Origin: Gemmatimonadota bacterium
GTDB lineage: Bacteria > Gemmatimonadota > Gemmatimonadetes > Longimicrobiales > Gaopeijiaceae
DNA: 37,330 bases
Assembly: GCA_007124095.1 (NCBI GenBank)
Contig: SLFU01000213.1
Span: forward strand, 1 to 37,330
Reading direction: 5' to 3'
Shown here: positions 1-37,330 of the stretch, piece by piece
Numbering within the stretch: the first letter of the stretch is position 1
Layout: every line of letters begins with the position of its first letter
Translations under genes and position numbers: made by a program
The notes under the pieces: generated by a model
The model's input: only the letters and a program-made list of their open reading frames with translations
What the model was told of the DNA's origin: nothing
The model's database searches: none

Positions 1-467
1 AGGACCACCACCGAGTCGGCTCCGGTCTCAGCCAGCCGGAGGAGACCTTCCCTCAGGTTTCCGGGCGGGTGGGAGGGCGAGCGGAGGGTCAGATTCTCGA
101 GATCCGTGCCCTCCGGTCCGGCTCGACCCGGGGTGGCGATCGCCAGGCGAGCCCCGGCCTCGACGAGAATCCCCGCCTCCTCCAGCGCCTCCTCCCAAAT
201 TGGCGTACCGTCTTCTGAGGAGACCAGAAGCGAGAGGTCCGGGTCGACGAGCACCCAACGAGCTCCGGAGGCATCCGACGCGTCCGGATCCATTCCCGGC
301 ACACGCGGGTTCAGAAGGAGGAGGAGGACCATCACAAGGGCTGCCACACGGAGCGCCAGAAGGACGTTGCGCCCCGGGACCCGAACCTCCCGGCCCAGAT
401 AGAGGAAGGCGGCCAGGAAGACCCCGGCCGCCCCCAGAACGCCGATAAGGAGAGTGATACCTGTCAC
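1..467 (-). CDS. Membrane-anchored vWA-like protein, partial (C-terminal part beyond window edge)
   Basis: An open frame starts at GTG 467 behind an AGGAG site, 10 nt after the M23 peptidase stop, and runs stop-free to the left edge (155 codons). It begins with two hydrophobic segments (about residues 4-23 and 35-52) separated by a short basic loop, followed by a soluble part. Its first strand, ARWVLVDPDLSLLV, resembles the opening of a von Willebrand A fold. The two-helix plus vWA-like layout is that of BatA-type or glutamine-amidotransferase-like membrane proteins. The usual MIDAS motif DxSxS appears as DPDLS, so metal binding at that site is doubtful. The position as last visible gene of the dcw operon suggests co-transcription, but no function in division can be claimed. 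Family assignment is tentative; the reading frame itself is well supported. Confidence 0.6.
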   Translation of the reverse strand, partial: MTGITLLIGVLGAAGVFLAAFLYLGREVRVPGRNVLLALRVAALVMVLLLLLNPRVPGMDPDASDASGARWVLVDPDLSLLVSSEDGTPIWEEALEEAGILVEAGARLAIATPGRAGPEGTDLENLTLRSPSHPPGNLREGLLRLAETGADSVVV

Positions 468-477
468 GCGTCTCCTG

Positions 478-1806
478 TCACTCGGTTCCCAGCCCCGGGG
501 AGCCCGTGCCCTCCCCGCCCAATTGCACCATTCGTGACTCCGATCCCGTCGGGAGCCCATCGAGGAAGGCGTGCCGGGCCTGCATCTCTTCCTCCCACCG
601 TTCGCGGGCGTCGGACGGGATGGGATCCCCGGCCGGAATGTCGATGTTCAGCGGATCCACGGGAGTGCCGTTTCGGTGCATCTCGTAGTGGAGGTGCGGA
701 CCGGTAGCCATTCCGGTCATTCCCACGTAACCAATGACCTGCCCCTGGGAAACCCGCCCTCCGCTTCGGAGACCCGATGCGAAGCCGTTCAGGTGAGCGT
801 ACCGGGTCACGAACCCGTTGGCGTGGCGAATCTCCACGAGATTCCCGTACCCGCCACTGACGCCCCGGCGCATCACGACACCGTCGGCGGTGGCCATCAC
901 CGGGGTTCCCGTCGCAGCTGCATAGTCCACCCCGATGTGCGGCCGCCGCTCGTTCAGAATGGGGTGGAGCCGGTTCCGGTTGAAACGCGACGAGATCCGG
1001 CGGTACTCGAGAGGCGCCCGGATGAAGGCACGACGGAGGGATTCACCTTCGAGATCATAGTATCCCCCCACCTCGTCTCCGTGGAGGTCGAACCAGATCG
1101 CGTGGAGGGGGGATCCGGCGTTCACCAGCTCGGCGGCAAGGATCCGGCCCGAGCGCATGCTCCCATCTGGACGAACCTCCCGCTCGAACACGAGGCGATA
1201 GGAATCTCCCCTGCGGATCTGGCGGGAGAAGTCCAATTGCCACTGGAATACCCGGTCCATCAGGTGAATGACCTGTGCCCGGTCCCCTCTGGGCATGTGG
1301 TCCAGCTCGGGATTCAGGACGACCGAGGTCCAGAGATCCCGCTCGATGGCACCGGCCACCGCGATCGTATCGGTCCAGACGGGAGTCTCCGTGATCGAGG
1401 AGGTCCAGCCGATCTCATCGCGCTCCAGCCGTACGACTTCATCAGGAGAAACCGCGACATCGACACCGCGAAGCCAGTCGTCACCTCTCGCGAAACGCAG
1501 GGTGATCTCCGTGCCGGTTGCCAGCCGAGAAGGGTTGGCCCGCTCCCGGAACGCGAGAAGGAGACCCTGCTGTTCGGTCGGAGACAGGGCGGCCGAGGAG
1601 AGGACGGCCCCGAAGGTCTGACCCGAGGAAAGCTCTTCCACCCTCACCTCTTCGGCGGAGGCCGCCATCAACGGGTCCAGCATTCCCACGTCCGGCGTGG
1701 ATGGCAACAGGGGACCGGCCACCACCAGCACCCCGAGTCCGAAACAGCCTCCCAGGCCAGCCAGCGCTCCAAGGCGCTCCTGCGCCATCTGCACGATTCG
1801 AGTCAT
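478..1806 (-). CDS. M23 (LytM-type) metallopeptidase, murein hydrolase or regulator
   Basis: This 442-residue protein has one N-terminal hydrophobic segment (about residues 15-33, signal anchor or uncleaved signal), a middle region like the N-terminal domains of MepM/OapA-type proteins, and a C-terminal M23 domain. The zinc motifs are complete: HIGVD near residues 289-293 and HLH near 369-371. The domain should therefore be able to cut peptide cross-links of peptidoglycan in the periplasm, although regulation by other proteins cannot be judged. The gene follows ftsZ by 48 nt on the same strand, so it is probably expressed with the divisome genes and may act in septum splitting. The ATG has a purine-rich GGGGGA directly before it, closer than usual. 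No clearly better start is visible. Confidence 0.88.
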   Translation of the reverse strand: MTRIVQMAQERLGALAGLGGCFGLGVLVVAGPLLPSTPDVGMLDPLMAASAEEVRVEELSSGQTFGAVLSSAALSPTEQQGLLLAFRERANPSRLATGTEITLRFARGDDWLRGVDVAVSPDEVVRLERDEIGWTSSITETPVWTDTIAVAGAIERDLWTSVVLNPELDHMPRGDRAQVIHLMDRVFQWQLDFSRQIRRGDSYRLVFEREVRPDGSMRSGRILAAELVNAGSPLHAIWFDLHGDEVGGYYDLEGESLRRAFIRAPLEYRRISSRFNRNRLHPILNERRPHIGVDYAAATGTPVMATADGVVMRRGVSGGYGNLVEIRHANGFVTRYAHLNGFASGLRSGGRVSQGQVIGYVGMTGMATGPHLHYEMHRNGTPVDPLNIDIPAGDPIPSDARERWEEEMQARHAFLDGLPTGSESRMVQLGGEGTGSPGLGTE

Positions 1807-1854
1807 TCCCCCGTAGTCCCCATTTGCATGCGTGATCGCCCCGCGCCCGAGACG

Positions 1855-3066
1855 TCAATCCATCTGTCGCCGAATGAAGGTAGGGATATCGAGCTCACCA
1901 ATCTGGTTGCGCTCGACCACCCGCTCCGGCGGGCGGTGAAACGGCATGACCTCTCGCTCGGGGGATTCTCCACCCCCGACCGCGACTTGCCGTTTCTGTC
2001 CCGGTGAGGACGTCCGCGTCTGAGGCTTCCCGCGTCCAGCCTGTGCCGAAGTTGCGGGCCGTCGAAAGTCGGGACGGATAACCCCCCGGTCCTGATCGGC
2101 AGACTCCGTTTCGAACCCTGTCGCGATCACCGTGACACGTATCTTACCTTCCAGGGAGGGATCGTGCACGGCCCCGAAGATAATCTCCGCTTCCTCACCA
2201 GCCTCCTCCTGAATAATCGTAGAGATCTGGGTAACCTCGTCAATGGCGAGATCCATCCCTCCCGTGATGTTGATGAGGACGCCCAGAGCCCCATGGATGG
2301 AGACATCGTCAAGCAGGGGCGAGGAAACGGCCTCCTGGGCCGCCTCGACGGCCCGGTTCTCTCCTTCCCCGAATCCGGAGCCCATCAGCGCCGGTCCGCG
2401 GCACGCCATGATCGTCCGGACGTCGGCGAAATCCACATTCACCTCCCCCGTGACGCGTATGAGGTCCGAGATTCCCTGGGTCGCGTGGAGGAGTACCTCA
2501 TCCGCCTTCTTGAGAGCATCCTTGAAGGTGGTTCCCTTCCCGACCACCGAGAGGAGCCGGTCGTTGGGAACCACGATCATCGTATCCACCGAGCGCTTGA
2601 GCTCGGCCAGCCCCTGATCGGCCTGGCGCATCCGCTTTTTCCCCTCGAATGCGAAGGGGCGGGTCACAATACCGATCGTCAGCGCGCCCAACTCCCGGGC
2701 AATATCTCCGATGATCGGCGCCGCCCCCGTCCCGGTTCCTCCACCCATTCCCGCCGTGATGAACACGAGGTCGGCACCCTCGAGAGCGGCACGCATCTCG
2801 TCCTGGGACTCCGCGATCGCCTGGCGTCCGATCTCCGGTCTTGCACCCGCACCAAGCCCCCGAGTCAACTTCTTGCCCAGCTGAATCGCGATCTGGGACT
2901 GCGAGGTTTTCAGGGCCTGTGCATCGGTGTTGGCGGAGATGAACTCCACCCCCTCGAGGTCCTCGTCCACCATCCGATTGACCGCGTTTCCGCCGGCGCC
3001 ACCGACCCCGACGACCTTCATTCGGGCGTTCTGTGCCGCCGTCTCTTCGAACTCGAAGATCATCAT
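1855..3066 (-). CDS. ftsZ: Cell division GTPase FtsZ
   Basis: This is the tubulin-like GTPase that forms the cytokinetic ring. The tubulin signature GGGTGTG lies near residues 105-111. The N-terminal GGAGGNAVN nucleotide-binding loop is present, and the T7 loop NVDFADVR supplies the aspartate needed for GTP hydrolysis in the neighbouring subunit. After a variable, charged linker the protein ends with the conserved C-terminal peptide [10 protein letters not shown], the docking site for FtsA. I chose ATG 3066 (protein beginning MMIFEFEE, 403 residues) because AAGGAG sits 8 nt upstream. An in-frame upstream start at 3096 would overlap that site. ftsA ends 81 nt upstream, the longest gap inside the cluster, so extra translation control or a local promoter is possible, though no convincing promoter was seen. 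Confidence 0.98.
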
Positions 3067-3147
3067 CTCATCCTCTCCTTGAATCTCGGGGTACATTCGA
3101 AACTATCGTCCTCGCTCGGGGAGCCCTGCCCCGTAGCCTGTCACGCG

Positions 3148-4380
3148 TCAAAAGAACTCCCGGATCCAGGCTCCGATCCGGGCCATGGCTCCGGACGAGA
3201 GGGTGGAAGCCCCCTCGCCCGTTTCGTAAAAGCGGTCCGCCCCATGGAGGCAGAGCCCGGTGACCGCGGCAAAACGAGGTCTCCGAACCGATTCGGCAAG
3301 GCCCGAAAGTCCTTCACCGGGCACGCCGATCCGAACCGGACACGCGAAGACCTGGCCTCCCATCTCAACGATCCCGTGCAGGGCAGCCGTGCCTCCGGTG
3401 AGGACGATTCCCGCGCCAAGACGATCCAGGAGCTCGTGGCGCTCCAACTCCTCCTGCACCATCCCGAAGAGCTCATCCAGGCGCTGCTCGACGATGTGAG
3501 CGATCAACTCCCGGGCGACGTGCCGATGCTGACCGGGACTGGGCCCGGGGAGCTCTACGGTCTCCTGGGGATCCACCAGCTGCGCGAACGCGACCGCGTG
3601 CTGCTCCTTGGCCTTGAGGGCCTCTCCGAAGGGAATCGACAGTCCTCTGACCAGATCGTTCGTCAGCGTGTCACCGCCGAATGGGAGAAGTCCGACATGC
3701 CGGATCTTTCCCTCGTAGAAGACCGCAAGCTGCGTGGTCGAAGCGCCGATCTCGACGAGGGCGACCCCCACCTCCTTCTCATCCTCGGTTAGCACAGCAC
3801 GAGCCGTGGCCAGGGGGGTGAGAACGAGAGACTGAACCCGGTAGCCGGCCCGGGAGACGGCCCTCCGGATGTTGTTCGCCGCCGGCGAGGAACAGGATAC
3901 GAGGTATACGTCCGCCTCCAAGCGGGTGCCCGACATCCCGATCGGATCCTTGATTCCCCTCTGCTGGTCCACGAGGTACTCCTGGGGAATCGCGTGCAGG
4001 AACTCGCGGTCGGGCGGAAGGGCGACCGCACGAGCCACGGAGTGTACCCGAGTCAGGTCCCCCTGGCGGATCTCGTCGCCTCCCACGGCGACCACCCCGA
4101 GGGACGAGTGCGCCCGGACGTGGTCCCCACTGATTCCCGCCCAGACCCGGTCCACGGAAACCCCGCCCATGAGCTCCGCCTCCTTGATCGCCTTCTGGAT
4201 CGTCACGGTCGTCTCTTCGATGTGGGTCACGACCTCCCGGCGAACTCCCGCGGTGCGGGCCTGGCCCACCCCGAGAATCTTGAGCTCGGGACGGCGCCGC
4301 CGCTCGCCGATCAGCTCTGCAATGACGGCGCAGGTCTTCGTGGTGCCGATGTCCAACCCGGCTATGAGGTTCGAACGCAT
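3148..4380 (-). CDS. ftsA: Cell division protein FtsA, actin-like FtsZ membrane anchor
   Basis: This 410-residue actin-like ATPase has the phosphate-1 motif GLDIGTTKTC near the N-terminus and the adenosine motif GIVLTGGTAAL near residue 335. The inserted 1C domain characteristic of FtsA lies between about residues 85 and 165. The extreme C-terminus, MARIGAWIREFF, is a short amphipathic helix suited to membrane attachment, after a variable linker. FtsA tethers FtsZ filaments to the inner membrane and recruits later divisome proteins. ATG 4380 is preferred because AAGGAG lies 6 nt upstream. In-frame ATG 4383 and TTG 4386 are too close to that site. ftsQ ends 22 nt upstream. Confidence 0.97.
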   Translation of the reverse strand: MRSNLIAGLDIGTTKTCAVIAELIGERRRRPELKILGVGQARTAGVRREVVTHIEETTVTIQKAIKEAELMGGVSVDRVWAGISGDHVRAHSSLGVVAVGGDEIRQGDLTRVHSVARAVALPPDREFLHAIPQEYLVDQQRGIKDPIGMSGTRLEADVYLVSCSSPAANNIRRAVSRAGYRVQSLVLTPLATARAVLTEDEKEVGVALVEIGASTTQLAVFYEGKIRHVGLLPFGGDTLTNDLVRGLSIPFGEALKAKEQHAVAFAQLVDPQETVELPGPSPGQHRHVARELIAHIVEQRLDELFGMVQEELERHELLDRLGAGIVLTGGTAALHGIVEMGGQVFACPVRIGVPGEGLSGLAESVRRPRFAAVTGLCLHGADRFYETGEGASTLSSGAMARIGAWIREFF

Positions 4381-4402
4381 CATCAACTCCTTCCGTGACC
4401 CA

Positions 4403-5206
4403 TCAGGGTCCTCGAGACTCGGAAAATTCCACCACTACCTGATCAGCGAACCGGAGGTCTACCGTCGTCGGCTGCCGGACCGAATCCCGCTGTAGGGCGT
4501 CGGTCAGAACCTCCAGGCCCTCCTGCAACCTCCGTGGAATCATGGGCGGACGGTAACGCACGGTCACCCTCGGTTCACTGAGTCGGAGGACGACGTCGGA
4601 GCGGGTATCCAGGGCAGCGTCGGACACGGTCGAGAGGAGGTCCGGATCCAACTCCCTCAGAAGTTCGATTTCGATCGCGAGGGCCCGAAGCTGCGCCGGT
4701 GTGAGCGGCATTCCCTGGGCGCTGTCCACCACGGCATCACCTGGAGCACCGGCTCGACGCTGCCGGGAGAGGAGGGGGAGATCCATTCGGTGCCGGGCAG
4801 GATCGATCGGGAGAATGCGCCCGTCCTTGTCGATCGGGGCCAACACGGGGGTGGACACGAAAGCCACCGGCACCCTTTCGGTCACTTCGACCGAGAGGGT
4901 GCCCGGCAATACCCGGCGTACGCGAGCCGAATGGACGAGCGGGTGCCCCCCAAGGCGAGTCTCCATGGCCTTCAGGTCATCCCAAATGTTTCCCCCGCTG
5001 GGGATCCGGAGCCCCTCGATCACCTCGTCCCGGGTGAGGTAGGAGTTTCCCGATACGGTCACTTCGGTGATCCGAAAAAACTCGGCATGGGCCAGGGCCC
5101 CGGGGACCTGAGGAGAAGCGAGGGCCGCCCCCATCACCAGGGTGACGAGAATGAGAATTCGGAAGCCCCTATGCATGGTGATCCTCTGCATGGTGATCCT
5201 CTGCAT
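4403..5206 (-). CDS. ftsQ: Cell division protein FtsQ (DivIB family), POTRA domain
   Basis: This bitopic divisome protein has one membrane segment (RILILVTLVMGAAL), then a POTRA domain beginning ITEVTVSGNSYLTRDEV and a beta domain to the C-terminus. FtsQ links early cytoplasmic divisome parts to FtsL/FtsB and FtsWI in the periplasm. The start is ambiguous in an unusual way. Three in-frame ATGs at 5206, 5191 and 5176 each follow the same GAGG-type site, because a 15-bp unit is repeated three times. The encoded N-termini are MQRIT-MQRIT-MHRGF, MQRIT-MHRGF or MHRGF. I give the longest because its upstream site (GGGGAGG) is strongest. All choices leave a very short cytoplasmic tail and overlap the end of murC (by 38, 23 or 8 nt). 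Overall length is 257-267 residues, normal for the family. Confidence 0.93.
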   Translation of the reverse strand: MQRITMQRITMHRGFRILILVTLVMGAALASPQVPGALAHAEFFRITEVTVSGNSYLTRDEVIEGLRIPSGGNIWDDLKAMETRLGGHPLVHSARVRRVLPGTLSVEVTERVPVAFVSTPVLAPIDKDGRILPIDPARHRMDLPLLSRQRRAGAPGDAVVDSAQGMPLTPAQLRALAIEIELLRELDPDLLSTVSDAALDTRSDVVLRLSEPRVTVRYRPPMIPRRLQEGLEVLTDALQRDSVRQPTTVDLRFADQVVVEFSESRGP

Positions 5207-6677
5207 GGTGATCCTCCCCGGCGCCTTCCCTCAGGATCTGGATAAGCTCAGGGGCCACGCGGTCGATTGAGCCCGCCCCGAGGGTCATGCAGAGATCTCC
5301 GCTTCGGAGGAAATCAGCCAGATCGGCCGCTAAGCGCTCGAGATCCGAGTGGAGCCTGACCTCGACAGCCCCCGAACCCTTCCCCCGTGCCGCCAACGCG
5401 TGATCAACATGCCGGGCCAAAAGGGCCGCGTCCACCCCGGGAATTGGCTCCTCTCGGGCCGGGTAGACTTCCGTGATCCAGACCCCGTCCGCTTCCGCGA
5501 GGACCCGGCCGAATTCTTCGGCGAAGTCCCGGGTCCGAGTGTAGAGATGGGGCTGGAAGACGGCTATCAGGCGGGTCCCTGGAGAGCGAGCCCTCGCGGC
5601 CTCGAGCGCGGCGGCCACCTCCGTGGGATGGTGTGCGTAGTCGTCCACCACCTCGATCCCACGTACCTTCCCGAGGAGCTGGAACCGCCTGGCCACCCCT
5701 CCGAACGCTGCGAGCCCCCTGGCTATCGAATCCCAATCCACCTCGAGGGCCCGTGCGACCGCGGCGGCTCCGAGGGCGTTACGGGCATTGTGGATTCCAG
5801 GAAGGGATACGCCCAAGACTGCCCTCTTCCGCCCATCCTCGGTCACGCGGAATCGCACCCCCCACTCGCCGAACTCAAGGCGATCACCCCGCAGCTGGCT
5901 TCCTGCCGAAAAGCCGTAGCTGCGCCCGCGCGCTCCGGCTCCGGCCAGGAGCGAGGAAGCCCCGGAATCGTCCGCGCACACGACAATCGTCCCCTCGTCG
6001 CGAACTCCACGGAGATAGGTGCGGAACGCGGCCTCCACTCCGGCGAGGTCCCCATAGACATCGAGGTGATCCGCCTCGAGATTCGTGACGATCGCGACCA
6101 GGGGGCGAAGGTGGTGAAAGGAGCGGTCGAACTCGTCCGCCTCGACCACGAAGAGATCGCTGCCTCCGGGCCGAAGGTGGCTTTCCCATGCCTCCACCCT
6201 TCCCCCGACGAACCCCGTGGGCTCCATTCCGGCGTGGTCGAGAATAGCCGTGACCATGGCGGTGGTCGTCGTCTTCCCGTGGGTCCCGGCGACCCCCACC
6301 ACCCGTCCGGCGTTCACCCATTCCCCGAGCGCTCGTGCCCTCTTGAAGACTGGAATGCCGAGGTCTCTCGCGCGCTCAATCTCCGGGTGGAGATCGGGGA
6401 CGGCGGACGAGACGACGAGGGCCACGGCGCCCTCCAGATGTGCGGGATCATGGCCCCGGGCGACAGGAACCCCGAGCCGCTCGAGGGGCTCGACGGCATC
6501 TCCTGGATCGGTGTCGCACCCGCTGACCTGCCCGCCGCTTCTGGCTACGGCCTCGGCCAGAGCGCACATTCCCGCCCCGCCCACCCCCATGAAGTGGACC
6601 AGTCCGGAGGCGGCCAGCTCCCTGAATCCCCCAGCGTTCTCCCCGGGAGCCACGCGCGAGGTCGCAGAAGCAGTCAT
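5169..6677 (-). CDS. murC: UDP-N-acetylmuramate--L-alanine ligase MurC
   Basis: This cytoplasmic Mur ligase adds the first L-alanine to UDP-MurNAc using ATP. The N-terminal Rossmann-type UDP-binding domain starts with HFMGVGGAGMCALA. The ATP loop GTHGKTTTT lies near residues 130-138. The central-domain motif EADEFDRSF and the C-terminal DDYAHHPTE are typical of MurC rather than the other ligases. The length of 502 residues is slightly above usual, and the last 15 residues are three EDHHA repeats produced by the tandem repeat shared with ftsQ. This acidic, histidine-rich tail is not part of the family fold. The start ATG overlaps the murG stop as ATGA. The gene ends inside the ftsQ start region, so ftsQ translation probably depends on ribosomes finishing murC. 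Confidence 0.97.
   Translation of the reverse strand: MTASATSRVAPGENAGGFRELAASGLVHFMGVGGAGMCALAEAVARSGGQVSGCDTDPGDAVEPLERLGVPVARGHDPAHLEGAVALVVSSAVPDLHPEIERARDLGIPVFKRARALGEWVNAGRVVGVAGTHGKTTTTAMVTAILDHAGMEPTGFVGGRVEAWESHLRPGGSDLFVVEADEFDRSFHHLRPLVAIVTNLEADHLDVYGDLAGVEAAFRTYLRGVRDEGTIVVCADDSGASSLLAGAGARGRSYGFSAGSQLRGDRLEFGEWGVRFRVTEDGRKRAVLGVSLPGIHNARNALGAAAVARALEVDWDSIARGLAAFGGVARRFQLLGKVRGIEVVDDYAHHPTEVAAALEAARARSPGTRLIAVFQPHLYTRTRDFAEEFGRVLAEADGVWITEVYPAREEPIPGVDAALLARHVDHALAARGKGSGAVEVRLHSDLERLAADLADFLRSGDLCMTLGAGSIDRVAPELIQILREGAGEDHHAEDHHAEDHHA
5172..5216 (-). repeat. Three perfect tandem copies of a 15-bp unit at the murC/ftsQ overlap
   Basis: Units span 5172-5186, 5187-5201 and 5202-5216. 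On the coding strand each reads GAGGATCACCATGCA, that is, a GAGG ribosome-binding core, a 6-nt spacer, and an ATG. In the murC frame the array encodes EDHHA three times at the C-terminus. In the ftsQ frame it encodes MQRIT repeats at the N-terminus. The array thus multiplies a translation start while remaining in frame for both genes. Confidence 0.97.
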
Positions 6678-7852
6678 CCTCGCCTCTCACGACTGCCCCG
6701 AGATCCGCTTTTCCCGAAAGGGGGCGGGGGAAGCTGAGCATCGAGGGCCGCGGCAATCTCGAGAGCCGCATGGGGCCGACCTCGACTCCGCGCTGCGGAA
6801 GCCATCGCCTGCCTCACCACCGGATCGAGAGCGAGGCGACTTATCCTCTCCCACAGCCCCCGGGGAGTCGCCTCGCCTTCGGGGAGGTGGATCGCGGCCC
6901 CCGCATCCTCCAAGGCCTGCGCGTTTCTGGCCTGGTGGTTTGCGGCCGCCGAGGGGAGGGGAACGAGCACGGCGGGCACGCCCCACGCGAGGAACTCGGA
7001 CGTGGCCATCGCCCCCGCCCGGCTCACTGCCAGGTCCGCGAGGGAGAGGGCGAGATTCATCCGATCGATATACCCGATCGAATGCACCCACTCCGGTCCC
7101 CCCAGCTCCTCGACCGCCCGCCGGACTCCGGCCAGGTGGGTCGGACCCGTCGCCCATAGGAGCTGTAGCCCAGGGGGTCGCCCGAGCTCTCCGCGTTCCA
7201 CCGCGGCAAGCGCCCCCAGCAACGCCTGGTTCAGGGCGAAGGCGCCCTGACTCCCCCCGACGACCAGGACCACGGTGCCGTCGGGATTCACCCCGAACGA
7301 AGCGGCGGCCTCTTCGCGCGGTCGCACCTCGGGGGGCTCCACGGGATTTCCACTCACCCTGGCCCGGGGACGAGCCCTCCGGGGAAGAGCGGCGATCGCT
7401 TCGGGAAAGGCGACATGCACCTCATCGGCGAAAAAGGCGAGCATCCGGGTCGTGACACCGGGCACCGAGTTCTGCTCCTGGAGGACCAATCGCGTGCGGG
7501 TGAGGACGGCGACCAACCCGGCCGGTCCTCCTGCGTACCCTCCCGTCACGACGACGAGAGAAGGACGGAGACGCCGGAAGAGCTCGGCGACCCGGCCGAG
7601 GGCACGGAAGAGAACGGTCACCACCCGGAGATTGGCAAGCATCCTCCCACGCTGGAATCCCTCAACCGGGAGAAGGAGGTGCCTGAGGCCCCTTTCCGGC
7701 AGTACCCGAGCCTCGAGACCCCGCTCGGCACCCACGAAGAAGGGGCGGACATCGGGGCGCCGATCGGTGAGGCTGCGGGCGAGCGCCAGAGCGGGATAGA
7801 GGTGGCCACCCGTACCCCCACCGGAAAAGACGGTGACGAGGGCGTCAGACAT
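6674..7852 (-). CDS. murG: UDP-GlcNAc:undecaprenyl-PP-MurNAc-pentapeptide GlcNAc transferase MurG
   Basis: This GT28-family glycosyltransferase converts lipid I to lipid II on the cytoplasmic face of the membrane. The N-terminal glycine-rich loop SGGGTGGHLYPALA is at residues 9-22. The QEQNSVPG segment and the C-terminal domain motifs SRAGAMATSEFLAWG and PLPSAAANHQ.RNA (UDP-GlcNAc and acceptor contacts) are present. ATG 7852 gives 392 residues and matches the family start. A longer in-frame reading upstream is the shadow of ftsW. The start overlaps the end of ftsW by 8 nt and has a GAGGGG site in front. The last ~20 residues are a low-complexity, proline- and arginine-rich tail. Confidence 0.97.
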   Translation of the reverse strand: MSDALVTVFSGGGTGGHLYPALALARSLTDRRPDVRPFFVGAERGLEARVLPERGLRHLLLPVEGFQRGRMLANLRVVTVLFRALGRVAELFRRLRPSLVVVTGGYAGGPAGLVAVLTRTRLVLQEQNSVPGVTTRMLAFFADEVHVAFPEAIAALPRRARPRARVSGNPVEPPEVRPREEAAASFGVNPDGTVVLVVGGSQGAFALNQALLGALAAVERGELGRPPGLQLLWATGPTHLAGVRRAVEELGGPEWVHSIGYIDRMNLALSLADLAVSRAGAMATSEFLAWGVPAVLVPLPSAAANHQARNAQALEDAGAAIHLPEGEATPRGLWERISRLALDPVVRQAMASAARSRGRPHAALEIAAALDAQLPPPPFGKSGSRGSRERRG

Positions 7853-9017
7853 GGGTTCCCCTCGCCCGAGGGTCGCCCCGTGCCACCGAAATGAGGATGC
7901 CCACGCCGGCGAGAACGGCCAGGAGATTCGAGCGCCCGTAGGACACCAGGGGAAGGGGAAGGCCGGTCGGGGGAACCATGCCCAGGCCGACGGCCATGTG
8001 AAGAACCGCATGGAGGGCGACGAGGCTGGTGATTCCGATCGCCAACAGTTGCCCGAAGAGATCCGGAGCCTGCTGGGCGATTCGGAATCCCACCAGGACG
8101 ATCGCCATGTACAGGGCCATGAGGAAGCCGACGCCAAGGAGCCCCCACTCCTCCCCGATCATGGAAAAGATGAAGTCGTTGTGGGGTTCGGGGAGGAACC
8201 CGAACTTCTGGCGGCCCTCGCCGAAGCCCACTCCCATGACGCCACCGGACCCGAGCGCAATCAGGGACTGGTGGACCTGATAGCCGACCGTGCTCGTGTG
8301 TGCCCCCAGCTCCTGGAAAGCGAGCAAGCGCTCCCTCCGGAACCCGGAACCGAGCTGAGCGAGGGCAACCGGGGCGAGAATGATCGCCAGGAAGACGAAG
8401 TGCCCCACTCGGGCCCCTCCTGCGAAGACGACCATCGCACCGGCCATCGCGATGACGAAAGCGGTAGAGAGATCCGGTTGAAGTAGAACCGGGATCAGTA
8501 TCGCGGTCCAGACGAGGAGAAAGGGGAGAAGGCCCTTCGAAAGGCCTCGAAACCGGCCCTGCTTCCTCACCGCCAGGTCCGCGCTCCAGACAATGATCGC
8601 CAACTTGGCGAACTCCGAGGGCTGGAAGGCGATCCCCAACTCGAGCCAACGCCGCGCTCCGTTCACCACCGGTGCGATATCGAGCGTCCAGGGAAGCACC
8701 AGAAGGAGGAGTAGCACCCAGGCCACGAAGAGGAGAGGCCAGGCCAATGGACGCCACCACGTGTAGGGGAAGCGGGCGCAGGCCACCAAGAGGACGAGTC
8801 CCGCGGCCGCGCCCGCGGCTTGCCGCAGCACGTAATAGGTGTCCGGAAGTCCCTGGCGCTGGGCCAGAAAGGAGGAGGCGGAGTAGAGGTTCACGAGGCC
8901 GAAGGAGAGCAGCAGCAGGACCGCCCCGGTCAGCGCCGCGGGCTCCCACCCCCGCCCGAGCCCCGTCTCCGGCAGGGTGGGCCGCTGCGCCGCGACATCA
9001 ATGTTCACCGAGCTCAT
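7845..9017 (-). CDS. ftsW: SEDS peptidoglycan polymerase FtsW
   Basis: This 390-residue, multi-pass membrane protein of the SEDS family polymerises lipid II at the septum together with FtsI. About ten hydrophobic segments are visible. Family signatures are NGARRWLELG followed by FQPSEFAKLA, the catalytic-region DLSTAF (aspartate after QP), and the C-terminal block GMVPPTGLPLPLVSYG. The usual SYGGS at this place reads SYGRSNLL, an arginine where glycine is nearly invariant. The nucleotide reading (GGG CGC TCG AAT) is clear, so it is not an ambiguity in frame. Placement between murD and murG favours FtsW over RodA. The ATG overlaps the murD stop by 4 nt. Confidence 0.96.
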   Translation of the reverse strand: MSSVNIDVAAQRPTLPETGLGRGWEPAALTGAVLLLLSFGLVNLYSASSFLAQRQGLPDTYYVLRQAAGAAAGLVLLVACARFPYTWWRPLAWPLLFVAWVLLLLLVLPWTLDIAPVVNGARRWLELGIAFQPSEFAKLAIIVWSADLAVRKQGRFRGLSKGLLPFLLVWTAILIPVLLQPDLSTAFVIAMAGAMVVFAGGARVGHFVFLAIILAPVALAQLGSGFRRERLLAFQELGAHTSTVGYQVHQSLIALGSGGVMGVGFGEGRQKFGFLPEPHNDFIFSMIGEEWGLLGVGFLMALYMAIVLVGFRIAQQAPDLFGQLLAIGITSLVALHAVLHMAVGLGMVPPTGLPLPLVSYGRSNLLAVLAGVGILISVARGDPRARGTHV

Positions 9018-10468
9018 CCTCCCCCCTCACGCCGAACCCCACGGCGAGCGAGGTCGCTGAAGCGGCGACCCCTTTCTTCATAGTCCTCGAAGAGGTCGAA
9101 GGAGGAGCATGCCGGTGCGAGGAGGACCGCGTCCCCCGGCTGCGCCAGGGAAGCCCCCACCGCGACGGCCGCATCGAACCCCTCATCCACCCGGACCATC
9201 GGAGGAACCGTCCGCTCTTCCTCCTCGCCCAGGCTCCGGAGAGCCTCCCCGAGCTCCCGCTCAAGGCGAGGGGCTGCCTCACCGTAGACAACCACGGCCC
9301 TTGCCCGCGAGCGAATCGGACGGGCCAGGGGACCAAAGTCCTCGCCCTTGTCCTTCCCTCCGAGAAGCACGATCAGGGGACGATCGAGACTCTCCATCGC
9401 GCTCGTCGCCGCAGCGACATTCGTGGCCTTCGAATCGTTGACCCAGAGTATCCCTCCGGCTTCGGCGACGGGCTCCAACCGATGCGGGATTGGACGAAAG
9501 CTCCGAAGACCGTCTCGGATCTCTTCGGGCGACGCTCCGGCCAGCCTCGCGGTGATCCCGGCGGCGAGAGCGTTCAGGACGTTGTGCGACCCCAGGAGGG
9601 GCAACTCTTCCCGGGACAGGAGGGGCTCGGGCTCTCCGTTGCCGGTCACCTGAAGCGTCAGGATTCCGTCACTCAAGAAAGCGGCGACCCATTCGTCCCC
9701 TCCCGCGTCGCCCGATTCCCGGGCCGGGCCAGGAGGGTCCCTCCGGAAGAGGAATCGGCGGCCGGAAGCCGGCCGAGCCAGCTCGAGCACTGCGCGATCC
9801 TCGCCGTTCAGCACCCAGCGGCTGGCGTCGGTCGCGCGATCGAAGAGGTGGGACTTGTCACGGTGATACGCAGCGACATCGGGATACCGATCGAGGTGAT
9901 CAATCCCGAGATTGGTCAGCACGCCAATATCGGGCGCGAACCGGACGGTGTCGGCCAACTGGAAGGAGCTCACCTCGAGGACGTACCACTCGGGTGCCGG
10001 CCGACGCAGAGCGAGCTCCGACGCCGGAGGAGCCAGCCCCCCTCCCACGTTCCCTCCCAGCGCCGAGTCCATTCCGGCCGTGTTGAGGAGGTGGTCGATC
10101 AGGACTGCCGTCGTGGTTTTTCCATTCGTCCCGGTAACCGCAATCAGTGAACCCTGGTAGAACCGTACGGCAAACTCAGGCTCGGCAATCCATCGGACGC
10201 CTCGGTTCCGGAGCTCCCGGAGCACCTCAGCGTCCTGGGGGATTCCCGGCGATACCACCACCACCTCGGACGACTGGATCCGATCGAAGTCGTGCCCTCC
10301 CAACTGGACGTCGGCTCCCAGGGCCTGGAGCTCCCGGGCACGAGCTGCAACGCGAGCGTGGGTCGAGAGTTCCGAGACATAGACGGTCATCCCTTGGTTC
10401 AGGGCCAGGAGGGCAGCGGCCTTTCCGCTCGCCCCCAGGCCGACAATGGACATGTGCTCGTGGCTCAT
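9014..10468 (-). CDS. murD: UDP-N-acetylmuramoyl-L-alanine--D-glutamate ligase MurD
   Basis: This Mur ligase adds D-glutamate as the second residue of the stem peptide. It begins MSHEHMSIVGLGASGKAA, the UDP-binding Rossmann loop. The ATP loop GTNGKTTTAV is near residues 112-121, NLGIDHLDRY follows in the central domain, and the C-terminal NDSKATN and GGKDKGEDF motifs identify MurD. The 484-residue length is typical. ATG 10468 forms an ATGA overlap with the mraY stop. The ribosome site before it is weak (GAAG), which fits translational coupling to mraY. A longer frame upstream is only the shadow of mraY. Confidence 0.97.
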   Translation of the reverse strand: MSHEHMSIVGLGASGKAAALLALNQGMTVYVSELSTHARVAARARELQALGADVQLGGHDFDRIQSSEVVVVSPGIPQDAEVLRELRNRGVRWIAEPEFAVRFYQGSLIAVTGTNGKTTTAVLIDHLLNTAGMDSALGGNVGGGLAPPASELALRRPAPEWYVLEVSSFQLADTVRFAPDIGVLTNLGIDHLDRYPDVAAYHRDKSHLFDRATDASRWVLNGEDRAVLELARPASGRRFLFRRDPPGPARESGDAGGDEWVAAFLSDGILTLQVTGNGEPEPLLSREELPLLGSHNVLNALAAGITARLAGASPEEIRDGLRSFRPIPHRLEPVAEAGGILWVNDSKATNVAAATSAMESLDRPLIVLLGGKDKGEDFGPLARPIRSRARAVVVYGEAAPRLERELGEALRSLGEEEERTVPPMVRVDEGFDAAVAVGASLAQPGDAVLLAPACSSFDLFEDYEERGRRFSDLARRGVRREGGG

Positions 10469-11571
10469 CGGATCTTCAGAGTGCTGAAGGCGAGGAGCGC
10501 ACAGAGGATCCCGAGGATCCAGAAGCGAACCACCACCTTGGACTCGGCCCACCCGGCCTTTTCGAAGTGATGATGGATCGGTGCCATCAGGAGGAGGCGG
10601 CGCCCTTCCCCCGTCCTATGGCGCGTATACTTGAACCACCCGACCTGGAGCATCACCGAGATGGCTTCCGCGACGAAGACCCCGCCCACGATCAGGAGAA
10701 AGAACTCGGCCTTCAGGAGTATCGCCATCACGGCCAACGCCCCCCCGAGAGCGAGCGATCCCGTGTCACCCATGAAGACTTCGGCGGGGTGGGCGTTGAA
10801 CCAGAGAAACCCGATGGCCCCTCCCGAGAGGGCCGCGGCAAAAACCGCGAGCTCGCCGGCACCCGGGAGGTAGAGGAGGCCGAGATAGGCGGAGGTGTCC
10901 ACCCTTCCGATCAGGTAGGCGAGGACCCCGAAAGTCACCAGCGCGATCGCGCCAAGTCCCGCCGCCAGCCCGTCCAGGCCGTCGGCGAGGTTGACCGCGT
11001 TTGACGATCCGGACACGACGAGCGAGACGAACACCACATAGGCGGGAGCCCAGAGCACAGCGACCCAGCCTTCGAAGAAGGGGACCATGGTCCAGGTGGC
11101 GGGAACCGGCCAGATCGGATAGAGGACGAGGAGGAGACCGAGCCCGAGTCCGAAGCTCAGCTGCCCGACCATCTTGTAGCGGGCTACGAGCCCCTTGGTT
11201 CGATGGAGAACGACCTGCAGGTAGTCGTCCATGAACCCGATGGCCCCCATCCACACAAGGGCCAGGAGGGCCAGGAGGACGTACCAGTTGGTCAGCTCAG
11301 CCCATAGGACCACGGAGCTCGCCGCCGCGAGGACGATCAGGGTCCCCCCCATCGTCGGGGTCCCGGCTTTGCGCACGTGGTCCGCCGGGCCATCGCTCCT
11401 CACGACTTCTCCCACCCGAAGCTCGCGCAACCACCGGATCGTGGCCGGTCCCGCGAGGAAGGCGATGAGGAGGGATGTGATCATCGCCCCGGCCGAACGA
11501 AAGGTCAGGAAGTTGAAGAGATTGAAGACAATGTGGATGTCTGTGAACCGGGGAAGGAGGTGATAGAGCAT
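10465..11571 (-). CDS. mraY: Phospho-MurNAc-pentapeptide translocase MraY
   Basis: This polytopic membrane enzyme transfers phospho-MurNAc-pentapeptide from UDP to undecaprenyl phosphate, giving lipid I. Its 368 residues hold about ten hydrophobic segments. The catalytic and substrate motifs are all present: FMDDYLQ, NAVNLADGLDGLA, FMGDTGSLALGG and the histidine-rich PIHHHFEK loop. The start ATG directly abuts the murF stop (TAG then ATG) with AAGGGAGG 6 nt upstream. The stop overlaps the murD start. Confidence 0.98.
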   Translation of the reverse strand: MLYHLLPRFTDIHIVFNLFNFLTFRSAGAMITSLLIAFLAGPATIRWLRELRVGEVVRSDGPADHVRKAGTPTMGGTLIVLAAASSVVLWAELTNWYVLLALLALVWMGAIGFMDDYLQVVLHRTKGLVARYKMVGQLSFGLGLGLLLVLYPIWPVPATWTMVPFFEGWVAVLWAPAYVVFVSLVVSGSSNAVNLADGLDGLAAGLGAIALVTFGVLAYLIGRVDTSAYLGLLYLPGAGELAVFAAALSGGAIGFLWFNAHPAEVFMGDTGSLALGGALAVMAILLKAEFFLLIVGGVFVAEAISVMLQVGWFKYTRHRTGEGRRLLLMAPIHHHFEKAGWAESKVVVRFWILGILCALLAFSTLKIR

Positions 11572-13038
11572 CTAAGCCTCCCTTCCGGGGGGCGCTCCTC
11601 CGGAAGCTCCGAAATCTTCCAGGAACCGGTCGAGGAGCTTCTCCAGGGCCAGTCCACGAGAGGCCTTGAGGAGAATCGTTTCGGACCCAGAGAGGCGAGG
11701 GCGGAGGAGATCGTACGCCTCCTCAGCCGTATCCGCCGCCAGGAGGGTGGGCGGCCAATCGGGACGCGATCGGCCCGCCGGTCCTGCAACCAGGGCTTCC
11801 GCTGCGGGGACGAATTCTCCTACCGCGACCACCAGGGCCAGGGGCTGATGGATCGCTTCCTCCAGAATCTCCCGATGAAGGGCCTCCGATCGAGCTCCCA
11901 ACTCGAGCATGCTTCCGAGGATGGCGACTTTCCCGCCCGAGCCCGGGAGCTCCGAGAGGAGTTGGACCGCGGCGCGCACCGACTGGGGATTCGCGTTGTA
12001 GCAATCGAGGAGGAGAGTAAGGTCGCCGACTCTTCGGACCTCGCCGCGGAGGGGTCCCGGCTCGACGCGAGCCGCCGCGTGGGCGGCCACCTCTACGTCG
12101 ACCCCGAGCAGTCTCACGACCGACAGGGCCAGGAGGAAGTTCTCCACGCCATGGCGCCCCGGAAGCCCGGGCCTCCACTGCCCACCACCCCAGCGCACCC
12201 GGTAGCACCCGCGGGAATCGGAGTCGAGGAGCTCGCCCCTGAGCTCGGGGTCGGCTCGGTTCGACAGCCCGGAGACCCTCACATCGGTGCGCACTTCACG
12301 GGCTCGTTCCGGTAGAATTGCGGGCCGATCCCCCACCACTACCGGACCATCTCGATGGGTTCCCCGGAGGAGATCAAGCTTTTCGTCGAGGACCCCTTCG
12401 AGCGATTCCAGTCCACTCAGGTGCGCTTCACTCACCGTGGTCACCACCGCCGCGTCCGGTTCCGCTATGGCCGCCAAGGTCCCGATCTCTCCGGGTTCGC
12501 TGGTGCCCAACTCGACCACCCAGAGATTGGTGTCCTCAGGCGCTTCCAGAAGCGTGAGGGGAAGGCCGATCCGGTTGTTCCGGTTCCCACGGGTGGCATG
12601 GACCCGGAACGCATTTCCCAGGCTTGCGGCCAGAAGCTCTTTAAGGGTCGTCTTCCCAGAGGATCCGGTAATCCCGACCACCTTCGGGGCCAGGGCACGC
12701 CGCCGGAAGCGAGCCAGGAGTCCGAGGGCAACGAGGGTGTCTTCGACCTCGTAGCACCGGAGTGTCCCCACCCCTGTGCTTGCTTCGCCGGAATCCGAGG
12801 GGTGCGAGCGGGCCGTCGTGGAGACCACACAGGCTCCAGCCCCCCGATTCTCAGCCTCACCGAGGAAGGCATGGCCGTCGAACCGCTCTCCCTCAATGGC
12901 CACGAAGAGGGCCCCTTCCTCGAGAGTCCGGGTGTCCGTGGAGACCTGGCTGAACCGAGTGTCCCTTCCACCCGCGTCGGGAGGCATCCCGAGGGCCGTT
13001 CGGACTGAGGCATCCGTCCACACGAAGGAGTCGCTCAC
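11572..13038 (-). CDS. murF: UDP-MurNAc-tripeptide--D-alanyl-D-alanine ligase MurF
   Basis: This Mur ligase adds the D-Ala-D-Ala dipeptide and completes the pentapeptide precursor. An N-terminal domain with STDTRTLEEGALFVAI is followed by the ATP loop GITGSSGKTTLKE near residue 122. Next come NRNNRIGLP, WVVELGTSEPGEI and the C-terminal DCYNANPQSV and LGSMLELG motifs, the last two diagnostic of MurF. The length is 488 residues. The start is GTG, overlapping the murE stop as GTGA. No ddl gene for D-Ala-D-Ala supply lies in the window. Confidence 0.97.
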   Translation of the reverse strand: MSDSFVWTDASVRTALGMPPDAGGRDTRFSQVSTDTRTLEEGALFVAIEGERFDGHAFLGEAENRGAGACVVSTTARSHPSDSGEASTGVGTLRCYEVEDTLVALGLLARFRRRALAPKVVGITGSSGKTTLKELLAASLGNAFRVHATRGNRNNRIGLPLTLLEAPEDTNLWVVELGTSEPGEIGTLAAIAEPDAAVVTTVSEAHLSGLESLEGVLDEKLDLLRGTHRDGPVVVGDRPAILPERAREVRTDVRVSGLSNRADPELRGELLDSDSRGCYRVRWGGGQWRPGLPGRHGVENFLLALSVVRLLGVDVEVAAHAAARVEPGPLRGEVRRVGDLTLLLDCYNANPQSVRAAVQLLSELPGSGGKVAILGSMLELGARSEALHREILEEAIHQPLALVVAVGEFVPAAEALVAGPAGRSRPDWPPTLLAADTAEEAYDLLRPRLSGSETILLKASRGLALEKLLDRFLEDFGASGGAPPGREA

Positions 13039-14552
13039 GCTGCCCTCCCCGCATCGAGAATCTCCCGGACCACCTTTCGTTCGTCGAACGGACGTCGTTC
13101 CGTGCCGACGATCTGATAGGTTTCGTGGCCCTTCCCCGCGAGGAGCACGGCATCCCCGGGTCGCGCGATCTCGAGGGCCCGGGCGATGGCCTCGCGCCGA
13201 TCGGTGATCCGCTCGTAGGAGCCGCCCTTCATCCCTCGCAGAATGTCTTCCACGATGGCATCCGGATCCTCGGTCCGCGGATTGTCCGAAGTGACGATCG
13301 CCAGATCAGCCCCCCGCACGGCAGCGCGCCCCATCTCGGGCCGCTTCTCCCGGTCCCGATCCCCTCCGGCCCCGAACACGACGATGATGCGTCCCTGGTA
13401 GAGGGGTCGAAGGGCGTCGAGGACCCTCTCGAGCGCATGCGGGGTGTGCGCGTAGTCCAGGATCACGGGGACCGGTTCCTTCACCGTGACCTCGAGCCGA
13501 CCCGTGGTCGGAGGGGCTCCGGAGAGGGAGGCGGCAAGGTCGCCCAACTCGAGGCCGAAGAGGAGCGCCGTGCCCGTGGCAATCAGTGCGTTCTCCACGT
13601 TGAATCGCCCGAGGAGGGGAAGGGTCACCTCCTCGGCCTCCTCGCCCCACTCCATCCGAAAACGACTCCCCTTCCCGCCCAGGACCATGTCCGTTGCGAC
13701 CAGATCAGGAAGGCGAGCCTCGAAGGAACCCGGGGTTCCCACCTCCTCCTCGTCGTCGAGACGGGCCATCAGGAGTCGCGCCGCGATCGGGGGGAGGAGG
13801 GACCAGGCGGGATCCCCTGCGTTGACGACCACCCCTCCACCCTCCCGCACGAGGGAGAGGAGGTGAGCCTTGGCCTCCCGGTACGCCGATAGGGTGTCGT
13901 GGTAGTCCAGGTGGTCCCGAGTGAGGTTGCTGAAGGCCGCCACCTCGACCTCCAGCCCATCCAGCCTGCGTTGGTGGAGAGCGTGCGATGAGGCCTCCAA
14001 CGTCACGAATCGTACGCCCGACGCCACCAGATCGGCCAGGACTTCGGCCACCCGCACGGGACCGGGGGTCGTAAGCCCTTCCAGCTCCTCGTCAGGAGTA
14101 CCATCGGGTCCCACCAGCCCGAGCGTACCCAGGGCGGCGGTCGGACCCGCCTTCGAAAGGAGGTGATGGGTCAACAGGGTCGTGGTCGTCTTCCCATTCG
14201 TTCCGGTAACCGCAGCGATCCGAAGCCTCTCAGCAGGCGATCCGAGGAGGAAGTGCGCAGCAATCGCTGCGGCCCGCCGGCCATCCGCCACACGCAATTG
14301 TGGGATCGGCACCTCCACGAACCGCTCGACCACGGCGGCAGCCGCGCCCATCCGGGCCGCCTCCGCCACGAAGGAGTGGGCGTCATGGAGGGTCCCCTTC
14401 CATGCGAGGAAGAGATCCCCCTCGCCGACCCTCCTGGAGTCCTGACCAACCCCTGAAACCGCGAGGTCCCCCGCGCCCCGGAGCTCCACGGAGACTCCGG
14501 CACTTCGGAGGACCTCGGCCACCGCCGACAGGGTCGCCGGAGCTTCAGCCAT
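13035..14552 (-). CDS. murE: UDP-MurNAc-L-Ala-D-Glu--meso-DAP ligase MurE
   Basis: This Mur ligase adds the third stem-peptide residue. GVGQDSRRVGEGDLF, the ATP loop GTNGKTTTTLL (near residue 118), TTPGPVRVAEVL, the carbamoylated-lysine region REAKAHLLSL and the C-terminal YAHTPHALERVL are all present. The substrate-choosing motif reads DNPRTEDP (near residue 421). In this family DNPR marks meso-diaminopimelate rather than L-lysine enzymes, so the organism should have DAP-type peptidoglycan. The length is 505 residues. The ATG overlaps the end of ftsI by 8 nt. Confidence 0.97.
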   Translation of the reverse strand: MAEAPATLSAVAEVLRSAGVSVELRGAGDLAVSGVGQDSRRVGEGDLFLAWKGTLHDAHSFVAEAARMGAAAAVVERFVEVPIPQLRVADGRRAAAIAAHFLLGSPAERLRIAAVTGTNGKTTTTLLTHHLLSKAGPTAALGTLGLVGPDGTPDEELEGLTTPGPVRVAEVLADLVASGVRFVTLEASSHALHQRRLDGLEVEVAAFSNLTRDHLDYHDTLSAYREAKAHLLSLVREGGGVVVNAGDPAWSLLPPIAARLLMARLDDEEEVGTPGSFEARLPDLVATDMVLGGKGSRFRMEWGEEAEEVTLPLLGRFNVENALIATGTALLFGLELGDLAASLSGAPPTTGRLEVTVKEPVPVILDYAHTPHALERVLDALRPLYQGRIIVVFGAGGDRDREKRPEMGRAAVRGADLAIVTSDNPRTEDPDAIVEDILRGMKGGSYERITDRREAIARALEIARPGDAVLLAGKGHETYQIVGTERRPFDERKVVREILDAGRAA

Positions 14553-16611
14553 CTCCCGAGCTCCCGGATGGAGACGGAGGACCGTGGCCGGGCGGTCCGG
14601 ACACGAGTCGAATCGTGTCTCCCGGAACGACCAGACTCCCCACCTCGGGTGTGGATCCGGAGACTGCCCCTGGTGCCTCCCAGATTACCGAGAGCCCCAT
14701 TGCGTGCAACCTGCGCGCCGCGACTCTCGGTGCGAGTCCCCTCACATCGGGCACCGCCACCTCGACACCGGGCTGACCAGAACGAGCCGTCTGGGAGGCG
14801 CTGGGTTCGGTCGGCCCCGAATGAGCCGCGAAGGTCGCAGTGGGAGCGATCGGCGCCACTTCCGCCGAAGTGAAGACTCGCTGAGCCGGCTCGCGGGGAG
14901 AGGTGAGGGGCGGAGGCACGATCCGCTGCGACCGGGCTATCGTTGCGAGAGCATGCCGATCGAGTGGAGGCCTCCTCGCGGCGAGGATCGCCTCCATGGT
15001 CGCTCGAGTCACCGGAGCCGCCGTCGCCCCTCCATAGTAGGCGCCCTGAGGTCGATCGAGCTTCACGAACACCACGAGCTGAGGGTCCTCGGCGGGGAAG
15101 TAGCCCACGAAAGAGGAGTAGTAGGCTCCAGTCTCGTATCCGCCACCGGAGACGTGAGCCCGGCTCGTGCCGCTCTTGCCGGCAACGGCGAAGGAAGCGA
15201 GGCCAGCCCGCGTACCGGTACCCTCCTCCACAGCTTGTACCAGGGCTCGATTCACCTCCGCGGCAGTCTCCTCAGATACCACCCGCCGAACCCCCCGGGG
15301 CTCGAACGAACGGATCACCTCACCCTCGGAATCCCGAAGCTCCCGGATCATTCGAGGCTCCATGAGGACCCCTCCATTGGCGAGGGCACCATAGGCCATC
15401 GCCATCTGGATGGGAGTCACGGCGATCTCGTATCCGATGGCGAGTGAGGCCGCCGACTGGCGGGACCACCTTGCGGGGTGCCTCAGGGTTCCCCCGGTCT
15501 CGCCGGTGAGTTGGATCCCCGAGGGCACCCCGAAGCCGAAGTCCCGGAGCATTTCATATTGCTCAGAGGGGGCAAGAGCGCCGGCGGCCTTGGCCACTCC
15601 CACGTTCGAGGACACCTGGAGCGCCTCCGCGAGGGTGACGGTTCCCACGGGGTAGACGTCCGTGATCGTGCGGCCCTGGCTGCTCCACCGCCCCTCCCCC
15701 GTATCGACGGAGTCCCCCATCGAGGCCTTGCCGTGATTCAGGAGGGCGGCAACGGTGAAGGGCTTGAGGGTGGACCCCGGCTCGTAGGGGGTGTTGATGC
15801 TTCCGAGTCCCGCCGCGCCATTCTCCGAACGGGATGCCATCGCCAAGATCTCCCCCGTCCGCGGATCCGTCACAAGGAGGTCGCCCCCTCTCGCCTGAGT
15901 CGTTTCCACGGCATCGCGCAGTGCCTCGTGGGCGATCTCTTGGAGATCCCAGTCGAGGGTCAGCACCACGTCTCCACCCGAGCGAGACGGGGCTAGAAGC
16001 CAAGTCTCTCCGGGGATCGCCCGCCCCTCGGAATCCCGGGCAAGAGTCTCCGTTCCCGGGGTGCCCTGCAGGTGCTCGTCGAACGCCTGCTCCACTCCAC
16101 CTGCCCCCTGTCCGTCGATCACATCGCCGAGCACAGCCCGCGCGAGAGGTCCACGGGGATGGAACCGTCGAAGCTCGCGCTCGACGTAGACCCCCCGAGC
16201 AGCCCTCAGCTGCTCCCGCACCGACGGTGGAAAGCGGCCCGGCAGGGGAATCCATCGCCGCTCGGAGGATACCACCCGACCCGCTTCCTCCTCGGAGAGT
16301 CCGAGGACGGAGGCGAGAAGGGCCCGGGTTTCAGCGGGGTCACGAAGCTCGTGAGGAGCGAGGCTCACCCGGAACGTCTCGTGGGAAAGGGCGAGGGGCA
16401 CCCCCCCCCGATCGAGGATCGAGCCCCTCGGAGCAGCGACCTCACCCTGCATCCGGTGCTGGCGATCGGCCTCGGCCTGCCATTCCGCTGCCTGCGTCAC
16501 CTGAAGCTCCACGGCGCGGATACCGAGAAGCGCGCCCGCAAGCATCCAGACGCCCAAGAGAAATCGCCGCCGGAGCGCGAGGCACCTCGCCGAAGGGGGC
16601 CGGGGACTCAC
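14545..16611 (-). CDS. ftsI: Septal transpeptidase FtsI (PBP3 type) with C-terminal PASTA domain
   Basis: This bitopic class B penicillin-binding protein cross-links septal peptidoglycan with FtsW. A membrane anchor (about residues 16-35) is followed by the dimerisation domain starting PRGSILDRGG. The transpeptidase domain has the active-site motifs STLK (near residue 280), SSN (near 333) and KSGTS (near 478). After a proline- and serine-rich linker, the C-terminus holds one PASTA domain, beginning VPDVRGLAPRVAARRLHAMG, at about residues 615-675. PASTA tails are best known from Gram-positive PBP2x-type enzymes and Spo-type PBPs, so their presence in a diderm-type dcw cluster is notable. The start is GTG, overlapping ftsL as GTGA. 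The total length of 688 residues is long because of the PASTA tail. Confidence 0.96.
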   Translation of the reverse strand: MSPRPPSARCLALRRRFLLGVWMLAGALLGIRAVELQVTQAAEWQAEADRQHRMQGEVAAPRGSILDRGGVPLALSHETFRVSLAPHELRDPAETRALLASVLGLSEEEAGRVVSSERRWIPLPGRFPPSVREQLRAARGVYVERELRRFHPRGPLARAVLGDVIDGQGAGGVEQAFDEHLQGTPGTETLARDSEGRAIPGETWLLAPSRSGGDVVLTLDWDLQEIAHEALRDAVETTQARGGDLLVTDPRTGEILAMASRSENGAAGLGSINTPYEPGSTLKPFTVAALLNHGKASMGDSVDTGEGRWSSQGRTITDVYPVGTVTLAEALQVSSNVGVAKAAGALAPSEQYEMLRDFGFGVPSGIQLTGETGGTLRHPARWSRQSAASLAIGYEIAVTPIQMAMAYGALANGGVLMEPRMIRELRDSEGEVIRSFEPRGVRRVVSEETAAEVNRALVQAVEEGTGTRAGLASFAVAGKSGTSRAHVSGGGYETGAYYSSFVGYFPAEDPQLVVFVKLDRPQGAYYGGATAAPVTRATMEAILAARRPPLDRHALATIARSQRIVPPPLTSPREPAQRVFTSAEVAPIAPTATFAAHSGPTEPSASQTARSGQPGVEVAVPDVRGLAPRVAARRLHAMGLSVIWEAPGAVSGSTPEVGSLVVPGDTIRLVSGPPGHGPPSPSGSSGDG

Positions 16612-16889
16612 GGTCCACCACCTTGCAGAAGAACGATCTCCGAGGCCGTGGGCGTTCGCATCCCGAGGCGCTCCTGTGCAGCGGGCACCACGTGTGCCCG
16701 GCTCTCCAGGAGCTGGATGCGGTACTCCAGCTCGATCCGCTCAGCTTGCCCGAGTGACAGCTCTCGCCTCAGGTGATCGAGGTCGGCGAGCGATTCGAGG
16801 GCGCGGGCCTGCCTCCAGGTCACCAGGCTGAGCGCCGCCAGCAGGAGAGCCACCGAGAGGGCCATGAGGGATGAGGAGGAGAGTCTCAT
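16608..16889 (-). CDS. ftsL: Cell division protein FtsL
   Basis: This small bitopic protein of 93 residues has a short cytoplasmic tail, one membrane helix (LMALSVALLLAALSLVTW) and a periplasmic coiled-coil-like stretch rich in leucine and glutamate up to about residue 70, where the helix ends near HVVPAAQERLGM. Sequence conservation in FtsL is poor, so the call rests on size, topology and position between rsmH and ftsI. It should form the FtsQ-FtsL-FtsB complex that activates FtsWI; no ftsB is visible here. ATG 16889 overlaps the rsmH stop as ATGA and has GGAGGAAGG upstream. An ATG five codons earlier lies inside rsmH and is less likely. Confidence 0.9.
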   Translation of the reverse strand: MRLSSSSLMALSVALLLAALSLVTWRQARALESLADLDHLRRELSLGQAERIELEYRIQLLESRAHVVPAAQERLGMRTPTASEIVLLQGGGP

Positions 16890-17815
16890 GCCGCCTTCCT
16901 CCACACTCGCATCCGTGCGCTGCGAGACCGGGGGTTTACCTCCACCTCCGTCGATGAGGGCCGAAGGACACGCCGGGTCATCAGCTCACCCAGGGCCTCG
17001 CCTCTGCAGGTGCAGATCGGGAGCTCGGGGGGACAAACGCACGCACGACTCCACTCGCGAAAGGCGTTCTTCACCTTGCGGTCCTCGAGGGAATGATACG
17101 CGATCACCACGAACACCCCGCCCGGAAGCAGAGCGTCCCGAAGGGCCGGAAGCGCTGCGTCCAACGCTTCCAACTCCTCGTTCACCTCGATTCGGAGAGC
17201 CTGAAACACCCGCGCCTTCTCCTTTACCTGTGGTGGGCGACCGAACACCGTGGCCATCACGTCGACCAGGTCCCCGGACGTCCGCAGTGGCTCATGTACG
17301 CGTCGACGCACCACCTCCCGGGCGAGCCTTCGCGCCCTGGGCTCCTCCCCGTAGCGACGAAACAGTCGAGCCAGATCCTCTTCAGTTCGTTCATTCAACA
17401 ACTCCGCAGCCGTGACCCCTCCCCCTTCCCCCGCATCCATTCGCATGTCGAGCGGGGCCTCCGGCCGGAAGGTGAACCCGCGGTGATCCGCGTCGATCTG
17501 ATGGGCGCTCACTCCCAGATCCAGAAGGGCCCCGGCAAGCGAGGGACCGGCCAACCCCGCGCCCCGGGCCGCGTCATCGAAGCGGGCCCGCAGGAAGCGC
17601 ACCCTGTCTCCGAACTCCCTGAGGGACGCTCGCGCCTCCTCCAACGCCTCCGGGTCCCGATCCACGGCGAGGACCCGGCACTCCTGGTATCGCTCCAGGA
17701 GAGCACGGCTGTGTCCGCCTCCGCCCACCGTGCCGTCCAACACCTCTCCCCGGGCGGCCGGCTCCAGTGCCTCCAGCACCTCTTCGACCAGCACCGGATG
17801 GTGGAACGCGGCCAT
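16886..17815 (-). CDS. rsmH: 16S rRNA (cytosine-1402 N4) methyltransferase RsmH
   Basis: This SAM-dependent methyltransferase (formerly MraW) modifies C1402 of 16S rRNA. The family start AAFHHPVLVEEVLE is followed by the SAM loop DGTVGGGGHSRALLE, LDLGVSAHQID, RGFTF, the arginine-rich substrate region, VVIAYHSLEDR and the C-terminal NPRSRSARMRVWRK. ATG 17815 gives 309 residues, the usual length. The longer upstream frame is a shadow of mraZ. It starts 17 nt after mraZ in the standard mraZ-rsmH pair that opens dcw operons. Confidence 0.97.
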   Translation of the reverse strand: MAAFHHPVLVEEVLEALEPAARGEVLDGTVGGGGHSRALLERYQECRVLAVDRDPEALEEARASLREFGDRVRFLRARFDDAARGAGLAGPSLAGALLDLGVSAHQIDADHRGFTFRPEAPLDMRMDAGEGGGVTAAELLNERTEEDLARLFRRYGEEPRARRLAREVVRRRVHEPLRTSGDLVDVMATVFGRPPQVKEKARVFQALRIEVNEELEALDAALPALRDALLPGGVFVVIAYHSLEDRKVKNAFREWSRACVCPPELPICTCRGEALGELMTRRVLRPSSTEVEVNPRSRSARMRVWRKAA

Positions 17816-17832
17816 CAGTCGGACACACCCAC

Positions 17833-18273
17833 TCAACCGAAGATCCGGTGCATCTCCGCCACCTTTGCCTCGTCCCGAGTCGGGTCGTCCGGATGCCGCT
17901 CCAGGAAAGTCTCCGGATTCCAGATCTCGATTCGGTCCATCGCCCCGACCAGAAGCACCGCCCCATCCAGGCCGGCTCTCTCCTTGAGCCAACCCGGAAT
18001 CAGGATCCGCCCTTGCTTGTCCGGTTCCACGTCCGTGGCGCGTGACGTCACGTCCCTCAACATCGGAGCGAGATCAGGCCGATCCCGTCGAAGTTCCAGC
18101 AAGCGGCCCTGGACCCCACCCCAGACCTCATCCGGAAAGAGGGTCAGGTGAGTCGGTTCCCACTGGAGCAGTACGAAGCGGGTGCCCGCGGCCTTCCGGC
18201 GATAATCCGCCGGGAGGCTCACCCGCCCCTTCTGATCCAGTTGATATTCGAATCGCCCGAGAAACCCCGTCAC
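17833..18273 (-). CDS. mraZ: Transcriptional regulator MraZ of the dcw operon
   Basis: This 146-residue protein has two AbrB-like half-domains, each with the family signature: DQKGRVSLPADYR near residues 13-25 and DKQGRILIPGWLKE near residues 84-97. MraZ proteins assemble into rings and bind short repeats upstream of their own gene, controlling the dcw operon. The start is GTG 18273 with a GGGGGG purine run upstream. The five-box array at 18287-18331, just upstream, is the expected target, so negative autoregulation is likely (inference). Confidence 0.97.
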   Translation of the reverse strand: MTGFLGRFEYQLDQKGRVSLPADYRRKAAGTRFVLLQWEPTHLTLFPDEVWGGVQGRLLELRRDRPDLAPMLRDVTSRATDVEPDKQGRILIPGWLKERAGLDGAVLLVGAMDRIEIWNPETFLERHPDDPTRDEAKVAEMHRIFG

Positions 18274-18286
18274 TCGCCCCCCTCAG

Positions 18287-18331
18287 TGGGTGGTAGTGGG
18301 GAATAATGGCAAAGAGTGGTGACGGCTGGGA
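18287..18331 (+). promoter_or_regulatory. MraZ operator: five TGG boxes at exact 10-bp spacing
   Basis: Read on the plus strand, boxes begin at 18287 (TGGGT), 18297 (TGGGG), 18307 (TGGCA), 18317 (TGGTG) and 18327 (TGGGA), each followed by 5 unrelated bases. The spacing matches the TGGGN plus 5-nt repeats known for E. coli MraZ, which has three. The array overlaps the predicted start of transcription of mraZ. Confidence 0.8.
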
Positions 18332-18332
18332 C

Positions 18333-18362
18333 AAGATACGAGGAGAGTGCGAAGCGGGTCAA
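18333..18362 (-). promoter_or_regulatory. Predicted sigma-70-type promoter of the dcw operon
   Basis: On the minus strand the -35 element TTGACC (18362-18357), an 18-bp spacer and the -10 element TATCTT (18338-18333) match the consensus at 5/6 and 4/6 positions. Transcription would begin near 18325, placing the MraZ boxes from just below the -10 into the leader. This is pattern matching only. Confidence 0.55.
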
Positions 18363-18448
18363 GAGCGGTCGCCCCCAGACATCCGAGTTCTGGCGAGACC
18401 TGCGCGGGCGCAACGCTCCATCCCCCTTCGGATACTTCATAGAAAACA

Positions 18449-18483
18449 CGAGGGGCGCTGCGGTGATTCCGCAGCGCCCCTCG
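18449..18483 (-). terminator. Rho-independent terminator of the TPR gene
   Basis: A perfect 15-bp GC-rich stem (18449-18463 with 18469-18483) with loop bases TGATT or complement is followed on the minus strand by TGTTTTCT. It lies 52 nt after the TPR gene stop and insulates that gene from the dcw promoter downstream. Confidence 0.85.
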
Positions 18484-18534
18484 GTTGGCTCCCCCCGGTG
18501 TTGCTACCCCAGGGGTGCGATCAGTCGGCTCAGA

Positions 18535-20286
18535 TCAGCGGCTTCCCCGCCGGATGATGGCGTCCTGAATCTCGATGAACTGATTCGTGGCTTCGATGAT
18601 CTGGTTCAGGTTCGAGCCCGGATTCTGCTGCGCGTAGAGCTCACCGTCCCGCAGGTGAACCAGGGCCTCCTGGAACATCGGAAGGGTCCGCTGAGCCGAT
18701 TCGACCGTCTGCGGCTCCTGCAGTGCGCGCCCCTGCTCGTAGAGGGCGTAGCCGTGGAAGAAGTTCGTCTGCGAGCGGAACTCGTCCGAGACATCCATCG
18801 CCTTGACGGCTTCGAAGAGTCGGATCCCCATCTCGTAGTCTCCAGCCTGCACCCCCTGGCTGAAGCCATGGCTCAGAAGGATACCACCGAGGGCATCGGG
18901 GCTCTGTTCCCCGGCAGCTTCCGCGGCGTGGATCGTCTCGACCGCCTCATCGATCCGGTCCACCTCGAGGTAGTAGCTCGCCATCCGACCCCGCGCGTTG
19001 GGGAGATTGGGGTTGATCTCCAGCGCCGCGGCCAGCGACTCGACCGCCTGGTCGACGTTGCCGGCCCGGTTGTGGGCCGTTGCCAGCTGGCTCAGGATTT
19101 CGGCGTTCTCCGGAAACCACGTGGTGCCCCGCTCTCCCAAGCTGATCGCCTCTTCGGGCTCATCGAGCTGCATGAAGGCGCGCATCGAGTTGACGACGTA
19201 CTGAGGGCGAGATTCGCCTCCCCTCTCCTCGAGCACCACGTCCAGCGAAGCGATCGCGGTCCGGAAGAGCTCGGCGACCTCAGGATCGAGAGCCGGCTGG
19301 TCCCCATCCTGCTGCTGCGCCTGGGGCCGGGTCGACTGCAGGTCGAGCGCTGCACGGAAGGCATACGACCCGTACTGCTCGTGAAGGTCCACATTGTTCG
19401 GATCCTGCTCGAATCCCTCCTCAAGGAGGGACATGGCCCCAAAGGAGTCACCGGTCTGCGCCAGATCATAGGCGACCCGGAGGCGGACCTGGACGTTGTC
19501 CGGGTTGCGTTCCAGGAACCGGGTATAGTAGTCACGAGCCTCGTCGACCTCATCCAGCTGCGCCGCTACCCAACCGGCGTTCTCCAGGTACTGGCTGCTG
19601 TTCGGTTCCGCTTCTAGGAGCCTCCGGAAATGGTCGAGGGACTCCCCATAGTCTTCGGTCTCCATCAAGGTTCGAGCGAGAGCGAACCGCGCCTCATTCG
19701 ACTCCGGCACCAACTCCACCGCACGGGTGCAGTACTCGATCGCACCTTCCCAGTTCGAGGCGTTGTACTCGCTTCCGCACCAGGAGATGTACTGGACCTG
19801 CTCCACGGTGGTCTCGAAGGAAGCGAGGATGTGCCGAGCTGCCTCCTCGTGCTGGCGCTCCGGAAGCAGCTGCGGTTCCACCGGGAACTCCTCACCTGCC
19901 GGCACCGTGATGAAGCGGGCCTCGTAGCGGATCTGGCCGTCTTCCTCATGGTACTCACCGCACATGACCAGGGGCACACTGAGCTGGCTCGCCAGCTGCT
20001 GGACGGTCACACAGTCCAAGTCCGAGAGGCGCAAATCGTAGTCTCGGGCGGCCCGGTCGGCGTCCCGGGAGGAGATCGCGACGTGGGTGGGGAGGTCGAT
20101 AAGATCCCGAAGCTCGTTGGACGTCCGCTCACCGAAGCGATCCCTGGTGCCATCGGTCGGCGTCAGATTGGCCACGAGAACACGGAACCGAGACCCCTCC
20201 TGCGCATCCGCCGCCTGCGGAATGAAGGGAAGGGCTAGAAGGACCATCACCGTCGCGATGAGTGTTGCTTTCACACGTTGGATCAT
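18535..20286 (-). CDS. Exported TPR protein with FlgO/CsgG-like N-terminal region
   Basis: This 583-residue protein starts with a Sec signal peptide (basic start, hydrophobic core, probable cleavage near ADAQEGS). Residues about 30-140 begin FRVLVANLTPTDG and contain SVPLVMCGEYHEEDGQIRY, the strand pattern of CsgG/FlgO-type envelope domains that sense or form outer-membrane assemblies. From about residue 170 to the end there are tandem tetratricopeptide-like helix pairs (ALARTLMETEDYGESLDHFR, AYDLAQTGDSFGAMSLLEEG and others), a protein-protein scaffold. The start ATG has GCAGGAG 9 nt upstream. It is transcribed alone and ends at a strong terminator before the dcw promoter. A role in envelope assembly is inference; the exact family is not recognised. 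Confidence 0.85.
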   Translation of the reverse strand: MIQRVKATLIATVMVLLALPFIPQAADAQEGSRFRVLVANLTPTDGTRDRFGERTSNELRDLIDLPTHVAISSRDADRAARDYDLRLSDLDCVTVQQLASQLSVPLVMCGEYHEEDGQIRYEARFITVPAGEEFPVEPQLLPERQHEEAARHILASFETTVEQVQYISWCGSEYNASNWEGAIEYCTRAVELVPESNEARFALARTLMETEDYGESLDHFRRLLEAEPNSSQYLENAGWVAAQLDEVDEARDYYTRFLERNPDNVQVRLRVAYDLAQTGDSFGAMSLLEEGFEQDPNNVDLHEQYGSYAFRAALDLQSTRPQAQQQDGDQPALDPEVAELFRTAIASLDVVLEERGGESRPQYVVNSMRAFMQLDEPEEAISLGERGTTWFPENAEILSQLATAHNRAGNVDQAVESLAAALEINPNLPNARGRMASYYLEVDRIDEAVETIHAAEAAGEQSPDALGGILLSHGFSQGVQAGDYEMGIRLFEAVKAMDVSDEFRSQTNFFHGYALYEQGRALQEPQTVESAQRTLPMFQEALVHLRDGELYAQQNPGSNLNQIIEATNQFIEIQDAIIRRGSR

Positions 20287-20715
20287 GCTGCTGCGCTCCT
20301 GCGTCTGCCCTACGCAATGGTAGGGAGTGGGACAGAGCGGCGCCCTCGTGGGACCGAAGTCTGGTTTCGAACGCCTACGTAATCAAATGCCGAGTGAAGT
20401 ACCATCCTCAAGAGATTACCTACCCGTCGCCGCGTCAACCGTTCCACGATCAACCGTTCCACGAATAGTGAGACAACTCGACTTGAGCGGTCGGATTGGC
20501 ACTCTGCAAACTGGGAGGTTTGAATGGGCATACAACCAACACACAAAAAAGGTCCGGGCCTGTACCCGCGGACGACATCGGCTCGTCCGATAGCCCCGGT
20601 TCCAGCCCGCCAGCGGACGCCGCACGCAGCGGGAACCAGGACGGTGCGGTCGGGGTTGGTCAAGAAGCGTCCCTCTCTATTCCTTGTCAGACCCCGGACC
20701 GCTGGATCTCTGACC
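20287..20715. other. Divergent intergenic region between the TPR gene and msrP
   Basis: This region of about 430 bp holds regulatory DNA for two diverging genes. It has lower GC than its surroundings, a perfect 15-bp tandem duplication (20435-20464), and the small inverted repeat CAAAC-GTTTG around a GGGAGG site just before an ATG at 20524. That ATG is in frame with msrP but would add 64 atypical residues before the Tat signal. I found no promoter on either strand that I would defend. Confidence 0.5.
20435..20464. repeat. Perfect 15-bp tandem duplication
   Basis: The unit TCAACCGTTCCACGA occurs twice back to back (20435-20449 and 20450-20464) in the intergenic region, 66 nt before an ATG with a strong ribosome site. 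It may be a duplicated regulator site or simple slippage. Confidence 0.9.
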
Positions 20716-21738
20716 ATGGCGAACCTCATCCTCCCCCCCGGTTGGCGCAAACCTGGTCGCGAGGTCACCCCGGAGTCCGTCTATTGGCACCGGCGGCAGT
20801 TCATCAAGGGCGCGGGCGCCGTATTGGCCGCCGTGACCCTGGGCGCCTGCGGTGCACGGGATGGATCGAACTCCGAAGGGGAAGGCGGGAGCGGTCGCCC
20901 ATCGGATCCGCTCGACACCATTCCGGACACGCCTACTCGGCACCTCTACCCGGCCGAAGTCAATGCGAGGTACCCCGTGGACCGTCGTCTAACGGACCGG
21001 AGAGTGGCCGCGACCCACAACAACTTTTACGAATTCTTGACGGACACGGACCGGGTCTGGGAGCGCGTCGGAGCCTTCGAGGCGCGGCCCTGGACCGTGG
21101 AAGTGGCCGGAGAAGTTGAGCGCCCGGGCGTCTACGACGTCGCCGATCTGGAGCGGGAACTCGATCTGGAAGAGCGCACGTACCGACTCCGGTGCGTCGA
21201 GGCCTGGGCCATGACCGTCCCCTGGACCGGCTTCCCCCTGCACCGCCTCCTCGACAAAGTTGGGCCCCTATCTTCGGCCCGTTACGTTCGATTCGTCTCT
21301 TTCCACCGTCCCGACCAGGCAATCGGACAGGCCAACCAAGATTGGTATCCCTGGCCCTATTACGAAGGGCTGCGCATGGATGAGGCAATGCACGACCTCA
21401 CCCTCGTCGCCACCGGGATCTTCGGGGCCCCATTGCCCAAGCAGCACGGAGCGCCGGTGCGAATCGTCGTGCCGTGGAAGTACGGCTACAAGAGTCCGAA
21501 GTCCATCGTGAGGATCGAGCTCGTCCGGGAACGTCCGCCGATCTTCTGGCATGACCTTCAACCGTCCGAATACCGGTTCTTTTCGAATGTGAATCCCGAC
21601 GTGGCACACCCTCGCTGGTCACAGGCCAAGGAGGAGCTGATCGGTGAGGGTCGGCGGGTTCCCACCCGCCTCCTCAACGGGTATGCCGAATGGGTGGCCG
21701 ATCTCTATGAGCCGGATGTCCTCAACTCCCTCTCGTGA
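20716..21738 (+). CDS. msrP: Tat-exported MsrP (YedY)-type molybdopterin oxidoreductase, catalytic subunit
   Basis: This 340-residue protein has a twin-arginine signal (HRRQFIKGAGAV) and then the MsrP/YedY fold of the sulfite-oxidase superfamily. In this family the enzyme reduces methionine sulfoxide in periplasmic proteins. The molybdenum-ligand cysteine fits the segment YRLRCVEAWAMTVPW, and VGAFEARPWTVEVAGEV, GFPLHRLL and VPWKYGYKSPKSIVRI are typical. The signal ends LGACG, which also fits a lipobox, so the protein may be lipid-anchored, unlike E. coli MsrP. No gene for the membrane heme partner MsrQ lies nearby. ATG 20716 places the Tat motif near residue 26. ATG 20524 has a better ribosome site but gives an implausible extension. 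Confidence 0.85.
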   Translation: MANLILPPGWRKPGREVTPESVYWHRRQFIKGAGAVLAAVTLGACGARDGSNSEGEGGSGRPSDPLDTIPDTPTRHLYPAEVNARYPVDRRLTDRRVAATHNNFYEFLTDTDRVWERVGAFEARPWTVEVAGEVERPGVYDVADLERELDLEERTYRLRCVEAWAMTVPWTGFPLHRLLDKVGPLSSARYVRFVSFHRPDQAIGQANQDWYPWPYYEGLRMDEAMHDLTLVATGIFGAPLPKQHGAPVRIVVPWKYGYKSPKSIVRIELVRERPPIFWHDLQPSEYRFFSNVNPDVAHPRWSQAKEELIGEGRRVPTRLLNGYAEWVADLYEPDVLNSLS

Positions 21739-21804
21739 CGCTTGGGCGAACTCACTTCCGGATCGGCTGCAAGGCCACTTACCGATCGCTCGACCCTTCG
21801 GCCG

Positions 21805-22953
21805 ATGACCCGTAACGGCGACCGTCCGGACCTTCTCGTAGTGGGGGGAGGCGTCATCGGCCTTTCGGTGGCCCGGGACGTGGCCCGGCGGGGTCTGCGG
21901 GTCACGGTGCTCGACCGCGACGAGCCCGGTAGGGGGGCCTCATGGGCGGCGGCGGGTATGCTCTCACCCCTCGCGGAAGCCCACGCCTCGCGACCCTTTC
22001 TCGAGTTCGGTCTGGCCAGCCTCCGGATGTACGGCGACTGGGTCCGGGAGCTGGAATCGGAGGTGGGAGAATCGGTCGAGTACCGGGAATGCGGAAAGCT
22101 CCTCCTCGCGTTCACCCGCTCCGGATCGGCCAGACTCGACGAGCAAGAGCGGCTTGCCAGGAGGTACTCGGTGTCCGCGTCTCGCGCCGAGCCCGAATGG
22201 CTTCGCCGGGAGGATCCGGACCTCGCTCGTTCCGTCCGGGGAGCGCTCCTGGTGGAGGAAGACTACCGGGTCGACAACCGTTTGCTCGTGAGGGCGCTCG
22301 AAGGCGGGGCGCGCCGAGCACGCGTGGAGATTCGCGCCGGAACTGCGGTCCGGGAGATCCGTATTCAAGGGGATCGAGCGCTCGGGGTGATCCTCGAGGA
22401 TGGAAGCTCCCTCGACGCGGGGACCATTCTGGTCGCTGCGGGAGCCTGGTCCGGACGACTCGAGGGTTTGTCTCGAACCGTTCCGATCCGGCCGGTGCGA
22501 GGACAGATGCTCTCCCTCGCCCCGGAGCAACTCCCCTCCCGCCGGATGTTGGAGGCGGAGGAAGGCTACCTCGTTCCGCGGGACGATGGCCGGCTTCTGG
22601 TGGGAGGGACAATGGAAGAAGTGGGATTCCGACCGGGCAACACCGTCCGGGGAATCCGAGAGCTCCTGGAGTCGGCGATCCATCTCGTCCCGAGCCTGGA
22701 GTCGGCCCCGATCGTCGACTTCTGGAGCGGCTTTCGCCCCGCAAGCATCGACGGCCACCCGATCCTCGGGCCCGATCCCGAGGTCCGCGACCTGTTCGTG
22801 GCCACGGGCCACTACCGGAACGGGATCCTGCTCGCTCCACTCACGGCCCGGACCATGGGGGCCGTGATCACCGGCGAAACCGAGGCTTCGCTCCCACCGG
22901 AGTTCCTCCCCAGCCGCCTTCTGGCGCACGAAGGGTCGGGAGGAGCATCTTGA
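21805..22953 (+). CDS. thiO: FAD-dependent glycine-oxidase-like enzyme ThiO
   Basis: This 382-residue flavoenzyme of the DAO family opens with the dinucleotide loop LLVVGGGVIGLSVARDVARRG, followed by GRGASWAAAGMLSPLAEA, a ThiO-like signature. The C-terminal SGFRPASIDGHPILG and VATGHYRNGILLAPLTA fit glycine oxidase. ThiO oxidises glycine to iminoglycine, the nitrogen source for the thiazole of thiamin. No other thiamin gene is in the window, so a general D-amino acid or sarcosine oxidase role remains possible. ATG 21805 is preferred although no clear ribosome site precedes it. A TTG at 21742 would add 21 non-conserved residues. It lies 66 nt after msrP on the same strand. Confidence 0.85.
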   Translation: MTRNGDRPDLLVVGGGVIGLSVARDVARRGLRVTVLDRDEPGRGASWAAAGMLSPLAEAHASRPFLEFGLASLRMYGDWVRELESEVGESVEYRECGKLLLAFTRSGSARLDEQERLARRYSVSASRAEPEWLRREDPDLARSVRGALLVEEDYRVDNRLLVRALEGGARRARVEIRAGTAVREIRIQGDRALGVILEDGSSLDAGTILVAAGAWSGRLEGLSRTVPIRPVRGQMLSLAPEQLPSRRMLEAEEGYLVPRDDGRLLVGGTMEEVGFRPGNTVRGIRELLESAIHLVPSLESAPIVDFWSGFRPASIDGHPILGPDPEVRDLFVATGHYRNGILLAPLTARTMGAVITGETEASLPPEFLPSRLLAHEGSGGAS

Positions 22954-23024
22954 CACTTGGTTGACCCCTGGCGAGCCGGGATCTCTCGCCCCCAGCTCAC
23001 CCCACTCGACGGAGGAACCGACCG

Positions 23025-23615
23025 ATGAATGTTGCGATGATAGCTGGATTTGCGCTCACCCTCTCCATGACCGCCCCCCTGCCCGCTCCGGGAGCGGCCG
23101 AGCTTCTCGACCCCGAATGCACTCCGGCCGAAATGCCCCTGGAGGATCGGGCCAGCCCCTACGACTCGGCGTCCGTGTCCCTGGGTGAAGGCGAGCTCAA
23201 GCTCTGCTACGGACGGCCTTCCGCTCGAGGTCGCACCATGATCGGCGGAGAGAACGTCCCCTTCGGAGAGCCGTGGAGGCTCGGTGCGAACGAACCGACG
23301 ACTCTGCACACCACCGTCCCGATCCAGGTCGCGGGAATACCCCTGGACGCGGGTTCCTACACGCTCTATGCGATCCCGGGGGCCGAGGAGTGGGAGATCG
23401 TCGTGAACAGCGAGGTGGACCGGTGGGGGATTCCGATCAGCCCGGAGGTCCGGGCGGCGGATGTAGGATCCGCCACACTCCCCCGTGAGCAGCCCGACGA
23501 CTACGTCGAGACGTTGAGCATCGAGTTCGGCCCCGCGGATGGAAGCTCCGCACCGATGTTCATCGAGTGGGAGGACTTTCGGGTCACGGTTCCCGTCGAG
23601 GCCATGGGTTCCTGA
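23025..23615 (+). CDS. Exported DUF2911 family protein
   Basis: This 196-residue protein has a Sec signal (about residues 1-25, ending near APGAA). The single domain matches DUF2911 by its signature CYGRPSARGRTMIGG, then PFGEPWRLGANEPTTL, GSYTLYAIPG and the C-terminal MFIEWEDFRVTVPV. The family has no established function. It is predicted to be a beta-sandwich protein outside the cytoplasm. Start ATG 23025 has GGAGG 9 nt upstream. A GC-rich hairpin follows the gene at 23647-23675. Confidence 0.88.
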   Translation: MNVAMIAGFALTLSMTAPLPAPGAAELLDPECTPAEMPLEDRASPYDSASVSLGEGELKLCYGRPSARGRTMIGGENVPFGEPWRLGANEPTTLHTTVPIQVAGIPLDAGSYTLYAIPGAEEWEIVVNSEVDRWGIPISPEVRAADVGSATLPREQPDDYVETLSIEFGPADGSSAPMFIEWEDFRVTVPVEAMGS

Positions 23616-23646
23616 ATCCATTCTCCAACCTTGAGCGTACGGGAGC

Positions 23647-23675
23647 GCCGGGGGGGCCGGATCAGCCCCCCCGGC
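23647..23675. other. GC-rich hairpin between the DUF2911 and GDPD genes
   Basis: An 11-bp stem, GCCGGGGGGGC with its complement, and a 7-nt loop lie between the two genes. There is no T-run on the plus strand, so it is not a standard terminator. The next ribosome site AAGGA (23676-23680) begins right after the stem, so the hairpin could affect translation or mRNA stability of the GDPD gene. Confidence 0.6.
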
Positions 23676-23689
23676 AAGGAACCGTAGCC

Positions 23690-24451
23690 ATGTCGCTGTC
23701 GGAACCCGGGGGGGGCAACCGTCCGGAAATCATCGCGCACCGCGGCTACTCGGCCCGTTTTCCTGAAAACACCGTTCCCGCCCTCCTTGGGGCGCTCGCG
23801 TGGGGATGCGGCTCCCTCGAATGGGACATCCGTTTCGCGGCCGACGGTATCCCGGTGCTCTTCCATGATGAGACCCTCGAACGCACGTCGAACGGCTCTG
23901 GTCTCCTCTCCCGCCTCACGTCGGCGGAGCTCTCTGAGCTGGACGCCGGTTCCTGGTTCTCCTCGACCTTCCGCGGCATCCCGATTCCAACACTCCAAGA
24001 AGCCCTCGCCCGGATTGGCTCCCGTGCGATCCGGGTGTACCCGGAAGTGAAAGCGGTGGGGGGACTCCCGGATCTGGACACACTCCTCCGGATCCTGCGA
24101 AGCTCGGGCCTCCACTCCCGGACGACCCTCCTTTCCCTCGACCATGCCATCCTTGACGAGGTAAGGGCTCGCGATCCCGAGTTGAGCCTGGGATGGGTCG
24201 TAGGACGGGAAGAGGAGCTGGGACCCGCAGCCGACGCCGTCGAGGCCGACGGGAAGGGGCTTCTCGACCCCGATGCCGCCCTCCTTCTCGCCGATCCGAG
24301 CCGCACGAGAGATCTGGTTGCCCGGGGGATTCCGATCGCCACCTGGACGGTGGACGACCCGGCGGAGGCGGAGGCGCTTCGAGAGCTGGGCATCCTTCGG
24401 ATCACGACGAATCGTGTCTCCCACCTCCTGCAGTGGGCGGAGGCCTCTTGA
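23690..24451 (+). CDS. Glycerophosphodiester phosphodiesterase (cytoplasmic, UgpQ-like)
   Basis: This 253-residue TIM-barrel GDPD has no signal peptide. The catalytic motifs are in place: AHRGYSARFPENTVPA, then EWDIR with the metal-binding acids, and GIPVLFHDETLERTSNG with the catalytic histidine. The C-terminal IATWTVDDPAEAEAL and ITTNRV are typical. It would release sn-glycerol-3-phosphate from deacylated phospholipids. The next gene encodes glycerol-3-phosphate dehydrogenase, the logical next step. ATG 23690 has AAGGA 9 nt upstream. Its stop TGA (24449-24451) overlaps a TTG in frame with glpD. Confidence 0.9.
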   Translation: MSLSEPGGGNRPEIIAHRGYSARFPENTVPALLGALAWGCGSLEWDIRFAADGIPVLFHDETLERTSNGSGLLSRLTSAELSELDAGSWFSSTFRGIPIPTLQEALARIGSRAIRVYPEVKAVGGLPDLDTLLRILRSSGLHSRTTLLSLDHAILDEVRARDPELSLGWVVGREEELGPAADAVEADGKGLLDPDAALLLADPSRTRDLVARGIPIATWTVDDPAEAEALRELGILRITTNRVSHLLQWAEAS

Positions 24452-24510
24452 CGAACTCCCGTGCGCCCCACCCGCTCTCCCGCGAGGGACGCAGCGCCTC
24501 TCTGAGCGCG

Positions 24511-26106
24511 ATGGCCAAGCAACCTCCGGAGCTCCTGATCGTGGGCGGAGGGATCACGGGAGCCGGTGTTGCCCGGGACGCCGCCCTCCGGGGAATGAGC
24601 GTCGCACTCCTCGAACAGACGGACTTCGGAGCCGGAACCTCCTCCCGGTCCTCAAAGATCATCCACGGAGGGGTCCGCTACCTCGAGTACCTGGAGCTCT
24701 CGTTGGTGCGGGAATCCGCTCGGGAGCGAAGGGTGCTTCGTCGACTGGCTCCCCACCTGGTCCACCCTCTGCCCTTTCTCTTTCCGGTCTTTCGGGGGGA
24801 ATCGCTCTTGAAGATCCGGGCAGGGCTCAAGCTCTTCGACCTGCTAGCGGGGAGCCCACGCGGCGAGTGGTCCCGCCATCTCTCCCCCGAGGGCACCCGG
24901 AGCTATCTTCCGGGGCTCCGCGACCCCCTGAAAGGCTCGGTTCTCTACCCGGAGTACATCACCGACGACGCCCGGTTCACCCTCGCCAACATCGCTTCGG
25001 CAGTGGAGCATGGTGCGAGGGTCGCCAACCACGCCCGGGTCCTCGGGTTTCTGACCGAGAACGGCCGAGTGGTCGGAGCCCGGGTCCGCGACCTCGAAGA
25101 CGACCGGGAGCTGGAGATCCGCGCGGAGATCACGGTGAACGCCACGGGGCCCTGGGCTGAACAGACCCTCGTCGAGAGTGGACTGTCCGTACCCAAACCG
25201 ATGGTGCCCTCGAAGGGGATCCATATCCTCTTCGAGCGAGAACGCCTGCCCCTCCAGGCAGCCACGTTCTTGAAGTCTTCCTCCGGGCGGCCAGGTCTCG
25301 CCATGCCGAGAGGTCCCTGGGTCTACGTGGGAACCTCGGACGAGGAATACGTGGACGATCTGGATCGACCCCGTGCGACCGCGGCGGAGGCGGAGGAGCT
25401 GCTCGAATTGACCCGGGACTGCTTTCCCGAGCTCGGGCTGGAGTCCGGGGACGTCAAGGCCACCTGGGCGGGAATCCGCCCCCTCATCCGGGAAGACGGC
25501 AAGTCCACCCGGGACACCTCCCGCCACGACGAGATCTGGACGTCCCCACCCGGACTGGTCACGATCGCCGGTGGAAAGCTGACCACCTATCGCCCGATGG
25601 CTCGGCGGATCTTGAAGGCAGTTGCCGCCGCGCGCGGGCGTCCACTCCCCGGAGACGAGCGAACGGATCGAGTTCTCCTGCCCGGAGCCCCGAACGAGGG
25701 GCTGGAAAGCTTCAGGGACCGCATGCGTGTCGCCCTTTCTCGCCGGAACGTTCGCGGACTCACCCTGGACCGAATCGAGTACCTCTACGGAACCGAGTGC
25801 GAGGTGCTCCTCGACTACGGGGATGAGGATCCGAGCTGGCTTCTTCCCCTGGGGCCAGGGGTTCCCGCACTCCGCGGCGAGGTGCGGCTTGCCGTGGAGC
25901 GAGAGATGGCGCTCACTCTGGAGGATGTCCTGGATCGCCGCCTCGCGCTCCTCCTCTTCGGACCGGGGGGAGGGCTGGAAGGAGCCGCCGAGGCAGCGGA
26001 GATCGCGGGAAGTCGCCTGGGCTGGAGTTCGGACCGGAGGGCGCGGGAGCTGGCGTCCTACCGGATCCTCGTGCGTGAGCACGGCCCGCCGGGGCGGATC
26101 CGTTGA
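24511..26106 (+). CDS. glpD: Aerobic glycerol-3-phosphate dehydrogenase (FAD) GlpD
   Basis: This 531-residue flavoprotein oxidises sn-glycerol-3-phosphate to dihydroxyacetone phosphate at the membrane, feeding electrons to quinone. The FAD loop LLIVGGGITGAGVARDAALRG is followed by GTSSRSSKIIHGGVRYLEYLE, the family signature. SKGIHILFERERLP, ATWAGIRPLI and TIAGGKLTTYRPMA are also present. The C-terminal helical domain of the GlpD/GlpA family follows. Start is uncertain: ATG 24511 gives the compact N-terminus MAKQPPELL, while TTG 24448 has GGAGG 5 nt upstream and overlaps the GDPD stop as TTGA, adding 21 residues. Together with the GDPD gene it forms a glycerophosphodiester-use pair. No glpF or glpK is seen. 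Confidence 0.92.
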   Translation: MAKQPPELLIVGGGITGAGVARDAALRGMSVALLEQTDFGAGTSSRSSKIIHGGVRYLEYLELSLVRESARERRVLRRLAPHLVHPLPFLFPVFRGESLLKIRAGLKLFDLLAGSPRGEWSRHLSPEGTRSYLPGLRDPLKGSVLYPEYITDDARFTLANIASAVEHGARVANHARVLGFLTENGRVVGARVRDLEDDRELEIRAEITVNATGPWAEQTLVESGLSVPKPMVPSKGIHILFERERLPLQAATFLKSSSGRPGLAMPRGPWVYVGTSDEEYVDDLDRPRATAAEAEELLELTRDCFPELGLESGDVKATWAGIRPLIREDGKSTRDTSRHDEIWTSPPGLVTIAGGKLTTYRPMARRILKAVAAARGRPLPGDERTDRVLLPGAPNEGLESFRDRMRVALSRRNVRGLTLDRIEYLYGTECEVLLDYGDEDPSWLLPLGPGVPALRGEVRLAVEREMALTLEDVLDRRLALLLFGPGGGLEGAAEAAEIAGSRLGWSSDRRARELASYRILVREHGPPGRIR

Positions 26107-26131
26107 CAGCGGGGATCAGCCCGGATACGCT
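26103..26131 (+). promoter_or_regulatory. Predicted promoter of the iron-type ABC ATPase gene
   Basis: A perfect -35 TTGACA (26103-26108), 17-bp spacer and weaker -10 TACGCT (26126-26131) lie at the end of glpD. The -35 box includes the glpD stop codon. Transcription would begin near 26138, just before the Fur-like box. Confidence 0.55.
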
Positions 26132-26146
26132 AGTGTAGGAAGAGGT

Positions 26147-26161
26147 TGATATTCATTCTCA
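26147..26161 (+). promoter_or_regulatory. Fur-box-like operator
   Basis: TGATATTCATTCTCA matches the 7-1-7 Fur core TGATAAT-N-ATTATCA at 12 of 14 positions (one mismatch per half). It lies about 10-24 nt after the predicted transcription start and before the ABC ATPase start, a fitting place for iron-dependent repression. Confidence 0.7.
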
Positions 26162-26177
26162 ATCATCGGTGCCAGGA

Positions 26178-27362
26178 ATGCCCCCCTCCGTCATCCGACT
26201 CGAAGGTGTCAGCAAGAGCTTCTGGCCGGGCCCGGTCAAAGCCGTCACCGACGTGTCCCTGGAGGTCCGTTCCGGTGAGATCCTGACCCTTTTGGGTCCC
26301 TCTGGGTGCGGGAAGACCACCACTCTCAGACTCATTGCGGGGTTTGAGGCACCGGATCAGGGAGCCATCTTCGTCTGTGGAGACCGGGTGGCCGGGCGCC
26401 GAGCCTGGGTCCCGCCGGAGAGGCGGGGCGTCGGCATGGTGTTTCAAGACTATGCCCTCTTCCCTCACCTCACCGTCGGGGAGAACGTGATGTTCGGGCT
26501 GGATCGGTTTCCCCGAAAGGATCGGAGGGAACGCGCCCAGGAGGTGCTCCGGACCCTCGACCTGAAACCGCTCTTTGATCGCTATCCGCATGAGCTGTCG
26601 GGAGGGCAGCAACAACGGGTGGCCTTGGCGAGGGCCATCGCCCCGGAGCCGGTCGTGGTCCTCATGGATGAGCCCTTTTCGAATCTCGATGCGCACCTGA
26701 GGGATCAGGTCAGGGACGAGGTGGTAAGGATCCTTCGCAAAGCCGATGTCACCTGCATCCTGGTCAGCCACGACCAGCGAGACGCCCTCGCGGTTTCGGA
26801 TCGAGTGGCCGTGATGAACCAGGGCCGCGTCGAACAGGTAGGAACTCCGCGGGAAATCTACAAGCACCCCGAATCCGTGTTCGTGGCGACCTTCGTGGGA
26901 CGAACCAATCTCCTTCAAGGGGTGGTCCAGAACGAGGACGGGTGCGTCCTCACCGACTTCGGCTCTTTCTGCAGGGTCAACCGCCTCGGCATGCCCAACG
27001 GAACGCCGGTGATGATCTCCGTCCGCCCCGACGGCTTCACGGCCTGCCGCGAGGCCGAGGGGGTGCTCCACGGCACGATCCGATCGGCGACCTACACAGG
27101 ATCACAGGTCGAAGCGGAGGTGGCGATCCCTTCAGCGGATGGAGGGATGCGAAAGCTCGTGGTTCACCTCCCTCCCTCCCGAGCCTACCACATCGGAGAG
27201 GAGATCAGCTTCCGACTCCTGCCCGAGTTCGCCTCCGTGGTCCGAAATGCCTGTGACACCCTGGGCTTCTCTTCTCCCGTGGCGGCCACGGTCGCCGCGG
27301 AGAAAGGGGGAGGAGCTCACTCATCCCAACGGTCTTCCCACCCTTCGTCCGCGTCCGTCTGA
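26178..27362 (+). CDS. ABC transporter ATPase, Fe(III)/polyamine type (FbpC/PotA-like)
   Basis: This 394-residue nucleotide-binding subunit has all motifs: Walker A GPSGCGKTT, Q-loop FQDYALFPHLTVGENV, signature LSGGQQQRVALARA, Walker B VVLMDEPFSNLD and the H-loop SHDQRDAL. About residues 240-350 form a TOBE-like regulatory domain. The closest family resemblance is to FbpC and related CUT1/MOI-type ATPases. The Fur-like box upstream favours iron uptake. No permease or binding-protein gene is adjacent, so it must pair with subunits encoded elsewhere. ATG 26178 and GTG 26169 are both possible starts; neither has a well-placed ribosome site. Its last 46 nt overlap the end of the convergent Na/Pi cotransporter gene, and its C-terminal tail is low-complexity. 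Confidence 0.88.
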   Translation: MPPSVIRLEGVSKSFWPGPVKAVTDVSLEVRSGEILTLLGPSGCGKTTTLRLIAGFEAPDQGAIFVCGDRVAGRRAWVPPERRGVGMVFQDYALFPHLTVGENVMFGLDRFPRKDRRERAQEVLRTLDLKPLFDRYPHELSGGQQQRVALARAIAPEPVVVLMDEPFSNLDAHLRDQVRDEVVRILRKADVTCILVSHDQRDALAVSDRVAVMNQGRVEQVGTPREIYKHPESVFVATFVGRTNLLQGVVQNEDGCVLTDFGSFCRVNRLGMPNGTPVMISVRPDGFTACREAEGVLHGTIRSATYTGSQVEAEVAIPSADGGMRKLVVHLPPSRAYHIGEEISFRLLPEFASVVRNACDTLGFSSPVAATVAAEKGGGAHSSQRSSHPSSASV

Positions 27363-28948
27363 TGACCGGTCGGGAAAGCGCTGTCCGCCCGAGCGCGCTC
27401 GAGGTGATGGGCGATTCTCCAAGCGTGGTATCCGAGTCGATCTAGCCGCTGGATTTCCTCGATGTCCTTCCATGCCCTCTCTGGATCGGTCGCACCGGAG
27501 GCGGTGGACTCGAGGACCCTGGCCCGCTGACTTCGCCTGAGTTCCGCCAGCTCCTCCGATAGCGCGGCCAGCCCTTCCACCTCCGGCACCTGCTCCTCCT
27601 CCGACACCGTCCCGCGCAGGGCCTCTGCCAGTCTCCTCCCGCTCTCCAGGACCCTCCGGTCGTCCGGAGCCCAGCCCGCGGCCTCCAGGGTGAGAAACCC
27701 CTTCAGAAACCGATCCAGGTGATCCACGGCGTGGAGGACCGAGAGGTGACGCTCGTACCCTGACGGGTCCTCCGGAGAGGTGCGGACGTTCCCCAGAAAG
27801 GCTCGAATCGCAGCGAGCGCCTCCCCGACGGACTCCAGGACCCGGTCCCCATCCACGAAACCCCTGCGGGCCGGCCCCAATCGGAGGGATTCCCGGCACC
27901 GTTCGAAGAGGAGCGAGGTGACGGCCAGCGCGCTCCGCCTGGCCGCCTCCACCGCCACTGGCGGCACCTGGGCCACCGTCGGATCCAGGTGGCGGGTGAG
28001 CGTCGGCTCGGTCTCGGGTACCATCCGTTCCACCAAGCGAGAGAAGGACGGGAGGACAGGAAAGAGGACGAGCACACCCAGAAGATTGAAGGAGGAGTGG
28101 AAGAGGGCGATGGCCACCGAGGGATCCCCGTCGACCGCCCACAGCGCCCCCGTGAGGAGAAGGGGCAGGAGCGCCAGGGCGAGCGCTCCCGTGATCAGGT
28201 TGAAGAGGATGTGGGCGAGGGCCGTGCGCCGCACCGGAATCGAGCCTCCGATCGAGGCGAGGGCAGCCTTCACCGTCGTGCCCATGTTCTGACCGACGAC
28301 GAGGAATGCAGCCTGGTCGACACCTAGCGTCCCTGCGTTGAGGGCGGTCAGGGCGGTCGCGACAGCGGCAGAGGAGGACTGCATCACCACCGTCATCAGC
28401 ACACCGATCACCACAAGGGCGATGCGCCCTCCGAGGGTCGGTCCGGGAAAGGCGGTCGGGTCGACCCGCTCCGCCAGCCCTTCCATCCCCACCTGGAGCA
28501 CGTCGATGCCCACGAAGATCAAGCCGAATCCTGCGAGGGCGATTCCGAGCTGGGCGTTGCGTCCCGTGGAGAGGAGCCGGAGGAGGGCGCCAATACCCAC
28601 CAGGGGGAGAGCCATCGCGGCGATGTTCACCCGGAACCCGATCAGGGAGACCAGCCACCCCGTGCTGGTCGTCCCCAGGTTGGCGCCGAAGATCACGCCG
28701 ACCGCCTGCGGGAAGGTCAGGAGGCCGGCGCTCACGAATCCGATCGTCGTCAGGGTGGTCGCGCTCGAGGACTGGACCAGGGCGGTGAACGCCGCCCCGG
28801 ACATCAGAGCCGTCCCGGGCCCCCGAGCGAAGCGCTGAAGGACCCCTCGCAGCGCGGTCCCAGCCGCCGCCCGGAGTCCCTCGGTGAGAAGGACCATCCC
28901 CACCAGGAAGATCCCTACCCCTCCGAGAATCCCGCCGATCGTTTCCAT
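27317..28948 (-). CDS. Na+/phosphate cotransporter (NptA/PNaS family) with PhoU-like tail
   Basis: This 543-residue membrane protein has two inverted Na/Pi-cotransporter repeats, each with the hallmark QSSSA motif (near residues 60 and 191), plus GANLGTTSTGW and GQNMGTTVKA in matching places. About eight to nine hydrophobic segments fill the first 310 residues. The rest (about 340-530) is helical and charged, like the PhoU domain found at the end of bacterial NptA/YjbB-type proteins. It would import, or in the YjbB case export, phosphate. ATG 28948 (METIGGILGG) fits the family start. A TTG at 28966 overlaps the SDR gene stop. It starts 14 nt after that gene, so the two are probably one operon. 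Its 3' end overlaps the convergent ABC ATPase gene by 46 nt. Confidence 0.92.
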   Translation of the reverse strand: METIGGILGGVGIFLVGMVLLTEGLRAAAGTALRGVLQRFARGPGTALMSGAAFTALVQSSSATTLTTIGFVSAGLLTFPQAVGVIFGANLGTTSTGWLVSLIGFRVNIAAMALPLVGIGALLRLLSTGRNAQLGIALAGFGLIFVGIDVLQVGMEGLAERVDPTAFPGPTLGGRIALVVIGVLMTVVMQSSSAAVATALTALNAGTLGVDQAAFLVVGQNMGTTVKAALASIGGSIPVRRTALAHILFNLITGALALALLPLLLTGALWAVDGDPSVAIALFHSSFNLLGVLVLFPVLPSFSRLVERMVPETEPTLTRHLDPTVAQVPPVAVEAARRSALAVTSLLFERCRESLRLGPARRGFVDGDRVLESVGEALAAIRAFLGNVRTSPEDPSGYERHLSVLHAVDHLDRFLKGFLTLEAAGWAPDDRRVLESGRRLAEALRGTVSEEEQVPEVEGLAALSEELAELRRSQRARVLESTASGATDPERAWKDIEEIQRLDRLGYHAWRIAHHLERARADSAFPTGHQTDADEGWEDRWDE

Positions 28949-28962
28949 AGTCCCCACCGGGC

Positions 28963-29799
28963 TCAAGACGACTCGGCCACCATGGCCCGGTATCCTTCGC
29001 GGAAGCTGGGGAAGGAGAAGTGGTACCCCGACGCCCGAATCCTTCGATTCGAACAGCGCTTGTTCGATCGGCTCGAAGTGGCACCAGTGTCCTCCTTGGG
29101 GCTCGGCGCATCGAGGAGCTCGGCCAGGAACCGATAGACCTCACAGCGCGAGGCAGGTTCGTCGTCCACGCCGATGTACACCTCACCCGGCGCCTCCCGG
29201 GTCAGCAGATGCGCGAGAATCCCCGCCGCGTCCGTCCGGTGGATCCGGTTCGACCAGATCGACCCGCCCGGCGGGCATCTGGCTTCTCCGGAGCGAACCC
29301 GTTCCAGGAGGCGCGTCCGGCCGGGGCCGTAGATCCCCCCCAGACGCAGAATCACCCCGGGGAACGGCCCGGACAGCACTCGCCTCTCCCCTTCCAGGAC
29401 CAGCTCCCCGCGGAAGCTCTCCGGTGAGGGTGGCGTGCCCTCGTCTACCCAACCCCCCGCGGCGTCCCCGTAGACGGCAGTACTCGAAACGAAGATAAAA
29501 CGCTCGACCGGGGCTCCGACTTCCACGAGGGCCTCCAGTAGATTGGTGACTCCGTCCACGTAGGCGGCGCGGTAGGCATCCGGATCCGAAGCATCCGCCG
29601 AAGCTGCGTACACCACGTGATCCGCCGGCGGAAGTCGTTCCGAAAGCTTCGGATCGAGGAGGTCGGCGGCCAGGGGAAGAATCGGCTTCGGAAGGGATCC
29701 CGGCTCCCTCCGGAGCCCCCAGACCTGATGTCCAGGGCCGCCGAACCGGAGCCCCAACTCGGTTCCCACGTATCCGCATCCTGCAATCAGCAATCGCAT
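28963..29799 (-). CDS. YeeZ-like NAD(P)-dependent epimerase/dehydratase (atypical SDR)
   Basis: This 278-residue Rossmann protein begins LLIAGCGYVGTELGLRF, the GxGxxG nucleotide loop in the GCGYVG form seen in YeeZ-type atypical SDRs. It has FVSSTAVYGDAAGGWVDE, with the SSTxVYG pattern of the extended SDR active site, and ILRLGGIYGPGR. The C-terminal SNKRCSNRRIRASGYHFSFPSFREGY is the family tail. The substrate is unknown; these proteins resemble nucleotide-sugar epimerases. The start has GAGAGG about 8 nt upstream. The downstream neighbour on the same strand is the Na/Pi cotransporter, with no obvious functional link. Confidence 0.85.
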   Translation of the reverse strand: MRLLIAGCGYVGTELGLRFGGPGHQVWGLRREPGSLPKPILPLAADLLDPKLSERLPPADHVVYAASADASDPDAYRAAYVDGVTNLLEALVEVGAPVERFIFVSSTAVYGDAAGGWVDEGTPPSPESFRGELVLEGERRVLSGPFPGVILRLGGIYGPGRTRLLERVRSGEARCPPGGSIWSNRIHRTDAAGILAHLLTREAPGEVYIGVDDEPASRCEVYRFLAELLDAPSPKEDTGATSSRSNKRCSNRRIRASGYHFSFPSFREGYRAMVAESS

Positions 29800-30179
29800 T
29801 CGCTACGTCCTCTCTTCATTTTCGGGCATTCGGGCCTTCACATTCGCCAGAAGATCACTAGCTTTACGGCTCTAGGAGGTTCGTGGACTCGAGAGGCCCG
29901 AAAGGCCGAGTCCTCCAACAGGTTACGAGGGGGACGCGATCGAGTAGGGCTTCCAGATCAATAGGAGTGATAGATATGGGTTTGATTTCCAGGTCCAGCC
30001 GGCGTTTCTCGCCGCGTGTCGTGGACTATAGCTATTCAGAGCTCAAGCCGAGCCGCATGCCGATTCGGCGGCGGCTCCATACCAGGTCAACCGAAAACCA
30101 GAGTGGCCTCGTGAAGCCTACGAGGCGCAACCCCGGGGACGAGCGTAGCTGAAAGAGGCGAGTTTCCCGGAAGGAAATG
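29800..30179 (+). ncRNA. Candidate structured non-coding RNA, or long leader, ending at a terminator
   Basis: No convincing protein is encoded in this 380-nt stretch, which is less GC-rich than the genes around it. It holds several plus-strand hairpins: GGACTC at 29885 pairing with GAGTCC (29908-29913) around an inner GGCC-CGAAA-GGCC, the stem GCCTCGT/ACGAGGC at about 30106-30126, and GAGCCG/CGGCTC at about 30050-30078. The row ends in a classic terminator at 30180-30210. I compared it by eye with tmRNA, RNase P RNA, 4.5S RNA and tRNA and saw none of their hallmarks. 6S RNA or a novel small RNA is possible. The 5' end and promoter are not defined. Confidence 0.35.
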
Positions 30180-30217
30180 ACCCGGCGGGGGTTACCCCCG
30201 CCGGGTTTTTCCTTTCC
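30180..30217 (+). terminator. Strong rho-independent terminator, plus strand
   Basis: A 12-bp perfect stem (30180-30191 with 30195-30206) with a 3-nt loop is followed by five T residues and a pyrimidine tract on the plus strand. No plus-strand protein gene lies upstream until the ABC gene at 27362, so the terminated transcript is probably non-coding. Confidence 0.85.
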
Positions 30218-30422
30218 CCCTCCCACGCCACCCGGATGCATCTCAGCCGGTCCCCGAGGAGGATGCCACAATGTAGGCCGGGGCATGGCCCTTGTCGACA
30301 TGGCCCACGCGGACGGTTACCATGCCCGATGCCTTGTCCACTTCGACTCCAAATGCTCACCAGCGGTTCCTGCAAACCTTGTCCGGGCCGGACTTCGGCC
30401 CTCGATTCATGAAGGGACACAA
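30218..30422 (+). other. Leader region of pgm
   Basis: The 205 nt between the terminator and pgm have no stop in the pgm frame but do not look coding. They contain GAGGAGG directly fused to an ATG at 30263 that opens a 49-codon cysteine-rich frame. No promoter is clear. Confidence 0.4.
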
Positions 30423-32084
30423 ATGACTGAGGAGCATGTGAAGCAGACCCACCCCGGAGCCGGCCGCCCCCCCAATCCCGCCGATCTGGTCGACATCCCA
30501 CGGCTGATGACCGCCTACTATACCCGGCGACCCGACCCGTCCAAGCCCGAGGAGCAGGTGGCCTTTGGAACGTCGGGCCACCGTGGCTCTTCCCTTGACG
30601 GGGCCTTCAACGAGAATCACATCGTCGCCGTCACGCAGGCAATCTGTGATTATCGGCGAGAGGCCGGGATCGACGGCCCCCTCTTCCTGGGGATCGATAC
30701 CCACGCCCTCTCGGAATCGGCCTTCGCCAGCGCACTCGAGGTCCTTGCGGCTCATGAGGTCGAGGTGAGGATCGACGATCGCGGAAGGTACACTCCGACC
30801 CCAGCCATCTCCCATGCCATCCTCATGCACAACCGAGGGGCCGGGAGCCGCGCCGACGGGATCGTGGTGACTCCCTCCCACAATCCTCCCCGAGACGGTG
30901 GGTTCAAGTACAATCCCCCCTCCGGGGGACCAGCCGACACCCAGGTCACCGGGGCCATCGAGGCTCGGGCCAACGCGCTTCTCGCAGCCGAGCTGAAGGG
31001 CGTGCGGCGGGTACCATTCGACCGGGCTCGCCGGGCCTCGACCACGCGGAGCTACGATTTCCTGGACTCCTACGTCACGGGGTTGGCCGAGGTGGTGGAT
31101 TTTGAAGCGATCCGCGGTTCGGGGCTCGAGCTCGGTGTCGATCCGCTCGGGGGGTCCGGGGTGGACTACTGGGGAGCCATCGAAGAGCGCTACGAGCTGG
31201 GTCTGACCGTGGTCAACACCGAGATCGATCCCACCTTCCGTTTCATGACCCTGGACTGGGACGGGAAGATCCGAATGGACTGTTCCTCAACCTACGCAAT
31301 GCAACCGCTCATCGGCCTTCGGGATCGGTTCGACGTTGCCTGGGCCTGCGACACCGACCACGACCGCCACGGGATCGTGACGCGGGAGGGCGGGCTGCTC
31401 ACCCCCAACCACTACCTGTCGGCCGCCATATGGTATCTGTTCCAACACCGGGAAGCATGGCCGGACACCGCCGGGATCGGGAAGACGATGGTCAGCAGCA
31501 GCATGATCGACCGAGTTGCCCGGAAGCTGAAGCGTCCCCTCCTTGAGGTGCCGGTGGGATTCAAGTGGTTCGTGGAGGGACTCCTCGAAGGAAGCCTGGG
31601 GTTCGTGGGGGAAGAGAGTGCGGGAGCCTCGTGCCTCCGCCGTGACGGCACCGTCTGGACGACCGACAAGGACGGGATCGTGCTCGGGCTCCTGGCCGCG
31701 GAAATGACGGCGGTGACCGGCCGAGACCCTGGGAAGCTCTACCAGTCCCTCACGAAGGAACTGGGTGACGCGGCGTACGGGCGGATCGACGCTCCCGCCA
31801 CGCGAGATCAGAAGCGGATTCTCAAAGACCTCTCCCCCGATTTGCTGGAGATCTCGATGCTCGCGGGTGAGCCGGTCACCAGGGTCCTGACGCGAGCCCC
31901 CGGGAACGACGCTCCGTTCGGCGGGCTCAAAGTCGAAAGTGAGAACGGGTGGTTCGCGGTCCGTCCCTCCGGAACAGAGGAAGTCTACAAGCTTTACGCC
32001 GAAAGCTTTCAGGGCATCGACCACCTCCACCGGATTCAGGTGGAGGCCCAGGAGATCGTGGATGCGGTGCTGACGCGGGCCTAG
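30423..32084 (+). CDS. pgm: Alpha-D-glucose phosphate-specific phosphoglucomutase
   Basis: This 553-residue alpha-D-phosphohexomutase interconverts glucose-1-phosphate and glucose-6-phosphate, linking glycolysis with sugar-nucleotide and glycogen synthesis. The phosphoserine loop VVTPSHNPPRDGG lies near residue 148, the Mg-binding loop CDTDHDRHG near 308, the sugar-binding loop FVGEESAGAS near 396 and the phosphate-contact region RPSGTEEVYKLYAE near the C-terminus. The N-terminal VAFGTSGHRGSS is typical of the E. coli Pgm type. ATG 30423 has GAAGGGA 5 nt upstream. A longer frame upstream is not conserved. Confidence 0.96.
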   Translation: MTEEHVKQTHPGAGRPPNPADLVDIPRLMTAYYTRRPDPSKPEEQVAFGTSGHRGSSLDGAFNENHIVAVTQAICDYRREAGIDGPLFLGIDTHALSESAFASALEVLAAHEVEVRIDDRGRYTPTPAISHAILMHNRGAGSRADGIVVTPSHNPPRDGGFKYNPPSGGPADTQVTGAIEARANALLAAELKGVRRVPFDRARRASTTRSYDFLDSYVTGLAEVVDFEAIRGSGLELGVDPLGGSGVDYWGAIEERYELGLTVVNTEIDPTFRFMTLDWDGKIRMDCSSTYAMQPLIGLRDRFDVAWACDTDHDRHGIVTREGGLLTPNHYLSAAIWYLFQHREAWPDTAGIGKTMVSSSMIDRVARKLKRPLLEVPVGFKWFVEGLLEGSLGFVGEESAGASCLRRDGTVWTTDKDGIVLGLLAAEMTAVTGRDPGKLYQSLTKELGDAAYGRIDAPATRDQKRILKDLSPDLLEISMLAGEPVTRVLTRAPGNDAPFGGLKVESENGWFAVRPSGTEEVYKLYAESFQGIDHLHRIQVEAQEIVDAVLTRA

Positions 32085-32106
32085 CCGGGGAAACAACCCT
32101 CCGACA

Positions 32107-32141
32107 CGGAGTCTCCCGGGTCCCCCGTCCGGGAGACTCCG
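32107..32141. terminator. Inverted repeat after pgm, probable transcription terminator or mRNA stabiliser
   Basis: A 13-bp perfect stem (32107-32119 with 32129-32141) with a 9-nt loop begins 22 nt after the pgm stop. No T-run follows on the plus strand, so termination without a helper factor is uncertain. Confidence 0.55.
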
Positions 32142-32180
32142 CACCCCTGATCGTCCCCTTGAGAACCAGGGGATTGCAGC

Positions 32181-32208
32181 TTGTTGATCACAAGGAAAGT
32201 CTGATAAG
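32181..32208 (+). promoter_or_regulatory. Possible promoter of the 102-residue unknown protein gene
   Basis: TTGTTG (32181-32186), a 16-bp spacer and GATAAG (32203-32208) lie in a locally AT-richer stretch about 38 nt before the start codon at 32246. Matches are partial (4/6 each). Confidence 0.4.
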
Positions 32209-32245
32209 CTTAGCGCTCCAGACATCCATAGACACGAGGAAAGTC

Positions 32246-32554
32246 ATGGAGTTGACCCCCGGCGGTTCCATCCCCAGAAGCCCGGCGATGGTCGGGAAGA
32301 AGGTCCCCACGAAGCACCGTGTCCACCTCATCGACGGGAGGATCGTTCAGGGTGAGATCTTCCGAGCGCCCAAGTCCCGTCTGGCGGATTACCTGTCGAC
32401 GCTCAAGGGCTTCCTTTCGGTGGTGAACGCCGTGATCGAGGAATCGGGTAAGACACTCGACTTTATCGCCATCAACATGTCGAACGTCCTGATGATCGAG
32501 GAAATCTCGGCTGACGAAGTGGATGGAAATCCCACCGAATCCGGCTCCCCCTAA
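32246..32554 (+). CDS. Conserved-looking small cytoplasmic protein of unknown function
   Basis: This 102-residue protein has no signal or membrane segment. The core from about residue 22 to 88 (KHRVHLIDGRIVQGEIFRAP, then FLSVVNAVIEES and FIAINMSNVLMIEE) has an alternating hydrophobic pattern suggesting a small mostly-beta domain. The opening HLIDG.I..G.. resembles a beta-turn strand pair, as in Sm-like folds, but I would not assign one. The start ATG has GAGGA 7 nt upstream and a possible promoter of its own. The next gene (GlsB-like) starts 54 nt downstream, so they may be co-transcribed. Confidence 0.75.
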   Translation: MELTPGGSIPRSPAMVGKKVPTKHRVHLIDGRIVQGEIFRAPKSRLADYLSTLKGFLSVVNAVIEESGKTLDFIAINMSNVLMIEEISADEVDGNPTESGSP

Positions 32555-32608
32555 ACGGCCCGGAATGATCCAACCCTCTGAGAGGCCCGAGCCCCGGGAG
32601 CAATAGCC

Positions 32609-32881
32609 ATGACCCTCCTTGAACTGCTGATCCTCATCCTCATCGCCGGAGTCTGCGGGTCCGTAGGCCAGGCCATCGCCGGGTTCACGAGAGGGGGGTG
32701 CCTGGTCTCGATCGCCCTTGGGTTCATCGGCGCACTTCTGGGAAGCTGGATGGCACGATCCCTGGATCTCCCCGAGCTCTTCATCGTGCAGGTGGGTGGC
32801 CAGCCCTTCCCCATCCTCTGGTCGATTATCGGCGCCACCGTCGTGGTGCTGGTCGTCGGTCTCCTGTCCCGGGGGCGATGA
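32609..32881 (+). CDS. GlsB/YeaQ/YmgE family small membrane protein
   Basis: This 90-residue protein has three hydrophobic segments (about residues 4-25, 31-50 and 66-86) and glycine-rich turns. The pattern IAG..GSVGQAIAGFTRGG and GFIGALLGSWMA is that of the transglycosylase-associated (GlsB/YeaQ) family, which is often stress-induced and has no proven enzymatic role. The start has GGGAG 8 nt upstream. It converges with the lectin-like gene, 97 nt away. Confidence 0.85.
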   Translation: MTLLELLILILIAGVCGSVGQAIAGFTRGGCLVSIALGFIGALLGSWMARSLDLPELFIVQVGGQPFPILWSIIGATVVVLVVGLLSRGR

Positions 32882-32978
32882 GCCCGCGGTAGGGTGCAGG
32901 CCATCCGGATGGCGGGAATGGACCATCGGGCAAGGCGGAAAGGCCCGGCCGCAGGGGAAGGGCCAGACCCTTCGCCCG

Positions 32979-33650
32979 TCAGTTCGCCGCGAAGCAGTAG
33001 AACAGTCCCGCCCCACCCGTCCCCTCCAGGCTTTCCTGACTGCATCCCTGGGAGGGGTGAACGGAGTTCCAGGAGGCTCCCGGCGTGTCAAAGGTGTACC
33101 GGTCGTGATGGCCGACCATGGCGCTCCCGTCGGCGCTGGAAGTCCAGTTCCCGCAAGTCCGATCTTCATCGGGAGGGAAAGCCGTCCCGTCCATCCTGGT
33201 TCCGGTGAGAATGTCGTGGAAGTTCGGCGAATCCCCCATCGCCCCGGAATTCACCGGCTCTCCCCGCTCGTTCAGGGCGTATTCGTAGCGGATATTGGCA
33301 TTGTTGAAGTGGAGGTCGTCGACATCAGCGGCAATCTGCACGCCGTCAGCGTTGGTCCAGGGACCGTCACCGATGCGGTCCCTGGCGTGGACCGCTTGTC
33401 CCCCCCCGAGTGCCTGCGTGCTCAAATAGGCCCGCCAGGTCCGGTCGCCCGCACCCACCTGTTCCGCGAGGAGCTGACAGTGGGCGTCCGCTCCATCGAG
33501 TCCTCCCAGGTCGGCACCGCTGCCCACTCCTACGCTCGTGATGAAGAACCCCATCTCGTCCTGCGCTCCCGTCTGCCCGAAGGCGTGGGCGGAAAGCGCC
33601 GCAAGAGAGAGGATGGCCGCCGGAACGATCACACTTCGCCTGAGCCTCAT
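32979..33650 (-). CDS. Secreted lectin-like (C-type-lectin/DUF1554-like) protein
   Basis: This 223-residue protein has a Sec signal peptide (MRLRRSVIVPAAILSLAALS..., probable cleavage near AFGQ). The mature part begins MGFFITSVGVGSGADLGGL followed by DAHCQLLAEQVG and WRAYLST, a pattern seen in secreted lectin-like domains of many environmental bacteria. It contains four cysteines that could form disulfides and ends GTGGAGLFYCFAAN. Ligand and role are unknown. ATG 33650 has GGAGG 9 nt upstream and puts the signal at the very start. A longer upstream frame is not supported. Confidence 0.8.
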   Translation of the reverse strand: MRLRRSVIVPAAILSLAALSAHAFGQTGAQDEMGFFITSVGVGSGADLGGLDGADAHCQLLAEQVGAGDRTWRAYLSTQALGGGQAVHARDRIGDGPWTNADGVQIAADVDDLHFNNANIRYEYALNERGEPVNSGAMGDSPNFHDILTGTRMDGTAFPPDEDRTCGNWTSSADGSAMVGHHDRYTFDTPGASWNSVHPSQGCSQESLEGTGGAGLFYCFAAN

Positions 33651-33872
33651 GGCCCTGACCTCCTGTAGTCGGAATCGAAGAGCCCCTTCCTCGCCGGACA
33701 CCAGCGGGGTGCTGGCACCGTTCGAGTCCCGCCTCACGGGATCCATCCGCCACCACGGGGATCCGGTGAGGCGCCCCCCGAGCCCCCTTCAGCTCCGGAC
33801 AAGCTCACAGTAGAGGGCGACCGAAGCGGGAGCAAGGTCGGGAGTTCCAGATTCCGGCCCTGAGACCGACTT

Positions 33873-34355
33873 TCAGCTGCGCGGGTCGTCGGCAGGATCC
33901 AGGTACTCGATTCCCCAAGGGCCGCTCCCGTGCAACTGCATGATCACCTCGCCCTCGGCATAGCCGAACATAGGCTCACCGGGAGGCATGATGGCCAGGC
34001 TGCCCGGCGGCAGTTCGCGAGTGGCACCGGGATCGAACTGCTCGCCATGAGCAAAGTGCAGGGTGCCGGACAACACGGTCACTCGTTCGTATTCGGGGTG
34101 GACGTGGGGCAGGATTCGGTATCCGTCTTCGAGGCGTAGCCGGAAGGTGAAGGGTTCGGCTTGCGAAATGTCGCCCTCGAGGATCGCAATCTCGGCCCCC
34201 TCTCCCATCGACGCCACAGGTCCCCACTCCAACTCGTCTGCGGTCATCATCACGTACCCGTCCCTGGGGTGCGTTTCCCCGCTGCCGGACCAGACCAGTC
34301 CGACGGTGAGAAACGCTGCCAGGACTACACCGGGTAAGCTCCATCTTCTCTTCAT
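33873..34355 (-). CDS. Exported cupin-domain protein
   Basis: This 160-residue protein has a Sec signal (MKRRWSLPGVVLAAFLTVGLVWS) and one cupin barrel. The metal motif is visible as LPHVHPEYERVTVLSGTLHF (two histidines, a glutamate) and the second cupin motif as LPPGSLAIMPPGEPMFGY, where the usual final histidine is tyrosine. It fits the small periplasmic cupins often called DUF4437-like. The substrate is unknown. ATG 34355 has GAGGT 6 nt upstream. It may be co-transcribed with the lectin-like gene 222 nt downstream. Confidence 0.8.
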   Translation of the reverse strand: MKRRWSLPGVVLAAFLTVGLVWSGSGETHPRDGYVMMTADELEWGPVASMGEGAEIAILEGDISQAEPFTFRLRLEDGYRILPHVHPEYERVTVLSGTLHFAHGEQFDPGATRELPPGSLAIMPPGEPMFGYAEGEVIMQLHGSGPWGIEYLDPADDPRS

Positions 34356-34703
34356 GGTCAACCTCGTTCGATCAAGAGTCGCGTGCTGTCCACTGCCTGA
34401 CTACTGGGGTCATCCCTCCGTGGAGATGAGCCCGACGGGCGGCAGCTGTCCCGCTACCGGGTACGATGCGCCGGGAGGGAGAAGAGTTCCCTGAGGGGGG
34501 CGATCGTCTCAACCGCTCCCACCTGAATTGGAATATCCTCCTACGTCGAAGCCATCGGAGGACGCGGTCAGGGGCGGTGCAGTGAGAGGCGGACACGACG
34601 AAAAGTGAGGCCCACGTCTGCCCGTGGCAGCTGGAGCTTCAGAAAGAGCTTCGCTTCGCTCCGCTGATCCTCAGCGGTACGATCCGGATGTTCGACGCGG
34701 TAG
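34356..34703. other. Intergenic stretch left of the tRNA fragment
   Basis: No gene is supported in these 348 nt. A short hairpin CCGCTGA/TCAGCGG with a 3-nt loop at 34661-34677 lies just after the tRNA 3' end on the minus strand and could be the original tRNA terminator, although its T-tract is poor. Confidence 0.5.
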
Positions 34704-34746
34704 TGGGCGCTGGAGGATTCGAACCTCCGACCTCCTGCTTGTAAGG
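34704..34746 (-). tRNA. 3' fragment of tRNA-Val(UAC): likely attachment-site half (attL or attR)
   Basis: On the minus strand these 43 nt are a tRNA from the last base of the 5' anticodon stem to the discriminator base. The anticodon loop CTTACAA (anticodon UAC, valine) and 3' stem GCAGG are followed by variable loop, T-arm GGAGG-TTCGAAT-CCTCC and acceptor AGCGCCC plus A, with no encoded CCA. The 5' half (acceptor, D-arm, first anticodon strand) is missing and replaced by unrelated sequence. With an integrase gene 200 nt away this is the typical product of integration into a tRNA gene. It is not a functional tRNA by itself. Confidence 0.8.
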
Positions 34747-34763
34747 AAGTACAGTCTGCCCTT

Positions 34764-34876
34764 CTCCGACTTTCCTCCGATTTCCCCACACTCCTGAAAA
34801 CCCTTTCTGTTATTGGGCTTTCATCCTATTTTCCTTTCTGGGAGATTCTCCGGGTTTCTTCTACACCTCCGGATTT
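34764..34876 (+). repeat. Four CTCCGRNTTY repeats between tRNA fragment and integrase gene
   Basis: Copies begin at 34764 (CTCCGACTTT), 34775 (CTCCGATTTC), 34848 (CTCCGGGTTT) and 34867 (CTCCGGATTT). Two pairs with 11- and 19-bp steps flank an AT-rich centre. This is where arm-type integrase and excisionase sites normally lie, so they are candidates for that role. Confidence 0.5.
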
Positions 34877-34944
34877 TACTCCCTATTATTTCCCTAACCC
34901 CGACTCCCTTCTTTTCCGGAAGGGCTTGCGAAAGGAGAGCCGAG

Positions 34945-36195
34945 ATGCCGAAGAGAGCAGCCGCCCTCACCGCCAAGGAAGTCGAGGCCGCGACCTCCGA
35001 GGGCAAGACTCAACGGGACCGATCTGACGGGCTATGTCCTGGCTTGGTACTCCGGATCGCCAAGACCGGCCGCAAGACCTGGGTGGTCCGGTACAAGGCG
35101 AATGGAACCCGGAACCGGTCCATGAAGATCGGCACCTACCCCAACACATCGCTCGCAGATGCCCGAAAGAGGGCCAGGGAAGTCCTTGGCCAAGCCGAGG
35201 ACGGGGAGGATCCGGCCCAGGAGCGCGAGGATCGGCGGGCAGGCCGGGGGACCTTCGGGGAGATGGCCGAGGAGATCCTGACGAAGGAGCTGGAGCCCCG
35301 GCTGAAGCAGGGATCCCTTCGAGAAAGCACACTCCGGGAGTGGAAACGGATTCTGGAGTCTGAACTCCTCCCCGCCTGGAGGCACCAACCAGCCGGGGAG
35401 ATCTCACGTAGGGAGGTGCGGACGTTGGCGGAGAAGATCGCCGGAAGGGGATCTCCCGCCATGGCGGATCGGGTGGTCTCGTTCGTGAACTTCCTCTTCA
35501 ACCGCGCCCTGGATCGGGAATTTCCCAACCTTGTAGGAAATCCGGCCCATCGGATGAAGCTCGCCTGGGAGGACAAGGGCAGGGACCGCTACCTCACGGC
35601 AGAGGAGATCAAGGCCGTCTGGAAGGCCGCCTCCGAGGACATCCCCGGCGTCGGATGGGCCTTCCAGCTGGCTCTCCTCACGGGCCAGAGGATGGGATCG
35701 GTCGCGGCCATGCGTTGGGACGGGATCGAAGTGAAGAAGGATGGGGGACTCTGGACGATTCCTCCCGAGCACTTCAAGGGAAAGCGAACCCATCTGGTCC
35801 CCCTCTCCGAGGAGGCATGGGAGGTCATCGGACAGCTCCGGGAAACTCCGGCCTCTGAGACCTGGGTCTTCCCCTCCCGGCCCCCTGCGAGGAAGCCTTA
35901 CCTGCAGGCGTGGAATCGGGCACTTGAGCGAATCCGAGATCGAAGCGAGGTGCCGGATTGGACCGTTCATGACTTTCGAACCACTTTTCGGACTCACGCG
36001 GTTCGGGCTCCCGAGGATGAAGGATTAGAAGTCCCCGCCCACGTGGCGGACGCCGTGCTGGGACATAAGGAGGCGAGCTTGGGGTTTGGACGTTACACTG
36101 GGGACAAGAGCCGCTATCTCCTTCATGAGAAGCGAGAGGCCCTGGCGGCGTGGGGACGATTCATCCGGAAGGCGGTGGAGGTCGAAAATGACTAA
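34945..36195 (+). CDS. P4-type tyrosine recombinase (integrase)
   Basis: This 416-residue integrase has an N-terminal arm-binding domain of the DUF4102 type (SDGLCPGLVLRIAKTGRKTW, KIGTYPNTSLADARKRA), a core-binding helical region (about 105-205) and the catalytic domain. Catalytic residues are visible: arginine in LLTGQRMGSV (near 249), lysine in the HFKGK beta-hairpin, HDFR (near 340), GHK (near 372) and the nucleophile tyrosine in FGRYTGDK (near 382). Such enzymes insert elements into tRNA 3' ends, matching the neighbouring tRNA-Val fragment. ATG 34945 has AAAGGAG 8 nt upstream. A TTCCGGAA palindrome lies at 34915-34922. Its stop overlaps the next gene by 8 nt. Confidence 0.95.
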   Translation: MPKRAAALTAKEVEAATSEGKTQRDRSDGLCPGLVLRIAKTGRKTWVVRYKANGTRNRSMKIGTYPNTSLADARKRAREVLGQAEDGEDPAQEREDRRAGRGTFGEMAEEILTKELEPRLKQGSLRESTLREWKRILESELLPAWRHQPAGEISRREVRTLAEKIAGRGSPAMADRVVSFVNFLFNRALDREFPNLVGNPAHRMKLAWEDKGRDRYLTAEEIKAVWKAASEDIPGVGWAFQLALLTGQRMGSVAAMRWDGIEVKKDGGLWTIPPEHFKGKRTHLVPLSEEAWEVIGQLRETPASETWVFPSRPPARKPYLQAWNRALERIRDRSEVPDWTVHDFRTTFRTHAVRAPEDEGLEVPAHVADAVLGHKEASLGFGRYTGDKSRYLLHEKREALAAWGRFIRKAVEVEND

Positions 36196-36712
36196 CGAGG
36201 ACCGAAACATTCCAGAGCTTCCGGAAATGCCGCCAGAGGAGGAACGTCGGCAGACTCTCCTGGCCACGAAGGAGATCCCTCCAATCCTCAAGAGAGCCCT
36301 GGATCGCATCGACGACGGTTGGGCGCTCCTCTGGGTACAACATGAACTATCCCGCCTTGGTGACCCCGCAGCTCGAAGAAGGACAGCTGCCCACAAACCG
36401 GGCACAGGATTGAGGCACGACCTTCTTCGAGCGACGCAGGCCGATGTTCACCTTGAGTACCTGAAGGGAAAAGAGATGGGCTTCGATTTCGAGGACGGTC
36501 GGCTGACTCTTGAATCGGGGGGAGGCCGTCCCAGGTCGCTGTACCGGCAACTCATTGAGGCCTTGGACGAAGAACTCCAAGGTGAATCCCTCAAGCTCTC
36601 TCGCGCCGAAAAGATTCGAAGGATGTCCTCGCTCCTGAAGCCTTTCTTCTCACCAACACTCACCTCCACGGGAACCAAGGACCTCCTCGCCCGCACCTAC
36701 GACAACGTCTGA
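36188..36712 (+). CDS. Unknown 174-residue protein of the integrated element
   Basis: ATG 36188 overlaps the integrase stop by 8 nt and has GGAGG 7 nt upstream, so it is translated with the integrase. The protein is soluble, charged and mostly helical by eye, with a proline-rich acidic start (PELPEMPPEEERRQ). A middle part contains ALDRIDDGWALLWVQHELSR, and a basic C-terminal stretch LKLSRAEKIRRMSSLLK is followed by TSTGTKDLLARTY. No family is recognised. Overlap with int suggests a role in element upkeep rather than cargo (inference). Confidence 0.7.
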   Translation: MTNEDRNIPELPEMPPEEERRQTLLATKEIPPILKRALDRIDDGWALLWVQHELSRLGDPAARRRTAAHKPGTGLRHDLLRATQADVHLEYLKGKEMGFDFEDGRLTLESGGGRPRSLYRQLIEALDEELQGESLKLSRAEKIRRMSSLLKPFFSPTLTSTGTKDLLARTYDNV

Positions 36713-36756
36713 TCGAAGAACTCCTTCTTCGCCGGAATTCGGCCACACCTCGGAAG

Positions 36757-36824
36757 TTTCCTTAGAAGGTCCCCCCACTCTCCGTGACCTCCCTTCCTTC
36801 CTGATCACCACCTTTCCTTAGAAG
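36757..36824 (+). repeat. Direct repeat TTTCCTTAGAAG, two copies 56 bp apart
   Basis: Perfect 12-bp copies at 36757-36768 and 36813-36824 lie in the non-coding stretch before the AlpA-like gene. Each is followed by a TCCC tract. They may be regulator or excisionase sites. Confidence 0.6.
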
Positions 36825-36877
36825 TCCCTCTCGTCGCTGTAAGTTGTTGCCCAGCATGATCTTCCCCTTCCATTCCC

Positions 36878-36901
36878 CCGGACTTTCCGGAAAATTCCGG
36901 A
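36878..36901 (+). promoter_or_regulatory. Candidate operator before the AlpA-like gene: three CCGGA boxes with a TTTCCGGAAA palindrome
   Basis: CCGGA occurs at 36878, 36887 and 36897. The middle copy sits in the perfect 10-bp palindrome TTTCCGGAAA (36884-36893). The same core TTTCCGGAA recurs at 34914-34922 before the integrase start. The rest of 36713-36937 shows no gene. Confidence 0.45.
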
Positions 36902-36937
36902 CGTCAATGAGAGCGAACCCGCGCAAGGGAGGACGAG

Positions 36938-37174
36938 ATGGAGAGGGACATGAAACAGGCCGATGCCGGAATGCCGCGGATCCTGCGGGCCCCGGAGGTC
37001 GAGCGGATGACCGGGCTCTCCGGAGTGAGTATTTGGCGGCTGGAGAAACGAGGAGAGTTCCCACGTCGCAGACGGCTCGTGGGAAAGCTCGTTGGATGGC
37101 GATCGGACGACGTCCAGCGGTGGATCGAGAGCCGGGAGCGGCTTCCCGTCGAACAGCCAGGATCCACCGACTGA
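36938..37174 (+). CDS. AlpA/MerR-like excisionase-type DNA-binding protein
   Basis: This 78-residue protein has a winged-helix of the AlpA (CP4-57 regulator) type: ILRAPEVERMTGLSGVSIWR is the helix-turn-helix, then LEKRGEFPRRRRLVGKLVGW and the recognition-wing end RSDDVQRWIESRE. AlpA proteins control integrase expression or act as excisionase (recombination directionality factor). The start has GGGAGGA close upstream. Its place downstream of int, behind palindromic sites, fits that job. Confidence 0.85.
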   Translation: MERDMKQADAGMPRILRAPEVERMTGLSGVSIWRLEKRGEFPRRRRLVGKLVGWRSDDVQRWIESRERLPVEQPGSTD

Positions 37175-37212
37175 CGACAAAGGCCGCCGCCGTCGAGAGG
37201 CCGGAGGCGGGT

Positions 37213-37330
37213 ATGCGCCGAACGGGAGACAGGATGACAGGGACGAACCGTACGCCGGAGATTTTTCATGAAAAGACAGACTGCCGAACGCCCATCCTCC
37301 GATCTGCGGGTGGACAACGCCCACAAACCT
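37213..37330 (+). CDS. Start of an unidentified gene of the integrated element, cut by the window edge
   Basis: An open frame begins at ATG 37213 (GGAGG 5 nt upstream) or in-frame ATG 37234 (GGGAGA upstream) and has no stop to the edge (39 codons). The visible protein start (MRRTGDRMTGTNRTPEIFHE) is not recognised. It lies 38 nt after the AlpA-like gene, where P4-like elements often carry a primase or replication gene, but nothing here proves that. Confidence 0.45.
   Translation, partial: MRRTGDRMTGTNRTPEIFHEKTDCRTPILRSAGGQRPQT

Follow-up and report, generated by a model that had tools for sequence, protein, structure and literature searches.

The end of a contig from a Gemmatimonadota genome raises the question of whether a piece of a tRNA-Val gene beside an integrase marks the edge of an integrative element and, if so, which half of the tRNA is displaced. 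The window, the whole stretch of DNA that was analyzed, is the entire contig C32 (37,330 bases), from a 2.83-Mb draft assembly in 242 contigs. The host side and the junction comprise:

33873..34361, minus strand: host cupin gene by the tRNA locus (Pfam AraC_binding/DUF4437 over the cut-off, Cupin_2 below it)
34649..34703, no strand: host 3' flank of the tRNA-Val gene, conserved beside intact tRNA-Val in G030, G027, and G001
34704..34746, minus strand: displaced tRNA-Val(UAC) 3' fragment, 43 nt, identical to the 3' part of the G001 tRNA-Val
34739..34745, minus strand: anticodon loop CTTACAA, by analogy the probable 7-bp overlap of strand exchange

The fragment equals the last 43 nt of a whole tRNA-Val(UAC) in the same-genus genome G001 (C35:665-742), and ARAGORN found no complete tRNA in all 37,330 bases of the window, which bears out the truncated tRNA copy called in the original prediction. 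Read from the host side inward, identity runs from the tRNA 3' end through the anticodon loop and one stem base and then stops; just past the loop, the element side of the junction diverges from the host tRNA sequence. This end point, one base beyond the loop, agrees with the crossover in the anticodon stem-loop that had been proposed. A displaced tRNA fragment is thus present at one element end, and the half that lies beside the integrase in the window is the 3' half, not the 5' half.

To place the boundary in its genomic context, we searched 59 genomes (G000 included) with a 911-base query spanning it. Forty-nine matched, mostly by the tRNA part alone. The match continued into the 3' flank in G030 (86% over 103 columns; E = 2.4e-27), G027 (78%), and G001 (77%), and in all three it ended at window position 34749. 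Because identity runs into the flank and stops at this position in each of them, a chance match is excluded. All three carry a whole tRNA-Val(UAC) at the orthologous locus, with no integrase-set match in the stretches fetched around it. The finding named in advance as counting against an integrated element, the truncated fragment in relatives without the integrase, appears in none of them at this locus. Three relatives that lack a matching integrase have this 3' flank next to an uninterrupted tRNA gene, which identifies the sequence left of the junction as host chromosome and the junction itself as an att site. The earlier statement that the left boundary is defined holds for the host flank and the junction, but the boundary itself can be placed only to within the 7-nt anticodon loop (34739-34745). 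The cupin gene is 79% identical and collinear in G001, lying 6.1 kb from the tRNA there versus about 0.4 kb in the window. The GC content of the element part is 60.6%, versus 65.9% for the host part, and is lower than that of all equal-size host windows (minimum, 63.0%).

On the element side of the junction lie:

34880..34897, plus strand: possible arm-type integrase site pair, TCCCTA..TCCCTAA, between core and integrase gene as are the paired repeats of its kin
34945..36195, plus strand: tyrosine integrase, 416 aa (Pfam, PHROGs, alignment of five, residue check)
36188..36712, plus strand: orphan open reading frame (ORF), 174 aa, overlapping the integrase stop codon and matching no family in four libraries
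36938..37174, plus strand: AlpA-like HTH protein (PF05930, 3.2e-14; phrog_66, 2e-12)

The integrase begins with an ATG at 34945, 199 bp beyond the tRNA fragment, and matches PF13356 (1.8e-22), PF00589 (1.3e-15), and phrog_1 (6.5e-56). Its Arm-DNA-bind_3 and Phage_integrase domains are both over the cut-off, the criterion for the P4 type; one NCBIfam model was matched below its cut-off (79 versus 434 bits). The Pfam and PHROGs matches thus confirm that a P4-type integrase and an AlpA-like factor adjoin the fragment. Residues R249, K278, H342, R345, H374, and Y384, which we take to be the catalytic set, are all present and invariant in an alignment of five integrases, and from its sequence the enzyme is predicted to be catalytically complete. 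The AlpA-like protein is probably an excisionase or a regulator. The TCCCTA..TCCCTAA pair, two imperfect repeats and the sole such pair in the genome, may represent arm-type integrase sites. The orphan ORF had no match in Pfam, PHROGs, NCBIfam, or PADLOC and no relative in the other 58 of the 59 genomes, phage records, or viral contigs. Integrases in plasmid records were all less than 60% identical to that of the window (about 32% in the best row), and viral contigs contributed three, at 26-32%.

Islands of the P4/CP4-57 type combine the Arm-DNA-bind_3 and Phage_integrase domains with an AlpA partner, as in the window. In P4, the integrase gene adjoins the restored tRNA, whereas in the window it adjoins the displaced half. 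A further difference from these islands is that no P4 replication or satellite gene lies in the visible 2.6 kb. PADLOC returned nothing for the three element proteins, and no satellite gene was seen, in line with the original remark that neither a defense nor a satellite function is visible.

Very probably, the contig breaks off within an integrative element (genomic island) lodged in a host tRNA-Val(UAC) gene, and the part that is visible is the end with the integrase. The integrase would recombine attP with the host gene inside the anticodon arm, where the stem would supply inverted core sites and the 7-nt loop the overlap. The original host 3' half would remain with its 3' flank, beside the integrase gene, and the unseen far end would carry an element-borne 3' half that restores tRNA-Val behind the host promoter; AlpA would probably promote excision. 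This reading is supported because the 43-nt identity ends at the loop and the 3' flank is conserved in three uninterrupted relatives, because int and alpA lie directly inside the junction and the catalytic residues are present, and because the GC content of the element falls below that of every equal-size host window. A remnant, in which the far end or most of the cargo has been lost and the integrase and displaced half are a fossil, is a less likely explanation, though one worth carrying. The visible element of only 2.6 kb would suit it, as would the imperfect putative arm sites and the tRNA-Val 3' halves that stand without any integrase-set match on contig C8 of G037; the full-length integrase with every catalytic residue and the intact alpA argue against it.

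To determine whether the same geometry occurs in more distant kin, we checked 27 integrase loci (26 distinct, L053 and L150 being one) for nearby tRNA pieces; misses are likely in this check because the query set held 71 tRNA sequences only. A clear 3' half cut at the anticodon loop adjoins the integrase at five loci, in G037 (Pro), G271 (Arg/Thr-like), G097 (Gln), G007 (Lys), and G029 (Val), and a clear 5' half at none of the 27. The remaining loci showed no tRNA piece at all, only short pieces or ones lying some way off, a more distant intact tRNA, or a plus-strand T-loop (L139 and L153), which we take to be the end of a tmRNA. The locus in G061 (L133) may contain more than half of a tRNA and was therefore not counted among the 3' halves. 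We rejected a simple island end for contig C19 of G007: the tRNA-Lys half there has a repeat pair flanking it on both sides, which suggests an attP-like or tandem join, and there is no second copy on that contig. For these reasons, we used it for polarity only. In G029, the displaced tRNA-Val 3' half adjoins the integrase gene on contig C55, and a whole tRNA-Val lies near the start of contig C26 with a GGGGTACTCC repeat on its 3' side. The same repeat occurs between core and integrase gene on C55; therefore, C26 is probably the other end of the same element. The main reading gains support because G029 probably shows both ends in the geometry proposed for the window and because the Pro, Arg/Thr-like, Gln, and Lys kin share its polarity.

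Against this reading, the draft contains neither the far end nor a restored tRNA. The second tRNA copy had been expected on the downstream contig, but the window is an entire contig that ends 1,135 bp past the integrase gene, with nothing further. The search for a second copy inside an intact tRNA-Val failed: with up to three mismatches allowed, the 30-nt core has a single occurrence across the 242 contigs of the draft. At the 24 tRNA loci of the draft (matches over the cut-off), ARAGORN identified no tRNA-Val of any anticodon, the last 30 bases of the contig are found on no other contig, and the putative arm-site pair has its integrase-side copy only. Given that the draft lacks any tRNA-Val, its tRNA-Val genes fell into assembly gaps. 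Because G029 has its whole tRNA-Val on a separate contig with an element-like 3' side, we regard the absent second copy as a gap in the assembly, not as a refutation; the window carries an integrative element of an ordinary kind, truncated by the assembly.

According to excerpts from the Islander paper, 3,760 of 3,919 islands have displaced 3' fragments and 159 have 5' fragments, and sites are anticodon centered in 2,083 of the 3,919 (PMC4383910). As far as those excerpts describe them, the islands resemble the window in their tyrosine integrase, anticodon-centered crossover, and displaced 3' fragment; the differences are that the restored tRNA expected for the window is absent from the assembly and that the nearest integrase kin belong to the rare 5'-fragment class (PMC4383910). 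Displaced 5' halves are known but rare.

These nearest kin form, with the window, a clade of 45-56% identity. When genome contigs were scanned with a three-row alignment, five integrase relatives emerged, from Gemmatimonadetes or Gemmatimonas metagenome-assembled genomes (MAGs); across 395 genomes of the phylum, a search at E <= 1e-60 returned five hits, namely, the window itself and four of those relatives. Four of the five have a recognizable site upstream of the integrase gene, and all four sites are plus-strand tRNA 5' halves that stop at the anticodon arm. They derive from tRNA-Arg(CCT) in L085/G004 and L087/G388, and tRNA-Val(UAC) in L086/G402 and L088/G038. The fifth (L089/G143) is without a recognizable site, and its integrase N terminus differs. 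That the integrase adjoins a 5' half in the four nearest relatives with a recognizable site weakens our interpretation of the window. An assembly chimera joining the host tRNA locus to an unrelated element, which the stop 1,135 bp beyond int might suggest, is scarcely credible, given a join at the anticodon loop, as in the five distant kin of the same polarity and the four close kin of opposite polarity.

The most complete of these 5' cases is that of G402. G143 has an uninterrupted tRNA-Val, whose 5' flank the integrase contig of G402 (C201) matches at about 91% identity; the match runs on through the end of the anticodon arm, and the displaced 44 nt of G402 are identical to the G143 tRNA-Val. 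A second contig (C140) is 97.7% identical to G143 over 1,478 bp, from the tRNA through its 3' flank; upstream of the tRNA it has no G143 match, and its 5' half is identical to the displaced host half at 40 of 44 positions. The decamer TGGACCCCAC is common to both ends (an equally long match arose in 16 of 500 shuffles). In the simplest reading, which joins two contigs because no single one spans the element, the element would lie between the two halves, with the tRNA rebuilt from the element's 5' half and upstream sequence. That upstream sequence would then work as a promoter; by a simple hexamer score, it could not be told apart from the upstream region of the host. The G388 5' flank matches that of an intact tRNA-Arg in G007 at 90.7% identity; the tRNA match breaks at the arm, and the far end of the element was not found. 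The 5' flank in G004 is 69% identical to that of G007, and TGTACCCTAG is common to both G004 ends (equally long match in 11 of 500 shuffles).

At the probable element end in G004 (C93; L118, L111), the tRNA-Arg(CCT) has the acceptor stem GCCCTCA...TGAGGGC, whereas the displaced host half has GTCCCCG; either the element brings a full tRNA, or the host half has altered so that it pairs with the incoming 5' half. Such a tRNA with its own acceptor stem, like the lack of a restored tRNA-Val in the draft, would fit an element that brings its own complete tRNA-Val instead of restoring one at the att site. Excerpts on tRNA-dependent lysogeny describe elements that break the tRNA, a phage-borne tRNA then complementing it with no rebuilding, and that share with the window a tyrosine integrase and a core inside the tRNA gene (PMC10865867). 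We consider this very unlikely for the window: the tRNA is rebuilt at the junction in both kin for which a far end is apparent and the halves can be read, G402 and, probably, G029. The visible 2.6 kb contains no complete element-borne tRNA of the same isotype.

How, then, could one clade displace both halves? From host to integrase, the junction reads CCTGC-TTGTAAG-GAAGT in the window, CCTGC-CTTACAA-GCAGT in G402, and ACTGC-CTCCTAA-GCAGT in G004 and G388; G038 departs, with TCTGG-TTTACAC-ACCGT. The two sides of the anticodon stem form an inverted repeat flanking a 7-nt loop, so reversing the overlap in attP would be enough to change polarity. Similar arms would meet the enzyme from either side, and the loop alone would differ in direction. 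The window and the four 5'-half relatives form one group in two trees (bootstrap/SH-aLRT, 98/98 and 100/99); in the second of these, L133 is a 118-aa piece only, yet labelled A. Since the group contains both polarities, at least one polarity change is required within it. A single clade of the four 5'-half relatives is not rejected (p-AU 0.356); the tree would be compatible with the window lying inside or outside the 5'-half group and with one origin of the 5' type. On balance, we favor a single integrase lineage that switched the replaced tRNA half: the same core-binding enzyme could use the site in either direction, the four sisters now replace the 5' half and so place an essential tRNA under upstream sequence brought by the element, and the window keeps, or regained, the 3' type. 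Our search of open-licence papers turned up no integrase clade described as having both polarities. Excerpts on pTN3-like archaeal integrases state that these use the 5' half, that the tRNA is then expressed from the integrase promoter, that bacteria seldom show such use, and that the stem and loop of the anticodon are similar to a core site (PMC8371274). As described there, they share 5'-half replacement with the window's sister elements but are archaeal and have an integrase gene split on integration, and the window displaces the 3' half instead (PMC8371274).

Taken by itself, the window is routine, and what deserves follow-up is that its integrase clade contains both polarities. The clade offers a natural comparison of homologous integrases at the same kind of tRNA site with opposite polarity, in which one could test whether the symmetry of the core site is enough for an integrase to choose its direction and whether an element-driven essential tRNA makes the element harder to lose.

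Several minor observations concern these loci. All six contigs of the integrase clade (window, L085-L089) break 0.3-2.3 kb after the integrase gene, whereas their host sides extend much further before a break (Fisher p about 6e-4, the six being not fully independent); the cargo of these elements may vary between strains. On C13 of G143 (L121), integrase DNA is about 99% identical to that of G402 over the shared part, and the N-terminal part and context differ. A different integrase lies 3' of the tRNA-Val in G402 (L115 189-1355) and in the matching G143 stretch (L114), so a further element probably occupies this site, and L115 2061-2300 contains part of a third integrase. G004, which has a 5'-half element at tRNA-Arg, also has a further tRNA-Val 3' half without an integrase-set match (C110:3491; L119). 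In the 5'-half element of G038, a HATPase_c protein, cut near the contig end, follows the AlpA match (L088 12066-12593). The G029 contig with the 3'-half integrase (C55; L080) also encodes an FRG-domain protein and a weak GNAT match. Finally, C8 of G037 (L082; 36432, 37361, 44068) has a whole tRNA-Val and two displaced 3' halves, and from ORF reading an outer-membrane factor, a membrane fusion protein, and an RND efflux pump lie between the tRNA-Val pieces.
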